A stretch of 64,000 bases of DNA from an uncultured Pseudomonadota bacterium (GTDB lineage: Bacteria > Pseudomonadota > Gammaproteobacteria > Burkholderiales > Rhodocyclaceae), in the NCBI GenBank assembly GCA_903951825.1, contig CAJBDJ010000005.1, positions 1 to 64,000 of the forward strand, written 5' to 3'. The notes under the pieces are model-generated. The model made no database searches. It saw only the letters and a program-made list of their open reading frames with translations, and was not told the origin of the DNA. Of the stretch, positions 1 to 64,000 are shown piece after piece. The position numbers were made by a program, and so were the translations under genes. Every line of letters starts with the position of its first letter. Position 1 is the stretch's first letter.

Positions 1-48
1 AAAAAGCCGCGAGGCTACCTTTAACTATTCATGCAACATCTTCCGCAT

Positions 49-139
49 CGGTCACGTTCAGCGCGAAATCGCGGTCACGCTTTCGTGAAACAACGGTCAC
101 GCTTCGGCGAAATCACCGGTCACGATGACGCGAAATACG
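49..139. repeat. four tandem ~23-bp direct repeats, possible mobile-element terminus
   Basis: Four copies of CGGTCACG begin at 49, 72, 94 and 117 (spacing 23, 22, 23). Each is followed after 5-6 variable bases by CGAAAT or a close variant (GTGAAA in the second copy). Clusters of short direct repeats like this are typical of transposase-binding ends of IS21-type elements, which is my inference; no transposase is visible because the window starts here. The last copy lies inside the 3' end of the neighbouring chemoreceptor-like gene and supplies its final codons and stop. Bases 1-48 hold no other feature I can support. Confidence 0.55.
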
Positions 140-929
140 CAAGATAAGGCTCGCTACTGGCAATCACCCGGTTTTCCTGATCGAGCAAGGCAATCACGCT
201 CCAGTCGTCGCCACGTTCCAGACCATTGAATATGCGCTGCATTTCATCGGGTAAGTCGAAGCACAGGCAAAGGACGGCGAGCGCTTGCCCGCTCGCGTTA
301 TTGACCCGATAGGAATAGATCAGCTTCGGCGCAGCGTCGGCAAAAAGTACGCTGGGCGCATAGGACTCGACATAGGGCGCCGATGTCACCAAGGCTTCCT
401 GAATGAAGCGGTCGCTGCAGCGCGAGATACCATCGACCGGCATCAGGCGCTGGAGAATGTCACCCTGCGGCGCCACCAGAACAATATCGAAATAGACGGA
501 GTATTTCGCAACATATTCCTTGAATCGCTGACTCAGGGCAGTCGCTGCAACAGAAAGCGTGGGCTCGGGGTGCGCGGCAAATTGGCGGATACGCTCATCC
601 GTCGCCAGAAAGCCGATGTCGGCAGTGCGCTCAAAAAGATTACGTACCAGGATGTCGATCACCACCTGCGCCTTCGCCGAAATATCCTGTACACGCCGAG
701 CCAGTGTCCGATTGGCCAGATTATTGAGCAAGCTGCTGGTCAACCCGGCAAAAGCGATGCGTGTACTTCCCATGTCAGTCGTCGTCGCCGAGAGGTGGCC
801 GAGCAAATTGAGGTTATCCCAGACCGCCTGCAGCGTTTGCAAAGACTCGCGATACTCGTCAACCTGTTGCATGTGGGGCAACAATTTAAGCAGTTCGTCT
901 TCGACTTCGATCCCCTTGTAAGCGCCCAT
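120..929 (-). CDS. soluble chemoreceptor-like protein with Cache-like domain, C-terminally truncated
   Basis: A 269-residue protein without signal peptide or membrane segment. Residues about 30-75 are helical and contain a degenerate receptor-like stretch (HLSATTTDMGSTRIAFAGL). Residues about 85-262 look like a Cache-type sensor fold starting near DILVRNLFERTADIGFLATD and ending at DQENRVIASSEPYL. Proteins of this type normally continue past the Cache domain, but here the frame ends a few codons later inside the tandem repeats at 117-139 (last residues AYFASS). I therefore read it as a gene cut by an insertion. The ATG at 929 has a GGGAG Shine-Dalgarno about 6 bases upstream. No partner gene is on the same transcript. 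The truncated product may still fold, but signalling is doubtful. Confidence 0.6.
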   Translation of the reverse strand: MGAYKGIEVEDELLKLLPHMQQVDEYRESLQTLQAVWDNLNLLGHLSATTTDMGSTRIAFAGLTSSLLNNLANRTLARRVQDISAKAQVVIDILVRNLFERTADIGFLATDERIRQFAAHPEPTLSVAATALSQRFKEYVAKYSVYFDIVLVAPQGDILQRLMPVDGISRCSDRFIQEALVTSAPYVESYAPSVLFADAAPKLIYSYRVNNASGQALAVLCLCFDLPDEMQRIFNGLERGDDWSVIALLDQENRVIASSEPYLAYFASS

Positions 930-1086
930 ATTCCCACTCCCGATTTTTAATTATTTTTCATATAAGCAAGACTCAGACCCAGAAATTGCCACGACGCATA
1001 GGGCAAGCTTGACCCAACACGCTCCAAACTGGAGCAAAAAAGTAAAAGAATGCACCAATCGCGAGCAAAAAAACATTCCTTTATGA

Positions 1087-1120
1087 CAATAAAAAACCGC
1101 CTTTCGGCGGTTTTTTATTG
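1087..1120. terminator. bidirectional intrinsic terminator
   Basis: A perfect 15-bp inverted repeat (arms 1087-1101 and 1106-1120, loop TTTC) with an A-run on one side and a T-run on the other. It lies 15 bases past the htpG stop and can end htpG transcription on the minus strand. The rest of 930-1135 shows nothing else I can support. Confidence 0.9.
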
Positions 1121-1135
1121 TTGCTTGGATACAGC

Positions 1136-3052
1136 TTACTTACCTGAAAGCGCCATCATCAATTCGTTGATGCGTTTGACAAAGCCGGCCGGGTCGTCAA
1201 GCTGCCCGCCCTCGGCCAGAGTTGCCTGCTCAAAGAGCAAGGCCGCCCAGTCGTCAAAACGACTCTCCTCGTACTTGAGGCGCAAGACCGCCGGATGCAC
1301 GGGGTTGATTTCGAGAATCGGCCGTGCGGCCGGCATCGGCTGACCGGCGGCCTTCATCAGGCGCGCCAGATTGCCCGACGGATCATGCTCGTCGGCAACC
1401 AGACAGGAGGGCGAATCGGTGAGGCGGTGAGTGACCCGGACATCTTTCACCCGCTCACCGAGGGAAGCCTTGACCTTGTCGATCAGTTCCTTGTACTCGT
1501 CAGCGGCCTTTTCGGCTTCCTTCTTATCTTCCTCATCTTCCAGCTTGCCGAGATCGAGCCCGCCCTTGGCGACGGATTGCAACGGCTTGTCGTCGAACTC
1601 GGTCAAATGACCGACCACCCATTCATCAACACGATCGGAAAGAAGCAGTACTTCGATCCCCTTTTTGCGGAAGATTTCGAGATGCGGACTGTTTTTGGCC
1701 GCATTGAAGGTATCCGCCGTCACGAAATAAATCTTTTCCTGACCTTCTTTCATGCGGGCGATGTAATCAGCGAGCGAAACGCGCTGCTCTGCCGTATCGT
1801 TGTGCGTTGAGGCAAAACGGATCAGGCCGGCAATTTTGTCCTTGTTGGCGAAGTCTTCGCCGACGCCTTCCTTGAGCACATTGCCGAACGCCTCCCAGAA
1901 CTTGGTGTATTTCTCCGGGTCATTGGCGGCGAGGTCTTCGAGCATACTCAGCACCTTGCGCGTGCAACCGCTGCGAATACCGTCGATGTCCTTGCTTTGT
2001 TGCAGGATTTCCCGCGAGACGTTGAGCGGCAGATCGGAAGAATCAACCACGCCGCGCACGAAACGCATGTAGAGCGGCATCAGTTGTTCGGCGTCATCCA
2101 TGATAAAAACGCGGCGAACATAAAGTTTGATGCCGTGACGGGCGTTGCGATCCCATAAATCAAACGGCGCCCGCGCCGGAATGTAGAGCAGTTGCGTGTA
2201 CTCCTGCTTGCCTTCAACACGCGCATGCGTCCACGCCAACGGGTCTTCAAAATCGTGGGCGACGTGCTTGTAGAATTCCTTGTACTGCTCATCGGTGATC
2301 TCGGACTTGGCGCGTACCCAGAGCGCATTGGCCTGGTTGACCGTCTCGTCCTCATCGCTAACCACCTGCTCGCCCTTGTCCTGATTCCACTCTTCCTTTT
2401 TCATGAGAATCGGCAGGGTGATGTGGTCAGAGTACTTGCGGATGATCGATTTCAGTTTCCAGCCGCTGAGAAATTCATCCTCGCCTTCGCGCAGATGCAG
2501 GGTGACATCGGTACCGCGCGTCGCCTTTTCAACGATTTCGACGGTGTAATCCCCTTCGCCGCCCGACTCCCAGCAAACCGCCTGATTCGCTTCGAGACCA
2601 GCGCGCCGGGAAACAACCGTGACCCTGTCGGCAATGATGAACGAGGAGTAGAAGCCAACGCCGAACTGGCCGATCAAATGCGCATCCTTGGCCTGATCGC
2701 CCGTCAATGCCGAGAAAAACTCGCGGGTGCCGGATTTGGCAATGGTGCCCAGATGCTCAACCGCCTCGTCACGGCTAAGGCCGATACCGTTATCCGAGAT
2801 GGTGATGGTGCGCGCTTCCTTGTTGAAGGCAACACGGATTCTCAGATCGCCATCATCACCATACAGCGCGGTGTTGTTCAGTGCTTCAAAACGCAGCTTG
2901 TCGCATGCATCGGAGGCATTCGAAACCAGCTCGCGAAGAAAGATTTCCTTGTTGCTGTACAAGGAATGAATCATCAGTTGCAGCAGTTGTTTTACTTCAG
3001 CCTGGAAACCCAGGGTTTCGCGACTTGCGTTCGCGGTTGCAGACTCGGACAT
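1136..3052 (-). CDS. htpG: molecular chaperone HtpG (Hsp90)
   Basis: A full-length 638-residue bacterial Hsp90, an ATP-dependent cytosolic chaperone for late folding and stress recovery. The N-terminal GHKL ATPase domain is clear: [14 protein letters not shown] near residue 43, DNGIGL near 87 and GQFGVGFYS near 128. The middle domain includes [11 protein letters not shown] and the C-terminal dimerisation domain runs to LMMALSGK. The ATG at 3052 is preceded by GGGAG. A strong sigma32-type promoter lies 38-65 bases upstream and a bidirectional terminator follows, so it is a single-gene heat-shock unit. No anomaly seen. Confidence 0.98.
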
Positions 3053-3089
3053 ACATTAACTCCCAATCAAACCAAATAGGTGAGACGGG

Positions 3090-3117
3090 AGATGGGGTCT
3101 GCGTTCAGGAATTCAAG
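3090..3117 (-). promoter_or_regulatory. sigma32 (RpoH) heat-shock promoter of htpG
   Basis: Read on the minus strand: CTTGAAT (3117-3111), a 13-base spacer, then CCCCATCT (3097-3090). The heat-shock consensus is CTTGAAA, 11-16 bases, CCCCATNT, so the -10 is an exact match and the -35 has one mismatch. It sits just upstream of htpG. Confidence 0.85.
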
Positions 3118-3132
3118 GGTGCGCCCGATCAA

Positions 3133-3633
3133 TCAGCGGGAATCGCGCATCAACTGCATCAATTCGGCGTCGAGCACCTGGGTATCGGTTCCAAAACAGC
3201 TTGAAACCTGAATTTCTTCAAATTCACTCTGGACGCCGAGAGATTCCAGCGTCTTTTTTGTGGCCTTGCCGGCGCGCTGGGCCTTTAACTGCGCAAGCAG
3301 AAGATCATGCTCGGACAGTCCGGTTTTCATACCGTCCGGCAACTCAGCACCCAGCTCGATCAGCGTCCGAACCACCTCGGGCTTGCCAGCGCGCAAGGCC
3401 ATGTTGAGCGGTGAGTTGGGATTGCTGTTATCCGGCAAATTAACCCGCGCACCACGCTCGGCCAGTTCGCGAACAATATCGACAAAACCCGCATAGCAGG
3501 CAATCCCCATCGCCAGCCCGGGCTCGCTGGAGTCGACATCGAGCTCGGAAACCATGCCCTCATCAAGCAATGCCCTGACTTCAGCCAGACGGCCACTGCG
3601 AATTGCCTTGATTAATTTGAGCTCAGCGGACAT
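3133..3633 (-). CDS. ankyrin-repeat protein
   Basis: A 166-residue soluble protein made mostly of ankyrin repeats, a protein-protein interaction fold. Repeats are visible as LIKAIRSGRLAEVRALLDEG (residues about 6-26), GIACYAGFVDIVRELAERGARVN and NMALRAGKPEVVRTLIELGAEL. A helical tail of about 60 residues follows and carries no recognised domain. There is no signal peptide, so it is probably cytosolic; the partner is unknown. I prefer the ATG at 3633 (MSAELK) over 3639, because the purine-rich AAGAG lies at proper spacing only from the inner ATG. It lies between htpG and greB on the same strand, but the htpG heat-shock promoter falls in between. Confidence 0.8.
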   Translation of the reverse strand: MSAELKLIKAIRSGRLAEVRALLDEGMVSELDVDSSEPGLAMGIACYAGFVDIVRELAERGARVNLPDNSNPNSPLNMALRAGKPEVVRTLIELGAELPDGMKTGLSEHDLLLAQLKAQRAGKATKKTLESLGVQSEFEEIQVSSCFGTDTQVLDAELMQLMRDSR

Positions 3634-3693
3634 CAACATCTCTTTTCAGGGGGTACATTTGATTGCTTTACATTATGAGCAAGACCGCAACGC

Positions 3694-4254
3694 TTAATCA
3701 ATAGTTCGGTAAATCACGTCAATAATTTCAATTTCACGGATGCCGAGCGGACTCTGGAAGCGCACACAATCCCCTGTTCGCGCCTTGATCAGTGCGCGCG
3801 CCAGCGGCGAGATCCAGCTAATCCGTCCGCGCCCCACATCCACTTCATCGACACCAACGATGGTGTAGGTGTTTTCGCCGCCATCGCTATCAACGACAGT
3901 GACGCAGGCGCCGAAAAAAACCTGATCGTTGTCGCCCTGACGCAAGGGGTCAACAACCTCGGCAAAATCGATACGCTTGCTCAAGAAACGAATGCGGCGA
4001 TCAATCTCGCGCAAGCGACGCTTGCCGTAGATGTAGTCACCGTTTTCCGAACGATCACCATTCGAGGCGGCCCAAGAAACTACGTCAACGAGGCGCGGGC
4101 GTTCGCGTTTGACCAGCGCTTCCCGCTCGTCCTTCAGCCGGGCGTAGCCCGCCGGGGTGATGTAATTGCGCGTGCCAGCGGGAAGTTGCAACGACGGTGA
4201 GAGCGCCTCGTCATCATCATCGCCGTCGCTCTCCCGAACAAAGGCCTTGTTCAT
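3694..4254 (-). CDS. greB: transcription elongation factor GreB
   Basis: Rescues backtracked RNA polymerase by stimulating cleavage of the transcript 3' end. The 186-residue protein starts MNKAFVRE, has an acidic low-complexity patch (DGDDDDE) at residues 10-16, then the GreA/GreB N-terminal coiled coil starting at YITPAGYARLKDEREALVKRER and containing WAASNGDRSENGDYIYGKRRLREIDRRIRFLSKRI. The C-terminal FKBP-like domain ends in RTGDCVRFQSPLGIREIEIIDVIY. The WAASNGDRSENGDYIYGKRRLREID stretch is typical of GreB rather than GreA. The start at 4254 overlaps the upstream stop as TGATG, indicating translational coupling; an upstream in-frame start at 4344 would run through that gene and is rejected. 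Confidence 0.95.
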   Translation of the reverse strand: MNKAFVRESDGDDDDEALSPSLQLPAGTRNYITPAGYARLKDEREALVKRERPRLVDVVSWAASNGDRSENGDYIYGKRRLREIDRRIRFLSKRIDFAEVVDPLRQGDNDQVFFGACVTVVDSDGGENTYTIVGVDEVDVGRGRISWISPLARALIKARTGDCVRFQSPLGIREIEIIDVIYRTID

Positions 4255-4574
4255 CAATAACCGATACTGTAATTCGCGACATCGACGTTGATCAGCTCGC
4301 GACCCAGAATAGCCACGGTCGAGCGGGCAAAATGCTGCATCCATTCGTAATCATCACGAAAACGCGCTACGCCAGCGTATTTGGCGACGCTCAGGATACG
4401 ATCCACTGCAAGAATTTTTCCGGTGGGCGTTGCGACGTCGCACTCCAGGGCTTCGTACTCGCGGCCAAACCAGCGGCGCGCTTCTTCGGCAGCACTGCCA
4501 CCGACTTCAACATTGCCCAGCTTGATGTCAAATTCCTGATCCCTGCCGAAGGACACGATCACTTGATGTTGCAT
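4254..4574 (-). CDS. hypothetical protein coupled to greB
   Basis: A 106-residue soluble protein that I do not recognise. It is rich in charged and aromatic residues (EEARRWFGREYEALECDVATPTGKILAVDRIL, visible from residue about 30) and has no signal, membrane segment or metal motif. The ATG at 4574 is preceded by GAGGAG. Its stop overlaps the greB start as TGATG, so the two are co-transcribed and coupled. Coding reality is supported by the good ribosome site, by the coupling, and by filling the gap between greB and the divergent ydcH gene. Function unknown. Confidence 0.75.
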   Translation of the reverse strand: MQHQVIVSFGRDQEFDIKLGNVEVGGSAAEEARRWFGREYEALECDVATPTGKILAVDRILSVAKYAGVARFRDDYEWMQHFARSTVAILGRELINVDVANYSIGY

Positions 4575-4640
4575 TCGTCTCTCCTCTTGTTCCTCGTTCG
4601 AGCTATTCTAACAAAACCAAGCCTTTCCTTCGGAGCCAAT

Positions 4641-4862
4641 ATGGCCATCACACCCCTCGACGACAGCGAAATTTCGAATCTACGGGAACAGCTCAACGAG
4701 TTGCTGGCCGAGCATCGGGATATCGATCAGGTCATCGCCCACTTGACCGAATCGCCGCCCCCCGACGATCTCCTGGTACGCCGGCTGAAAAAACGCAAGC
4801 TGGCGCTCAAAGATCGCATCATGCTGATTGAAGAAATGCTGGTACCCGACATTCCGGCTTGA
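4641..4862 (+). CDS. YdcH family (DUF465) small protein
   Basis: A 73-residue, highly charged, probably all-helical protein (MAITPLDDSEISNLREQLNEL...). The pattern EHRDIDQVI..LTESPPPDDLLVRRLKKRKLALKDRI is characteristic of the DUF465/YdcH family, small cytosolic coiled-coil proteins of unknown function. The ATG at 4641 follows a CGGAG motif at proper distance; the longer frame starting at 4197 overlaps greB and its partner on the other strand and is not credible. It ends 8 bases before the convergent pit gene. Confidence 0.88.
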   Translation: MAITPLDDSEISNLREQLNELLAEHRDIDQVIAHLTESPPPDDLLVRRLKKRKLALKDRIMLIEEMLVPDIPA

Positions 4863-4870
4863 GCATCAAG

Positions 4871-5881
4871 TCAAAGTATTTGCCGGCCGATATACCAAGC
4901 CAGCGCCGCCATCGCAGCACTGCAGGGAATCGTCAATACCCATGCCCAGACAATGCCACCGGCCACACCCCAGCGCACGCGCCGGGCTCCCCGGGTTGAA
5001 CCGACCCCGGCAATCGCTCCGGTAATGGTGTGCGTCGTAGATACCGGAATACCCAGTGCCGTCGCCATGAACAAGGTGATCGCGCCGCCGCTGTTGGCGC
5101 TGAAGCCACGCGCCTGATTCAGTTTGGTAATCCGGTTACCCATGGTTTTGACAATACGCCAGCCGCCAAACATGGTGCCAATACCCATCGCCGTATAGCA
5201 GGACAACACCACCCAACTCGGCGGCGCGTTGTCGGCGGCCTGCGAAATCCCGGCGGCGATCAGCAACATCCAGATGATTCCGACCGTTTTTTGTGCATCA
5301 TTACCGCCATGCCCAAGACTGTAAGCCGCCGCAGAAAGTAGCTGCAGCCGGCGAAAATACTTGTCAACCTTGCGCTGGGGCATGTTTCGGCAAAGCCACG
5401 AGACGATCACCATCAGCGTTCCGCCGATGACAAAACCGAGAAAAGGGGCGATAAAGATGAAGGCTATGATTTTCAGCACCCCGCTCATGATCAGTCCGCT
5501 GAAACCCACCTTGGCCAGCGCCGCGCCCACCAGCCCGCCGATCAGCGCGTGCGACGACGACGAGGGGATGCCGAAATACCAAGTAATGACGTTCCAGAGA
5601 ATCGCCCCGACCAGCGCACCGAAAATGATGTAGTGATCGACAATCGCCGGCTCGATGGTGCCCTTGCCGATCGTCTTGGCGACCGTCAGGTGAAACAGGA
5701 AATACGCGAGAAAATTGAAACTGGCCGCCCAGACAACGGCCTGAAAGGGCTTTAGTACCCGCGTCGAGACTACGGTGGCAATCGAGTTGGCCGCATCATG
5801 AAAGCCGTTCATGAAATCGAACAGCAGGGCGACGGCAACCAGGGTAATGATCACCCCGAGGCTCATGGTGAGGTTTTCCAT
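4871..5881 (-). CDS. pit: inorganic phosphate transporter, PiT family
   Basis: A 336-residue polytopic inner-membrane protein that imports phosphate (as metal-phosphate) using the proton gradient. The two PiT signature repeats are present: FDFMNGFHDAANSIATVVSTRVL near residue 20 and SLGHGGNDAQKTVGIIW in the second half, together with IPSSSSHALIGGLVGA and VSTTHTITGAIAGVG. I chose the ATG at 5881 (MENLTMSLG), which follows the DUF47 gene by 13 bases, over an upstream start that would overlap it. The DUF47-pit pair is a common operon. Low-affinity phosphate uptake fits a polyphosphate-storing lifestyle, but that is inference. Confidence 0.95.
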   Translation of the reverse strand: MENLTMSLGVIITLVAVALLFDFMNGFHDAANSIATVVSTRVLKPFQAVVWAASFNFLAYFLFHLTVAKTIGKGTIEPAIVDHYIIFGALVGAILWNVITWYFGIPSSSSHALIGGLVGAALAKVGFSGLIMSGVLKIIAFIFIAPFLGFVIGGTLMVIVSWLCRNMPQRKVDKYFRRLQLLSAAAYSLGHGGNDAQKTVGIIWMLLIAAGISQAADNAPPSWVVLSCYTAMGIGTMFGGWRIVKTMGNRITKLNQARGFSANSGGAITLFMATALGIPVSTTHTITGAIAGVGSTRGARRVRWGVAGGIVWAWVLTIPCSAAMAALAWYIGRQIL

Positions 5882-5894
5882 GGCTGAATCTGCT

Positions 5895-6533
5895 TCAGGA
5901 GTTTTCGAGAACGATGGCTTCGATCGTCCCGGCCACATCCTTGCAACGGTCGGTCACCGACTCCAGCAGTTCGTACATTTCCTTGAGCTTGACCACCTGA
6001 CGCACATCCGCTTCCTCGCGGAAGACCTTGGACATAGCGGCACGCAACATGCGATCGGCTTCCGATTCGAGATCATCAATCGCGTGGCAATGCCTGAGAA
6101 TTTCCGGCGCGTTATCCATGCTGTGCAGCAGATTGACGACGCTCCCGACGAGTACGCAACTCTTTTCCGTCACCGTCGCCAAACCCATCGTATCAGCCGG
6201 AACCCGTTGAATATCGTAAAGCGCCATCGATTCGGCCACATCCTGAATGATGTCGAGGATGTCATCCATGCCATTGATCAGCTGATGAATTTCATCGCGA
6301 TCAAAGGGCGTAATAAACGACTTGTGCAACTGGGCGAGCGTATCGTGCGTAATGGCATCGGCAGCACGCTCGATGTCGTCAATTCGCTCGGCCTGGACAA
6401 CCGCTTTTTCAGGATCATTGATCAATGCGTCGATCAGCGCGGTGAGTGCGGCTCCTCCTTGAACAATCAGCGCCGCGTGGGAATTGAACAACTCAAAATA
6501 CTTGCCCTCTTTAGGCATCAACCGGTCAAACAT
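5895..6533 (-). CDS. DUF47 (PhoU-like) phosphate transport regulator
   Basis: A 212-residue, all-helical cytosolic protein of the DUF47/TIGR00153 family, distant relatives of PhoU that accompany Pit transporters and are thought to modulate them. Typical features are the start MFDRLMPKEGKYFELFN, a central HQLINGMDDILDIIQDVAESM and a CHAIDDLESEADRMLRAAM repeat, each contributing acidic residues (E/D-x-x-x-D) of the metal-binding PhoU type. It is first gene of the DUF47-pit operon. A TAGAAT-like -10 lies at 6566-6571 on the minus strand, but I see no convincing Pho box. Confidence 0.93.
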   Translation of the reverse strand: MFDRLMPKEGKYFELFNSHAALIVQGGAALTALIDALINDPEKAVVQAERIDDIERAADAITHDTLAQLHKSFITPFDRDEIHQLINGMDDILDIIQDVAESMALYDIQRVPADTMGLATVTEKSCVLVGSVVNLLHSMDNAPEILRHCHAIDDLESEADRMLRAAMSKVFREEADVRQVVKLKEMYELLESVTDRCKDVAGTIEAIVLENS

Positions 6534-6615
6534 GACAGTTCCGTGTATTTACTGTGACAAACATCATTCTACCCCCTGCCTGCCCGCCTTCATCGCGCGA
6601 CGCTAAAATGCGGGA

Positions 6616-6948
6616 ATGAGCAAACTCCTGTTTCCTGACGATGCCTTCGGCGACCGTTTCGACCTCAATACACTGCCCCTACCGCGCAAGGCCAGCGGGT
6701 ATGCCGTTCAGCGCCTCGGTACCGACACCCTGCTCGATCGCAGCGGTGGCGGCTTCTTATCGGTTCGCGCACATCAGCTCCAGGCGCTTTTCGCCACCTT
6801 CGACGCCGCCCATGCCGCCGCCAGTGAGTGGCTGATCGGCCACTCAGGCACTGCACAAGAACATGATCTGGCGATTGTTCCAGCCAATTTTGATCAGCGC
6901 CTGCAGCGCCACGTGCTGATTTATGGCGTACTGTGCGCTCACCCCTGA
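6616..6948 (+). CDS. hypothetical protein
   Basis: A 110-residue soluble protein starting MSKLLFPDDAFGDRFDL that I do not recognise. It has a stretch of small residues and alternating hydrophobics (HQLQALFATFDAAHAAASEWLIG) and no signal peptide, membrane segment or metal motif. It stands upstream of the aldo/keto reductase on the same strand with a 27-base gap and is probably co-transcribed with it. The codon use is like that of its neighbours, which supports a real gene. Function unknown. Confidence 0.7.
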   Translation: MSKLLFPDDAFGDRFDLNTLPLPRKASGYAVQRLGTDTLLDRSGGGFLSVRAHQLQALFATFDAAHAAASEWLIGHSGTAQEHDLAIVPANFDQRLQRHVLIYGVLCAHP

Positions 6949-6975
6949 ATCAACACCGATTTTTTGGAGCGTCTG

Positions 6976-8013
6976 ATGTCATCCCGCCCCCTTGGCAAAA
7001 GCCACTTGAACGTTCCCGACCTCTGCCTCGGGACAATGACTTTCGGCGAACAGACGACGGTGGCCGACGCCCATGCCCAACTCGATTACGCACTTGCCGA
7101 GGGCATCAACTTCATCGACACCGCCGAAATGTACGCCGTCCCGCCGCGCCCGGAGACCTTTGGCGCCAGCGAGACGATCATCGGTCAGTGGCTGGCGCGC
7201 CAACCGCGCGACCAGATCATCATCGCCACCAAAGTCGCTGGCCCGGCGCGCAATCTCGACTGGATTCGCAATGGCCCGGCGGCGCTTGACCGGGCCAATA
7301 TCCGCGCCGCCGTTGACGGCTCGCTCCGGCGTTTGCAAACCGACACCATCGACCTTTACCAGATTCACTGGCCGGAGCGTAATCAACCGATGTTCGGGCA
7401 ATGGCAATTCAACCCCGAAAACGAACGGCAGGTCACATCGATCCGTGCGCAACTCGAAGCTCTCGCCGAACTGGTGCGAGAAGGCAAAATTCGCCAGATC
7501 GCCGTCTCCAACGAGCACCCGTGGGGCATCATGCAATTTACCCGGCTCGCCGAAGAACACGGGTTGCCGCGCATCGTCTCAACGCAAAATGCCTACAACC
7601 TGCTCAACCGCGGCTTTGAAGGCGGCCTCGCCGAAGTCTGTTACCGTGAAGAAATCGGCCTGCTTGCCTACTCGACACTGGCCTTTGGTCACCTCACCGG
7701 CAAATACCTCAAACAGCCCGACGCCCCTGGGCGCCTCACCCGATGGCCGGCATTTGGCCAGCGATACAGCAAGCCCAACGTCGCCCCCGCCGTTGCCGCC
7801 TATGCCGCACTGGCAGAAAAACACGGCCTGACGCCGACCCAACTGGCGCTCGGCTTCGTCCATTCACGCAGCTTCGTCAGCAGCATGCTGATCGGCGCCT
7901 CGTCGCTGACGCAACTCAAGGAAACCCTGGCGGCAGCGCGCACCCCAATCAGCGCCGAGCTGTTGGCGGAAATCGACGCAATCCACCTGAAATACACCAA
8001 TCCGGCACCATGA
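6976..8013 (+). CDS. aldo/keto reductase, Tas/YghZ-like
   Basis: A 345-residue NADP(H)-dependent (beta/alpha)8-barrel oxidoreductase. The family marks are LGTMTFGEQ (residues 18-26), the catalytic region FIDTAEMYAVPPRPETFGASETIIGQWL with Asp and Tyr of the tetrad, DLYQIHWPERN with the active-site His, QNAYNLLNR, and the cofactor-binding end FVHSRSFVSSMLIGASSLTQLKETL. The PPRPETFG insertion is typical of Tas-like members. I chose the ATG at 6976, which has GGAG at 6966-6969. Its stop overlaps the next start as ATGA. Natural substrate unknown. Confidence 0.93.
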   Translation: MSSRPLGKSHLNVPDLCLGTMTFGEQTTVADAHAQLDYALAEGINFIDTAEMYAVPPRPETFGASETIIGQWLARQPRDQIIIATKVAGPARNLDWIRNGPAALDRANIRAAVDGSLRRLQTDTIDLYQIHWPERNQPMFGQWQFNPENERQVTSIRAQLEALAELVREGKIRQIAVSNEHPWGIMQFTRLAEEHGLPRIVSTQNAYNLLNRGFEGGLAEVCYREEIGLLAYSTLAFGHLTGKYLKQPDAPGRLTRWPAFGQRYSKPNVAPAVAAYAALAEKHGLTPTQLALGFVHSRSFVSSMLIGASSLTQLKETLAAARTPISAELLAEIDAIHLKYTNPAP

Positions 8014-8813
8014 AAAAATCATTGTTCGCGGCTCTGAGCGCTGCCCTGGCCACCCCGGAAATTGAGAAAAAAAGGCTGTTGACCGTCGCCATCGCCACCG
8101 ACTGGAAAGCCGGAGAATACCTCGTCGACATCCCGCAGCAGCCGCAGCTGTATTGCGGGCGACCCGCCCAACCTGAACTCGTCGCCCCCGGCAAAGTGCC
8201 GCAGCGCAACCCGCAAAGTCCTGAAGGTCGCGCCCGCCTGCTGCACGCCATCGCACACATTGAATTTTCGGCGATCAACCTGGCGCTTGATCACGCCGCC
8301 CGCTTTGCCAACATGCCGCATCAGTATTACGCCGACTGGATCGGCGTTGCCGCCGAAGAGGCCGGGCACTTCGATATCCTGCGCCAACGCCTGCAAAGTC
8401 TCGGCCATGATTACGGCGATTTCCCGGCGCACGCCGGGCTCTGGGAAATGGCCGAAAAAACCGCTGGCGACGTGCTGGCGCGCATGGCGCTGGTACCGCG
8501 CCTGCTCGAAGCACGCGGCCTCGACGCGACACCCCCCATTCAGCGCAAACTGGAAGAAGCGGGCGACCACGAATCGGCGCGCCTCCTCGATCTCATTTTG
8601 CGTGATGAAGTCGCCCACGTCGGACTCGGCGACGCCTGGTTTCGCCGCCTGTGCAGCGAGCGCGGCCAGCATCCCGAAAACACTTTCCGCCAACTACTTA
8701 TCGACTTCAAAGCCCCCTGGCCGAGTACACCGATGAATGAAAGCGCCCGCCTCGCCGCCGGCTTTACCGCCGAAGAACTAGCCAGCCTGCGACTTGGCAG
8801 ACCAAGAAAATAG
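8010..8813 (+). CDS. ferritin-like DUF455 protein
   Basis: A 267-residue protein of the DUF455 family, a ferritin-like four-helix fold with a probable diiron site. Candidate metal ligands are in HAIAHIEFSAINLALDHAARF, AAEEAGHFDILRQRL and LRDEVAHVGLGDAWF, i.e. several E/D-x-x-H motifs on successive helices. No signal peptide. Members are often only named ferritin-like; enzymatic activity is not established. The ATG at 8010 overlaps the stop of the aldo/keto reductase (ATGA), so the two are translationally coupled. A 7-bp inverted repeat (8821-8827 with 8840-8846) follows the stop but lacks a T-run. Confidence 0.85.
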   Translation: MKKSLFAALSAALATPEIEKKRLLTVAIATDWKAGEYLVDIPQQPQLYCGRPAQPELVAPGKVPQRNPQSPEGRARLLHAIAHIEFSAINLALDHAARFANMPHQYYADWIGVAAEEAGHFDILRQRLQSLGHDYGDFPAHAGLWEMAEKTAGDVLARMALVPRLLEARGLDATPPIQRKLEEAGDHESARLLDLILRDEVAHVGLGDAWFRRLCSERGQHPENTFRQLLIDFKAPWPSTPMNESARLAAGFTAEELASLRLGRPRK

Positions 8814-9128
8814 GGTACAGATCGCGATCAATCATTCGTTCGCGATACACCAACCCTGCCAAACACTGCGTCCAATGCAGCGACTACCGAGCAATGCGCT
8901 GTCCGCCGGTATCCAGCCGCCGGCAAATCGAGTAAACTAATAATATCAATGCGTTGATAAAGCGCCCGCAGGTCTTTCGAAGCAGCCCCCGTCGTTCTTG
9001 TTTGCAGGTTCACCACATTGATTCGCCCCCGGCATGGCTGCATCGGGGAACTCAGGTCGCCCGACCTTCGGGCCAATCCGTCGCCGGCCATGACAAAGTC
9101 CAATAGCGGCGACGATGAAAGGAACAGC
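8814..9128 (+). promoter_or_regulatory. 315-base leader/intergenic region of the DEAD-box helicase gene
   Basis: No gene is visible here. It contains: an inverted repeat ATCGCGA/TCGCGAT (8821-8846); an AT-rich patch at about 8930-8946 with TAATAT as a possible -10; a dyad TATCAA-TGCG-TTGATA (8944-8959); and two mutually exclusive hairpins near the gene, AGGTC/GACCT (9054-9067) against GCCCGA/TCGGGC (9059-9073). An AAAGGA ribosome site precedes the start at 9129. A long structured 5' leader is common for cold-induced helicase mRNAs, but regulation here is inference. Confidence 0.4.
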
Positions 9129-10976
9129 ATGTCATCCACTGAGGCCACCACCGCTCAGAGCTTTGCCGATCTCGGCTTAAGCGCTTCACTTCTCAAAACA
9201 CTCACTGATATCGGCTACGAAACTCCGTCGCCGATTCAAGCCGAGTGCATCCCCATCCTGCTGCAAGGTCGTGACCTGATCGGTCAGGCGCAAACCGGAA
9301 CCGGCAAAACGGCAGCCTTTGCCTTGCCCCTGATGGAACAGATCGACGTCAAGGTGACCCGGCCGCAAGCGCTCGTCCTGACGCCGACGCGCGAACTGGC
9401 GATTCAGGTCGCCGAGGCGCTGCAAAGCTACGCCAAGAACCTGCCGGGTTTTCACGTGCTGCCGATCTACGGCGGCCAAAGCTACACCATCCAGCTCAAG
9501 CAACTGGCACGCGGCGCCCATATCGTGGTCGGCACGCCGGGGCGGGTGATGGATCACATCGAACGTAAAACGCTCAATCTCGATCACCTGAAAACCATGG
9601 TGCTCGACGAAGCTGATGAAATGTTGCGCATGGGTTTCATCGACGATGTCGAATGGATTCTTGAGCGGACGCCGGCTCAACACCAAACCGCCCTGTTCTC
9701 GGCCACCATGCCGGAGCAGATTCGCCGTGTCGCGCAAAAATATCTGGTCGAGCCGCGCGAGATCAAGATCAAGTCAGCGACCACCACGGTTGCCGCGATC
9801 CGTCAGGTTTATTGGCAGGTTTCCGGGATGCACAAGCTGGACGCGCTGACCCGCATTCTCGAAGTCGAGGACAATTTCGACGCGGCGATCATCTTCGTGC
9901 GCACCAAAAATGCCACGGTTGAACTGGCCGACAAACTTTCTGCCCGGGGTTATGCCGCCGCCGCACTCAATGGCGACCTCAACCAGCAAATGCGCGAGCG
10001 GGTCATCGAGCAGTTGAAATCCGGCGCACTCGACATTGTCGTGGCCACGGATGTTGCCGCCCGCGGCATCGACGTCCCGCGTGTCAGCCATGTCGTCAAT
10101 TACGACATCCCTTACGATACCGAAGCCTACGTGCACCGCATTGGCCGCACCGGCCGTGCCGGACGCACCGGCAACGCCATTTTGTTCGTTGCCCCGCGCG
10201 AGGTCAGCATGTTGCGCAGCATCGAACGCGCCACCCGTTCGCCGATTGCGCCGCTGACCTTGCCGAGCCGCGCCGATGTGACCAACAAGCGGGTCACCGA
10301 CTTCAAAGCCAGCGTCGCGGAAGTCTTGAACGCTGAAGGGCTCGACTTCTTCTCCAACATCGTCTCGCAAATTGCCGAGGAGCAGAACGTCAGCGCCGAG
10401 GAAGTAGCGGCCGCCCTGGCGATGATGTTGCAAAAAGGCAAGCCCTTGCAGATACCCGGCGAAGACCCCGCCCCGCCGCGCCCGATGCCCGCCGGTGACG
10501 GCCGGCGTCCGGGCGGTTTCGGCGAGCGTGAGCGCAAGCCGCGCACTGAAGAGCGCGGCGACAATCGCCCGCGTTTCGATGATCGCGCCGGCAAGCCACG
10601 TTTTGAAGGCGGCGGTGACAGTCGCCCACGGTTCGAAGACAAGCCGCGCCGCGCCGTGACTGCATCAAGCGAGATGATCCGTTATCGCATTGATGTCGGC
10701 CGCGATCATGGCGTTCAGGTCAAGGACATCGTCGGTGCGATTGCCAACGAAGCCGGTATCGAAAGCCGTTTCATCGGCCGCATCGGCCTTTACGACGAAT
10801 CGAGCACCGTCGAACTGCCGGCCGGTATGCCGGCCGAAGCAGCCAATGCCTTGAAGCGTACCCGCGTGCGCGGCGTGCCGATCAACATGCGTCCGGATGA
10901 AGGTCGTCCGGACGATGGGGGTGAGCGCAAGTTTGACGGCGAACGCAAGTTCAAGAAAAAGCCGGCCACCCACTGA
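9129..10976 (+). CDS. deaD: DEAD-box ATP-dependent RNA helicase, DeaD/CsdA type
   Basis: A 615-residue RNA helicase acting in ribosome assembly, mRNA decay and cold adaptation. Motifs in order: Q motif (FADLGLSASLLKTLTDIGYETPSPIQ, residues 12-37), Walker [24 protein letters not shown] in VLDEADEML, SAT, and the C-terminal RecA domain with VATDVAARGIDVPRVSHVVNYD and [10 protein letters not shown]. An Arg/Gly/Pro-rich linker (about 450-515) leads to a DbpA-type RNA-binding domain (YRIDVGRDHGVQVKDIVGAIANEAGI) and a basic tail. The ATG at 9129 has an AAAGGA site; the earlier in-frame codon at 9018 lies in the leader and is less likely. Distinct from the shorter RhlE at 51385-52662. Confidence 0.94.
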   Translation: MSSTEATTAQSFADLGLSASLLKTLTDIGYETPSPIQAECIPILLQGRDLIGQAQTGTGKTAAFALPLMEQIDVKVTRPQALVLTPTRELAIQVAEALQSYAKNLPGFHVLPIYGGQSYTIQLKQLARGAHIVVGTPGRVMDHIERKTLNLDHLKTMVLDEADEMLRMGFIDDVEWILERTPAQHQTALFSATMPEQIRRVAQKYLVEPREIKIKSATTTVAAIRQVYWQVSGMHKLDALTRILEVEDNFDAAIIFVRTKNATVELADKLSARGYAAAALNGDLNQQMRERVIEQLKSGALDIVVATDVAARGIDVPRVSHVVNYDIPYDTEAYVHRIGRTGRAGRTGNAILFVAPREVSMLRSIERATRSPIAPLTLPSRADVTNKRVTDFKASVAEVLNAEGLDFFSNIVSQIAEEQNVSAEEVAAALAMMLQKGKPLQIPGEDPAPPRPMPAGDGRRPGGFGERERKPRTEERGDNRPRFDDRAGKPRFEGGGDSRPRFEDKPRRAVTASSEMIRYRIDVGRDHGVQVKDIVGAIANEAGIESRFIGRIGLYDESSTVELPAGMPAEAANALKRTRVRGVPINMRPDEGRPDDGGERKFDGERKFKKKPATH

Positions 10977-10999
10977 TCGAGCGCGCCACACCAGACCAG

Positions 11000-11021
11000 G
11001 AGCCACGAGATTTCGTGGCTC
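11000..11021 (+). terminator. hairpin after deaD, possible terminator
   Basis: A perfect 9-bp stem (11000-11008 with 11013-11021, loop GATT) lies 23 bases after the deaD stop. It is not followed by a T-run, so it may be a weak terminator or an mRNA structure at the 5' end of the feo transcript. One possible TTG start of feoB (11022) directly abuts the stem, which speaks against that start. Confidence 0.45.
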
Positions 11022-11066
11022 TTGTGCACTGAAACAGCAGGCTCCATCCCTAGCGAGAAACTCACC

Positions 11067-13004
11067 TTGACGACCACCCCGAACGCCATTCTTCTCGTTG
11101 GTCATCCCAACGTCGGCAAGTCGGTTCTTTTTCACCGGCTTACGGGGTCTTATGTCAATGTTTCCAACTATCCGGGAACCACCGTCGAAGTCACCCGCGC
11201 CAGCGCCCGCTTCGATCCCGAGGTAATTTTGCTCGATACCCCCGGCGTTCTCTCTCTGCCCTCGCGCAGCGACGACGAACGCGCCACCATGCGCGCCCTG
11301 CTCGGCGAAAGCACGCGCTGCCTGGTGCAGGTGGGCGACGCCAAAAATTTGCGCCGCACGTTAACCTTGACCGCACTGCTCGCCGAACTCGGGGTGCCGA
11401 TGGTATTGGCGCTCAACATGCACGACGAAGCCGCCGCACGCGGCGTCATTGTCGACATTCCCGCACTCTCCAAGGAACTCGGCATCCCGGTAGTTGCGAC
11501 GGTTGCCACCGGCGGCGAGGGGATCAGCGAATTGACCGGCCAACTGAACCGCCCACAAGCGCCGCAAGTGCTGCTGCGCTACGACGCCGAATGCGAACAA
11601 GCCATCACCCATACCGCCGCTGCCATCAGCCGCCTTGCTCCGCACCCGCAATTGGCAGCGCGCGGTCTGGCGATCCTGTTTCTGGGTGGCGATAGCGAAG
11701 TTACCGGTTGGCTGTCCACGCAAGCCGGCGAACAATTCGCCGAACTGAAGGCGCTGCGCGAAGCGGCGGAAGCGCGTGGCAATCACAAGCTCGGTGCCCT
11801 CCTCGCCCGCGAACGTACCGAGGCAGCAGATGTTTTGGCAAGCAGCACGATCCGCCGCGCCGCCCGCAGCAGTCCACTGCTCTCGCAGCGGGTCGGTCAA
11901 TATGTGGTTGATCCACTGTGGGGAATGCCGATTTTGCTCGGCATGTTGTATCTCGTTTATCAGTTTGTCGGCGTCTTTGGCGCCACGACACTGGTCGGAC
12001 TACTGGAAAAAAACCTCTTTGAGGGCATCCTCAACCCGGCCGTCACTGATGTTGTGAACGCAATGATCCCTATCCCCTGGCTGCAGGAAATGCTGGTCGG
12101 CCCCTATGGTTTATGGACAATGGGCATGACCTACGCGCTGGCACTGATCCTGCCCATCGTCAGCACCTTCTTTCTTGCCTTCGGCATTCTTGAGGACTCC
12201 GGCTACCTGCCGCGCCTGACCGTCATTGCCAACCGCCTGTTTGCCCAGATCGGTCTCAATGGCCGCGCTGTTCTGCCGATGGTGCTCGGTCTCGGCTGCG
12301 TGACGATGGCCACCCTCACCACCCGCATCCTGCATAGTCCGCGCGAGCGAATGATCACTATCTTCCTCCTGGCACTGGCGATTCCCTGCTCGGCTCAACT
12401 GGGCGTCGTACTCGGTATGCTCGGCGGCGTTTCCTTTACTGCCGTCCTCATCTGGGCCTTGGCGATGCTCGGCATCCTCATGCTGGCCGGCTTCCTCGCC
12501 GCCAAACTGATTCCCGGCCGGCGCATTCCGCTGGTTACCGAATTGCCGCCGATGCGCCTGCCGGTGCTCGGCAACGTGCTGAAAAAAACGGCAGGGCGGC
12601 TGCAATGGTATTTGATCGAAGTGATCCCGCTTTTCCTGCTCGGCACCTTCATCATGTTCGCCCTCGATCAGTCCGGCTCCCTGCCGTGGATCATCGAAAC
12701 CGGTGAGCCGCTGGTTTCCGGCTGGCTCGGCTTGCCGAAAGAAGCGTCAGCCGCCTTCGTCATGGGGTTCCTGCGCCGCGATTTTGGCGCTACCGGCCTC
12801 TTTGCCATGGCGCACACGCTCGATCCGATTCAGGCGGTGGTCGGCATGATCACCATCACCCTGTTCGTTCCCTGTTTTGCCAGCCTGATGATGATGGTCA
12901 AGGAACAGGGAGCGAAAGTTGCGCTCTCCATGGTCGCCGTGATTGTTCCTTTCGCCTTCTTGATCGGCGGCCTGTTCAACATGGTGCTGCACGCCCTGTG
13001 GTAA
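11067..13004 (+). CDS. feoB: ferrous iron transport protein B
   Basis: About 645 residues; inner-membrane Fe(II) importer with an N-terminal GTPase. G1 is GHPNVGKS (residues 12-19), the switch region NYPGTTVEVTRA, G3 LLDTPGV, G4-like ALNMHDEA. The membrane part shows the paired Gate motifs: FGILEDSGYLPRL..GLNGRAVLPMVLGLGCVTMATLTTR and, late, PKEASAAFVMGFLRRDFGATGLF, with conserved Cys in GLGC and IPCSAQ. It is somewhat shorter than the roughly 770 residues of E. coli FeoB. No ATG fits: I favour TTG at 11067 after GCGAGAA; TTG at 11022 is possible. FeoA follows 7 bases later, an inverted order relative to the usual feoA-feoB. Confidence 0.9.
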   Translation: MTTTPNAILLVGHPNVGKSVLFHRLTGSYVNVSNYPGTTVEVTRASARFDPEVILLDTPGVLSLPSRSDDERATMRALLGESTRCLVQVGDAKNLRRTLTLTALLAELGVPMVLALNMHDEAAARGVIVDIPALSKELGIPVVATVATGGEGISELTGQLNRPQAPQVLLRYDAECEQAITHTAAAISRLAPHPQLAARGLAILFLGGDSEVTGWLSTQAGEQFAELKALREAAEARGNHKLGALLARERTEAADVLASSTIRRAARSSPLLSQRVGQYVVDPLWGMPILLGMLYLVYQFVGVFGATTLVGLLEKNLFEGILNPAVTDVVNAMIPIPWLQEMLVGPYGLWTMGMTYALALILPIVSTFFLAFGILEDSGYLPRLTVIANRLFAQIGLNGRAVLPMVLGLGCVTMATLTTRILHSPRERMITIFLLALAIPCSAQLGVVLGMLGGVSFTAVLIWALAMLGILMLAGFLAAKLIPGRRIPLVTELPPMRLPVLGNVLKKTAGRLQWYLIEVIPLFLLGTFIMFALDQSGSLPWIIETGEPLVSGWLGLPKEASAAFVMGFLRRDFGATGLFAMAHTLDPIQAVVGMITITLFVPCFASLMMMVKEQGAKVALSMVAVIVPFAFLIGGLFNMVLHALW

Positions 13005-13011
13005 GCCTTTG

Positions 13012-13275
13012 ATGCCAAGCAAACCCGAAGCACGCCTGCCGCTTGCTTTCATTCCTCCCGGATCAATCGTTCGCCTGGTCGCTTTTGGCGACGAAATTGA
13101 TCCGCTGCAACGCGAGCAACTGACAGCCTACGGTCTCGCCGAGCGCCGACCGATCAAGGTGCTGCAACAACGCCCGATGACCGTTATCCTCGCCGACGAG
13201 GTTGAACTCGCGCTTGAGCACGCCGTTGCCCGTTACATCTGGGTAGAAAAAACCAGGGCGGTGGCCGCCCCTTGA
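13012..13275 (+). CDS. feoA: FeoA-domain protein
   Basis: An 87-residue small cytosolic SH3-like protein that assists FeoB in Fe(II) uptake. The pattern PGSIVRLVAFGDEIDPLQREQLTAYGLAERRPIKVLQQRPMTVILADEVELALEHAVARYIWV matches FeoA: two beta-rich halves, a central leucine-rich turn with the loop residues LTAYGL, and a C-terminal strand that corresponds to the usual RxxA..I.V ending. The ATG at 13012 lies 7 bases after feoB. The gene ends 28 bases before the convergent selD and no terminator is visible there. Confidence 0.85.
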   Translation: MPSKPEARLPLAFIPPGSIVRLVAFGDEIDPLQREQLTAYGLAERRPIKVLQQRPMTVILADEVELALEHAVARYIWVEKTRAVAAP

Positions 13276-13303
13276 GCAGTTTTTACCCGCTCGCATGAAA
13301 TCC

Positions 13304-14350
13304 TCAAATAACGTCGACGCCGGCCTCACCGGCGCTCAGTTCGCCAATGACCGAAACCTGGCTGAATCCCTGTTGAAGAAAAATGGAGAGCACCTCGGTC
13401 ACGCTCTCGGGTGAGCAGGAGACCAATAAACCACCGGAAGTTTGTGGATCGGTGAGCAACGCCTGTTCAACATCGGCAAGCCCGGCCGCCAGCCTGACAT
13501 GCTCCTTCAGGCTTCTCCAGTTGCGCCCGGAAGCGCCGGTCACATAGCCCGCCTCGGCAAGTTCGCGGGCTCGCGGCAACATCGGCAAATGGGAAAAATC
13601 AACCCGCGCCCGCAAGCCGCTGCCCTGGCAAACTTCCATCAAGTGACCGAGCAGACCAAACCCGGTGACATCGGTGAGCGCATGGACGCCGTCGAGGCAT
13701 CCGAGTAGCGGGCCCGGCGTATTCAAGCGGGTCGTGCTGGCGATCATCGCCGCGTAATCCGACTCGTGCAGCTTGTCCTTTTTCAGCGCCGCGCTATAAA
13801 CGCCGACCCCCAGCGGCTTGCCGAGTATCAGCTTGTCGCCCGCCCTGGCTGATGAATTGCGCCGCACATGCCGGGGATTGACGAGACCAATCGCCACCAG
13901 ACCGTAAATCGGCTCTACCGAATCAATGGTATGGCCGCCGGCAATCGGAATCCCGGCCGCCCGGCATACCGACTCCCCGCCAGCGAGAATTTGGGCAATC
14001 GTATCCACCGGCAAGACGCTCACCGGCATTCCCACCAGGGCGAGGGCAAAAAGCGGCGTGCCGCCCATCGCATAAACGTCGGAAATGGCATTGGTCGCCG
14101 CAATGCGACCGAAATCAAAGGGGTCATCGACAATCGGCATGAAAAAATCGGTCGTCGCGACAATCGCCTGCTGCGGGTTGATTTCATAAACCGCCGCATC
14201 GTCGCTACTCTCGGTGCCGACCAGCAACTGCGGCGGAACGAGGTCGCCGGCCGCGCCAGCCAATATTTTTTGCAGGATGTCGGGTGCAATCTTGCAACCG
14301 CAGCCGCCGCCATGCGAGAGCTGCGTCAATCTGATTTTTTCATCGCCCAC
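13304..14350 (-). CDS. selD: selenide, water dikinase (selenophosphate synthetase)
   Basis: Makes selenophosphate from selenide and ATP, the selenium donor for selenocysteine-tRNA or 2-selenouridine synthesis. The glycine-rich active-site loop SHGGGCGCKIAPDIL has Cys in the catalytic position, so it is the Cys (not Sec) form. The AIRS-like fold follows: SSDDAAVYEINPQQAIVATTDFFMPIVDDPFDFGRIAATNAISDVYAMGG and LTDVTGFGLLGHLMEV. I chose the GTG at 14350, about 7 bases after GGAGA, giving 348 residues without overlapping copZ; an ATG at 14395 is the alternative. No selA, selB, selC or mnmH is in the window. Confidence 0.94.
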   Translation of the reverse strand: MGDEKIRLTQLSHGGGCGCKIAPDILQKILAGAAGDLVPPQLLVGTESSDDAAVYEINPQQAIVATTDFFMPIVDDPFDFGRIAATNAISDVYAMGGTPLFALALVGMPVSVLPVDTIAQILAGGESVCRAAGIPIAGGHTIDSVEPIYGLVAIGLVNPRHVRRNSSARAGDKLILGKPLGVGVYSAALKKDKLHESDYAAMIASTTRLNTPGPLLGCLDGVHALTDVTGFGLLGHLMEVCQGSGLRARVDFSHLPMLPRARELAEAGYVTGASGRNWRSLKEHVRLAAGLADVEQALLTDPQTSGGLLVSCSPESVTEVLSIFLQQGFSQVSVIGELSAGEAGVDVI

Positions 14351-14366
14351 GGGCTTCTTCTCCAAA

Positions 14367-14573
14367 TTATTCAGCGTCAAATCCGGCCGCTTCAATCGCT
14401 CCCAGCAATGCGCTGCGCGCTATCCGTTGCGGGTCAAAAACAACGTGCGCCTCGCCGCTATCCAGCGACACCTCGGCACTGGCAACGCCGTCGAGGGCGC
14501 TCAAGACGCCGACAATATTGTTAACACACCCCTGGCAACTCATGCCAGCGACCTTGATCAGCGTATTTTCCAT
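14367..14573 (-). CDS. copZ: copper chaperone, heavy-metal-associated domain (CopZ-like)
   Basis: A 68-residue single HMA domain with the metal-binding motif GMSCQGC (Cys 13 and 16) and the ferredoxin-like beta-alpha-beta-beta-alpha-beta pattern (VKVAGM..NNIVGVLSALDGVASAEVSLDSGEAHVVFDP...LLGAIEAAGFDAE). It should bind Cu(I) in the cytosol and pass it to the ATPase encoded just upstream, 3 bases away on the same strand. The ATG at 14573 follows GGGAG; a GTG one codon earlier is possible. The gene order copA-copZ suggests one copper homeostasis unit. Confidence 0.9.
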   Translation of the reverse strand: MENTLIKVAGMSCQGCVNNIVGVLSALDGVASAEVSLDSGEAHVVFDPQRIARSALLGAIEAAGFDAE

Positions 14574-14576
14574 CAC

Positions 14577-16772
14577 CTACTCCCTCTGCATGAACGGACG
14601 CCAGCGCTTCAACAATAACGAGTTTGAGACCACCGACAGCGAACTCATGGCCATCGCCGCCCCGGCAAAAACCGGGTTGAGCATACCGAAAGCCGCCAGC
14701 GGAATTCCCGCCACATTGTAGATAAAGGCAAAAAACAGATTCTGGCGAATTTTGTTCAGGGTGACATGCGACAGATCAATCGCATCGACAACGCCATTCA
14801 AATCACTGCCGATCAGCGTCAGATCAGCCGCCTCGATCGCCGCATCGGAACCGGCACCGAGCGCAAAACTGACATCCGCAGCGGCGAGCGCCGGCGCATC
14901 GTTGATGCCATCGCCAACCATCGCCACCAGACCGTCGGCTGTGCGCAATTCGGCGACGGCCAGCGCCTTGTCGCCGGGGAGAACGCCGGCACGAAATTCG
15001 TCAATCCCGGCCTCGGCGGCAATCGCTGCCGCCGTAGCCGCGTTGTCACCGGTCAGCATGACGACGCGGATTCCACGCGCCCGCAAACGCTGAACAGCCT
15101 GCTGCGAAGTCGGGCGCAGCGCGTCGGCAATACCGATAATCGCCAAAAGTTGCTCCTCGTCGCTCAGCACCACCACCGTCTTTCCGGCTGCCTGCAAGGC
15201 CAGAATCCGCTCATCGGCGGCCGCCCCCAGCCAATCGGCCGCGCCCAGACGCAACTTGCGCCCAGCTATTTCGCCGGACACGCCACGTCCGGCAAGCGCG
15301 ACAAAATCAATGACTTTTTGATCATGGAGCGCCGCCCGCGAAAGCCCCTCACGCGCCGCAGCCGCCGCCAGAATTGCCCGCCCCAGCGGGTGTTCCGAGC
15401 CCTGCTCAAGCGCCGCGGCGAGGCTCAGTGCGGCCTCCTCGGCGATTCCCGGCGCCATCAGGTCGGTGACCTGCGGCTGCCCTTCCGTCAACGTCCCCGT
15501 CTTGTCAACAGCGACGACGCGGATTCGCTCGGCTCGCTCAAGCGCTTCGGCATTACGCACCAGAATACCGGCGCGGGCGCCCTGCCCGGTACCGACCATG
15601 ATGGCCGTGGGTGTCGCCAAACCGAGTGCACAGGGGCAGGCGATGACCAGCACCGCCACCGCATTGATTACGGCTTCCGCCAGTTGTCCGGAATAAAACC
15701 ACCAGCCGGCAAAAGTCAGCAAGGCAATGGCGCAAACAACCGGCACGAAGACGGCAGAAATGCGATCAGCCAGACGCTGCACCGGCGCCTTCGAGCCCTG
15801 TGCCGCGCCAACCAGGCGAATAATCCCGGCCAGCAGGGTTTGCTCGCCAACCCCCGTCGCCCGGCAACGCAGGGCGCCGTGGCCGTTGCGGGTTGCCGCA
15901 AAAACCTTGTCGCCGGCACGTTTGCCGACCGGCATACTCTCGCCGGTCAACATCGCCTCATTAACCGACGAGTCGCCATCGAACACCTCGCCATCAACCG
16001 GCACGCTCTCGCCGGCGCGAACCATGAAAACATCGCCCGGCATCAAGACATCAACCGGCACCTCCAGCCACTGCCCGTCGCGCTCGACACGAGCGGTTTT
16101 TGGCTGCAAACGGATCAGCGCCTCAATCGCTTCCGAGGTTTTGGCGCGGGCGCCGGCTTCCAGCAATTTGCCCATGAGAACCAGGGTGATGACAGCTGCC
16201 GCGCCCTCAAAATAGACGTGCTGATCGAGGCCAAAAACCGTCACGACGGCGGAAAACCCCCAGGCCATGCTGGTTCCCAGAGCGACCAGCAGGTCCATGT
16301 TGGCGCCGCCGCCGCGCAAGGATTTCCAGCCACCATCGTAAAAACGCCAGCCGATCCAGAACTGCACCGGCGTCGCCAGAAGCAGCTGCAACCAGCGTGG
16401 CAGCTCACGGTGAGCGCCCGCCTCGCCGAACATGAACAGCATCTGCCCAAGCAAAGGCAAGGTCAGCGCCGCAGCAATCCAGAAGCGCCTCAAGTCGCGG
16501 CGGTAAACGCGCAATTTTTCGGCCTTTTCACGGGTTCGCGTCTGGCCATCAACCCGCGTTGCGCCAAAGCCGGCTTTGGCGACGGCGGCAATCACCATCG
16601 CTTCGTCAGCACTACCTGAAAGACGTACCCGCGCCCGTTCTGCCGCCAGATTGACATTTGCCTGCATACCCGGATGGCGATTAAGCACTTTTTCCAAACG
16701 CGCCGAACAGGCGGCGCAGGTCATGCCGCCTATCGCAAACTCAACAACGCGACCCGCCGCAACCTCGCTCAC
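14577..16772 (-). CDS. copA: Cu(I)-translocating P1B-type ATPase
   Basis: About 731 residues, eight membrane helices. N-terminal HMA domain with GMTCAAC (Cys 19 and 22); phosphatase motif LTGESMPV; membrane Cu site CPC in [15 protein letters not shown]; phosphorylation site DKTGTLTEG; hinge [16 protein letters not shown]; and the P1B-1 signature in helices 7-8 ([18 protein letters not shown] and [14 protein letters not shown]). This predicts Cu(I) export. The preferred GTG start at 16772 overlaps the usp stop as GTGA; a GTG at 16793 is the alternative. Its neighbours (DsbD_2 protein, hemN, fnr) resemble a CcoI neighbourhood, so supply of copper to a cbb3 oxidase is an alternative role. Confidence 0.95.
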
Positions 16773-17200
16773 TTGACCAACAGCACCGGACACGTCGCCA
16801 AATGAAGTACGCGCGTCGCCACCGAGCCCATCACCATGCTCACCAGGGCGCCGCGCCCGTGGGCGCCGATGACGATCAGGTCACTTTGCAAATCGCTCGC
16901 CAGCCTGGCGATCACTTCGGCCGGCTGGCCGACATGAATATGCGTGGTGTAACCACAGCCGGCCGCGTCGAGCCGCGCCTGCACCGGCGTCAATTGCACC
17001 TGGCTTTCCTCGCGGTAATAGTCGTGCAAGGTCTCTTTGCCGATGTGCGCCTGCACCCGACCGATAGGCACCGGCGGCTGAACATGCAGGAGGTGAAGCG
17101 CGGGAACGTCGCGCAACCAGGCAAGGTAAGCGAGGAGACTATCCGCGGCACGCAGCGAACATTCCGAACCATCAACTGCCAATAGAATTTTCATGCTCAT
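16769..17200 (-). CDS. universal stress protein family
   Basis: A 143-residue cytosolic UspA-fold protein. It begins [21 protein letters not shown] and ends with the ATP-binding signature [34 protein letters not shown], i.e. G-x2-G-x9-G(S/T), so nucleotide binding is expected. The ATG at 17200 follows AGGAGG at 7-base spacing. It lies between the DsbD_2 protein gene (11 bases upstream) and copA (overlapping), so it is a member of the copper-related operon. A specific role is not known. Confidence 0.92.
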
Positions 17201-17211
17201 TGGTATTCCTC

Positions 17212-17886
17212 CTAGACCCAGCCCATCAAACGCACGACACCGAGCAGCCCGACAAGCCCGAACCCGAGAACCAGCAAGCCGGAAAAAATGCGCACCGCAG
17301 GCAAGCGGACAAATTCATTCATTCTCGCCAGGAGAATGCCGGCAAGCAATAAATTAGGCAAGGTACCGAGGCCAAAACTCAGCATCATCAAGGCGCCACG
17401 CTCAGCCGAGCCGGCCGTCAGGGCGGTCGCCAGTGCACCGTAAACCAGTCCGCAAGGCAACCAGCCCCACAAGAGCCCGAGCGGAAAGGCTTGCGCCAGG
17501 GTACGTGCCGGCAAAAAACGTCGGGTCAGCGGTTGCACGTGGCGCCAGAGCTTTTGTCCCGCGCGCTCGCTGAATGCCAGAGCCCGTGTGACACCGAGCA
17601 GGTAGAGGCCGAGCGCCACCAGCATCAGGTTAGCCAGCAGATAGAGCAACAGGCGTACCGGCGCCTGGCCTTCGAGAGCCAGGCTGGCGGCACCGAGCAG
17701 GCCGGCCAGCGCACCGGCGACGGCATAGGAGATGATGCGCCCCGAATTGTAGGCAAGGTGCATCGACCAACGCGCCGGCGCGCCCATCGAGAGGGCGCCG
17801 ACGATGCCGCCGCACATCCCGACACAATGCGTTCCGCCAAGCAGACCAACAAGGAAAAGGGCGAGAAAAGCGGAGTCGGAAACCAT
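17212..17886 (-). CDS. DsbD_2/SafE-type membrane protein
   Basis: A 224-residue integral membrane protein with about six helices. It carries the family signature FLVGLLGGTHCVGMCGGIVGALS at residues 11-33 (Cys 21 and 25), and a second matching half with LGLLWGWLPCGLVYGALATALTAGSAERGALMMLSFGLGTLPNLLLAG. The paired GxxHCxGMCG and LPCGLVY elements relate it to DsbD/CcdA transporters and UreH-type proteins. Members next to CcoS/CcoI/HemN/Fnr are thought to help metal or thiol handling for cytochrome oxidase assembly; that function is inference. The ATG at 17886 is preferred over a TTG two codons earlier. Confidence 0.85.
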   Translation of the reverse strand: MVSDSAFLALFLVGLLGGTHCVGMCGGIVGALSMGAPARWSMHLAYNSGRIISYAVAGALAGLLGAASLALEGQAPVRLLLYLLANLMLVALGLYLLGVTRALAFSERAGQKLWRHVQPLTRRFLPARTLAQAFPLGLLWGWLPCGLVYGALATALTAGSAERGALMMLSFGLGTLPNLLLAGILLARMNEFVRLPAVRIFSGLLVLGFGLVGLLGVVRLMGWV

Positions 17887-17941
17887 GGGCAATCAACCGG
17901 CAAACGCGCAGTTTAACCCGCACGCCCGTCTGATCCGCAGC

Positions 17942-19345
17942 TCAGATGACTTTGGAGTAGCGCGTGCGCTCGCGCGCCGCCCGCAAATAACGGTCGAAGA
18001 CCATGGAAATGACACGCACCAGCATCCGTCCCGGCGGCAAGACAGTGATCCATTCATCGTCGACCTTGAGCAGGCCGGCTGCTTGCATTTCTTTCATGTC
18101 GGCCAGCTCGGCCGAAAAATACGATTTGAAGTTGATCAAATGAGCCGTCTCGATACTCTCGATCGACAGCTCAAAATGACACATTAGTGCCTGGATGATC
18201 GAACGTCGCAAAACATCATCGGCATTGAGTTCGATACCCCTGAAAACCGGCAATAGCTGCGCATCAAGGCGGTCGTAATACTCATCCAGCGTCTTGACGT
18301 TCTGGTTGTAAGTCGGCCCGACTTTGCTGATCGACGAAATACCGAACGACAGCATGTCGCAATCGGCATAGGTCGAATACCCCTGAAAATTGCGATGCAG
18401 GCGCCCCTGCCGCTGGGCAATCGCCATTTCGTCGTCGGGCTTGGCAAAGTGATCCATGCCGATAAAGACGTAACCAGCCTCCGTCAATTTCCTGATCGCC
18501 AGCGCGAGGATTTGCAGTTTGCTGTCGGCGGACGGCAGATCATTCTCGGCGATTCGCCGCTGTGGCTTGAACAGGCTCGGCAAGTGCGCGTAGTTGTAGA
18601 TCGAAAGACGGTCGGGATCCATCGCCAGAACCCGTTCCAGCGTGCGATTGAAAGCCAGCACCGACTGATGCGGCAAGCCGTAGATCAGATCGACGGAAAC
18701 CGACTTGAAGCCGTTGGCGCGCGCGGCCTTGATGACATCAAAAGTCTCTTTCTCGGTTTGTACGCGATTGATCGCCACCTGAACGCGTTCGTCGAAATCC
18801 TGAACGCCGACGCTCATCCGGTTGAAACCCAGTTCACCGAGCAAGGCCACCGTTTCGTCGTCAACCTTGCGCGGATCAACCTCGATCGAGTACTCGCCCC
18901 CCTCAAGCAATTTGAAGTGTCTGCGTGTCTCGGCCATCAACTGGCGCATTTCCTCATGCGACAGGAAGGTCGGCGTACCGCCACCCCAGTGCAACTGGAT
19001 GACTTCGTGCTCGCCGTCTTTGCCTTCCAGGCTGGCGCTTTGCAACTCCATCTCGCGCGCCAGATATTTGAGATATTTGGCGCTGCGTCCGTGATCCTTG
19101 GTAATGATTTTGTTACAGGCGCAGTAGTAGCAAATGGTGCTGCAAAAAGGGATGTGGAAGTACAATGAAAGCGGATTGGTGAATCCGCCAATATTTCGCT
19201 TCCCAAGCCACAATTTTGCTGCATCCGAATCAAAAGCCTCAACAAAACGGTCAGCAGTCGGGTAAGACGTATAGCGTGGGCCGTTAACATCGAAGCGACG
19301 AATAATCGCCGGATCGAAAATCAAGTTATCTTTAGCGTAATTCAT
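17942..19345 (-). CDS. hemN: oxygen-independent coproporphyrinogen III oxidase
   Basis: A 467-residue radical-SAM enzyme that decarboxylates coproporphyrinogen III to protoporphyrinogen IX without oxygen. The 4Fe-4S motif is FCSTICYYCACN (C-x3-C-x2-C plus the extra Cys of HemN), followed by LHWGGGTPTFL, SIEVDPRKVD, RMSVGVQDFD and GLPHQS. The C-terminal HemN domain includes YNQNVKTLDEYYDRLD. The start at 19345 (MNYAKDN) is preferred over a GTG three codons earlier. It is divergent from fnr with an Fnr box between them, so induction under low oxygen is likely. Confidence 0.97.
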   Translation of the reverse strand: MNYAKDNLIFDPAIIRRFDVNGPRYTSYPTADRFVEAFDSDAAKLWLGKRNIGGFTNPLSLYFHIPFCSTICYYCACNKIITKDHGRSAKYLKYLAREMELQSASLEGKDGEHEVIQLHWGGGTPTFLSHEEMRQLMAETRRHFKLLEGGEYSIEVDPRKVDDETVALLGELGFNRMSVGVQDFDERVQVAINRVQTEKETFDVIKAARANGFKSVSVDLIYGLPHQSVLAFNRTLERVLAMDPDRLSIYNYAHLPSLFKPQRRIAENDLPSADSKLQILALAIRKLTEAGYVFIGMDHFAKPDDEMAIAQRQGRLHRNFQGYSTYADCDMLSFGISSISKVGPTYNQNVKTLDEYYDRLDAQLLPVFRGIELNADDVLRRSIIQALMCHFELSIESIETAHLINFKSYFSAELADMKEMQAAGLLKVDDEWITVLPPGRMLVRVISMVFDRYLRAARERTRYSKVI

Positions 19346-19481
19346 TGAACTCACTGAAAATCATGGGCATCAGGAACGGTGATCAATGGCAAGTAATCGA
19401 GTTGCGGAAATGGAATAACCCGATCTTCGTCAATCACACCAAGGATGCTGACCATTATGTGCAAACCCCTGTCATTACAGG

Positions 19482-19495
19482 TTGACCTGGATCAA
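19482..19495. promoter_or_regulatory. Fnr/Anr box between hemN and fnr
   Basis: TTGAC-CTGG-ATCAA matches the Fnr consensus TTGAT-N4-ATCAA at 9 of 10 defined positions. It lies in the divergent hemN-fnr gap, 14 bases before the fnr start and 136 bases before hemN. At that distance it could repress fnr (autoregulation) and activate hemN. Promoter elements could not be fixed. Confidence 0.75.
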
Positions 19496-19509
19496 ACCAG
19501 ACAAAATTG

Positions 19510-20256
19510 ATGATCTCAACTCAAATTGCCACCCATCCAATTTCCATGAACTCGGTCAAGCGGGCTTGCGGCAACTGCAATCTGCGCGAGCTTTGCCTGC
19601 CTTTTGGCCTCAGCAACGACGAACTCGAGCGTGTGGACGAAATGGTCACAACGCGACGCAAGATCAAACAGGGGGAATACCTCTATCGCGCCGGGTCTGC
19701 CTTTGAATCAATTTACGCGATCCGCAGCGGTTTCTTCAAAACCGACGTGCTTCTTGAAGACGGCCGCGATCAGGTGACCGGTTTTCAGATGGGTGGCGAA
19801 CTGCTCGGCCTGGACGGAATCAGCACCGAACTTCACACCTGCAACTCTGTTGCCCTTGAAAACAGTGAAGTTTGCATCATCCCTTTCTCGCGACTGGAAA
19901 CGCTTTCGCGCGAAATTCGCACCTTGCAGAATCATTTCCACAAAGTCATGAGTCGTGAAATTGTCCGCGACCACGGCGTCATGATGTTACTCGGGACGAT
20001 GCGCGCCGAAGAACGCCTGGCAGCCTTCCTGCTCAATCTATCACAGCGCTTCACTGCACGCGGCTATTCACACGCTGACTTTTACATGCGTATGACACGG
20101 GAAGAAATTGGCAGCTACCTGGGACTCAAACTTGAGACAGTGTCGCGCGCTTTTTCACGCCTTCAAGAAGCCGGGCACATCGCGGTTCAGCAAAAACATG
20201 TCCGCATCCTCAACATCGCCGGACTGAAAGCCTTGATGAACCGCCAGCCCGCTTGA
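19510..20256 (+). CDS. fnr: Fnr-type oxygen-responsive transcription regulator
   Basis: A 248-residue Crp/Fnr-family regulator. With the ATG at 19510 the cluster cysteines fall at 20, 23, 29 (RACGNCNLRELCLPFGL) and 122 (SEVCIIP), exactly the E. coli Fnr numbering, which fixes the start and implies an oxygen-labile 4Fe-4S cluster. The cyclic-nucleotide-like beta-roll spans about 30-140, the dimer helix about 140-170, and the helix-turn-helix has the Fnr recognition helix in GSYLGLKLETVSRAFSRLQEAG (E-x2-S-R). It controls the shift to anaerobic metabolism and likely acts on the box just upstream. An extra Cys 111 is present. Confidence 0.97.
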   Translation: MISTQIATHPISMNSVKRACGNCNLRELCLPFGLSNDELERVDEMVTTRRKIKQGEYLYRAGSAFESIYAIRSGFFKTDVLLEDGRDQVTGFQMGGELLGLDGISTELHTCNSVALENSEVCIIPFSRLETLSREIRTLQNHFHKVMSREIVRDHGVMMLLGTMRAEERLAAFLLNLSQRFTARGYSHADFYMRMTREEIGSYLGLKLETVSRAFSRLQEAGHIAVQQKHVRILNIAGLKALMNRQPA

Positions 20257-20312
20257 GGCTGCGCGGCCGGGCATCGACTCGAATCAGCGAATCAATACCC
20301 GGTACGGTGAAA

Positions 20313-21053
20313 TCAGTTTTTTGCTATGCCAATCTGTAAATCATCAAACCAGCTGATAAAACGCTGCACGTCGCCCCCCCGGTAAATCGCGCCGTGTTGC
20401 GGACAAAGCATGTCGATGTCCAATTGTGAAACCCGCTCGCACCAACGCCGCTTGGCTTCGGTTGAACCCATGTAGCGGCGGTGAAAGCCTTCAGCAAAAC
20501 GAATGTGTTTGTCGAAATCTTCGACAAACAGCCCATCTTGACCTGGCGGCAGCAGAGCGGCGCCGATATCTCCGGAAAAGAAAATTTTGGCCAGCTTGTC
20601 GTACACATTGAAATTGCCAGAGGAGTGCAAATAGTGGGCTGGAACCGCGCGCAAAGCGAGGCCGGCCAACGGAATATCCATTCCCTCGTCAGGAATCGAA
20701 ACAAAGGTTTCGGCGGTGCCGCCAAAATGCGGCAAAAAGCTGTTCCATAAGGCACTCACGTAACAGCGCATTTTTGGGTTGAATTCAAGCCACAGCGCCA
20801 GCGAGGAACAGATATCGGGATCCTGATGCGAGGCGAAGACGGCGCCGAGCTTGGAGGGATCGAACTCCGAGGACAGCGCCGAAAATACCGCCGGAAATAT
20901 CTCCGCTCCGCCCGGATCAAGGAGTATCCCTTCGCCACCGTGCGTCACCAGATATTCATTGGTATCAACCAAAAAATTGGGTTTCTCCGGATCGCGAATG
21001 ATGGCGACCCATTTGTGGTTGCCGTCCTGAAAAATAGTTTCTGTGATTTTCAT
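20313..21053 (-). CDS. ODP-type diiron metallo-beta-lactamase-fold protein (oxygen sensor candidate)
   Basis: A 246-residue cytosolic protein with the fold of the flavodiiron protein core but no flavodoxin or rubredoxin domain. The metal-ligand motif that reads HxExDH in flavodiiron proteins is here HQDPDI (76-81), the variant of ODP proteins (oxygen-binding diiron proteins). Other ligands are retained: His 140 (VPAHYLHSSGNF), Asp 162 (FSGDIG) and His 220 (CPQHGAIYRG). ODP of Treponema denticola binds Fe and O2 and tunes chemotaxis. The ATG at 21053 follows GAGGAGA and lies 9 bases after the stop of a minimal chemoreceptor gene, so the two form an operon. A hydrolase role is less likely. Confidence 0.85.
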   Translation of the reverse strand: MKITETIFQDGNHKWVAIIRDPEKPNFLVDTNEYLVTHGGEGILLDPGGAEIFPAVFSALSSEFDPSKLGAVFASHQDPDICSSLALWLEFNPKMRCYVSALWNSFLPHFGGTAETFVSIPDEGMDIPLAGLALRAVPAHYLHSSGNFNVYDKLAKIFFSGDIGAALLPPGQDGLFVEDFDKHIRFAEGFHRRYMGSTEAKRRWCERVSQLDIDMLCPQHGAIYRGGDVQRFISWFDDLQIGIAKN

Positions 21054-21062
21054 CTTTTCTCC

Positions 21063-21689
21063 TCAATGTCCGGTAAAGAACGGAGAGCGCCTGAGCGACT
21101 CCAGCGAACCACGTATTTCTTCGACGATCCCGTCAAACTCTCCTGAAACCTGAGCCAGCGGCAGTGCAAAGGATTGCCCGTAGGCCGCCTCAATTTTCGC
21201 CGACTTGGCTAAAACACCACCCAACTCAACCATCTGAAAGGCATCTTCGAGGGCTCGCTTAAGCTGACTGCGAAGCAGTGACAGCTTGCCGGCATGCATC
21301 TCGTTGCGGGCATCATGCTGCGCGAGAATTTCCGGCGCGGCAGATTGCGGGACAATTCTTGCGGCTTCGGCAAGCAGGCGGGTTAGGCGAATGTCTTGCA
21401 AAATAATGGAAACTTCGCCGACACAGGCATGAATCAGCTCGGTCAGAGACTCCATGCAGGTTCGCAAATCCTGGGAAAAAACGCGCAATTCGTTCGACAG
21501 GACGCCAAAACCCAGTGCCGCTGTTCCGGCACGCTTGGCGAGAAAAATGGCATTAAGCGCCATGATGTTGATCTTGAAAGAGACGGTGACTACCCGCTTG
21601 ATCTCCTCATTGATTCGCACAATTTGCAGAAGATCAACGCCAGCGCGCGGCGCCTTGCGCTTTACGGAGGTCATTGCGCTCGTTGTCAT
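21063..21689 (-). CDS. minimal soluble chemoreceptor-like protein, ODP partner
   Basis: A 208-residue, almost entirely helical protein without membrane segments. Residues 24-75 resemble the methyl-accepting chemotaxis hairpin tip: IVRINEEIKRVV...INIMALNAIFLAKRAG, then GFGVLSNELRVFS. The tip keeps the M/LALNA core and the FxVLxxELR-like return helix but differs from the canonical [31 protein letters not shown] at several CheA/CheW contact positions. Residues 80-208 form a further coiled coil. It has no sensor domain, so input probably comes from the ODP protein encoded 9 bases downstream. The ATG at 21689 follows AAGGGG; phaC ends 61 bases upstream. Confidence 0.75.
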   Translation of the reverse strand: MTTSAMTSVKRKAPRAGVDLLQIVRINEEIKRVVTVSFKINIMALNAIFLAKRAGTAALGFGVLSNELRVFSQDLRTCMESLTELIHACVGEVSIILQDIRLTRLLAEAARIVPQSAAPEILAQHDARNEMHAGKLSLLRSQLKRALEDAFQMVELGGVLAKSAKIEAAYGQSFALPLAQVSGEFDGIVEEIRGSLESLRRSPFFTGH

Positions 21690-21750
21690 GTTAGCCCCTT
21701 GTTATGCGGATAGTCTCTAATGTACCAATTCGCCGAGATGACCGGAAGGT

Positions 21751-23499
21751 CTATTTCTCATGCACATAGGTTCCCGGGGCGTCGGCAAGCGCCGGGAACT
21801 GGCGGTTGGCCGCCGGATAGGCACTGACCAGTTCGCCGCAATTCCCGCTCAGCCAAGCAGTCCAGTCGTCCCACCAGGTTCCGGTATGTTGTTCGGCGCG
21901 TCCCAACCAGTGTTCCCAATGTTCGTTATGCTCGGGAACGGCGACCCGATAGGAACGCTTGGGCGGCTTCGCCGGTGGATTGACGATGCCGAGGATATGC
22001 CCGGAGGATGACAAGACAAAACGTACCGGTGTCTTGACATTGACGTATTTATGAATGCGATAGCACTGGCGCCAGGGGGCAATATGATCATCTTCGGCGG
22101 TCACCGCGTAAAGCGGCTGGACGATGCGATCGAGATCGATCGGCTCGCCGGCAATCGTCAACTTGTCGTGCTTGATCAGATTGTTCTGCAAATACATCTG
22201 ATGCAAGTAATAGGAATGCATGGCGCGCGGCATCCGCGTGGCGTCGACATTCCAGAACAGCACATCAAATGGCGGCAGTTCCTCGCCCATCAAATAGCTG
22301 CGCACGTAGTAATGCCAGACCAGACTGTTGGCGCGCAGCAGACGAAACGAGGTAGCCATTTCACTACCGTCGAGATAGCCCTTTTTGGCCATGGTTTCGT
22401 CAAGCGCATTGACACAATCTTCATCGAGAAAGACGTCGATATCCCCCGGCTCGGAAAAATCGGTCAGGGTGGTGAAGAGCGTCCAGTGCGCGACCGGTAC
22501 CTTGTCGGCGGCAAAATGCCGGTTGGCCCAGGCCATGTAGGTTGAAACCAGCGTGCCGCCGATGCAGTAACCGACGAGATGCACCTTGGGTACTTTGCAA
22601 AACTCGCTGACGACGTTGATCACGGCATTGACGCCTTCGAGCAGGTAATCGTCGAAACGGATCTCGGCAAGTTCCGGACCAGGGTTTTTCCAGCTGGTGA
22701 TGAACACCGAAAAACCCTGATCAGTCAGATGCTTGACCATGCTTTTGCGCGCTGTCAGATCGAGAATGTAAAACTTGTTGATCCAGGGCGTGATGATGAC
22801 TATCGGCGTTGCACGCACTTTTTCAGTAATTGGCGTGTAATGAATCAACTCGACCAGACGATTGCGGAATACCACCTTGCCGGGCGTCGTGGCGAGATCC
22901 TTGCCAACGCTGAAGGCATCCGGCTCAACCATCTGAATGGTTTTGGCTTTCAGATCGCGCATGAAATTGCGCATACCTTGCGCGACGCTTTCGCCACGGG
23001 TCGCCACAAAACGCTCCATGGCCACGGGGTTAAGCCAGAAGAAATTATTCGGGGCGACCATGTTGAGCCATTCACGCGACCAGAACGCAGCCCGCCGGCG
23101 CTCCTTTTCAGACAAACCCGGCGTTTCGAAAGCCATGTCCTGCAAGCGGTGTGTCAGTGCCAGATACCACTCTTTGGTGATGTCCCAGCTCGCCGATTCG
23201 GTCCAGACCGGATCGGTAAAGCGGGCATCGTCGTGATTCGGCTGCACGATATCTTCTGACGGAATACCCATGGCACGCCGCATGACGTGCGACTGCAAGG
23301 CGATCAGGTCGCCGGAAAGCGCACTGGCGGCGCGCAACAGTTCCTGCGGATGGGACAGCCAGGCCATTTGTGCATTGAGCAGCGAAGTGGTCACGCCAAA
23401 AGGATCCAGCTTCTTGCTTAAGGCCGCGCCGACAGATTCCAGCGGGGTCAAGGCACCGATATCGATGCTTTTGTGGGCGATGGAAGAACTGTTCGGCAT
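21751..23499 (-). CDS. phaC: class I poly(3-hydroxyalkanoate) synthase
   Basis: A 582-residue enzyme that polymerises (R)-3-hydroxyacyl-CoA into PHA granules. The lipase-like box GYCIGG holds the nucleophile Cys, the catalytic Asp is in YAVTAEDDHIAPW and the His in LSSSGHILGIVNPP. The N-terminal PhaC domain spans about 100-270 (NPNNFFWLNPVAMERF-like APNNFFWLNP; KVVFRNRLVELIHYTP) and the sequence W-x-x-W near the C terminus (HWEHWLG) is typical. Length fits class I, which works without PhaE or PhaR. The ATG at 23499 follows CAGGAGC. No phaA, phaB or phasin is nearby. Confidence 0.96.
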   Translation of the reverse strand: MPNSSSIAHKSIDIGALTPLESVGAALSKKLDPFGVTTSLLNAQMAWLSHPQELLRAASALSGDLIALQSHVMRRAMGIPSEDIVQPNHDDARFTDPVWTESASWDITKEWYLALTHRLQDMAFETPGLSEKERRRAAFWSREWLNMVAPNNFFWLNPVAMERFVATRGESVAQGMRNFMRDLKAKTIQMVEPDAFSVGKDLATTPGKVVFRNRLVELIHYTPITEKVRATPIVIITPWINKFYILDLTARKSMVKHLTDQGFSVFITSWKNPGPELAEIRFDDYLLEGVNAVINVVSEFCKVPKVHLVGYCIGGTLVSTYMAWANRHFAADKVPVAHWTLFTTLTDFSEPGDIDVFLDEDCVNALDETMAKKGYLDGSEMATSFRLLRANSLVWHYYVRSYLMGEELPPFDVLFWNVDATRMPRAMHSYYLHQMYLQNNLIKHDKLTIAGEPIDLDRIVQPLYAVTAEDDHIAPWRQCYRIHKYVNVKTPVRFVLSSSGHILGIVNPPAKPPKRSYRVAVPEHNEHWEHWLGRAEQHTGTWWDDWTAWLSGNCGELVSAYPAANRQFPALADAPGTYVHEK

Positions 23500-23670
23500 G
23501 GCATTTTGCTCCTGAAAATCAGAGCTTACTTATAACACATTCATTTCTCCCAACTTGAGGGGAAATTACCGGCTGACGGGCCATTCAGCGCTTTTCCCCA
23601 AGACCCAGTTGGCGTAGCATAAGGCAGTTGAAGGCCTAATTTTCGGCACGCACCCTTGAGGAGTAAAGCC

Positions 23671-24114
23671 ATGTTCAAACATATTCTGGTACCTACCGAC
23701 GGCTCCGAGTTATCGCGCGCCACGGCTAGCCGTGCCATTTCTTTCGCCAAGGAAGCCGGGGCTCGCATCACGATCTTTTTTGCCAAGCCGGAATACCCGA
23801 TTTCCTACTTCGGCGAAGGCGCTCTGATCGACCCGACAACGCCCGAAAAGTTTGCCGAACTCGCCGATCAGCAAGCCGCCGAATATCTCGGCAAGATTGA
23901 GCAGCAGTGCATTGCAGCGGGAGTGGAGTGCAAATCATTGGCCGTCACCAGCGACATCCCGTATGAAGCAATTGTCGAAGCCGCCGAGCAATCAGGCTGC
24001 GATCTGATTTTTATGGCATCGCACGGCCGACGAGGTTTTAGCGGCTTTTTGTTAGGTAGCGAGACAAACAAGGTTCTCACGCACTCCAAAGTGCCGGTGC
24101 TGGTTTATCGGTGA
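23671..24114 (+). CDS. universal stress protein UspA family
   Basis: A 147-residue UspA-fold protein starting MFKHILVPTDGSELSRATASRAI and ending with the ATP-binding signature FMASHGRRGFSGFLLGSETNKVLTHSKVPVLVY (G-x2-G-x9-G-S). The middle part includes a YPISYFGEGALIDPTTPEKF insertion often seen in betaproteobacterial members. The ATG at 23671 follows GAGGAG. It is divergent from phaC, sharing a 171-base gap in which I see no Fnr box. Expected cytosolic, stress or anaerobiosis related; no direct target known. Confidence 0.93.
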   Translation: MFKHILVPTDGSELSRATASRAISFAKEAGARITIFFAKPEYPISYFGEGALIDPTTPEKFAELADQQAAEYLGKIEQQCIAAGVECKSLAVTSDIPYEAIVEAAEQSGCDLIFMASHGRRGFSGFLLGSETNKVLTHSKVPVLVYR

Positions 24115-24196
24115 CCGTGATCGACGCCACCTCTTTTGACCACTTTTTGCTATTGACCTCAAACTTCAGGCAGTCACTACTGCGGTTCGTCAACCC

Positions 24197-26884
24197 ATGA
24201 AAACACCATCGACGGAGCGAGGCCAGGTCATTCAGCGGCAAATACTGGTGCCGGTTTTTATTGCGCTGACGGTGCTGGTTGTGGTGATTGCCCTGCTTTT
24301 TCGCAGCCATCTGGTCGCCCGCGAAATGGCGCAGACCGAATCGCGAGTCAATCAGGCGCAAGCCATCTGGGATGCTTTGGCGCATGACAGCCTGACCCAT
24401 CTGCAGTGGTTCACGCACGAAGCGGCCAGCGATCCGCAGCTGATTGCGGCGATGAAAAACGGCCGGCGCGACGTGCTTCTGGCGCAAACGCAAAAACGCC
24501 TGGTTGAACTGCGCCAGACGTTCGGCATCAGTCACTGGTATTTCATCGATCCCGACCAGCGCGTGCGACTGCGCGTGCATGACCCGATCGCCAGCGGCGA
24601 CCGCATCGAGCGGGAAACGCTGAAACGCGCCGGACTCAGCGGCCAGCCGACGAGCGGCCTGGAATTGGGCAAGACGGCAACCTATACCCTGCGCTATGTC
24701 CTGCCATGGCGACACGATGGGCAACTGATTGGTTACATGGAAATGGGGCTCGAAGTTGGCTGGTTCTCCAGCAACATCAGCAAGTTGCTCGGCGCGCAAG
24801 TCATCACGGCAATTGACAAGCAGCAAATTACGCGAGACAGCTTCGAAAATGGCAAACGCACCTTGGGATTGTCCGGCACGTGGAACCGCTTTGCCGAATT
24901 TGCCATCCTCGATCAAGGCCTGCCCTTCATCCCAAACGACTTGGCTCGCGTCTGGCAGCAATCCTTTACGGCCAGCGGGCCGTTGCCATTTGTCATTGAA
25001 GAAGAGGGCAGGCACTGGTCGACCGGGTTGATTCCGCTCAAAGACATTCTCGGACGTCCGGTGGTCTCCATGGCCGTATTGAACGACACCACCCAGGAAC
25101 ACACGGCGGCGACACGCTACCTGTGGTTCATCTCCGGCCTCGCCGCGTTCCTCGCGCTGATCCTGCTCGGCGCCCTCAGCAGGCGTTTGCACAAGATTGA
25201 ATTGCGCCTGAAAACCGCGCACGACTCTGCCGCCGCCAATGAGCAACGTTTTCTGGATATTTTTTCGACCAGTTCGGACTGGTGGTTTTGGGAAATGGAC
25301 GCCGATTTGCGCTTCTCGTTTTTTTCCGAAAATGCCAGCCAGATGCTGCAACGCGACACCAAAGAAATCATCGGCCTGCGCCGCCAGGACTTGCTGGCAT
25401 CGATTGATCCCAAAGACCTGGCGGCAATGAATCGGCACATCGCCGATATCGAGGCACATCGTCCGTTTCACCAATTTGAGTATCGCACCCAGCCACCGGG
25501 AAAGCAGACGATCTGGCTCAGCATCAGCGGCACGCCGGTCACTGACCGGGACGGAAATTTTCTGGGGTATCGCGGCGCCGGCATCGATATCACCTCGCAC
25601 AAAGAACGTGAGGCGCGCGCTGCCGATGAAAACGAAGGCGCCGAAGCCAAGTTTGCCGTAGCGCGTCTGCTGCAAGACGGCGAGCGCCCCTTGCCAGATC
25701 GCTTCAACGATGCCTTGCAAGTGGTATTCAATTTGCGCGATCTCGCCGTCAGGCGGCGCGGCGCCGTCTTCCAGCGTCTGCCCGACGACGCCTGCCTGGC
25801 GATGTGCAACGCCTGCGGCGATGTCGATCAACAGTTGCCGACCGAAACCAGGCCTTCAACGGCCAAGTTTTGCCCTTGTAAAAAAGCAGCCGAATCGGGT
25901 GAGCTGATTGTTTCCGATGAATGCCTTATCGACCACCGGAATGAGACCCCGTCGCCGGACACGGTGCGCCATGGTCACTACGTCATTCCACTAAAAATCG
26001 GCAGCGAACATCTCGGCGTGATTTTCCTTGAGACCGATCCGCAACCTTCAAAATCGCCGGAGCGCCTGTCGGCCTTGCGCCAGATCGGCGATCTTTTTGC
26101 CCTGGCGATTGCCAACAACCGCGCCCACCTTGCCGATCAGGACGCAGTGCAGCGAGCCGCGGCAGCCAACCAGGCCAAGAGTGAGTTCCTCGGGAACATG
26201 AGTCACGAAATTCGCACGCCGATGAATGCCATCATCGGCATGAGCGAGTTTTTGCTCGGTACCGATCTCAACGAGGAGCAGCGCGATTTCGCCGGGATCA
26301 TCCAGGAAAACTCGCGGTCGTTGATGAAAATCATCGACAACATTCTCGACTATTCAAAAATCGAAGCCGGCAAACTGGCGCTCGAACAGATTGATTTCAG
26401 CCTGTTCTCCCTTATCGACCAGACGACGGAACAGTTTTCGCGGCAGATTGCCGAGCAGGAAATTAACTTCACCCGCTCGATCGCCAGCCACATCAGCGAT
26501 CTGCAGCACGGCGACCCGTTCAGGATTCGTGATGTCCTGAACAACCTGTTGAGCAACGCCTTCAAATTTACTCACCGCGGCGAGGTCAGTTTGCAAATCG
26601 AGGAAATCGCTCGCTCGACCGCGACGCACGTGCTGCGCTTCACGGTACGCGACAGCGGTATCGGCATTGCCCCGGAAAATATCCCCACCTTGTTCTTGCC
26701 CTTCACTCAGGCCGACGCCTCGATTACCCGCCAGTACGGCGGCACCGGGCTCGGACTGCCAATCGCGCGCCGTCTGGTTGAGCTGATGGGTGGCGAAATC
26801 GGCGTCGAGAGCGTTCCCGGAAGCGGCTCAAATTTCTGGTTCACGGTGCCACTGCGAGACAGCACCACGCCTTTGCCGGCTTAA
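24197..26884 (+). CDS. membrane sensor histidine kinase (Cache-PAS-GAF-HisKA-HATPase)
   Basis: 895 residues. Membrane helix at about 14-36, a periplasmic double-Cache-like domain to about 305, a second helix near 309-330, PAS at about 345-470 ([25 protein letters not shown]), GAF at about 495-650, then HisKA with phospho-acceptor His 670 ([20 protein letters not shown]) and HATPase with [18 protein letters not shown] and GGTGLGL. No receiver or HPt domain, so an unlinked response regulator is needed. The GAF domain carries a cysteine cluster: MCNAC (537, 540), CPC (559, 561) and Cys 576, suggesting metal, haem or thiol sensing. It converges on hoxW with a 4-base overlap; a link to hydrogenase control is speculation. 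Confidence 0.9.
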
Positions 26885-27372
26885 TTCACCGAGCGACGCA
26901 CCCACTCATCGAGCGCCGGCAGCAAGCACAACTGCTGCAGCAAATCAAAAGCCGCTTCGAGATGACGTTCTGCGCGGGCGGTCAAGGGTTCGCCGAGGTC
27001 AAATGCTTCCCCGCTGACCGCCAGCACAAAAGCGGGGGGCGGTTCGCGTCCTTCGGTTTGGCGATAGACCTGCAAAACGGCTTCCGGGGCCAATGCGTGC
27101 GTCGTATGAGCTACAGCGGTTGACGCGGCAATGCGCTGAAAGACATAGGGCGGCGGCGTGTTTTCAGCGGCGTCGACGAAAAGCACAAGCTGGCGACCAG
27201 ACAAATCGAGAGCATGCTCGATCTGCAATTGAAAATCCTCGATCAGCTCGAACTGCTCGGCAATATCTTGATTTTCAAGCCATTGAAGCAGTCGACCGTA
27301 AAGCTGCGGGCCGATTGCATCATCTCCCCGACTGGGATTGCCGACGGCAAAAATAACGACCGGCGGGATCAA
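26881..27372 (-). CDS. hoxW: hydrogenase maturation endopeptidase HoxW
   Basis: A 163-residue HycI/HyaD/HoxW-family protease that removes the C-terminal tail of the hydrogenase large subunit after nickel insertion. The family motif [15 protein letters not shown] (residues 8-22) supplies one acidic Ni-sensing residue, [16 protein letters not shown] the second and VDAAE the third; the usual His is in THALAPE. The start is a TTG at 27372 that overlaps the hoxH stop (TTGA). Last gene of hoxFUYHW. Its 3' end overlaps the 3' end of the histidine kinase gene on the other strand. Confidence 0.92.
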
Positions 27373-28835
27373 GCACGCCTCAGTGCATCAATCTGCCGAC
27401 CTTCGGGATCGACCAGTTCAACCTCCAGCGGCATCTTGCCGAGGGCATGCGTGGCACAAGACAGACAGGGATCGAAGGCGCGAATCGCCACTTCAATGTG
27501 ATTGAGCAGCCCGTCGGTGACTTCGCGGCCATGCAGATAGCGGTGGGCGACATTGCGCACCGCCTCGTTCATTGCCTGATTGTTGTTGGTGGTTGAGACG
27601 ATCAGGTTGGCCATCGTCACCATGTCGTTTTCATCGACGCGATAATGGTGAAAGAGGGTGCCACGCGGCGCCTCAATGACGCCGACGCCCTCCCACTGGC
27701 GCTCACCCGGCGTCGCCATGAGGTCATTGCCGAGCAGATCGTCGTCATGCAGCAGGTTCTTGATTTCCTCGGCGGCATGCAGCATTTCGATCATGCGCGT
27801 CCAGTGATAGGCAAGCGGCGCATGCATCGGCGCACCGCCGGCGTAATCGACGAACTCCTTGCGTTCGTGTTCGGCAAAAGGCGTCGATATCTGGTTGCAG
27901 TTTTGCACCCGCGCCAGCGGACCGACCTTGTACCACCCCTGCTCCTTGCCGAGTGCCGAGATGAAAGGAAACTTCATGTACGTCCATGACTTGACCTCCT
28001 CCTCCAGATAACGGTCGTAGTGCTGGTAATCGACGCCATCGAAGATGATCTGGCCATTATCATCACGCGCCCGCAGCTTGCCGTGATAGAAGTCAAGATC
28101 GCCGTTGTGACCCACAATCGACATGTAGTTTGAGCGAAAGGTGCCAAAGCTGTTGTAAAGGCCGGGATCCTGAATATGAACTTTTTTGATCAACTGAACC
28201 GCATCGCGCGACCAGGCGACAATTTGGTAAATATCCTTGAGTAGTTCGTCGCGCTCGGCAATGCTCAATGATTTGTTCATTCCGCCCGGTACCGCGCTGG
28301 TGCCGTGGATGCGCTTGCCGGAAGTAATACGGATCACTTCCTGCCCGAACTTGCGCAGGAGAACGCCCTGGCGGGCGATTTCCGGGTGCGCCATGGCGAC
28401 ACCGACAATATTGCGGCGCGTTACATCGCTGTCGAAACCAAACAGCAGATCGGGCGATGAGAGGTGAAAAAAGTGCAAGGCGTGTGATTGCAGCATTTGG
28501 CCGTAGTGCATCAGGCGGCGCAATTTTTCGGCGGTCGGCGTCAGCTTTTTGACGCCGACGATGATATCCATCGCCTTCGAGGCTGCCAGATGGTGCGAGA
28601 CCGGGCAAATCCCGCAGAGGCGCTGAACCATGACCGGGACTTCCCAATAGGGGCGTCCCTGAATGAATTTTTCAAAACCGCGAAACTCGACGATATGCAG
28701 GCGTACCTGGTGAACCTTGTTGTGCTCATCGAGCAAAATCGTCACCTTGCCGTGCCCCTCGACCCGCGATACCGGATCAATGGCGACGCGCCGCAGACGC
28801 TCGGGGTGTTGTGCTGTTTCCAGTTGCGAAGTCAT
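27369..28835 (-). CDS. hoxH: NAD-reducing [NiFe] hydrogenase large subunit HoxH
   Basis: 488 residues; carries the NiFe active site of a group 3d bidirectional hydrogenase that couples H2 to NAD(H) in the cytosol. The proximal ligand motif is RLCGICPVSH (Cys 74 and 77), the distal one DPCLSCATH (Cys 457 and 460). About 25 residues follow the last His (ALGKMPLEVELVDPE...), the tail to be removed by HoxW. DPVSRVEGHGKV near residue 21 is the usual N-terminal signature. The ATG at 28835 follows GAGGTAA, 8 bases after hoxY. No twin-arginine signal is present in the partner subunit, consistent with a cytoplasmic enzyme. Confidence 0.97.
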   Translation of the reverse strand: MTSQLETAQHPERLRRVAIDPVSRVEGHGKVTILLDEHNKVHQVRLHIVEFRGFEKFIQGRPYWEVPVMVQRLCGICPVSHHLAASKAMDIIVGVKKLTPTAEKLRRLMHYGQMLQSHALHFFHLSSPDLLFGFDSDVTRRNIVGVAMAHPEIARQGVLLRKFGQEVIRITSGKRIHGTSAVPGGMNKSLSIAERDELLKDIYQIVAWSRDAVQLIKKVHIQDPGLYNSFGTFRSNYMSIVGHNGDLDFYHGKLRARDDNGQIIFDGVDYQHYDRYLEEEVKSWTYMKFPFISALGKEQGWYKVGPLARVQNCNQISTPFAEHERKEFVDYAGGAPMHAPLAYHWTRMIEMLHAAEEIKNLLHDDDLLGNDLMATPGERQWEGVGVIEAPRGTLFHHYRVDENDMVTMANLIVSTTNNNQAMNEAVRNVAHRYLHGREVTDGLLNHIEVAIRAFDPCLSCATHALGKMPLEVELVDPEGRQIDALRRA

Positions 28836-28843
28836 GGCTTACC

Positions 28844-29398
28844 TCAATCGTAATGCATCAAATCGTGATCCAGCGTTGGCTCACGGCCGGCCAGCAGATC
28901 GGTCAACACTTTCCAGATGGCGTCGCCGGAAGGCGGGCAACCAGGAATCGAATAGTCAATCTTGACCACTTCGTGAATCGGATGCACCTGATTCAGCGGC
29001 AACGGCAACTCCGGATCGTTGGGAATCATGCCGTTGGCAAGGCCGGGGCTGGTGTGATAGACCTCTTCGAGAATCGTCGTCAGCGGTAAGTGGTTCCTTT
29101 GTGCCGGCAATCCCCCGTTGACCGCACAGGCACCGAGGGCAATGAGGATTTTGCAGTGCTTGCGAAATTCGCGCAGAACGTGAACATTCTCGGCATTGCA
29201 CAAGCCGCCTTCGATGATGCCGATGTCGCAATCCGGGCTGACTTCCTTGATGTCGGTCAGCGGCGAGCGGTCAAACTCGATATGTTCCAGTAAAGTAAAA
29301 AGACGCTCGTCGATATCCAGAAGCGACATGTGGCAGCCGAAACAACCGGCCAACGAGGTGGTCGCCACCTTCAGTTTTTTCTTGACCGGTGAATTCAT
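28844..29398 (-). CDS. hoxY: NAD-reducing hydrogenase small subunit HoxY
   Basis: A 184-residue short small subunit holding the proximal 4Fe-4S cluster next to HoxH. Ligands: Cys in GCFGCHMSLLDID (residues 19-22), ALGACAVNGGLPAQRN and GCPPSGDAIW. It lacks the C-terminal ferredoxin-like half and the Tat signal of uptake hydrogenases, as expected for group 3d. The start overlaps the hoxU stop (ATGA), showing coupling. No anomaly. Confidence 0.96.
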   Translation of the reverse strand: MNSPVKKKLKVATTSLAGCFGCHMSLLDIDERLFTLLEHIEFDRSPLTDIKEVSPDCDIGIIEGGLCNAENVHVLREFRKHCKILIALGACAVNGGLPAQRNHLPLTTILEEVYHTSPGLANGMIPNDPELPLPLNQVHPIHEVVKIDYSIPGCPPSGDAIWKVLTDLLAGREPTLDHDLMHYD

Positions 29399-30111
29399 TT
29401 CAGTGCCTCTTCGGCGATGGGCTCATGCTGGGCAGAAATCGCCGCCTTGTCGTAAGTTCGTTCGCCGATCGGCACCGCGAAACCCTGTCGCTTATGCAAA
29501 ATGACCCCGACCGGGCAAACCTGCGCCGCCTTGTCGGCCAGCGAAAAGTCGGTATCGGCCAGTCTGCCGGAGGCAGCATTGACGATCAGATGCGTTTTAA
29601 TGCCGCGCCCGGACAAGGCAAAGATGTTTTTCTTGTCAACATCGCGACTTGCCCGAACGCACAGGGAGCACAGGATGCAGCGGTTGAAATCAATGAAAAA
29701 ATCGGCGTGCGAGGCGTCGACCGGACGGCTCGGAAAGAAATGATCGTAGTGCGGCGACATCATGCCGAGATGGTAGGCAGTCGCTTGCAACTGGCAGTTA
29801 CCGCTCTTTTCGCAGGACGGGCAGAAATGGTTGCCCTCGACAAACAACATCTGCGTCAACGCCCGCCGTTCGGCGTTCAACTCTTCCGTGTTGTTCTCGA
29901 CCACCATCCCGGATGAGACATGCAGGGTACACGCGGCAGCCTGACGGCCATTGACCTTGACGGTGCACAATTTGCACGAGCCATGCGGCTTGAACTCCGG
30001 GTGATAACAAAGGTGCGGAATGAACTTTCCGGCGCGTGTTGCCGCTTGCATGACGGTTTCGCCGTCTTCAAAGGGGATCAGGACGCCGTCGAGCGTAAAT
30101 TTCTGAGTCAT
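29395..30111 (-). CDS. hoxU: hydrogenase diaphorase small subunit HoxU
   Basis: A 238-residue electron-transfer subunit homologous to the N-terminal part of NuoG. Residues 30-75 form a plant-type 2Fe-2S domain (LCYHPEFKPHGSCKLCTVKVNGRQAAAC). Next comes the His-Cys cluster site HFCPSCEKSGNC (about 98-109), then a ferredoxin-like region with CILCSLC and VCPVG. It passes electrons between HoxFU flavin and HoxHY. Start overlaps the hoxF stop (ATGA). Confidence 0.96.
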   Translation of the reverse strand: MTQKFTLDGVLIPFEDGETVMQAATRAGKFIPHLCYHPEFKPHGSCKLCTVKVNGRQAAACTLHVSSGMVVENNTEELNAERRALTQMLFVEGNHFCPSCEKSGNCQLQATAYHLGMMSPHYDHFFPSRPVDASHADFFIDFNRCILCSLCVRASRDVDKKNIFALSGRGIKTHLIVNAASGRLADTDFSLADKAAQVCPVGVILHKRQGFAVPIGERTYDKAAISAQHEPIAEEALK

Positions 30112-32000
30112 GCCGATTCTCCCATGTCAGTTGCAAGTGCCGGAATATGCGCCCCGGCATCGTCGCGGCCGGTCATCTGTCGCGCCTGCGACAAGGCTCG
30201 GTCAAGATCGAAAGCCGGTTCAAACTGATCATGCGCCATGCGCTTTTCGTAAGCCGGGCGGAACTTGGCGATGGTGTCGAGCACCGGGTTGCAGGCGGTA
30301 TGCCCCAAGCCGCAATGACTGGTCGCCTGGAGCAGCAGATTGAGTTTTTCGATTTCATTGAAGTCGTAACGTGAACCTTGGCCGTTATGCAGCTTGTCCA
30401 TCATATTGACCAGCAGCGACGTACCGACCCGGCACGGGGTGCAGAATCCACAGCTTTCATGCTGGAAGAAATGGACGAAATTGCGCGCCACCTCGAACAT
30501 GTCGCGCCCTTGGTCGAAGATCATGAAGGCACCGGCCGTCGGAATATCTTCGAAACAAATCCGCCGCTCAAACTCATCGACCCCCACGCACACCCCCGAC
30601 GGCCCGCTGACCTGCACGGCCTGCGTTGCGCTTGCCCCGCAATCTTCCAGCACCTGGCGAATTGAGACACCGAAGGGATATTCGTAAATGCCCGGCCGCT
30701 GGCAATCGCCGGAAACCGACAAAATCTTGGTGCCGGCCGAGTGCGCGGTGCCGATGGCGGCATACCATTCGCCGCCATTGAGGGCGATCAAGGCCGCAGC
30801 AGCAAAAGTTTCGACGTTATTGACGATGGTTGGCTGATCGAGGTAGCCATTGGTCACCGGGAAGGGCGGACGATTTCGCGGCGTTCCGCGCTTGCCTTCG
30901 AGCGACTCGATCAGGGCGGACTCTTCACCACAGACGTAGGCGCCGGCACCCAGATGGATCGTGATATCGAAATCAGCGCCGGGAATCCCGAGAATGTTTG
31001 CGCCAAGCAGATTGTCCCGACGGCGCCGTTCAAGTACGGCATTGAGCGAGTCGAGCAGGTAGCGATACTCGCCGCGCAAATAGATAAACCCTTGCTCGGC
31101 ACCGATCACGTAAGCCGCAACCGTCATTCCCTCGATGACCAGATCGGCCTGGGCAGTCAGCAGCACGCGATCCTTGAAGGTACCCGGCTCGCCTTCGTCA
31201 GCATTGCAAACGACAAAACGCTGCTGGCCGGCCTTGAGTGGCGCGTTGCGGCAGGCTTCCCATTTCAGTCCGGTGGTAAATCCGGCGCCACCGCGTCCGC
31301 GCAGGTTGGCACGCTTGATTTCGTCGAGCATCGCCGACGGCCCGCTCATTCCCGAGGGCAACCCCTCCCGCCACGAGCGCGTATTCGATGCCTTGACCCC
31401 ATCGCTCGGCGTGCGGCTCCGGGCAGCACGCAAGGCGTCTCCCGGCGGCATGGTGGAGGCGAGCAAAATATCAGCCCGGCGAATATTGTTGTCGACTGCA
31501 AAATAATCAGCCGGCCACTCGGCCAGCGGCGTCTTGTTGCGGATCAACTCGGCGATTTCGCCGATGCGCGTGGCGCTCAAGCGTGGAATGGCCCGATTAT
31601 TGACGAGCAAGGCCGGCCCCTGATCGCACATGCCCGTGCAAGAAGTGCTCTCAACGCTGACCAGCCCATCTTCGGAGGTTTTGCCCGGCTCGATCCACAA
31701 GTTTTCGCAGAATTGCCTGATCAGCGCCTGATTGCCCTGCATCCGGTCGGTAATGTTGTCGGAAAACAAAATCCGGTAGCGGCCGCGGGGCTGCGTGTAA
31801 AAAAAAGAATAAAACCCGGCAACGCCTTCAATCTTGGTACGCGGCACATCCAGCAGATGTTGCAGCTGGTCGATGGCGGCGGGCGGCAACCAGTCGCAGG
31901 CCTCCTGGATTTCGCGCAATATCTGCAACAAGTTGACCGGGTCGCGCCGATAGCGCGTGGCGACTCCCTCGACGATTTCAGCGAGCGCTGGCGCGCTCAT
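30108..32000 (-). CDS. hoxF: hydrogenase diaphorase large subunit HoxF
   Basis: 630 residues, NuoE-NuoF fusion. The N-terminal NuoE-like domain (about 1-160) retains the second Cys pair (TSCTGMCDQGP), but where NuoE has its first pair the sequence reads SDNITDRM, so the 2Fe-2S site looks incomplete. The NuoF-like part has the NAD/FMN motifs GRGGAGFTTGLKWEA and GAGAYVCGEESALIESLEG and the 4Fe-4S ligands ESCGFCTPCRVG plus HTAC. It oxidises or reduces NAD(H). The ATG at 32000 (MSAPALAEIV) has GGGAG about 10 bases upstream; a start at 32090 is less likely. First gene of hoxFUYHW; the 102-base gap to cysB should hold the promoter. Confidence 0.96.
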   Translation of the reverse strand: MSAPALAEIVEGVATRYRRDPVNLLQILREIQEACDWLPPAAIDQLQHLLDVPRTKIEGVAGFYSFFYTQPRGRYRILFSDNITDRMQGNQALIRQFCENLWIEPGKTSEDGLVSVESTSCTGMCDQGPALLVNNRAIPRLSATRIGEIAELIRNKTPLAEWPADYFAVDNNIRRADILLASTMPPGDALRAARSRTPSDGVKASNTRSWREGLPSGMSGPSAMLDEIKRANLRGRGGAGFTTGLKWEACRNAPLKAGQQRFVVCNADEGEPGTFKDRVLLTAQADLVIEGMTVAAYVIGAEQGFIYLRGEYRYLLDSLNAVLERRRRDNLLGANILGIPGADFDITIHLGAGAYVCGEESALIESLEGKRGTPRNRPPFPVTNGYLDQPTIVNNVETFAAAALIALNGGEWYAAIGTAHSAGTKILSVSGDCQRPGIYEYPFGVSIRQVLEDCGASATQAVQVSGPSGVCVGVDEFERRICFEDIPTAGAFMIFDQGRDMFEVARNFVHFFQHESCGFCTPCRVGTSLLVNMMDKLHNGQGSRYDFNEIEKLNLLLQATSHCGLGHTACNPVLDTIAKFRPAYEKRMAHDQFEPAFDLDRALSQARQMTGRDDAGAHIPALATDMGESA

Positions 32001-32102
32001 TTCTTCTACTCCCACAGCACTCTCCCCCGAACAGCGAATGACGGCGGGAAGCCTAGCATAGAACAGCCCTGGGCTATTGCGCTGCGTCAAGCATCGCGCG
32101 GG

Positions 32103-33040
32103 CTAGAGTTCATCCCGGTCTTTTGATGGATTGCTGGCATGGCGAACCGCGGCTTCGTCGAGACCGGGTGAGCAAAGTTCGATAAAGCGGTAAGCGTAGC
32201 CGCGCAGGTAGTGCCCCTTGCGAATACCGATATTCGTCACATTTTCGGGAAATAGATGCCGGCTATCGATCAACTGCAGGTGGGTGTCGCGCTGCGGATT
32301 GAAGGCAACGGAAGCCATGATGCCGACCCCCAATCCCAGCTCAACATAGGTTTTGATCACGTCGGCATCGAGCGCCGACATGACAATATCGGCGGCTACG
32401 CCAGCCTCGGCAAACGCCTTGTCAATCCGCGTGCGCCCGGTGAATCCTTCGTGATAGGTGATGATCGGGTAGTCAGAAATCGCTTCCAGTGTCAGCGGAT
32501 ATTGCTCAAGCAGCGCGTGGCCGCTCGGCACGACGAGGCCGTGGTGCCAGTGATAGAAAGGAAACGAGGCGATTTCGCCGACATCGGCGATGGCTTCGGT
32601 AGCAATCCCAATATCCGCCTCGCCTTCGAGCAGCATCTGGACGATCTCCTGCGGACTTCCCTGATGCAATTTGAGGTGCACCTTGGGAAATATTTTCTTG
32701 AATTCGGCAATCACCGCTGGCAGCGCGTAACGCGCCTGGGTGTGCGTCGTGACCACGGTCAGATGGCCGACATCGCGCTGACTGTACTGTTCGGCCAGTG
32801 TCTTGATATTGCGTGCATCGTGCAGCATCCGTTCGACCAGGATCAAAAGCTCCTTGCCGGGATCGGTGAGCCCGAGCAGGCGTTTTCCCTTGCGCACGAA
32901 AACCTCGATGCCGAGTTCATCCTCGAGATCCTTGATGTGTTTAGAAACTCCCGATTGCGAGGTGAACAGGGCGTTGCCGACCTCGGTCAAGTTGAAGTTC
33001 CGGCGCGCCGTCTCGCGGATGATGCGGAGTTGCTGGAAAT

Positions 33041-33044
<4 letters not shown>
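32103..33044 (-). CDS. cysB: CysB-family LysR-type regulator
   Basis: A 313-residue LysR regulator of sulfur assimilation. The N-terminal winged helix is [45 protein letters not shown], and the inducer domain has the CysB-type [26 protein letters not shown] and [16 protein letters not shown]. CysB responds to O-acetylserine, N-acetylserine and sulfate status. Its start overlaps the cysA stop (ATGA), so the regulator is the last gene of its own transporter operon. Confidence 0.95.
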
Positions 33045-34116
<1,072 letters not shown>

Positions 34117-34120
<4 letters not shown>

Positions 34121-35016
34121 GATGCGGATTCCCGGGTTTCCCGATAAGCGCGAGCCGCCTGATGCTCGACCCAATTTTTGATGACCAACGTGACCAGCGC
34201 CAGCAAGGCAAGCAGCGAGGCGACGGCAAAAGCTGCCGAAAACAAGTATTCGTTATAGAGAATTTCGACATGTAGCGGCAACGTGTTGGTTTGCCCGCGA
34301 ATATGGCCTGAAACGACGCTGACCGCGCCGAACTCGCCCATCGCCCGGGCATTGGTGAGAATCACGCCATACATCAGACCCCACTTGATATTCGGCAGGG
34401 TGACATGCCAGAACACCTGCCAACCCCTGGCACCGAGGACAACCGCCGCCTCCTCTTCATCCTTGCCCTGCGCCTGCATCAGCGGAATCAATTCGCGGGC
34501 AACGAAGGGAAAGGTGACAAAAACGGTCGCCAGGACAATGCCCGGCACAGCGAAAATCACGCGGATATCGTGCGTCGACAGCCACGAACCGAACCAGCCT
34601 TGGGCGCCAAAAACCAGCACGAAGACGAGGCCGGCAATGACCGGCGAAACAGAAAACGGCAAGTCGATCAAGGTGATCAGGATTTGTTTGCCGCGAAACT
34701 CAAACTTGGCAATCGCCCAGGCGGCGGCAATGCCAAAGACAAGATTGAGCGGCACGGCAATCGCCGCCGCCAGCAAAGTCAATTGGATCGCCGACCAGGC
34801 ATCCGGATCAGTCAGCGCCGTCAAGTAAGTTTCCCAGCCCTTGCGCAAGGCTTCGACAAATACCGCAACCAAAGGCAGCAGCAAGAAGAGGGTAAAGAAT
34901 CCGAGAGCGAGCGCGAGGATCGTCCATTTGACCAACGGCGTCTCGCTGGTCGCTGCCCGCCCCTCGAAACGGGCGGCATGATCGGCTCCCAGGTGCATTG
35001 AGGTTGCGCCGGCCAT
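34117..35016 (-). CDS. cysW: sulfate/thiosulfate ABC transporter permease CysW
   Basis: A 299-residue inner-membrane permease with about six helices. The EAA loop that docks the ATPase is [33 protein letters not shown], and [36 protein letters not shown] is the CysW signature. The start overlaps the cysT stop (TAATG). Forms the channel with CysT. Confidence 0.95.
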
Positions 35017-35906
35017 TAGCGATCCCGCCCGGTACGACGTGCCGTCAAGGCCTGCAGGCTGTTGATCAGCAAAAGCAGGGCAAAGGAAAACAGGAGCATC
35101 ACCGAGGCAATCGCCGTTGCGCCGCGATAGTCGTACTGCTCAAGTTTGGTAATGATCATCAGCGGTGTGATTTCCGAGACAAAAGGCAGATTGCCGGCGA
35201 TGAAGATCACCGAACCGTATTCGCCGACCGCCCGGGCAAATGCCAGGGCAAAGCCGGTCAGCAATGCCGGCAGCAAGATCGGCAGGATGACGTAGCGGAA
35301 AATTTGCCAGCGCCGCGCACCAAGGCTGCTCGCCGCTTCTTCCAGCTCAGTGTCGAGATCTTCGAGGATCGGCTGGACGGTGCGCACGACAAAGGGCAAA
35401 CCAATGAAAACCAGTGCCACCAGCACCCCGAGCGGCGTAAAGGCCACCTTGATGCCGAGCGGTTCAAGATACTGGCCGAGCCAGCCATTCCCGGCATAGA
35501 GCGCCGTCAACGCAATGCCGGCGACAGCGGTTGGCAGGGCAAAAGGAAGGTCGACCAAGGCGTCAACCAGTTTTTTGCCAGGAAACGAATAGCGCACCAA
35601 AGCCCAGGCCAGCAGCAGGCCGAATACCGTGTTGATTGCCGCCGCCAGCAGCGATGCACCGAAGGAAAGCCGATAGGTCGCCACCACCTGCGGGGCGCTG
35701 ACGACACCGATGAACTGCTCCCAACTCATCTCGAAAGTCTTGAGGAAAACCGCCGACAGCGGGATCAGGATCAGCAACGACAGATAGCCGAGGGTATAAC
35801 CGAGCGTCAGATTAAAACCCGGCAGGACGCGAAAAGCTTTTCTGGTCGACTTCGTTTTCTCAAGGCAATCCGGACAGGCCGCGGCGCCAGGGGTGAAATA
35901 GGGCAT
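35016..35906 (-). CDS. cysT: sulfate/thiosulfate ABC transporter permease CysT
   Basis: A 296-residue inner-membrane permease partnered with CysW. It has an extended N terminus rich in charged residues and three Cys ([16 protein letters not shown], plus none in the membrane part), then [20 protein letters not shown] and the EAA loop [54 protein letters not shown]. First gene of cysTWA-cysB. No sulfate-binding protein (sbp or cysP) is adjacent, so it must be encoded elsewhere. The CPDC near residue 11 in the N-terminal extension is unusual; a downstream start near residue 30 is possible but has no obvious ATG. Confidence 0.94.
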
Positions 35907-36203
35907 GACTTTCCAAACAGTTCGAAAGGAGCGAAGTCTAAGGAGAGCCCTTAAGCAATCAAACGAATAAAAATCGATTTTGATATTCCAGATTCAGCTA
36001 AACAACCCGGAGTGGACGACTCAGCCCGGAGATGCAGCGAGCAAATATCGCGCACGCCTTTCCGCTCAACAAGGCTCCCGACAACTGAGCGGAGAGGCTT
36101 GATAGCAGGGGAATATTTTTGCAACATAATCGAGAGACTGGCACAATCTGGCAAATTGATTAAGTCGTCAGACCGAGACGACGGCCACCGGAGACCACAA
36201 CAA
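35907..36203. promoter_or_regulatory. divergent intergenic region between cysT and the haem c chemoreceptor gene
   Basis: 297 bases without a credible gene. The AT-rich stretch at about 35960-35990 (containing AAAATCGATTTT) is the kind of sequence CysB binds and is the likely cysT control region. The chemoreceptor side holds an AT-rich stretch near 36110-36130 and the GGAG ribosome site at 36190-36193. Exact promoters could not be assigned. Confidence 0.35.
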
Positions 36204-37823
36204 ATGCCGCGCCTTGCCGATATGAAGATTTGGGTTCGTCTCACCGCAGCCATCTGGCTGATACTCGCCATCATCTGGACCGGCATGATTTTCTGGACCA
36301 CCCATGCCAGTCGAGAAACCGCCGTTCGCCAAGCGCAGGATTTCGCGCAAAGCATTCACGAAATGACCATGGCCGGCCTCACCGGCATGATGATCACCGG
36401 CACCGTCGGGCAACGTGAAGTTTTTCTCGATCAGATCAAACAACTCGCCATCATCAAGGACTTGCATGTGGCGCGCAGCGAGGCCGTCATCAAACTTTAT
36501 GGCTCCGACAGCAAAAACAATCGCCAGCTTGACGCCCTCGAACAACAGGTGATGAAAACCGGCATTCCCTACTTTTCAACCGAATCAACGGGTGACGGCT
36601 CATTCCTGCGCGTCATCAATCCGACGAAAGCCTCAAAAAACTATCTCGGCAAGGATTGCATCCTCTGCCATCAGGTGCCCGAAGGAACCGTTCTCGGCGT
36701 CGTCAGCATGAAAGTATCGCTCGATTCCGTTGAAGCCGAAGTGGCCGATTTCCGCCTCAAGATTGCCGGTTTCGCACTGGTCGCGATTCTTGCCTTGCTG
36801 GTCATCATTTATCTGCTGACGCACCACTTCGTCACCTCACCGCTTGAAGCCTTGCGCACGGGGTTGCGCGACATCGCCAGCGGTGAAGGCGATCTGACCC
36901 GTCGATTGCCGGTTAATGGCAAAGATGAAGTCGGGCAGTCTGCCGCCGTGTTCAATGAAATGATGGACAACTTCAATCAACTGGTGCGTCAGGTTCGTGA
37001 TTCCGCCAGCCAGGTTTCGGAGCGCGTGGTGGCCTTGTCCGACAGCACAGACCGCGTGGCTCACAGTTCGCACCTGCAAAACGAGAAATCAATTCAGGGA
37101 GCAGCGGCCGTTGAGCAACTGGTCGCCAGCATCTCCTCAATAGCGCACAGCGCGGAGCACGTCCAACATCAGTCACAGGAAAGTCTGGCGCGCGCCAACG
37201 AAGGCACCCGCAACCTGAATGTTCTGCTCGGTGAAATGAATGTCGTCGAAACAGCAGTCAAAGGAATGGCCGGATCAGTCAGTGACTTCGTTCGCAGCAC
37301 TGAAGCCATCACCAGCATGACGCGCGAAGTCAAGGATATTGCCGAACAAACCAACCTCTTGGCGCTCAATGCTGCCATTGAGGCGGCCAGAGCCGGAGAA
37401 CAGGGTCGTGGGTTTGCAGTGGTTGCCGATGAGGTACGCAAACTAGCCGAAAAATCATCGCGTTCTGCCAGCGAAATTGATGCCATCACCGCCATCCTCA
37501 GCGCCCAATCGGTCTCCGTACGCAAGGCAATCGAACAAGGACTGGATCACCTGGAAAGCAGCCAGGCAGCGGTGGCCAACGTATCGAGCGTGTTGCAGGC
37601 AACCAATGGTTCGGTCGCCGAGGTGGGTCACGGCCTCGACAAGATTGCCGAAGCCACCGATCAGCAGCGGCGCTTCTCCAGCGATGTTGAAGCGAGCATC
37701 GAATCGATCGCCGGCATGGCGCGCGAAAATACCGGAACCGTCGAGCAGACGGCAAATGCAGCGCATGACCTGAAGGGGCTGGCGGAACGACTGGCAGCCA
37801 TTGTCGGGCGTTTCAAAGTCTGA
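36204..37823 (+). CDS. methyl-accepting chemotaxis protein with periplasmic haem c motif
   Basis: 539 residues. Membrane helix at about 12-31, periplasmic sensor domain 32-180, second helix about 183-205, HAMP about 206-260, then the receptor signalling coiled coil with the conserved tip [40 protein letters not shown] starting near residue 381. The sensor domain contains C152-I-L-C155-H156, a c-type haem attachment motif, just before the last sensor strand. Haem-bearing chemoreceptors of this layout are known in Geobacter, so redox, O2 or NO sensing is plausible. The ATG at 36204 follows CGGAG; in-frame codons before it have no ribosome site. A terminator follows. Confidence 0.92.
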
Positions 37824-37846
37824 CGCTCAACACGGTTTTGCGCCTG

Positions 37847-37874
37847 AAAACCGCCTCCTTGCGAGGCGGTTTTT
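37847..37874. terminator. bidirectional intrinsic terminator
   Basis: Stem AAAACCGCCT/AGGCGGTTTT (37847-37856 with 37864-37873), loop of 7, T-run on the plus side and A-run on the other. It ends the chemoreceptor transcript; its plus-side T-run also provides the TAA stop of the convergent kinase gene (37873-37875). Confidence 0.88.
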
Positions 37875-39240
37875 ACGTCGACGTGAGTTCGAGGTCGGCT
37901 CCGCCAGGGCGCGCCAGACGCCCGCTCGACAACGACCCGTCTTCCGCCACAACGGCCGGCAAGCCTTGCGCCGCAACCAGGGAATTGACCTCGCGCAGGC
38001 GCTTGACCAGGCGCCCGAGCAAGGCGTTACGCATCCGCTCCATCAATTCCTCTGACGACAACGACAAAGCCGAGGCATTGATTTCAGCAAAAAGCACAGG
38101 CTCCAGACTGGTCACGGTAGCGTGCCGCAAATCGCTCGCCGGATCCAGATAAGCCACTTCGCCGACCACCTCGCCCGGCCCCAGACGGCAAAGCACCTTG
38201 CCATCGATTGATACTTCGACATGGCCGGCGACAATGATCCCGAACATCTTGTTGCGCTGCCCCTCACGGATAATCGCCACCTTCGGGGCGATATCACGCC
38301 AAACGGTGACACGCAGCACCTCCCACAACTCGATATTTTCAAACTCCGTGAAGAACTCGAGTTTGCGCAAGATTTCAAAATGCTTGTTATCAAGCGCGCT
38401 GTCGTCTTCGGCAAGAATCTGAAAGCGGACAGTAGAGAGATCCTTGGCAAACTCCGCGCCATTTCTGTAACGGCTGTAGAGATCCTTTTCCAGCGCCTTG
38501 CGAATAATCGGCTCCAGCGCCTCCGGCAAATTAGGATTGAGCGCCGTAATTTTGGGTGCGTCGGTATTGATGATGCGATAGATCAGTGTCGCCTGATTGT
38601 TGGCGCGAAACGGCAAGCGACCGGTCAATAATTGAAATAGCACGACACCCAGTGAGTAGAGGTCGGTTTTCTGGTTGAGCTGATATCCCTTGATCTGCTC
38701 GGGCGACATGTAAGCCGGTGAACCGACCCCCATGATGAAAGTGGAATCGTGGTCAATATCCTTGCTCAGATTCAGCGCCAGCCCGAAATCGGCAATTTTG
38801 GGCTCATCATTCTCGTCGACCAAAATATTCGCCGGCTTGATATCGCGATGCACGATGCCATGTCGGAAGGCATTATCGAGCGCCATGCAGCATTTGAAGA
38901 TGATCCCGATGACCCGATGCATCGGTAGCAGCTTGTCGATGCGAATACAGTCTTCGAGAGAATAGCCCTTGATGTACTCCATCGCCAGATAGGCGCGGTC
39001 GTCTTCGACGACGGCATCGTACACGCGAACGATATTCGGGTGATTCATCCGCCGCGAAACCATGCCCTCGTTCTGGAACAATTTGCGCATACGCCGCGAC
39101 ATGGCGCTGCCGTCGATGCCGAAATCAATCAGCTTGACGGCCACCTCGCGGTTTTCATCCGGGTCGCGGCAGAGGTAGACCGTCGCCGTCGCCCCCTTGC
39201 CCAACACCTTGATGACCTGATATTTGCCGATCGAATCCAT
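37873..39240 (-). CDS. Ser/Thr protein kinase fused to a cyclic-nucleotide-binding domain
   Basis: 455 residues, cytosolic. Eukaryotic-type kinase domain at about 7-265: glycine loop GKGATATVYLC, Lys 36 in VAVKLI, catalytic HRDIKPAN (131-138), DFG (151-153) and the activation-segment end GSPAYMSPEQ. All key residues are present, so it should be active. Residues about 305-420 form a cNMP-binding/CAP-type domain (GIIVAGHVEVSIDGKVLCRLGPGEVVGEVAYLD, then R and ATV), suggesting regulation by a nucleotide. The ATG at 39240 (MDSIGKYQ) is chosen because the longer frame overlaps grpE on the other strand. Targets unknown. Confidence 0.9.
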   Translation of the reverse strand: MDSIGKYQVIKVLGKGATATVYLCRDPDENREVAVKLIDFGIDGSAMSRRMRKLFQNEGMVSRRMNHPNIVRVYDAVVEDDRAYLAMEYIKGYSLEDCIRIDKLLPMHRVIGIIFKCCMALDNAFRHGIVHRDIKPANILVDENDEPKIADFGLALNLSKDIDHDSTFIMGVGSPAYMSPEQIKGYQLNQKTDLYSLGVVLFQLLTGRLPFRANNQATLIYRIINTDAPKITALNPNLPEALEPIIRKALEKDLYSRYRNGAEFAKDLSTVRFQILAEDDSALDNKHFEILRKLEFFTEFENIELWEVLRVTVWRDIAPKVAIIREGQRNKMFGIIVAGHVEVSIDGKVLCRLGPGEVVGEVAYLDPASDLRHATVTSLEPVLFAEINASALSLSSEELMERMRNALLGRLVKRLREVNSLVAAQGLPAVVAEDGSLSSGRLARPGGADLELTST

Positions 39241-39330
39241 GAAAAGCCGCTGCCCTCGTCTATTTTTTGAATCGTAGCATGCCACCAACCGGCTACCGCC
39301 GCACACCCGGCAAAGAATATTGCCTTGCCT

Positions 39331-39359
39331 CTTGAAAACCCGCTTACTCCCCCCCAAAT
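39331..39359 (+). promoter_or_regulatory. sigma32 heat-shock promoter of grpE-dnaK-dnaJ
   Basis: CTTGAAA (39331-39337, exact -35), a 14-base spacer, then CCCCAAAT (39352-39359; 7 of 8 to CCCCATNT). It lies 28 bases before the grpE start. Confidence 0.88.
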
Positions 39360-39387
39360 AATCGACTGATTTTTTGGAGAACCACTC

Positions 39388-39942
39388 ATGTCCAAACCCG
39401 AAAACAAAACCGAAACCCCGCTCGGCAGCGAGTCCACTCCCGACCCGGTAACGCCGGCCATGACTGAAACGCACACCGATACGCTTCCCGGCATCGAAGA
39501 ACAGTTCCGTACCCTCGAATTGAAGGCTGCCGAACATTACGATGCCTGGCTGCGCGCCAAAGCCGAGGGCGAGAACATCCGCCGCCGTGCGCAAGAAGAC
39601 ATTTCCAAGGCGCACAAATTTGCCGTCGAGCGCTTTGCCAGTGAACTGCTGGCGGTCAAGGACAGCCTGGAAGCCGCTCTTGCCGTGCAAGAGCAGACTG
39701 TTGACAGCTTCAAATCCGGGGTTGAATTGACACTCAAACAGCTGGTTGCAGCCTTCGATAAAAATGCTTTAGTCGAAGTCAATCCGGCAGGTGAAAAATT
39801 CGATCCGCACAAGCATCAGGCAATCGGCATGGTCGACTCGGAGCAGGAAGCCAACACGGTCGTCAGCGTTCTGCAAAAGGGCTACCTGATCGCCGATCGC
39901 ACTTTGCGTCCGGCATTGGTCATGGTCGCCAAGGGCAAGTAG
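39388..39942 (+). CDS. grpE: nucleotide exchange factor GrpE
   Basis: 184 residues; releases ADP from DnaK. N-terminal acidic/Thr-rich tail, long coiled coil ([45 protein letters not shown]), then the C-terminal beta domain with [52 protein letters not shown], which is the GrpE signature. The ATG at 39388 follows TTGGAGA. First gene after the heat-shock promoter. A 10-bp hairpin separates it from dnaK. Confidence 0.97.
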
Positions 39943-39948
39943 AAAATG

Positions 39949-39980
39949 AGCGATTTTCGCGTCCGACCGTGAAAATCGCT
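39949..39980 (+). other. intercistronic hairpin between grpE and dnaK
   Basis: Perfect 10-bp arms AGCGATTTTC (39949-39958) and GAAAATCGCT (39971-39980) with a 12-base loop and no T-run. Probably an mRNA processing or stability element allowing different grpE and dnaK yields; no terminator features. Confidence 0.6.
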
Positions 39981-40041
39981 TGAAATCGACAACCCAGTCC
40001 CCATTTCACGAACATCAGTTATTCATCTTAAGGAACACATC

Positions 40042-41982
40042 ATGGGCAAGATCATTGGTATTGACCTCGGTACAACTAACAGTTGCGTCGCCATCATGGA
40101 AGGCGGCACGCCGAAAGTTATTGAAAACTCGGAAGGTGCGCGCACCACGCCATCCGTCATCGGTTATGCGGAAGATGGTGAAATCCTCTCCGGCGCGCCA
40201 GCCAAGCGCCAGGCCGTGACCAATCCGATGAATACGCTGTATGCCGTCAAACGTCTGATCGGTCGTCGCTTTGAAGAAAAAGAAGTGCAAAAAGACATCT
40301 CCCTGATGCCTTACAAGATCGTCAAGGCCGACAACGGCGATGCCTGGGTGCAAGTGCGCGATAAAAAAATCGCCCCGCCGCAGGTGTCCGCCGAAGTGCT
40401 GCGCAAGATGAAAAAAACTGCCGAAGATTACCTCGGCGAGGAAGTCACCGAAGCGGTCATCACCGTGCCGGCCTACTTCAACGACAGCCAGCGCCAAGCG
40501 ACCAAGGACGCCGGCCGCATTGCCGGGCTCGAAGTCAAGCGCATCATCAACGAACCGACCGCCGCCGCCCTCGCCTTCGGCATGGACAAGGCGCCGGGCA
40601 AGGATCGCAAGATCGCTGTCTATGACCTCGGCGGCGGCACCTTCGACATCTCGATCATTGAAATCGCCGACGTCGATGGCGAAAAGCAGTTCGAGGTGCT
40701 GGCCACCAACGGCGACACTTTCCTCGGTGGCGAAGACTTCGACCAGCGCCTGATCGACTACATCATCGACGAATTCAAAAAGGAATCCGGCGTCAATCTT
40801 AAGGCCGACGTCCTCGCCCTGCAGCGCCTCAAGGAGGCTGCCGAAAAGGCCAAGATCGAGCTCTCCTCAAGCCAGCAAACAGAAATCAACCTACCCTACA
40901 TCACTGCTGACGCCTCCGGACCGAAGCACCTGGCGCTAAAAATTACCCGCGCCAAGTTTGAGTCGCTGGTTGATGAGCTGATCGAACGCACCATGGCACC
41001 CTGTGTCACGGCGCTCAAGGACGCCGGGTGCAAAATCGGTGACATCGACGACATCATTCTGGTCGGCGGTCAGTCGCGGATGCCCAAGGTGCAAGACAAG
41101 GTCAAGGAAATCTTCGGCAAGGAACCGCGCAAGGACGTCAATCCGGACGAAGCCGTAGCCGTCGGTGCCGCCATCCAGGGCGGCGTCCTGCAAGGTGAAG
41201 TCAAGGACGTGCTGTTGCTCGACGTGACCCCGCTCTCGCTCGGCATCGAAACCCTGGGCGGCATCATGACCAAACTGATCAAGAAAAACACGACGATCCC
41301 GACCAAGGCTTCACAGACTTTCTCGACGGCTGACGACAATCAGGCGGCAGTAACCATTCACGTCCTGCAGGGCGAGCGCGAAGTGGCGTCTGGCAACAAG
41401 AGTCTCGGCCAATTCAACCTTGAAGGCATTCCACCGGCGCCGCGCGGCACCCCGCAGATTGAGGTCATCTTCGACATCGACGCCAACGGGATCATGCACG
41501 TCACCGCCAAGGACAAAGCCACCGGCAAGGAAAACAAGATCACCATCAAGGCCAACTCCGGCTTGAGCGAAGCCGAAATTCAGGCGATGGTGAAGGATGC
41601 CGAGTTGCACGCCGAAGACGACAAAAAAGTGCATGAACTCGCCGATGCCCGCAATTCGGCAGACGGCATGGTGCACATGGTCAAGAAATCGCTGGTCGAA
41701 TATGGCGACAAGCTTGATGCGGCCGAAAAAGAAGTGATCGAAGCAGCCATCAAGGGCGTCGAAGACGTGCTCCGTGACGGCGACAAGGACACCATCGTGG
41801 CCAAGACCGAAGCCTTGTCACAAGCGGCTCAAAAGCTCGGTGAGAAAATGTACGCCCAACAGCAGGCAGCAGGTACAGCAGGCGCTGCGGCCAGCGCACA
41901 AGCGGCTGATGGCGGCGAGAAAACGGTTGATGGCGATGTTGTCGATGCCGAATTCACCGAAGTAAACAAGGACAAGAAGTAA
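40042..41982 (+). CDS. dnaK: chaperone DnaK (Hsp70)
   Basis: 646 residues, full length. ATPase domain with [43 protein letters not shown] and [12 protein letters not shown]; linker [19 protein letters not shown]; substrate domain and helical lid; tail ending [11 protein letters not shown] with the EFTEV-type acidic C terminus. The ATG at 40042 follows AAGGA. Works with DnaJ and GrpE encoded on either side. Confidence 0.99.
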
Positions 41983-42001
41983 CTCCTGCTTCAACAGCCC
42001 G

Positions 42002-42043
42002 GCGCCGAGCCTTCCGGAATCTCCGGCGGCGCTCGGCGCTTTT
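42002..42043 (+). terminator. hairpin with T-run between dnaK and dnaJ
   Basis: Arms GCGCCGAGC (42002-42010) and GCTCGGCGC (42031-42039) with a loop that itself can fold (CCGG/CCGG), followed by TTTT (42040-42043). It has intrinsic-terminator form and sits 20 bases after the dnaK stop, so it may reduce dnaJ relative to dnaK. Partial read-through is expected because no other dnaJ promoter is visible. Confidence 0.7.
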
Positions 42044-42064
42044 GTCACGTGACGGGTAGAAACA

Positions 42065-43213
42065 ATGTCAAAACGCGATTTTTACGAAATTCTCGGCGTC
42101 AATCGCGACGCCAGTGAAGACGAGATCAAAAAAGCCTACCGCAAGCTGGCGATGAAGCATCACCCCGACCGCAACCCGGACAATCCGGCGGCCGAGGAGA
42201 AATTCAAGGAAGCCAAGGAAGCTTACGAAATATTGTCGGACGGGCAAAAACGCGCCGCCTATGACCAATATGGACACGCCGGTGTCGACCCGCAGGCAGG
42301 CATGGGGGGTGGCTTCTCGGGTGGGGGTGGCGGCTTTGCCGATGCGTTCGGCGGCATTTTCGACGAAATTTTTGGCGGCCGCGGCGGTGGCGGCGGTGGC
42401 GGCGGTGGCGGCGGGCGCTCCAACATCTATCGTGGTGCCGACCTGCGTTACAACCTTGAAATCACGCTGGAGCAGGCAGCCCACGGCACGGAAACCAAAA
42501 TCCGCATTCCGACCATGGAAGTCTGCGAACCGTGCCACGGCTCCGGCGCCAAGGCCGGAACGCAACCCAAGACCTGCCCGACCTGCAACGGCTCCGGCCA
42601 GGTACGTCTGCAGCAAGGATTTTTCTCGATTCAGCAAACCTGCCCAAAATGTCACGGCACCGGGCGCTTCATCGCCGACCCTTGCAAAAGCTGTAGCGGC
42701 GCAGGGCGAATCAAGCAACACAAGACGCTGGCTGTCAAAATTCCGGCAGGGGTTGATGAGGGCGACCGCATACGTCTCGCCGGCGAAGGCGAGCATGGGG
42801 TCAATGGCGGCCCTCCCGGCGATCTCTACGTACAGATACATCTCAAGGCGCACGCCGTATTCACCCGCGATCACAATGACCTGCATTGCGAAATGCCGAT
42901 TTCGTTCACCACTGCAGCGCTCGGAGGCGAAATCGAAATTCCGACGCTGGATGGTGCGGCGGCGATCAAAATCCCCCCCGAAACCCAGTCCGGTCGTGTT
43001 TTCCGCCTGCGTGGCAAGGGTATCAAAGGGGTACGCAGCCACACCCACGGCGATCTCATGTGCCATGTCGTGGTTGAAACGCCAATCAACTTGACCGATC
43101 GTCAAAAGGATTTGCTCAAGGAACTCGAGGAATCGAGTCGCGACAGTGGCTCGAAGCACAATCCACGCGCCAAGTCGTGGATGGACAAGGTCAAGGAATT
43201 TTTCGAAGACTGA
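42065..43213 (+). CDS. dnaJ: co-chaperone DnaJ (Hsp40)
   Basis: 382 residues. J domain 1-70 with HPD in [11 protein letters not shown]; Gly/Phe region containing an uninterrupted glycine tract ([14 protein letters not shown] near residue 104); four CxxCxGxG zinc motifs ([32 protein letters not shown]); C-terminal peptide-binding domain. Stimulates DnaK ATPase and delivers substrates. The glycine run is encoded by GGC/GGT repeats and could vary in length. A strong terminator follows. Confidence 0.98.
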
Positions 43214-43243
43214 TCAGCCTTGCGCGGGATGCAAATCACTATC

Positions 43244-43271
43244 AAAACGGCCTGATATTTCAGGCCGTTTT
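43244..43271. terminator. bidirectional intrinsic terminator between dnaJ and cysS
   Basis: Perfect 12-bp stem AAAACGGCCTGA (43244-43255) with TCAGGCCGTTTT (43260-43271), loop TATT. Serves both convergent genes. Confidence 0.92.
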
Positions 43272-43284
43272 CACATCACTCAGA

Positions 43285-44655
43285 TCAGGAGCGACGCCAG
43301 CTGGTGCCTTGCGGACTATCATCGAGAACAATCCCTTGCGTCTTCAATACCTCACGAAGACGATCCGCCTCGGCAAAGTTTCTCGCTTTTTTGGCCGCAG
43401 CACGCTCGGCAATCATGCGCTCAATCGCCGCATCATCGACACCACCAGCGACGGCGACACCACGCAAATAAACCTGCGGCGAGCGTTGCAACAAACCAAG
43501 CACCTCGCCCAGCGCCTTCAGCAAGCCGGAAAGTTCAGCGCTGCGCTGCCGATTGACCTCTCCGGCCAGCTCAAACAAGACTGAAATTGCCCCGTGCGAA
43601 TCGAAATCCTCATCCAGAGCGGCGGCAAAACGCGCCGCGAAACCATGACCCCAATCAATATCAACCGCCTGCGGCGGAACATCGCGCAAGGCGAAATAGA
43701 GTCCATCCAGACTGCGCCTGGCATCATCGAGATGCGCATCTGAATAATTCAGCGCACTGCGATAGTGCGCACGCAGAATGAAAAAACGTACCACTTCGGG
43801 ATCGAACTGCTTGAGCACTTCACGAATCGTGAAAAAATTACCGAGGGATTTCGACATCTTCTCGTTGTCGACCCTGACAAAACCGTTGTGCATCCAGTAA
43901 TTGACAAAGGCACATTGATGCGCCCCCTCGGACTGGGCAATTTCGTTCTCGTGATGCGGAAACTGAAGATCCTGCCCCCCACCATGAATATCGAAATGCT
44001 GACCGAGCAATTGCGAACTCATCGCCGAACACTCAATATGCCACCCCGGACGCCCCGCACCCCAGGGAGATTGCCACGCTGGCTCTCCGGGTTTGGCGCG
44101 CTTCCAGAGCACGAAATCGAGCGGATCCTGTTTCGCCGTATCGACCTCAACCCGTTCTCCGGCGCGCAAATCGTCGAGCGACTTACCTGACAAACTGCCA
44201 TACCCCGCAAATTTGCGCACTGCGTAGTTGACATCGCCATCGGCAGCCCGATAAGCCAGTCCCCGCTGCTCAAGCTGGGCGATCATGGCGAGCATTTCCG
44301 GCACGAAATCAGTTGCCCGTGGTTCGTGGTCTGGCCGCAAGACCCCCAGTGCGTCAGCATCTTCGTGCATGGCAGCGATAAAACGGTTGGTCAACTGCAA
44401 AATGGTTTCGTTGTTTTCAGCGGCGCGCCGGATGATTTTGTCATCGATATCGGTGATATTCCGAACATAAGTCACGTCGTAACCGGATGCTCTAAGCCAG
44501 CGAAAAACCAGGTCAAAGACGACCATCACACGGGCATGGCCGAGGTGACAAAAATCATAAACCGTCATCCCGCAAACATACATGCGAACCCGGTTTGCCT
44601 CGATCGGCGTAAATACCTGTTTTTCCCGCTTCAGGGAGTTATAAATTTTGAGCAT
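43285..44655 (-). CDS. cysS: cysteinyl-tRNA synthetase
   Basis: 456 residues, class I aminoacyl-tRNA synthetase charging tRNA-Cys. Zn site begins at Cys 28 in [23 protein letters not shown], which also contains the HIGH-type HLGH; the KMSKS loop is in [15 protein letters not shown]; other zinc ligands in WHIECSAMS and [11 protein letters not shown]. The C-terminal DALR and anticodon-binding region ends [13 protein letters not shown]. Standard length. Divergent from the TPR gene. Confidence 0.98.
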
Positions 44656-44692
44656 GGCAGCAGGAAATCATGGGGAAGAGACGTCCGGTTCT

Positions 44693-44720
44693 TTGGAAAG
44701 CATCAGCTTCTTGTTAGAAT
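44693..44720 (+). promoter_or_regulatory. candidate sigma70 promoter of the envelope cluster
   Basis: TTGGAA (44693-44698), 16-base spacer, TAGAAT (44715-44720), 36 bases before the TPR protein start, in the divergent gap with cysS. The match is moderate (4/6 and 5/6). Confidence 0.4.
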
Positions 44721-44756
44721 GGAAGTCTAATTAACTCGGTAAAGTTTAACATAGTC

Positions 44757-45821
44757 ATGACTCCGAATCCCCTGCTCCCGCATCGCTTTCCGCTGCTCAA
44801 GACCTGGCGCGCCGTGGCTCTCGGCCTGGCGATCAGTGTTTCCACCCCGCTTCTTGCCGACAACTTGCCTGAAGTGCAGCGACTGATCAAACAGGGTCAA
44901 TATCCACAGGCTCTTGAAAAAGTCGACGCTTACCTCGTCGACAAACCAAAGGACGCCCAGGGTCGCTTTCTCAAGGGCTTGATCTACACCGAGATGAACA
45001 AGCCGACCGAAGCGATTGCCACCTTTACTAAGCTGACCGAGGATTACCCGGAACTGCCGGAACCCTACAACAATCTGGCCGTACTCTTCGCTCAACAAAA
45101 GCAGTACGACAAGGCGCGCACCTCGCTTGAAATGGCCATCAGAACACACCCGTCTTATGCCATTGCCTACGAAAACCTCGGCGATGTTTATGCCAAACTG
45201 GCCAGCCAAGCTTATGACAAGGCGCTGCAGCTCGATTCGGCCAATTCGGCAACGCAAAACAAAATGGCGCTGATTCGCGATTTGATCAGCACCTCCGGCA
45301 AAGGCAACGTCAAACCGACCGCCCCGATTCCGGCGACGGTTGCTTCGGCGCCTGCCGCCGCGACCAAGCCAGCGACAGTGCCTACGCCGAGCGCCAGCGT
45401 TGTAGCCAGCAGCCAGGGGGCAGCTTCGACATTACCGGTTGCCAAGCCACCGGAAGCCCGGGCAGCAGCGCCGAGCGATACGGCCGCTGACGATGTTGCC
45501 AAAGCGATCGCCAACTGGGCCAACGCCTGGTCGCGCAAGGACGTGAAGGCTTATCTGGCGCAGTACGCATCCGATTTCAAAACCCCCAAAGGCACCTCGC
45601 GAAAAAACTGGGAAGACCAGCGTGAAGAGCGCATCGCCGGTAAGCCGGGGAAAATATCGGTCACCTACGATGCTCCAGAAATCAGCATCAACGGCGATCG
45701 CGCCACGGCAAAATTCCGTCAGCACTACAAATCAGCCGGACTCAGCGGCTCGACAAGCAAGACACTGGTTTTCGTGCGCAGTGGTAATCGCTGGTTGATT
45801 CAGGAAGAAAACGCACGTTGA
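44757..45821 (+). CDS. exported TPR protein with NTF2-like C-terminal domain
   Basis: 354 residues. Signal peptide at 1-35 (KTWRAVALGLAISVSTPLLADN, cleavage near A-D). TPR repeats at about 37-165 (FLKGLIYTEMNKPTEAIATFTKLTEDYP, NNLAVLFAQQKQYDKARTSLEMAI, AYENLGDVYAKLASQAYDKALQLD). A Pro/Ala/Thr-rich linker runs to about 240, then a roughly 105-residue domain beginning VAKAIANWANAWSRKDVKAYLAQYASDF and ending NRWLIQEENAR, NTF2-like. The same domain ends the next gene product. The stop overlaps the next start (TTGA), so the two are coupled. Probably periplasmic, working with the L,D-transpeptidase. Confidence 0.85.
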   Translation: MTPNPLLPHRFPLLKTWRAVALGLAISVSTPLLADNLPEVQRLIKQGQYPQALEKVDAYLVDKPKDAQGRFLKGLIYTEMNKPTEAIATFTKLTEDYPELPEPYNNLAVLFAQQKQYDKARTSLEMAIRTHPSYAIAYENLGDVYAKLASQAYDKALQLDSANSATQNKMALIRDLISTSGKGNVKPTAPIPATVASAPAAATKPATVPTPSASVVASSQGAASTLPVAKPPEARAAAPSDTAADDVAKAIANWANAWSRKDVKAYLAQYASDFKTPKGTSRKNWEDQREERIAGKPGKISVTYDAPEISINGDRATAKFRQHYKSAGLSGSTSKTLVFVRSGNRWLIQEENAR

Positions 45822-47038
45822 TCACGCTCTTGAAGTTTGTTGCACTCTGCCTGGCCGTCAGCGGTTGGGCAGCCACAGGAGTCGCCGCCCAGGGAATAGC
45901 AGCAACCACCTCGCCAGTCACTGTTTCCGACTCCGGTCCTGAACCCCTGCTGGTCAAGGTTTTCACGGAAATCGAGTCGATGCGGCTCGATAACGCAATG
46001 CGTTTGACAGACGCCTTGCTCAAGCAGTACCCCAACTTCCGACTTGGCCATCTGATCAAGGGTGACTTGTTGCTTGCCAGAACCTCGCAGATCAAGTCTT
46101 TCGGCGCCCTCAGCGGGGCACCGGCGGATCGGGTCGACGACCTGCGCGCCGAGGCGATCACGCGCCTCAAGGGTTATCGTGAAAAACCGGAGGCTCAGTT
46201 TGTCCCCCGCTATCTACTGCAAATGCAGCGCGATCAGCGCTATGCGATTGTTGTAGACACCAAGCGCTCACGGCTCTATGTGTATGAAAATGACCTCCAA
46301 AATGGCGGCCGTCCGCGTTTTGTCGCTGATTACTACATGACGCAAGGCAAATTGGGCGCCAACAAACTCTCCGAAGGCGACAAAAAAACGCCGACCGGGG
46401 TTTATCACGTGACCGCCAACTTGCCACGCCAAAAACTGGCCGACCTCTATGGCAACGGCGCCTTTCCTATCAATTACCCCAACGAATGGGACAAGCGTCA
46501 AGGGCGCAAGGGCAGCGGCATCTGGTTGCACGGCACTCCATCAAACACTTTTTCGCGTCCGCCACTGGCCTCCGATGGTTGCGTCGTTCTTGCCAACCAG
46601 GATCTTGACGCCGTCGCCAAGAACCTTCAGGTCGGGCTGACCCCGGTGATTATCAGCAACTCGGTTGAATGGTTGTCGCTCGACGACTGGGACAAGGAAC
46701 GCCGGGAGTTGAACAAAACCATTGACGCCTGGCGCGCCGATTGGGAAAGCCGAGATATCGACAACTACCTCAAACATTACTCAAAGCGCTTCAAATCAGC
46801 CGATCAGGACTATGACGATTTTGCCGCCCAGAAAAGACAAGTCAACGCCAGCAAAGACTGGATCAAGATCAAAATCGAAAACCTGTCGGTGTTCCGTAAT
46901 CCGGGCAAGGAAGAAGTCATTGTCGTCACTTTCGATCAGGATTACCGCAGCAACAACATGAATAACCAGATGAAAAAGCGGCAGTACTGGCTGCGTGAAG
47001 ACGGCCAATGGAAAATCATTTACGAAGGAAGTGCCTGA
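45818..47038 (+). CDS. L,D-transpeptidase (YkuD) with NTF2-like C-terminal domain
   Basis: 406 residues, exported (signal peptide at 1-25, GWAATGVAAQG). The YkuD domain spans about 145-285, with the catalytic Cys/His motif HGTPSNTFSRPPLASDGCVVL. It would form 3-3 peptidoglycan cross-links or attach proteins to peptidoglycan. Residues about 300-406 (NKTIDAWRADWESRDIDNYLKHYSKRF ... GQWKIIYEGSA) match the C-terminal domain of the preceding protein. The start is a TTG at 45818 overlapping the previous stop; a second TTG at 45830 is possible. Its stop overlaps the next start (TGATG). Confidence 0.9.
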   Translation: MITLLKFVALCLAVSGWAATGVAAQGIAATTSPVTVSDSGPEPLLVKVFTEIESMRLDNAMRLTDALLKQYPNFRLGHLIKGDLLLARTSQIKSFGALSGAPADRVDDLRAEAITRLKGYREKPEAQFVPRYLLQMQRDQRYAIVVDTKRSRLYVYENDLQNGGRPRFVADYYMTQGKLGANKLSEGDKKTPTGVYHVTANLPRQKLADLYGNGAFPINYPNEWDKRQGRKGSGIWLHGTPSNTFSRPPLASDGCVVLANQDLDAVAKNLQVGLTPVIISNSVEWLSLDDWDKERRELNKTIDAWRADWESRDIDNYLKHYSKRFKSADQDYDDFAAQKRQVNASKDWIKIKIENLSVFRNPGKEEVIVVTFDQDYRSNNMNNQMKKRQYWLREDGQWKIIYEGSA

Positions 47039-47598
47039 TGGTAAAAAAATTATCGACCCTGATTGCCGGCCTGATCGTTTCAGTATCGCTATGGGCGATG
47101 CCGATAGTAGAAATGGAGACCTCCCTGGGCAAAATCACGATTGAACTCAACAGTGAAAAAGCCCCCAAGAGCGTTGCCAACTTCATGCAATACGCCAGGG
47201 ATGGCTTTTATGACGGCACCGTTTTTCATCGCGTCATTCCGGGCTTCATGATTCAGGGCGGCGGATTCGATGAAAAAATGGTGCAGAAACCTACCCGCAA
47301 CGCGATCATGAATGAAGCCAAAAATGGCCTGAAGAACGTTCGCGGGACACTGGCCATGGCGCGCAAACCGGATCCACACTCAGCCACCGCGCAATTTTTC
47401 ATCAACCATGCTGACAATGGCGCGCTCGATTACCCGAGCCAGGACGGCTGGGGTTACGCCGTTTTCGGCAAAGTCACCCAGGGCATGGATGTCGTGGACA
47501 AAATTGCCCGGGTACCGAGTGGCGACAGCGGGATGCACCAGAACGTGCCGCGCACCCCGGTGATTATTAAAACCGTGAAAATAATTTCTGAAAAATAA
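47038..47598 (+). CDS. ppiA: exported peptidyl-prolyl cis-trans isomerase, cyclophilin type
   Basis: 186 residues. Signal peptide (KKLSTLIAGLIVSVSLWAMP, residues 3-22), then a cyclophilin domain with [31 protein letters not shown] and GYAVFGKVTQGMDVVDKI. Catalytic Arg is in FHRV. Folding catalyst in the periplasm. The ATG at 47038 overlaps the previous stop (TGATG), so it is in the same operon as the L,D-transpeptidase. Confidence 0.94.
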   Translation: MVKKLSTLIAGLIVSVSLWAMPIVEMETSLGKITIELNSEKAPKSVANFMQYARDGFYDGTVFHRVIPGFMIQGGGFDEKMVQKPTRNAIMNEAKNGLKNVRGTLAMARKPDPHSATAQFFINHADNGALDYPSQDGWGYAVFGKVTQGMDVVDKIARVPSGDSGMHQNVPRTPVIIKTVKIISEK

Positions 47599-47607
47599 GG
47601 ACGCCTC

Positions 47608-48099
47608 ATGATCCAGCTCACCACCAACCACGGTGTCATTACCCTCAATCTCGACGCCGAGAAGGCGCCGAAAACCGTTGCCAACTTCATCGCTTATGTC
47701 GAAGCCGGTCATTACGACAACACCATTTTCCATCGCGTCATCAAGAACTTCATGACCCAGGGCGGCGGCATGGAACCGGGCATGAAACAAAAAGCCTGCC
47801 AGGAAGCAATCGAAAACGAGGCTGCCAACGGCCTCAAGAACAAGCGTGGCAGCGTCGCCATGGCGCGTACCAACGACCCGCATTCGGCCACTGCGCAGTT
47901 TTTCATCAATCTCGTCGATAACGATTTTCTCGACCACACGGCGCCGTCCGGCCACGGCTGGGGCTACTGCGTCTTTGGCGAGGTGGTTGACGGGCTTGAG
48001 ACTGTCGACAAGATTGCCGCCGTCAAAACCGGCAACAAGGGCTTTCATCAGGACGTACCGGCTGAAGACGTCATCATCGAAAAGGCAGAAATCATCTGA
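47608..48099 (+). CDS. ppiB: cytoplasmic peptidyl-prolyl cis-trans isomerase B
   Basis: 163 residues, cyclophilin without signal peptide, so cytosolic. [19 protein letters not shown] and [26 protein letters not shown] are the active-site stretches. It is a close paralogue of the preceding exported cyclophilin and follows by 9 bases, with AAGGA as ribosome site. The pair looks like a tandem duplication with one copy exported. Confidence 0.96.
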
Positions 48100-48200
48100 T
48101 GCGGCGGAATCGGTAATTCAGCCCGCGGCAGCAAGCCAAAACGCCGCTGACCGCCTCCCCAGCCACCCATTCCCTCCGCCATCACCGACTCCCGATACGC

Positions 48201-48938
48201 GTGCTCTTCTTCATCTCTGATCTTCATCTGTCGCCCCGCTCGCCCGGGGCGACTCGTTTGTTTCTCCAGTTTCTTGCCGGGCGTGCCCGTCAGGGCGATG
48301 CCCTGTACATTCTCGGCGACCTCTTTGAAGCCTGGGTCGGCGATGACGATATCAGCGACCCTTTTCACGCACACGTGATTGCCGGCTTGCGCGCCGCCAG
48401 CGACAGCGGATTAAAGATATTTGCGCAACACGGCAACCGCGACTTTTTGCTCGCTCAGGGGTTCTCGGCAGCCAGCGGCGTCACCTTGCTCAACGATCCC
48501 TACGTTTTATCGACAGCGGAATGGCAGTTTGTTCTCTCGCACGGTGACGCCCTGTGCCTTGATGACATCGACTACATGGCCTTCCGTGCTCAGGTTCGCG
48601 ATACGCACTGGCAAGCCAGCCTGCTCGCCAGGCCACTTGCCGAACGCCGTGCCATCGCCGCCCACATGCGCGACGTCAGCGAATCCAGTCAACGCGCCAA
48701 AACCAATCCCCATAGCGACCTGCAAGCCGCCGCCACCGATGATTTTTTGCGCGCGCATGGTTATGCCACCTTTATCCATGGCCACACCCATCAGCCAGCG
48801 CGGCATGATCATCTGGTCGATGGCATTCACGTCGAACGCTGGGTTCTCGCAGACTGGCATGAGGAGCGTGGCGAGTGTCTGGTCTGGGACGGCAAGGCGC
48901 TCAGTCGCGAGGCGATCAGCGAAGAAAATCGGCCTTGA
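48201..48938 (+). CDS. lpxH: UDP-2,3-diacylglucosamine diphosphatase LpxH
   Basis: 245 residues. Lipid A biosynthesis: hydrolyses UDP-2,3-diacylglucosamine to lipid X on the cytosolic face of the inner membrane. Calcineurin-type metal motifs: ISDLHLSP (Asp and His), [17 protein letters not shown], and [11 protein letters not shown]. Length and order match E. coli LpxH. The start is GTG at 48201; no nearby ATG fits the DLHL motif position. recQ begins 16 bases later. Confidence 0.95.
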
Positions 48939-48954
48939 GGCAGTGGCGAACGTC

Positions 48955-50754
<1,800 letters not shown>

Positions 50755-50755
50755 A

Positions 50756-51373
50756 ATGGAACACTACGACAAACTGAACCGCCTGCTGATGGCACTCGTC
50801 ATCATTTCGTTGATCGCCTCGGCCATCGCCCCTTACGACCGCACCACCTGGCTGATGGAGGTGTTGCCCGTCCTGATTGCGTTGCCCGTCCTGTTCGTTA
50901 CCCGTCACGATTTCCGGCTGACGGCGCTGCTTTATTTTCTGATCAGCCTGCACGCCCTGGTGCTGATTGTCGGCGGCGCCTATACCTACGCCCGCGTGCC
51001 GCTCGGTTTCTGGTTACAAGACTGGCTGCAGCTTGCCCGCAATCCCTACGACAAGATCGGTCACATCATGCAGGGTTTCGTGCCGGCGCTGCTGGCGCGT
51101 GAAATCCTGCTGCGCGGCGCCTATGTGCGAGGCAGAAAAATGACTGCCTTCCTGTGCCTATGCATCGCCCTGGCGATCAGCGCCGCTTACGAATTGATCG
51201 AATGGGGCGCCGCACTCGCCCTTGGCCAGGGTGCCGACGAGTTTCTAGGAACCCAGGGCGATATCTGGGATACCCAGTCCGACATGGGCATGGCCTTGCT
51301 CGGCGCAGCTTGCGCCTTGCTTCTGCTGTCCGGCGTGCATAACCGCCAGCTCAGCAGAATTCAACGCCTCTAG
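50756..51373 (+). CDS. DUF2238 (YjdF-like) membrane protein
   Basis: 205 residues, six or so membrane helices. The stretch NPYDKIGHIMQGFVPALLAREILLR and AISAAYELIEWGAALALGQGADEFLGTQGDIWDTQSDMGMALLGA are the DUF2238/YjdF signature; the conserved His, Glu and Asp suggest a catalytic or ion-binding site in the membrane, of unknown function. The ATG lies 1 base after the recQ stop, following GAGG in the end of recQ. Confidence 0.88.
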   Translation: MEHYDKLNRLLMALVIISLIASAIAPYDRTTWLMEVLPVLIALPVLFVTRHDFRLTALLYFLISLHALVLIVGGAYTYARVPLGFWLQDWLQLARNPYDKIGHIMQGFVPALLAREILLRGAYVRGRKMTAFLCLCIALAISAAYELIEWGAALALGQGADEFLGTQGDIWDTQSDMGMALLGAACALLLLSGVHNRQLSRIQRL

Positions 51374-51384
51374 CCGACCAACCT

Positions 51385-52662
51385 TCAACGATGACGTTGG
51401 CCGCTGCGATGCTGCACCGGCTCGCCGCGCCGGTCGCCACGTTTGACCTCCACCTTGCCCGGCACGGTCGGCTTGCGCCCCCCCCTCGCTGGCGGCGGCG
51501 GTCGCACGGCGGCAATCGCCGAGGGCTCGAAGCCAACGATCACTTCACGCTCCAGGGTGCGCTTGATCAGCTTTTCAATATCCTTCAAAAAAGGACGTTC
51601 GTCGTGGCTGACCAGCGAAATCGCCTCGCCTTCCATACCGGCGCGGCCGGTGCGGCCGATGCGGTGCACATAGTCCTCAGGAACATTCGGCAATTCAAAG
51701 TTGATCACGTAAGGCAACGAATCAATATCGATGCCACGCGCCGCAATATCGGTGGCGACGAGAGCAACCAGTTTGCCCTCCTTGAAATCATTCAGCGCGC
51801 GGGTACGGGCGCCCTGCGACTTGTTGCCGTGCAGCGCGGCCGATTTGATGCCGGACTTCTCCAAGGTCCGCGCCAGGGCGTCGGCACCATGCTTGGTACG
51901 GGCAAAGACCAGCACCTGATGCCAGCCACGGGTGGCGAAGAGATGGCAAAGGAGGTCTTTTTTCTGTTCACGATTGGTTTCAATGACGCGCTGCGTCACC
52001 GTTTCAGCCGCCGTATTGCGGGCGGCGACGTCAACCGAAACCGGGTTATGCAGCAGGCCGCTGGCCAACTCGCGAATTTCAGGTGAAAAAGTTGCCGAGA
52101 ACATCAGGTTCTGACGCTGTTTGGGCAGCAAGGCAACAATCTTGCGAATATCGCGGATGAAACCCATGTCGAGCATCCGGTCGGCCTCATCAAGAACGAG
52201 AATTTCGATGGCCGAGAGATCCACCGTGCGTTGCTGAATATGATCGAGCAGGCGCCCCGGCGTGGCGACGACGATATCGACTCCGCGACGCAAGCTGGCG
52301 ATCTGCGGATTGATGCCGACACCGCCAAAAACGGCAAGCGAGGCAATCGGCAAATGCTTGCCGTAGGTGCGTACGCTTTCTTCGACCTGGATGGCCAGTT
52401 CGCGGGTTGGCACGAGAACCAGCACGCGTGGCTTTCGGGTCACGCGCGCCAGATGGCTGGGCGCGGCGGCGGCCAGGCGGTGCAGGATGGGCAGCGTAAA
52501 ACCGGCGGTTTTACCAGTGCCGGTTTGCGCCGACGCCATCAAGTCGCGACCGGTCATGACGGCTGGAATCGCCTTCTGCTGGATCGGTGTCGGCGTGCTG
52601 TAGCCCTGCTCGCTGATGGCGCGCAGGAGTTCGGCCTGAAGGCCGAGTTCGGTAAATTGCAT
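51385..52662 (-). CDS. rhlE: DEAD-box RNA helicase RhlE
   Basis: 425 residues. Q motif [26 protein letters not shown], Walker [25 protein letters not shown] in [42 protein letters not shown], then a short basic tail ([19 protein letters not shown]-like, residues about 400-425). Typical of RhlE, lacking the DbpA domain found in the deaD product. Acts in ribosome assembly and RNA turnover. Convergent with the DUF2238 gene; no terminator seen between them. Confidence 0.95.
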
Positions 52663-52713
52663 GGGGAACTCCGTGTGGCGGATCCGACGTGATTGTCGAA
52701 CCCGGCCGGTAAA

Positions 52714-53907
52714 TCAGATAAGTGCCAGACCGCGTTCGAGGTCGGCTTGAAGATCCACCACCGCTTCAAGGCCGACTGCAATGCGCAGCAAGCCTTCGCT
52801 GATGCCGGCTGCGGCCCGTGCTTCCGGGGAAATGCGGCCATGCGTGGTGGAGGCGGGATGGGTAATCGTGGTTTTGGTGTCACCAAGATTGGCGGTAATT
52901 GACAATAAGCGGCAGTGATCGACCACCTGCCAGGCCGCCTCGCGTGCCCCTTTGACTTCAAAGGCAACAATCGCCCCGCCGCTTTTCTGCTGGCGGCAAG
53001 CCAATTCATACTGGGGATGCGATGGTCGGCCGGGGTAATAAACACGCGCGATTTTCGGATGCGCTTCGAGCCAGCCGGCCAGTTGCGCCGCATTGGCCGA
53101 TTGTGCTTCGACACGCAACTTGAGTGTTTCAAGCCCCTTCAAAAGTACCCAGGCATTGAAGGCAGAAAGCGTCGGACCGGCGGTGCGCAAGTACTTGAAA
53201 ACTTCTTCCGTCAATCGCTTCGAGCCGCATACGGCGCCGCCGAGAACACGCCCCTGACCGTCGAGAAACTTGGTCGCCGAATGAACCACCAGATCGGCAC
53301 CCAGTTCGAGCGGGCGCTGCAGGACAGGCGTGCAAAAGCAGTTGTCGACGACGACCAAAATCCCCCGCGCGTGGGCGATTGCGGCCAATGCCGGAATATC
53401 GGCAATTTCCGTCAGTGGGTTGGAGGGAGTTTCAAGAAAAAACAGGCGGGTTTCCGGGCGGATCGCCGCTGCCCAGGCAGCCGGTTCCGTTTGCGCAACG
53501 AAAGTCGTGCTGATCCCGGTGCGTGCCAGGATGTTGGAAAACAACTGTACCGTCGCACCGAACAATCCGTTTGAGGCAACGATGTGATCGCCCTGTTTGA
53601 GATGCGCAAGCACCGTCGCCATGATCGCCGACATGCCGCTGGCCGTTGCCACGCAATCCTCAGCCCCTTCGAGGGCGGCCAGACGCGCCTCGAACATGCT
53701 GACTGTCGGATTGGAGAAGCGGGCATAGACGTTGCCCTCTTCCTCGCCGGAAAAACGCCTGGCAGCCTGCGCCGCACTGTTGAAAACGAAACTGGAACTG
53801 AGGTAGAGCGCCTCCGAATGTTCGCCAAACTGGCTGCGCTCCTGACCGGCGCGCACGGCCAGGGTTTCCGGGCGATAGTCATGCGCGGCAATATCGAAGC
53901 GGCTCAT
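52714..53907 (-). CDS. metZ: O-succinylhomoserine sulfhydrylase MetZ
   Basis: 397 residues, PLP-dependent Cys/Met metabolism family. Makes homocysteine directly from O-succinylhomoserine and sulfide. Features: [37 protein letters not shown] lysine in [16 protein letters not shown] and [12 protein letters not shown]. The order purF-metZ is conserved in pseudomonads and betaproteobacteria, which favours MetZ over MetB or cystathionine beta-lyase. The start overlaps the purF stop (ATGA). Last gene of the truA-metZ operon. Confidence 0.94.
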
Positions 53908-55445
53908 CGTTCCTGCGCCTCGGTGGCCAGTTGCAGAACGAGTTGCTGCGAGGCGCGGCCATCGTCATCGTCGTCGCCGGCCTTGGATTTTGCCCCCCGG
54001 TGTCCCTCGACCGCGTCGAGATAATAATCGTCGATGTCACCCGTAATGTAGCAACCGTCGAAACACGAAGCATCAAATTCGACGAGGTCGGCACGAATCG
54101 AACTGACTGATTTCTTCAAGGCATCGAGATCCTGGTAAACCAGCGCATCGGCGCCAATTTCGGCGGCAATTCCCGCATCATCGCGCCCAGTGGCGATCAG
54201 CTCGGAGCGAGTCGGCATATCGATCCCATAGACATTGGGGAAACGAACCGGCGGCGCCGCCGAAGCAAAATAGACCTTGATGGCTCCCGCCGCCCGCGCC
54301 ATTTCGACGATTTCACGGCTGGTCGTGCCACGAACGATGGAGTCGTCAACCAGCAGAACGCGTTTGCCCTTGAATTCCTGCCCCACCGTATTGAGCTTCT
54401 GGCGCACCGATTTCTTGCGCATCGCCTGACCGGGCATGATGAAGGTGCGGCCGACATAGCGGTTCTTGACGAACCCCTCACGGAAAGGAATCCCCAGCAC
54501 CTGCGCCAACTGCATGGCTGACGGTCGACTTGAATCAGGAATCGGAATCACGACGTCGATCTCTTCAATCGGAATGTGCTTTTTGACCTTTTCGGAGAGC
54601 AGCTCCCCCATCGCCAGGCGAGCCTCGTAAACAGAAACGCCGTCGATCACCGAATCCGGGCGGGCAAGGTAGACATACTCGAAAATACACGGCGAGTAAG
54701 TCGGCTGCTGCGCACATTGCAAGCTATGCAAATTGTGTTCAAGATCAATGAAAATTGCTTCCCCCGGCTCGATATCGCGCACGATCTCGAAACCGAGGGT
54801 ATCAAGCGCCACCGACTCGGAAGCGACGAGATATTCGGTTCCTTCCGGCGTTTCGTTCTTGCCGAACACCAGCGGACGGATGCCAAAAGGATCGCGAAAA
54901 GCCAGCAGACCATAGCCGGCAATCAGGGCAACCACCGCATAGGCACCGCGGCAACGGCGATGTACGCCGGCCACCGCCTGAAAAATACTCTGCACATCGA
55001 GTTCGTAGCCGTGCGAGGAGGACTGCAATTCATGCGCCAGGACATTGAGCAACACTTCGGAATCCGAATTGGTGTTGATGTGGCGGCGATCAAGACGGAA
55101 CATTTCTCCCTTGAGCTGCTCGGCATTGGTCAGATTGCCGTTGTGGCCAAGCACGATGCCGAACGGCGAATTGACGTAAAACGGCTGCGACTCGGCAAAA
55201 CTGTAGGCCGAACCGGCGGTCGGGTAACGCACGTGGCCGATCCCCCAATTACCCGGCAGCGCCCGCATGTTGCGTGTGCGGAACACATCTCGCACAAGAC
55301 CCGGCCCCTTGTGCAAGTGAAAGGTATTCCCCTCCGCCGTGGCAATACCCGCCGCGTCCTGACCGCGATGCTGAAGCACCATCAAGCCGTCGTAAAGCAA
55401 CTGATTAACCGGCGACGTCGCCATCACACCGAGAATCCCGCACAT
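53904..55445 (-). CDS. purF: amidophosphoribosyltransferase
   Basis: 513 residues. First step of purine synthesis: transfers glutamine amide to PRPP. Cys 2 (MCGILGV) is the glutaminase nucleophile after Met removal. The GATase domain has [13 protein letters not shown] and [10 protein letters not shown]; the PRTase domain has the PRPP motif [22 protein letters not shown]. Cys at [16 protein letters not shown] and [11 protein letters not shown] correspond to the conserved CxxE-type region and tail. 13 bases after cvpA. Confidence 0.98.
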
Positions 55446-55458
55446 AGTATTTCCCTGC

Positions 55459-55950
55459 TTAACTAAAACGAATTCGTTTGGCCAAATCTGCAGGCAACCA
55501 GGGTCTGGCTGCCATCATGACCGTTTCAAGGGGTGCCGCCAAAACCGCACCCTTCCACCAAGGTTGCTGGGGAATGCCGGTCATGCCAGCCAGACCCACC
55601 AGCACCAACACCATCAACAGACCGCGCAAAAGACCGAAGGCGCCGCCAAGCAAGCGATCCGAAAGCGACAAACCCAACGCCTTGACCATGCTGCGAACGA
55701 CCATCCCCAATAAGGCCATCGCCAGCAGGATTGCGAAAAACACCGTCGCACATCCCGCCAGAGTTTGCACCAGCGGATCCGCAAAGCCGCTGTAAATTGC
55801 TTGCCCGACCATCTTCCCGTAATCGACAGCGGCAAAGATGCCAATCCCCCAAGCGGCCAGCGCCACCACTTCGGTCACCACGCCCCGCCACAATCCGAGC
55901 AGCATCGAGATGGCGACGATGCCAATCACACCATAATCAAGCGCTGTCAT
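55459..55950 (-). CDS. cvpA: CvpA family membrane protein
   Basis: 163 residues, four membrane helices ([35 protein letters not shown] first). CvpA was linked to colicin V production and is widespread upstream of purF, as here; its biochemical role is unsettled. The start overlaps the stop of the SPOR gene (TAATG). Confidence 0.93.
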
Positions 55951-56678
55951 TACTTCGCGGCAACCACGCCCGTCACCCCGATCGTCTTCATCTTCGCCAG
56001 TGCTTTTTCGGCTGCCTCCGGCGTTGCAAAAGGCCCGGCGCGCACACGCATCTTTTTGCCCTGCGGTGTCTCAAGCGGTTCGCTGAAACTCTTGATCCCC
56101 AGCTGAGTCAGTTTTTCCTTGAGATTCCTGACATTGGCCTCATTGGAAAAGGCGCCGATCAGCACCAGATATTCCTGCGCTTTACCTGGCGGCAGATCCG
56201 CCTTGCCGGCCAGAATTGCCGCCGCACGCTGCGCCTCGTTGTCTTTGGCGACCGGCTTTTCTGGCGGCTTTTCCGCTTTGACAGGCTTCTCCGGGGGCTT
56301 TGCCTGGGCTTTTTCGGCTGCTTGCACCGGCGGCATGCCGTCCACCTTGGCGGACGGCATCTCGGCCGCTTTGCTGCCCGCCGCCACCGACACGGGGGTA
56401 ACTGCGGTCGCTACCGGCGGCAGCGCCGGCGCCGGGACGAGCGGCTTGTCGTCGATTGCCGGCTGCGGCCTGGCAGCGGGTGGCGTCGCAAACTTGGGGG
56501 CAAAAGGCTTTTCGTCCTGGCCGGGAATGCGTATTTCGACATCCTGAACCACTTGCCGCGGCTGATTGTCCATGACCATCGGCAAGACGACAGCGACGAC
56601 CGAAACAAAGGCGACGGCACCGACCAGACGACGCCTGGCGCGTTTTTTGAGGTGCAACTGAGCGTCTGTTTCGTCCAT
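55950..56678 (-). CDS. dedD: SPOR-domain cell-division protein, DedD-like
   Basis: 242 residues. Short basic cytosolic N terminus (KKRARRRL), one membrane helix at 16-38, a long Pro/Ala/Lys-rich periplasmic linker (about 45-155, KAQAKPPEKPVKAEKPPEKP), and a C-terminal SPOR domain at about 165-240 (YLVLIGAFSNEANVRNLKEKLTQLGI ... MRVRAGPFATPEAAEKALAKMKTIG) that binds denuded septal peptidoglycan. Position between folC and cvpA matches dedD in gammaproteobacteria. Confidence 0.92.
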   Translation of the reverse strand: MDETDAQLHLKKRARRRLVGAVAFVSVVAVVLPMVMDNQPRQVVQDVEIRIPGQDEKPFAPKFATPPAARPQPAIDDKPLVPAPALPPVATAVTPVSVAAGSKAAEMPSAKVDGMPPVQAAEKAQAKPPEKPVKAEKPPEKPVAKDNEAQRAAAILAGKADLPPGKAQEYLVLIGAFSNEANVRNLKEKLTQLGIKSFSEPLETPQGKKMRVRAGPFATPEAAEKALAKMKTIGVTGVVAAK

Positions 56679-56681
56679 GAC

Positions 56682-57992
56682 CTAAAGGCTTTTCCGTAGC
56701 ACTTCGAGCGCCCCAGCTACCGTGTGGAACGATCCAAAGGCGACGATTCTATCACCTTCCCCGGCGCACGCTTTGGCCGCTGCCGCTGCCTTTTGCGGCG
56801 AATCGTAAGCCCGCAGTTCGCCTCCCAATTGCTGTTCGGCGATGATCTGCAGCAGCGTTTCCGCCGTCGTGCCGCGTACTCCGCCGAGGGTCGCCGTATG
56901 CCAAATATCGACTTTTCCCTTGAGCGGCAGCAAGGCACCGGCAATATCCTTGTCGTTGAGCATTCCGACCACGGCATGGGTGCGATCAAAAAAACCCATT
57001 CCCGACAAATTATCGGCAAGCACCTTGATCGCCTGCGGATTATGGCCGACGTCGAGAACAATCGCCGGCTTGCCCGGCAATACCTGAAAACGCCCCGACA
57101 ACTCGGTTTCGATCAAACCCGGGCGAATTGCCTGCATGGTCACCGGCAACTTGTCGGTCAACGCTTCGAGAGCAGCCATCGCCACACTGGCGTTGTATAG
57201 CTGCGTCGACCCGCGCAATCCCGGATAAGCCAGCGTCCGCCTCAGTATTTTCCCGGCGCTTCGGCACCACCAGCGCCATTGCAGGCGACTTTCGCGATCC
57301 TCTGCCGGCGGCCGTTCAAAACCGAAATCGCGACCGATCAGGCGCAAATCCGCGCCAATTGCTGCGGCGTGATCAAGCAAACGCTGCGGCGGATGGGGAT
57401 CGCTGCAAAATGCCGGTTTGCCGGCGCGATAGATACCTGCTTTTTCAAAACCGATGCTTTCGCGATCATTTCCCAGCCATTCGGTGTGATCGAGCGCCAC
57501 CGTCGTGACAATCGACACATCCGGCTCGTAAGCATTGACCGCATCAAGCCGCCCGCCAAGTCCGACTTCGAGAATGGCGGCTTCGACACCGGCGGCGGCA
57601 AATACTTCCCAGGCGGCCAGCGTGCCAAACTCGAAATAAGTCAGCGCGACATTGCCGGCCGCCTGTCGTGCCGCCTCAACCCGCGCAAAGCCAGCGCACA
57701 GCTGGCTGTCGCTCGCCGGACACCCGTTCAGCCGCACCCGCTCGTTGTAGGCGAGCAAATGCGGCGACGTGTAGCAACCAACTTGATAGCCGGCGCGGGC
57801 AATGATGTTTTCCAGATAGGCGCAGGTTGAGCCTTTGCCGTTGGTGCCGCCGACGATGATCAGCGGGCAATGCGCTTGTTGTCCGAGCACTTGCCTGACC
57901 TGTTGCAGGCGCTCAAGTCCGAGGACTATTCCGGCTTGCCCCTTGGGGTGCAAGCCCTCGAGATGGGTCAGCCAGTCGGCGAGCGTCTTCAA
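56682..57992 (-). CDS. folC: folylpolyglutamate synthase / dihydrofolate synthase
   Basis: 436 residues, Mur-ligase fold. Adds glutamate to dihydropteroate and folates. P-loop [19 protein letters not shown] near residue 45; [21 protein letters not shown] near residue 317. The start overlaps the accD stop (ATGA) and the stop is 3 bases before dedD. Confidence 0.96.
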
Positions 57993-58858
57993 GCGGCAGC
58001 CGGCAACTTCAGCAACAGTGCTAGTTGCCGGGCGACCATGTCACGCAATTCGCGGCGGTCGACGATCATGTCGACCGCTCCTTTGTCGAGGAGAAATTCG
58101 GAGCGCTGAAAACCTTCCGGCAAAACTTCGCGCACCGTTTGCTCGATAACGCGCGGCCCGGCAAAACCGATCAAGGCTTTCGGTTCGGCAATCACCAGGT
58201 CGCCGACAAAGGCAAACGAGGCAGAAACACCGCCCATCGTCGGATCGGTCAGGATCGAGATAAAGGGCTGACCGATCTCCGAGAGGCGGGTCAAGGCGGC
58301 TGTCGTCTTGGCCATTTGCATCAAGGAAAAGAGCCCTTCCTGCATCCGCGCACCGCCGGAAGCGGCAATACAAATAAATGGCAGTTTTTGTGCGACAGCC
58401 GTCTGGACGCCGCGCACGAAACGTTCGCCGAGAACGGAACCCATCGAGCCGCCCATGAAACCGAACTCAAATGCCGAAGCAACTACCGGAATCGACTTGA
58501 TCGCGCCTTGCAGACATACCAGCGAGTCACTCTCGGCAGTGATTGCGGCCGCTTCCTGAAGACGAGTCGGGTAGGATTTGCTGTCCTTGAATTTCAAGGT
58601 ATCGATAGCCACCACCTCGGCGCCGATCTCGAAACGCCCCTCGGGGTCGAGCAATAAATCCAGGCGCTGGCGCGCCCCGAGGCGGTTGTGGTGGCCGCAC
58701 TTGGGGCAGACCTGCATGTTGTTGTCGAGATCGGTTGCATAAAGCACCGCCTCGCAGGACGGACATTTGCTCCACAGGCCTTCGGGCAACACGGTGCGGC
58801 GCGCGGCTCCCGCCTCACGCTTGATTTTGGGGGGCAGGGTTTTGTTCAGCCAGCTCAT
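57989..58858 (-). CDS. accD: acetyl-CoA carboxylase carboxyltransferase subunit beta
   Basis: 289 residues. Carboxyltransferase half of acetyl-CoA carboxylase in fatty-acid synthesis. N-terminal zinc finger with CPSC and CPKC ([24 protein letters not shown]), then the crotonase-like domain: [37 protein letters not shown] and [30 protein letters not shown]. The start overlaps the trpA stop (ATGA). Confidence 0.97.
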
Positions 58859-59661
58859 TTCTTTACCTCATCGACACCACGACGAATTTCCGCCACCAGC
58901 ATCCCGACATTGGCGCAGGCAGTTTCAGTCGTTGATTTTTCAATTGTTTCTATGATCCGGCTGCCAACCACCACGGCATCGGCAATCCCGGCAATCCGCG
59001 CGGCCGTTGCGGCATCACGAATGCCGAAACCGACGCCGACCGGCAAGCCGGTTTGCTCGCGAATCAGCGGCAAACGCTCGGCAACAGCCTCGATGTTCAG
59101 CGCCCCTGAGCCGGTAACGCCAGCCAGCGAAACGTAATAGACATAACCACTGGCAACGGCGGCAACCTGGGCAATACGGGCGGCAGTCGAGGTCGGCGCC
59201 AACAAAAAGATCGGATCGATACCCTGGGCTTTCATCGCCGCACCAAAGGCGGCTGCTTCTTCCGGCGGGTAATCGACGACGAGAACGCCATCGACTCCGG
59301 CTTCGGCGGCGGCAGACGCAAACCGGTCGAGCCCCATCGCCTCGATCGGGTTGGCGTAACCCATCAGAACGATCGGCGTCTGGCGATTATCGGCGCGAAA
59401 GGCAACGACGATGTCGAGCACTTTGCGCAAGGTCATGCCTTTGGCCAAAGCACGCTCGGAGGCACGCTGAATGGTCGGGCCGTCGGCCATCGGATCGGAG
59501 AAAGGCACCCCCAATTCAATGACATCGGCGCCGGCCTCGACCAGCGTGTGCAGCAAGGCCAACGTCAGGTCGGCATCGGGATCGCCGGCGGTGATGAAGG
59601 GAATCAGGGCTTTGCGACCATCAGCGGCAAGGCGCTCAAAGGTGGATTGAATGCGTGACAT
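58855..59661 (-). CDS. trpA: tryptophan synthase alpha subunit
   Basis: 268 residues, TIM barrel that releases indole from indole-3-glycerol phosphate. Catalytic Glu in [21 protein letters not shown] (which also has the loop-2 Asp), Asp in [13 protein letters not shown], loop ending GVTGSG, and [10 protein letters not shown]. The start overlaps the trpB stop (TGATG). Confidence 0.98.
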
Positions 59662-60860
59662 CAGAAGCTAATCCCTGATTTTTCAGCAACCGTGTGCATA
59701 TCCTTGTCGCCACGGCCGGAGAGATTGACCAGAAGTATCTGCCCCTTGTCCATGGTCGGCGCAATTTTCGCCGCATGCGCCAGGGCATGACTGGATTCCA
59801 GCGCCGGAATGATGCCTTCGATGCGGCACAGCGTATGAAAGGCAGTCAGCGCTTCGCTGTCGGTTACCGTGGCATATTCAGCACGACCGATATCCTTCAA
59901 CCAGGCATGTTCGGGGCCGACACCGGGGTAATCGAGGCCGGCGGAAATCGAATGGGTCTCGATAATCTGGCCGTCTTCGTCTTGCAGCAGATAGGTTCGG
60001 TTGCCGTGCAGGACACCAGGCACACCGGCGGTCAGCGATGCCGAGTGTCGACCCGTTTCCATGCCGTCGCCCGCCGCCTCGACACCAATCAGGCGAACAC
60101 CTTCAATATTGATATACGGATAAAAAATCCCCATGGCATTGGAACCGCCACCGACACAGGCAAGCACCGCATCCGGCTGGCGTCCGGTCATTTCCGGCAT
60201 CTGAAGCAGACACTCCTCGCCAATGATTTTCTGGAAATCGCGTACCAGCATCGGGTAAGGATGCGGGCCGGCGACCGTGCCGATGATGTAAAAGGTGTTG
60301 TGGATGTTGGTCACCCAGTCGCGCATTGCCTCGTTGAGCGCATCCTTGAGCGTTTTCGAGCCGGATTCGACGGGGACGACGGTGGCGCCAAGCAGCTTCA
60401 TGCGATAGACGTTGGCGGCCTGGCGCTTGACGTCCTCACTGCCCATATAAACCACGCACTCCATGCCATAACGGGCGGCGACGGTCGCCGTCGCGACACC
60501 GTGCTGACCGGCACCGGTTTCGGCAATCACGCGCGGCTTGCCCATGCGCCGGGCGAGCATCGCCTGGCCGATGCAGTTATTGACCTTGTGGGCGCCGGTG
60601 TGATTCAGGTCTTCACGCTTCAGATAAATCTGCGCGCCGCCGAGCATTTCCGACCAGCGCCGGGCGTGATAGATCGGCGACGGGCGACCGACAAAATGCT
60701 TGAGTTCGTACTCGTATTCGGCGCGAAACGCCGCGTCTTGCTGCGCCAGGATATAAGCCGACTTGAGCTCTTCGAGTGCGGCAAAGAGGGTTTCGGCGAC
60801 AAAAACACCACCGTAAGGACCGAAATGGCCTCGGGCGTCGGGGAAGTTATAGTGATCCAT
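59661..60860 (-). CDS. trpB: tryptophan synthase beta subunit
   Basis: 399 residues, PLP enzyme condensing indole and serine. PLP lysine in [26 protein letters not shown]; phosphate-binding loop [23 protein letters not shown]. The 14-base overlap with trpF is unusual in size but in keeping with tight coupling. No trp attenuator or TrpR-like site visible within the operon. Confidence 0.98.
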
Positions 60861-61467
60861 GCGCTTTCCGTACAGCCGCCATAAAGGCAGCGATTTTTGA
60901 GTGATCCTTGATGCCTTTGCTCATTTCGACACCGGAAGAGACATCGACCGCAACCGGCCGCACACGTTCGATGGCGATTCCGACATTGGCTGCGGTCAAC
61001 CCGCCGGAAAGCACTAAAAATCCGGGCAAATCGGGCGGGATCAAGCGCCAGTCAAAGAGATGCCCGCCGCCGCCGTATCCGTCAACAAAGGCATCGAGCA
61101 ACAAACCCCGGGCATCGGGAAACGAGCGGGCGAATTCTAGCAGATCAAGCTCCGGCCTGACCCGCGCAGCACGCAGATACGGGCGCTCAAACTGCCGGCA
61201 ATAGCCGGCATCTTCATCGCCATGAAACTGCAGGAGATTGATCGGCAAAGCCGCGCAAACAGCGCGCACGGTGGCCGCCTCCTCATTGACAAAAAGCCCG
61301 ACAACATCGACGAAAGGGGGAATCCGCCTGACCAATTCGGCAGCTCGCTGCGGACTCACATAGCGCGGACTCGGCGGGTAGAAAACAAAACCGATGGCAT
61401 CAGCGCCGGCAGCCACCGCAGCGTCAACGTCGGCTTCGCGGGTAAGGCCACATATCTTGACTCTCAC
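60847..61467 (-). CDS. trpF: phosphoribosylanthranilate isomerase
   Basis: 206 residues, TIM barrel of the tryptophan pathway. Catalytic Cys in [13 protein letters not shown] (residue 6), Asp near [19 protein letters not shown], and the end [27 protein letters not shown]. Start overlaps truA stop (ATGA). Confidence 0.97.
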
Positions 61468-62252
61468 GGCAGCACCCGATCGAGAAAATCATCATCCGTT
61501 TCCGGAAAATTCCACTGCGATTCGTAAATCGGCCCGCGAAAATAGAGACCATCCGGGGAAAACGTCGGCGCCGCCAGTTGACGATTCCGGGTCTGCAGCA
61601 GTTCATCCATCCACTCTGGCGAATGCCTGCCCTTGCCGATATAAACCAGCGTTCCGACCAGGTTACGAACCATGTGGTGAAGAAAGGCCGTCGCTTCAAA
61701 ATCAAAGACAAGCAAGGAGCCGGAGGCTCTGACAGTCGCCTGCCGCATCGTTTTTACGGGCGTTCGCGCCTGGCAATCGGCCGCCCGGAAAGCTGAAAAA
61801 TCATGCTCGCCGATCAAGCTTGCAGCGGCACGTTGCATCAGCGACAAATCGAGTGGCAAGTGAAACCAGCCTACCCGACCGCCCCACAAGCCGGGACGTT
61901 GCGCCCGGTTGATCAGCAGGTAGCGATAACGACGGCCGCGTGCGCTATAGCGCGCATGAAATTCCTCGCTCACCGGATGCACCCAACGTACCGCAACACT
62001 CTCAGGCAAATGGGCGTTAACACCGCGCACCCAGGCGCTCAACGGACGTTCGGCAGTCGTCTCGAAATGCACCACCTGCTGCGTGGCATGAACGCCGGCA
62101 TCGGTTCTGCCGGCGCAAACAACAGCGATTGGCTCAGCCGCGATTTCTGCCAAGGCAGCCTCCAGTGCATCTTGAACGGTCACGCCGCCGGGCTGGCTTT
62201 GCCAGCCATGAAAGCCGCGTCCACAATATTCGAGGGCCAGCGCAAATCTCAC
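61464..62252 (-). CDS. truA: tRNA pseudouridine synthase A
   Basis: 262 residues; isomerises U38-40 in tRNA anticodon arms. The catalytic Asp lies in CAGRTDAGVHATQQVVHFE; LEYCGRGFHGWQSQPGG and FLHHMVRNLVGTLVYIGKGR are further signatures. The GTG at 62252 overlaps the preceding stop as GTGA; a GTG four codons earlier (62264) is the alternative. In the fimV-truA-trpF order seen in pseudomonads. Confidence 0.95.
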   Translation of the reverse strand: MRFALALEYCGRGFHGWQSQPGGVTVQDALEAALAEIAAEPIAVVCAGRTDAGVHATQQVVHFETTAERPLSAWVRGVNAHLPESVAVRWVHPVSEEFHARYSARGRRYRYLLINRAQRPGLWGGRVGWFHLPLDLSLMQRAAASLIGEHDFSAFRAADCQARTPVKTMRQATVRASGSLLVFDFEATAFLHHMVRNLVGTLVYIGKGRHSPEWMDELLQTRNRQLAAPTFSPDGLYFRGPIYESQWNFPETDDDFLDRVLP

Positions 62253-62839
62253 AAAACCACCCACGCCAGAAGGCCAGCCATCAGCAATCCGAGCGCCAGA
62301 CGATCAAAAGAACGCCAGGCGGGAAGCGTGATCACCATCGTCTGCGGCTCGTCGGAAAAGCTCTGGTCACATAGCATCTGGCGCCACTCGCCTTTTTTCA
62401 TTGGATTTTTCAAATGATCGAGAACCAGCGAAAGACGAACCACCAGACGGTCAACATCACCCCACCAACGCCTGAGTGGCCACAACAGACCGAGGAGAGC
62501 GACCATCAGTCCATCACGGCCAAGCCATCTGAAGAGCCATGCCAGACAACCCAGCATGAGGATCAAGCGCAATGCCTGCAAGTTGGCCGCATCGATGCCG
62601 GCCCAGGTGGGCAACCAATCCCGATCAAACAGCGCGTCGCCCGGTGCGCCGTAGGCCAGCACCAGCCACAGCGCCAATAACAGCCAGCGCGCGCGATACA
62701 CATATCGCCCCCAGGCGGGCACCACTTTCCAGCCGCCAACAGCCATCAGCGCGGCCAGCGCCAACAGCCACGAGAAGCTGAAAAACTGGATGGCCAAGAG
62801 GGCACAGAGCCAGACAATCAATAGTGCAGCGGGATGCAT
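62249..62839 (-). CDS. EcfT/CbiQ-like membrane protein
   Basis: 196 residues with about five or six membrane helices. The start MHPAALLIVWLCALLAIQFFSF, the middle LQALRLILMLGCLAWLFRWLGRDGLMVALLGLL and the amphipathic LVVRLSLVLDHLKN resemble energy-coupling-factor T components, but the ArgGly coupling motifs are not clear and no ATPase or S component is near. An orphan or repurposed protein is possible. The ATG at 62839 is downstream of the fimV terminator and opens the long operon ending at metZ. Confidence 0.7.
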   Translation of the reverse strand: MHPAALLIVWLCALLAIQFFSFSWLLALAALMAVGGWKVVPAWGRYVYRARWLLLALWLVLAYGAPGDALFDRDWLPTWAGIDAANLQALRLILMLGCLAWLFRWLGRDGLMVALLGLLWPLRRWWGDVDRLVVRLSLVLDHLKNPMKKGEWRQMLCDQSFSDEPQTMVITLPAWRSFDRLALGLLMAGLLAWVVL

Positions 62840-62851
62840 TCTGCCTTCTGG

Positions 62852-62883
62852 AAAAACACATGGCTCCACGCGGGAGCCATGTG
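62852..62883 (-). terminator. intrinsic terminator of fimV
   Basis: Perfect 11-bp arms (62857-62867 and 62873-62883, loop of 5). On the minus strand the stem is followed by TTTTTC (62856-62851). It lies 20 bases past the fimV stop and only 12 bases before the next start, so the downstream operon either relies on read-through or has its promoter inside fimV. Confidence 0.85.
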
Positions 62884-62902
62884 GCGTGTGCAAAACCGGA
62901 TT

Positions 62903-64000
62903 CTACCCGCCTAAGCGGCCAAGTATTTCGCGCGCCTGGTCGACGAGATCGGCCGGGCCTTCCTGGGTTACTTCCTGGAGTAATTCGCGTGCACCTTCAA
63001 GATCCCCCATTTCTTCATACGCCTTCGCCAAATCAAGCTTGGTGCTTACCTCTTCGCGCTGCGTCGCGGAGAATTCGGGAGGCGTTGGCAGCACCGGTTC
63101 AAGCGGCGACACGTTCATCTCGCTGGCGGCCATCACCTCCTGAACAGCGGCCTGCGGCAACGAATCGCTTTGGTGCTCAACCGGCAAATCGGCCGACAGA
63201 TCAAGATTGATCGAACCAATGTCGTAGCCCGGGGGTAGCATGGCTTGCCCAAGAACGACCGATTCGCTCAACTTGACATCGAAATCCAGCGATTCGTCAT
63301 CGCCTGCCATCGGCAAGATGCCCTTGTTCTGTTCATCGTCAAACGGCGTCTCGTGACCGACCAAGGTATCGGTCATCGACTCCGTCGTCACAGCGTCGAG
63401 GTTGGCAGACGCCGAATCTGCCGGAGAATCCGGCAACCCGGCATGAGCAGCCGGGGCGAGGTCGAAATCAAGGCTTTCTTCCGCAGGCTGGTCTTTACCA
63501 AGCGGCTCCGGCACCGTGACCGGCGTCGTGGCAGCGGCGCCGTCGAGATCAAAGTCGAGGGCGCCAGAGTCTGCCTGGACAACGGTGGTGACGAAATCGG
63601 ATTCGGCCACCTGCTCAAGAGCGGTAAGACGTTCCGGCTGAATATCGGTCGCCTGAAAATCGAAATCCAGACTCTTGACCTTGTCGACAACAACAGGCGC
63701 ATCATCGGCACGAGCCAACGCCGGCGCCTCCGGCTTGACCGGTGCGATGTCGGCGCCGCTTTCGAATTCCGGCTCTGGCCTCGGTGCGTCAATCAGAGAA
63801 TCATCGGCGGCAGCTGGCAGATCGGTGGCGTCCACGGCGTCCGCTGTTGCCTCGGATTTTTGCGCGTCAGCGGGCAATGCCGCATCACCGTCGAAATCCT
63901 CGCGCAAGGTGGTATGTGCCCCCGAGTACAAGGGATTGTGCGGATCGAGGGTGATTCCCAGGGCAGCCACCTTGGCCCACTCAACCCCCACCCCGCTGGT
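62903..64000 (-). CDS. fimV: FimV-like protein, C-terminal part (5' end outside window)
   Basis: 366 residues are visible; the frame is open at the window edge, so the start is upstream. Mostly acidic and low-complexity (Asp, Glu, Ala, Pro), with repeated LDFD-type motifs: SLDFDFQ, ALDFDLD, SLDFDLA, SLDFDVK and INLDLSA. The end is the FimV C-terminal motif with a TPR-like helix pair (VSTKLDLAKAYEEMGDLEGARELLQEVTQEGPADLVDQAREILGRLG). FimV is an inner-membrane polar hub acting in type IV pilus assembly and twitching. Position before truA matches pseudomonads. The LysM and membrane portions are not in view. Confidence 0.9.
   Translation of the reverse strand, partial: TSGVGVEWAKVAALGITLDPHNPLYSGAHTTLREDFDGDAALPADAQKSEATADAVDATDLPAAADDSLIDAPRPEPEFESGADIAPVKPEAPALARADDAPVVVDKVKSLDFDFQATDIQPERLTALEQVAESDFVTTVVQADSGALDFDLDGAAATTPVTVPEPLGKDQPAEESLDFDLAPAAHAGLPDSPADSASANLDAVTTESMTDTLVGHETPFDDEQNKGILPMAGDDESLDFDVKLSESVVLGQAMLPPGYDIGSINLDLSADLPVEHQSDSLPQAAVQEVMAASEMNVSPLEPVLPTPPEFSATQREEVSTKLDLAKAYEEMGDLEGARELLQEVTQEGPADLVDQAREILGRLGG

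Follow-up and report, generated by a model that had tools for sequence, protein, structure and literature searches.

The oxygen sensor ODP of Treponema denticola (TDE2498) is described as coupled to a receptor, TDE2496, that can modulate CheA, and its position relative to the receptor array is left open in the accessible text of the same source (PMC7666581). A direct interaction of ODP with its receptors is stated in a review (PMC6978683), and ODP genes that share an operon with a receptor gene have been reported, in either of two orders (PMC7319448). ODP domains are also named among oxygen sensors in PMC9665402, the accessible part of which says nothing further about them. A second group of described systems is formed by single-chain receptors. 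An engineered single-chain Tsr signals nearly on par with native dimers, and natural single-chain soluble receptors, described as single-chain forms of MCP signalling domains akin to Tar constructs, occur in Rhodospirillum centenum and others (PMC4692393).

The locus analysed here combines features of both groups. In the window, that is the whole stretch of 64,000 nucleotides that was analysed, an ODP-family diiron protein of 246 amino acids is encoded at 20313..21053 on the minus strand. A sensor-less receptor of 208 amino acids, referred to below as the mini-receptor, lies at 21063..21689 on the same strand; both reading frames, their strand and the nine-base gap between them were reproduced as originally predicted. 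Like TDE2496, the mini-receptor is an ODP-coupled receptor homologue without membrane and sensing modules, but it has only about 200 amino acids and a predicted single-chain fold, TDE2496 being set apart here by its description alone. With the natural and engineered single-chain receptors it shares solubility and, going by its predicted fold, would share two signalling units per chain. It differs from the receptors of the R. centenum type, which are known to us by description, in its length, its one diverged half and its ODP partner. There are precedents both for ODP-receptor pairs and for natural single-chain receptors, of which the small, predicted single-chain ODP partner appears to be a new variant; no description of an ODP partner of about 200 amino acids was found in the accessible text of the literature searched, a search that reached few subscription journals and stopped short of the primary ODP paper.

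The pair is probably a two-protein cytoplasmic sensor of oxygen, perhaps also of Fe(II), for chemotaxis, in which, by analogy with Treponema ODP and single-chain Tsr, ODP would influence CheA by way of the mini-receptor, predicted to be single-chain. The observations behind this reading are the pairing of the two genes, the ODP family with its ligands, the receptor homology of the first half of the mini-receptor and the che-operon context in relatives.

Identity and ligands of the ODP protein

The profile search gave a PF19583 score of 249.1 bits for the 246-residue protein, compared to a cut-off of 27.2, which confirmed the predicted ODP identity; Lactamase_B matched as well, at 68.3 bits, far below the PF19583 score. 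Among solved structures it is closest to two diiron ODPs that bind oxygen, 6qrq (245.8 bits) and 6qnm (221.5 bits), and the next flavoprotein in the PDB after the ODPs is 4dik with only 36 bits. Flavodiiron proteins (4dik, 1vme, 1e5d) resemble the window ODP in that their diiron ligand positions align with it. They scored 15-46 bits, compared to 221-283 bits for solved ODPs, and the window ODP differs from them in lacking a flavodoxin domain and in having HxD in place of HxE.

The flavodiiron-aligned ligand positions are His76, Asp78, Asp80, His143, Asp162 and His220, and these six residues together with His140 are invariant in all 81 rows of the alignment. The first three lie in the HQDPD motif (residues 76-80; 20814..20828, minus strand), and the complete set of HQDPD with His, Asp and His matches the solved ODPs 6qrq and 6qnm. 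All residues named in the original prediction (HQDPDI, His140, Asp162, His220) are present, but the histidine equivalent to the flavodiiron ligand is 143 and not 140. The protein presumably binds O2 at this diiron site. The nearest ODP is that of locus L109 (88%), and the window sequence groups with Azonexus and Dechloromonas.

The same ligand set would agree with an enzyme, either an oxygen or NO reductase or a hydrolase, for which the helical protein would be a scaffold, and flavorubredoxin, matched weakly in NCBIfam at 19.6 bits, points the same way. Such a role is very improbable, as PF19583 far outscores Lactamase_B, the closest solved relatives bind oxygen, the flavodoxin domain is missing and relatives of the pair lie in che operons.

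Conservation of the pair

The mini-receptor was detected in 18 of 41 relative genomes, namely its own, 14 of the same genus and three of other families. ODP follows on the same strand in every one of the 18, at a distance of -4 to 52 bases. The mini-receptor was also directly upstream of ODP in 80/80 loci fetched with the ODP alignment A3; a contig scan yielded at least 532 relatives, of which these loci are the top 80, and they therefore cover only the nearest ODPs. The adjacency in both sets indicates that the predicted operon pairing is not due to chance. Judged by record name, with many MAGs among them, the carriers include Dechloromonas, Azonexus, Azovibrio, Zoogloea, Undibacterium, Gallionella and Methylobacter, and they are freshwater bacteria. 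At locus L072 the gene caller yielded no ODP.

A search of 369 genomes of the class with profile A1 at E 1e-12 revealed four clear mini-receptors, own included. The weakest of these scored 136.7 bits and the next match, an ordinary receptor, 57.8 bits; more distant partners are missed owing to this threshold and to the limit of at most eight candidates scored per genome. PF19583 was above cut-off in 155/369 of the class genomes, where some of the low-scoring matches are probably flavodiiron proteins or further members of the metallo-beta-lactamase group. This count and the operons already in print (PMC7319448) weaken the earlier suggestion that the pair may be little described. Among the best 30 class ODP loci, a protein of about 170-250 amino acids is encoded upstream as a partner in each of the 13 that score above 300 bits with A3. 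These partners match the mini-receptor profile at 14 to 292 bits, the lowest (L193, 14.3) being judged by eye, and the remaining 17 loci have no receptor neighbour. An adjoining cytoplasmic receptor is a feature of one ODP group and not of all ODPs. In a Methylobacter MAG (L186:3431-5375) two tandem mini-receptors (48 and 123 bits) precede a single ODP, and genes for a receptor and for CheW are close by.

Receptor homology and predicted fold of the mini-receptor

The receptor domain PF00015 matches residues 26-100 of the mini-receptor with 29.1 bits, below the cut-off of 34.6. Profile comparison of the N-terminal half by hhalign gave P = 1.2e-18 against 27 canonical receptor tips and P = 3.6e-18 against 56 longer receptor hairpins. 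On these alignments the N-terminal half certainly derives from chemoreceptors, and the predicted sensor-less receptor is borne out by a match that is real though weak by Pfam. The protein is also membrane-free, as had been proposed: no strong transmembrane stretch was found, the highest 19-residue hydropathy mean being 1.8 compared to 2.85 for a membrane receptor. This maximum starts at residue 33 and therefore falls on the tip. A methylation consensus was searched for and is absent from the window mini-receptor, with incidental matches in 4/80 homologues.

The best PDB match by phmmer is the soluble receptor 3g67/3g6b (213 amino acids, E 1.4e-5), which we take to be Tm14 of Thermotoga maritima, presumably with an ODP gene near. 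Its length is similar to that of the mini-receptor. Residues 61-151 of its 213 align to residues 8-98 of the mini-receptor, which places its tip roughly midway along the chain, and the aligned tip IEAARAGEA retains both glutamates that are gone from tip 1 of the mini-receptor.

Two AlphaFold2 models (pLDDT 90.4 and 91.1; pTM 0.81) were obtained, the second of them built on the Gallionella orthologue. Besides the window sequence, alignment A4 took in 55 and alignment A5 took in 36 of the 80 mini-receptors fetched; most alignment rows are common to both models. Both predict an antiparallel four-helix bundle of a single chain in place of the hairpin of the original prediction. The predicted helices of the window protein span about 15-56, 57-112, 118-169 and 172-200, with the second U-turn at Tyr170-Gly171. 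By DSSP the window model has a single helix that runs from residue 15 to 112 straight through tip 1, a break there being found only in the Gallionella model. Compact single-chain four-helix bundles superpose on both models. Chemoreceptor chains are absent among the 50 matches listed for either model, which says little because one receptor chain corresponds to half of the bundle. The models predict that the mini-receptor is a single-chain pseudo-dimer and not an assembly of paired copies.

Residues of the two tips

Tip 1 (residues 41-69, NIMALNAIFLAKRAGTAALGFGVLSNELR) is encoded at 21483..21569 on the minus strand and was defined by column counts over 81 rows and by alignment to receptors. Its residues are referred to by Tsr position numbers. 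In the window protein Leu50 stands for Glu385, Arg53 for Arg388 and Thr56 for Glu391. The column equivalent to Glu385 holds Leu in 68 rows, Ile in 5, Val in 5, Thr in 2 and a gap in 1, and Glu in none. The equivalent of Arg388 is kept in 78/81 rows, and those of Asn376, Asn381, Ala382, Arg388, Gly390, Phe396, Val398 and Glu402 are each kept in at least 78/81, while at Glu391 a glutamate occurs in 8/81 rows, exactly the che-operon members. Ordinary receptors have Glu385 in 27/27 canonical tips, a set collected by similarity to a typical tip. Glu385 and Glu391 are both kept in 13/13 readable receptors of the window's own genome, which has 15, two being missed or misplaced by the tip pattern. The altered tip that had been noted is accordingly an incomplete Glu385-Arg388-Glu391 set.

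Some of the sets used limit how these counts are to be read. The sets of 57 and 56 receptor tips were collected by a pattern demanding Glu385 and are therefore no evidence for its conservation. A pattern-based tip count over 92 rows gave five misfits at position 385 and missed the glutamate of the second motif in five other rows (three without a match, one Asn, one Gln); it is superseded by the 81-row column count. The over-long frame of L164 was excluded from the half profiles, and the frame of L116 is short (173 amino acids).

In a model of an archaeal receptor the Glu385 residue locks to R388 of the adjacent dimer (PMC8144572). With Glu385 and this lock to Arg388 of the next dimer lost, ordinary trimers may not form, which suggests that the mini-receptor does not assemble into ordinary homotrimers. 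This bears on the reading that the mini-receptor is a homodimer, with swapped halves or side-by-side chains, and enters trimers of dimers just as a usual sensor-less cytoplasmic receptor does. The plainly receptor-derived first half would suit a homodimer, as would the strand swapping shown by engineered single-chain Tsr (PMC4692393), and the AlphaFold2 input was one chain, whose window model has no helix break at tip 1. Nevertheless a homodimer is unlikely. Tip 1 is at about residues 53-60 of 208, so that a simple hairpin would have one arm far longer than the other; compact bundles of a single chain superpose on both models, and the Glu385 equivalent is gone in 80/80 rows with a residue there.

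The second tip-like motif (residues 157-185, GGVLAKSAKIEAAYGQSFALPLAQVSGEF; 21135..21221, minus strand) was recognised from column counts, the models and hhalign. It has Glu167 in 80/81 rows, with a gap in the remaining row, and Tyr170 in 79 rows at the place where Arg would stand. Its best receptor match is the tip, with hhalign P of 0.0014-0.0033 and an HH probability of merely 10-18%; a match as high occurred in 0/400 column shuffles and 4/400 heptad-preserving shuffles. Owing to the low HH probability and these four shuffles, the homology of the second half to a receptor tip, and with it a duplication, is considered suggestive. Direct comparison of the C-half with the N-half by hhalign gave no similarity (P 0.081). 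A circular permutation, in which the C-half would be the N-arm of a receptor, finds some favour in a second domain of 4.7 bits against 1qu7 and in the N-arm being the second-best hhalign place for the C-half (P 0.051), and is weaker than the placement on the tip. Five distant partners (L194, L199, L212, L216 and G039) have both tip features in degenerate form, the second Glu being replaced by Asn in G039.

The two halves of the single-chain pseudo-dimer may divide the labour of the tip in this family of ODP-paired proteobacterial receptors, a tentative proposal that we hold possible rather than probable. Half 1 would keep Asn381, Arg388, Phe396 and Val398 with a hydrophobic residue, rarely Thr, at Glu385, and half 2 would have Glu at the 385 equivalent and Tyr at 388. 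If this is true, natural divergence would separate the tip residues required on the inward face of the receptor trimer from those required on its outward face, and the pair would be a minimal relay from ODP to CheA. Conventional mutations cannot separate the two structural environments of the tip residues in a receptor trimer (PMC4692393), and a natural pseudo-dimer with diverged halves makes the question of tip environments testable.

Proposed mechanism

In the favoured reading, a two-protein oxygen sensor for chemotaxis, ODP would take up O2 at the diiron site and hand its state to the mini-receptor by contact. The four helices of one chain would mimic the bundle that ordinary receptors build from two hairpins, with both U-turns at the same end. 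Tip 1, which would retain most of the surface for CheA, CheW and trimer contacts, could then dock at the CheA-CheW baseplate, half 2 having diverged. The mini-receptor may join or cap arrays of other receptors instead of forming ordinary homotrimers, and oxy-ODP would raise or lower the activity of CheA. A 208-residue single-chain partner would offer a very small handle on the ODP relay. For Azonexus, Dechloromonas, Gallionella and their relatives it would mean a further input into aerotaxis, one that has probably not been studied.

Link to chemotaxis and to the neighbouring genes

The pair lies inside a che operon in 8/80 of the nearest ODP loci, and the fullest of these operons read cheY-STAS-cheA-receptor-cheW-mini-ODP-cheR-cheD-cheB. 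It was also found in che operons of the genomes G038 and G377 and, with other gene orders, of G267 and G358; these four may overlap the 80 loci. The che gene names come from sequence reading and from phmmer with references named by eye, and PF01584 supports the assignment of CheA and CheW in G038 as well as that of CheW domains throughout the 41 relatives. The eight che-operon loci form one side of a branch of the ODP tree with support 79, obtained by a quick method that leaves the deep forks without resolution. The window pair is itself outside a che operon, and its own genome holds a full che cluster, named by eye. Within the genus the pair is present in 15/20 genomes whose CheW matches exceed two and in 0/5 with two; five with more than two are still without it, and some of the genomes counted are only 70-86% complete. 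The che operons of relatives support a link of the pair to CheA by genomic context, and the gene neighbourhoods there suggest that it directs swimming according to oxygen.

The upstream neighbour on the same strand is phaC (PHB synthase; 21751..23499, minus strand; PF07167), and a Crp/Fnr-family regulator (19507..20256, plus strand; PF13545, PF00027) is the convergent neighbour on the other side. The pair in Azonexus and Dechloromonas might be decoupled from CheA and couple the redox state to PHB storage through phaC. There is phaC within 250 bp upstream of the pair in 42/76 loci with room, and in eight loci (L122, L133-L135, L137, L139, L141, L143) the start of the mini-receptor overlaps the phaC stop by four bases, which implies translational coupling; the restriction of Glu at the Glu391 equivalent to the 8/8 che-operon members would also fit. 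However, a phaC orthologue (at least 72% identity) is present in 8/10 pair-less genomes of the genus, including 5/5 with two CheW matches, all of which lack the pair, and the equivalents of Asn381, Arg388, Phe396, Val398 and Glu402 are also kept in the group outside che operons. Because phaC persists where the pair is missing, its adjacency looks like local synteny, coupling to PHB is downgraded to quite improbable, and phaC is judged to be a neighbour outside the function of the pair. The phaC/Fnr neighbourhood as a whole looks like lineage synteny. The proposal that this placement ties aerotaxis to redox or storage state was not supported, since in the genus the pair tracks the chemotaxis genes and not phaC.

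Control of the pair by FNR was considered and rejected, the perfect FNR-box match (19482..19495, a pattern match) being just upstream of the fnr gene and not of the pair. With one mismatch allowed, the FNR-box pattern gave 17 matches in the window compared to 6.25 expected. When 20000-23700 was scanned with the consensus, a single promoter-like site came up, compared to 1.9 expected, and it is not upstream of the pair. A sigma-28-like promoter upstream of the mini-receptor was likewise discarded, as it occurs at a chance-like level in 3/39 upstream regions, that of the window not included. By eye, TG(G/A)TACATT is common to many upstream regions of the mini-receptor.

Other ODP paralogues

L069, L070 and L071 (genomes G021, G016 and G019) hold a second ODP paralogue, with 37-43% identity, next to a PilB/GspE-like ATPase assigned by eye. 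A small DUF1841-like protein is near it in these three loci, and in L078 (G020) just the small protein was called. This paralogue also occurs in chemotaxis-poor genomes. Further ODP paralogues in L065 and L068 (G039 and G024) have a neighbour that by eye is roadblock/LC7-like, most clearly in L068, and in L066 ODP adjoins a histidine kinase. ODP domains were also seen within long open frames, at G242:C1:112863-113453 (1730 amino acids), G239:C141:17996-18571 (701), G227:C225:2821-3411 (633), G124:C6:185016-185588 (616) and G248:C273:288-860 (608); these may be fusions with further domains, or simply frames that stay open on the upstream side.
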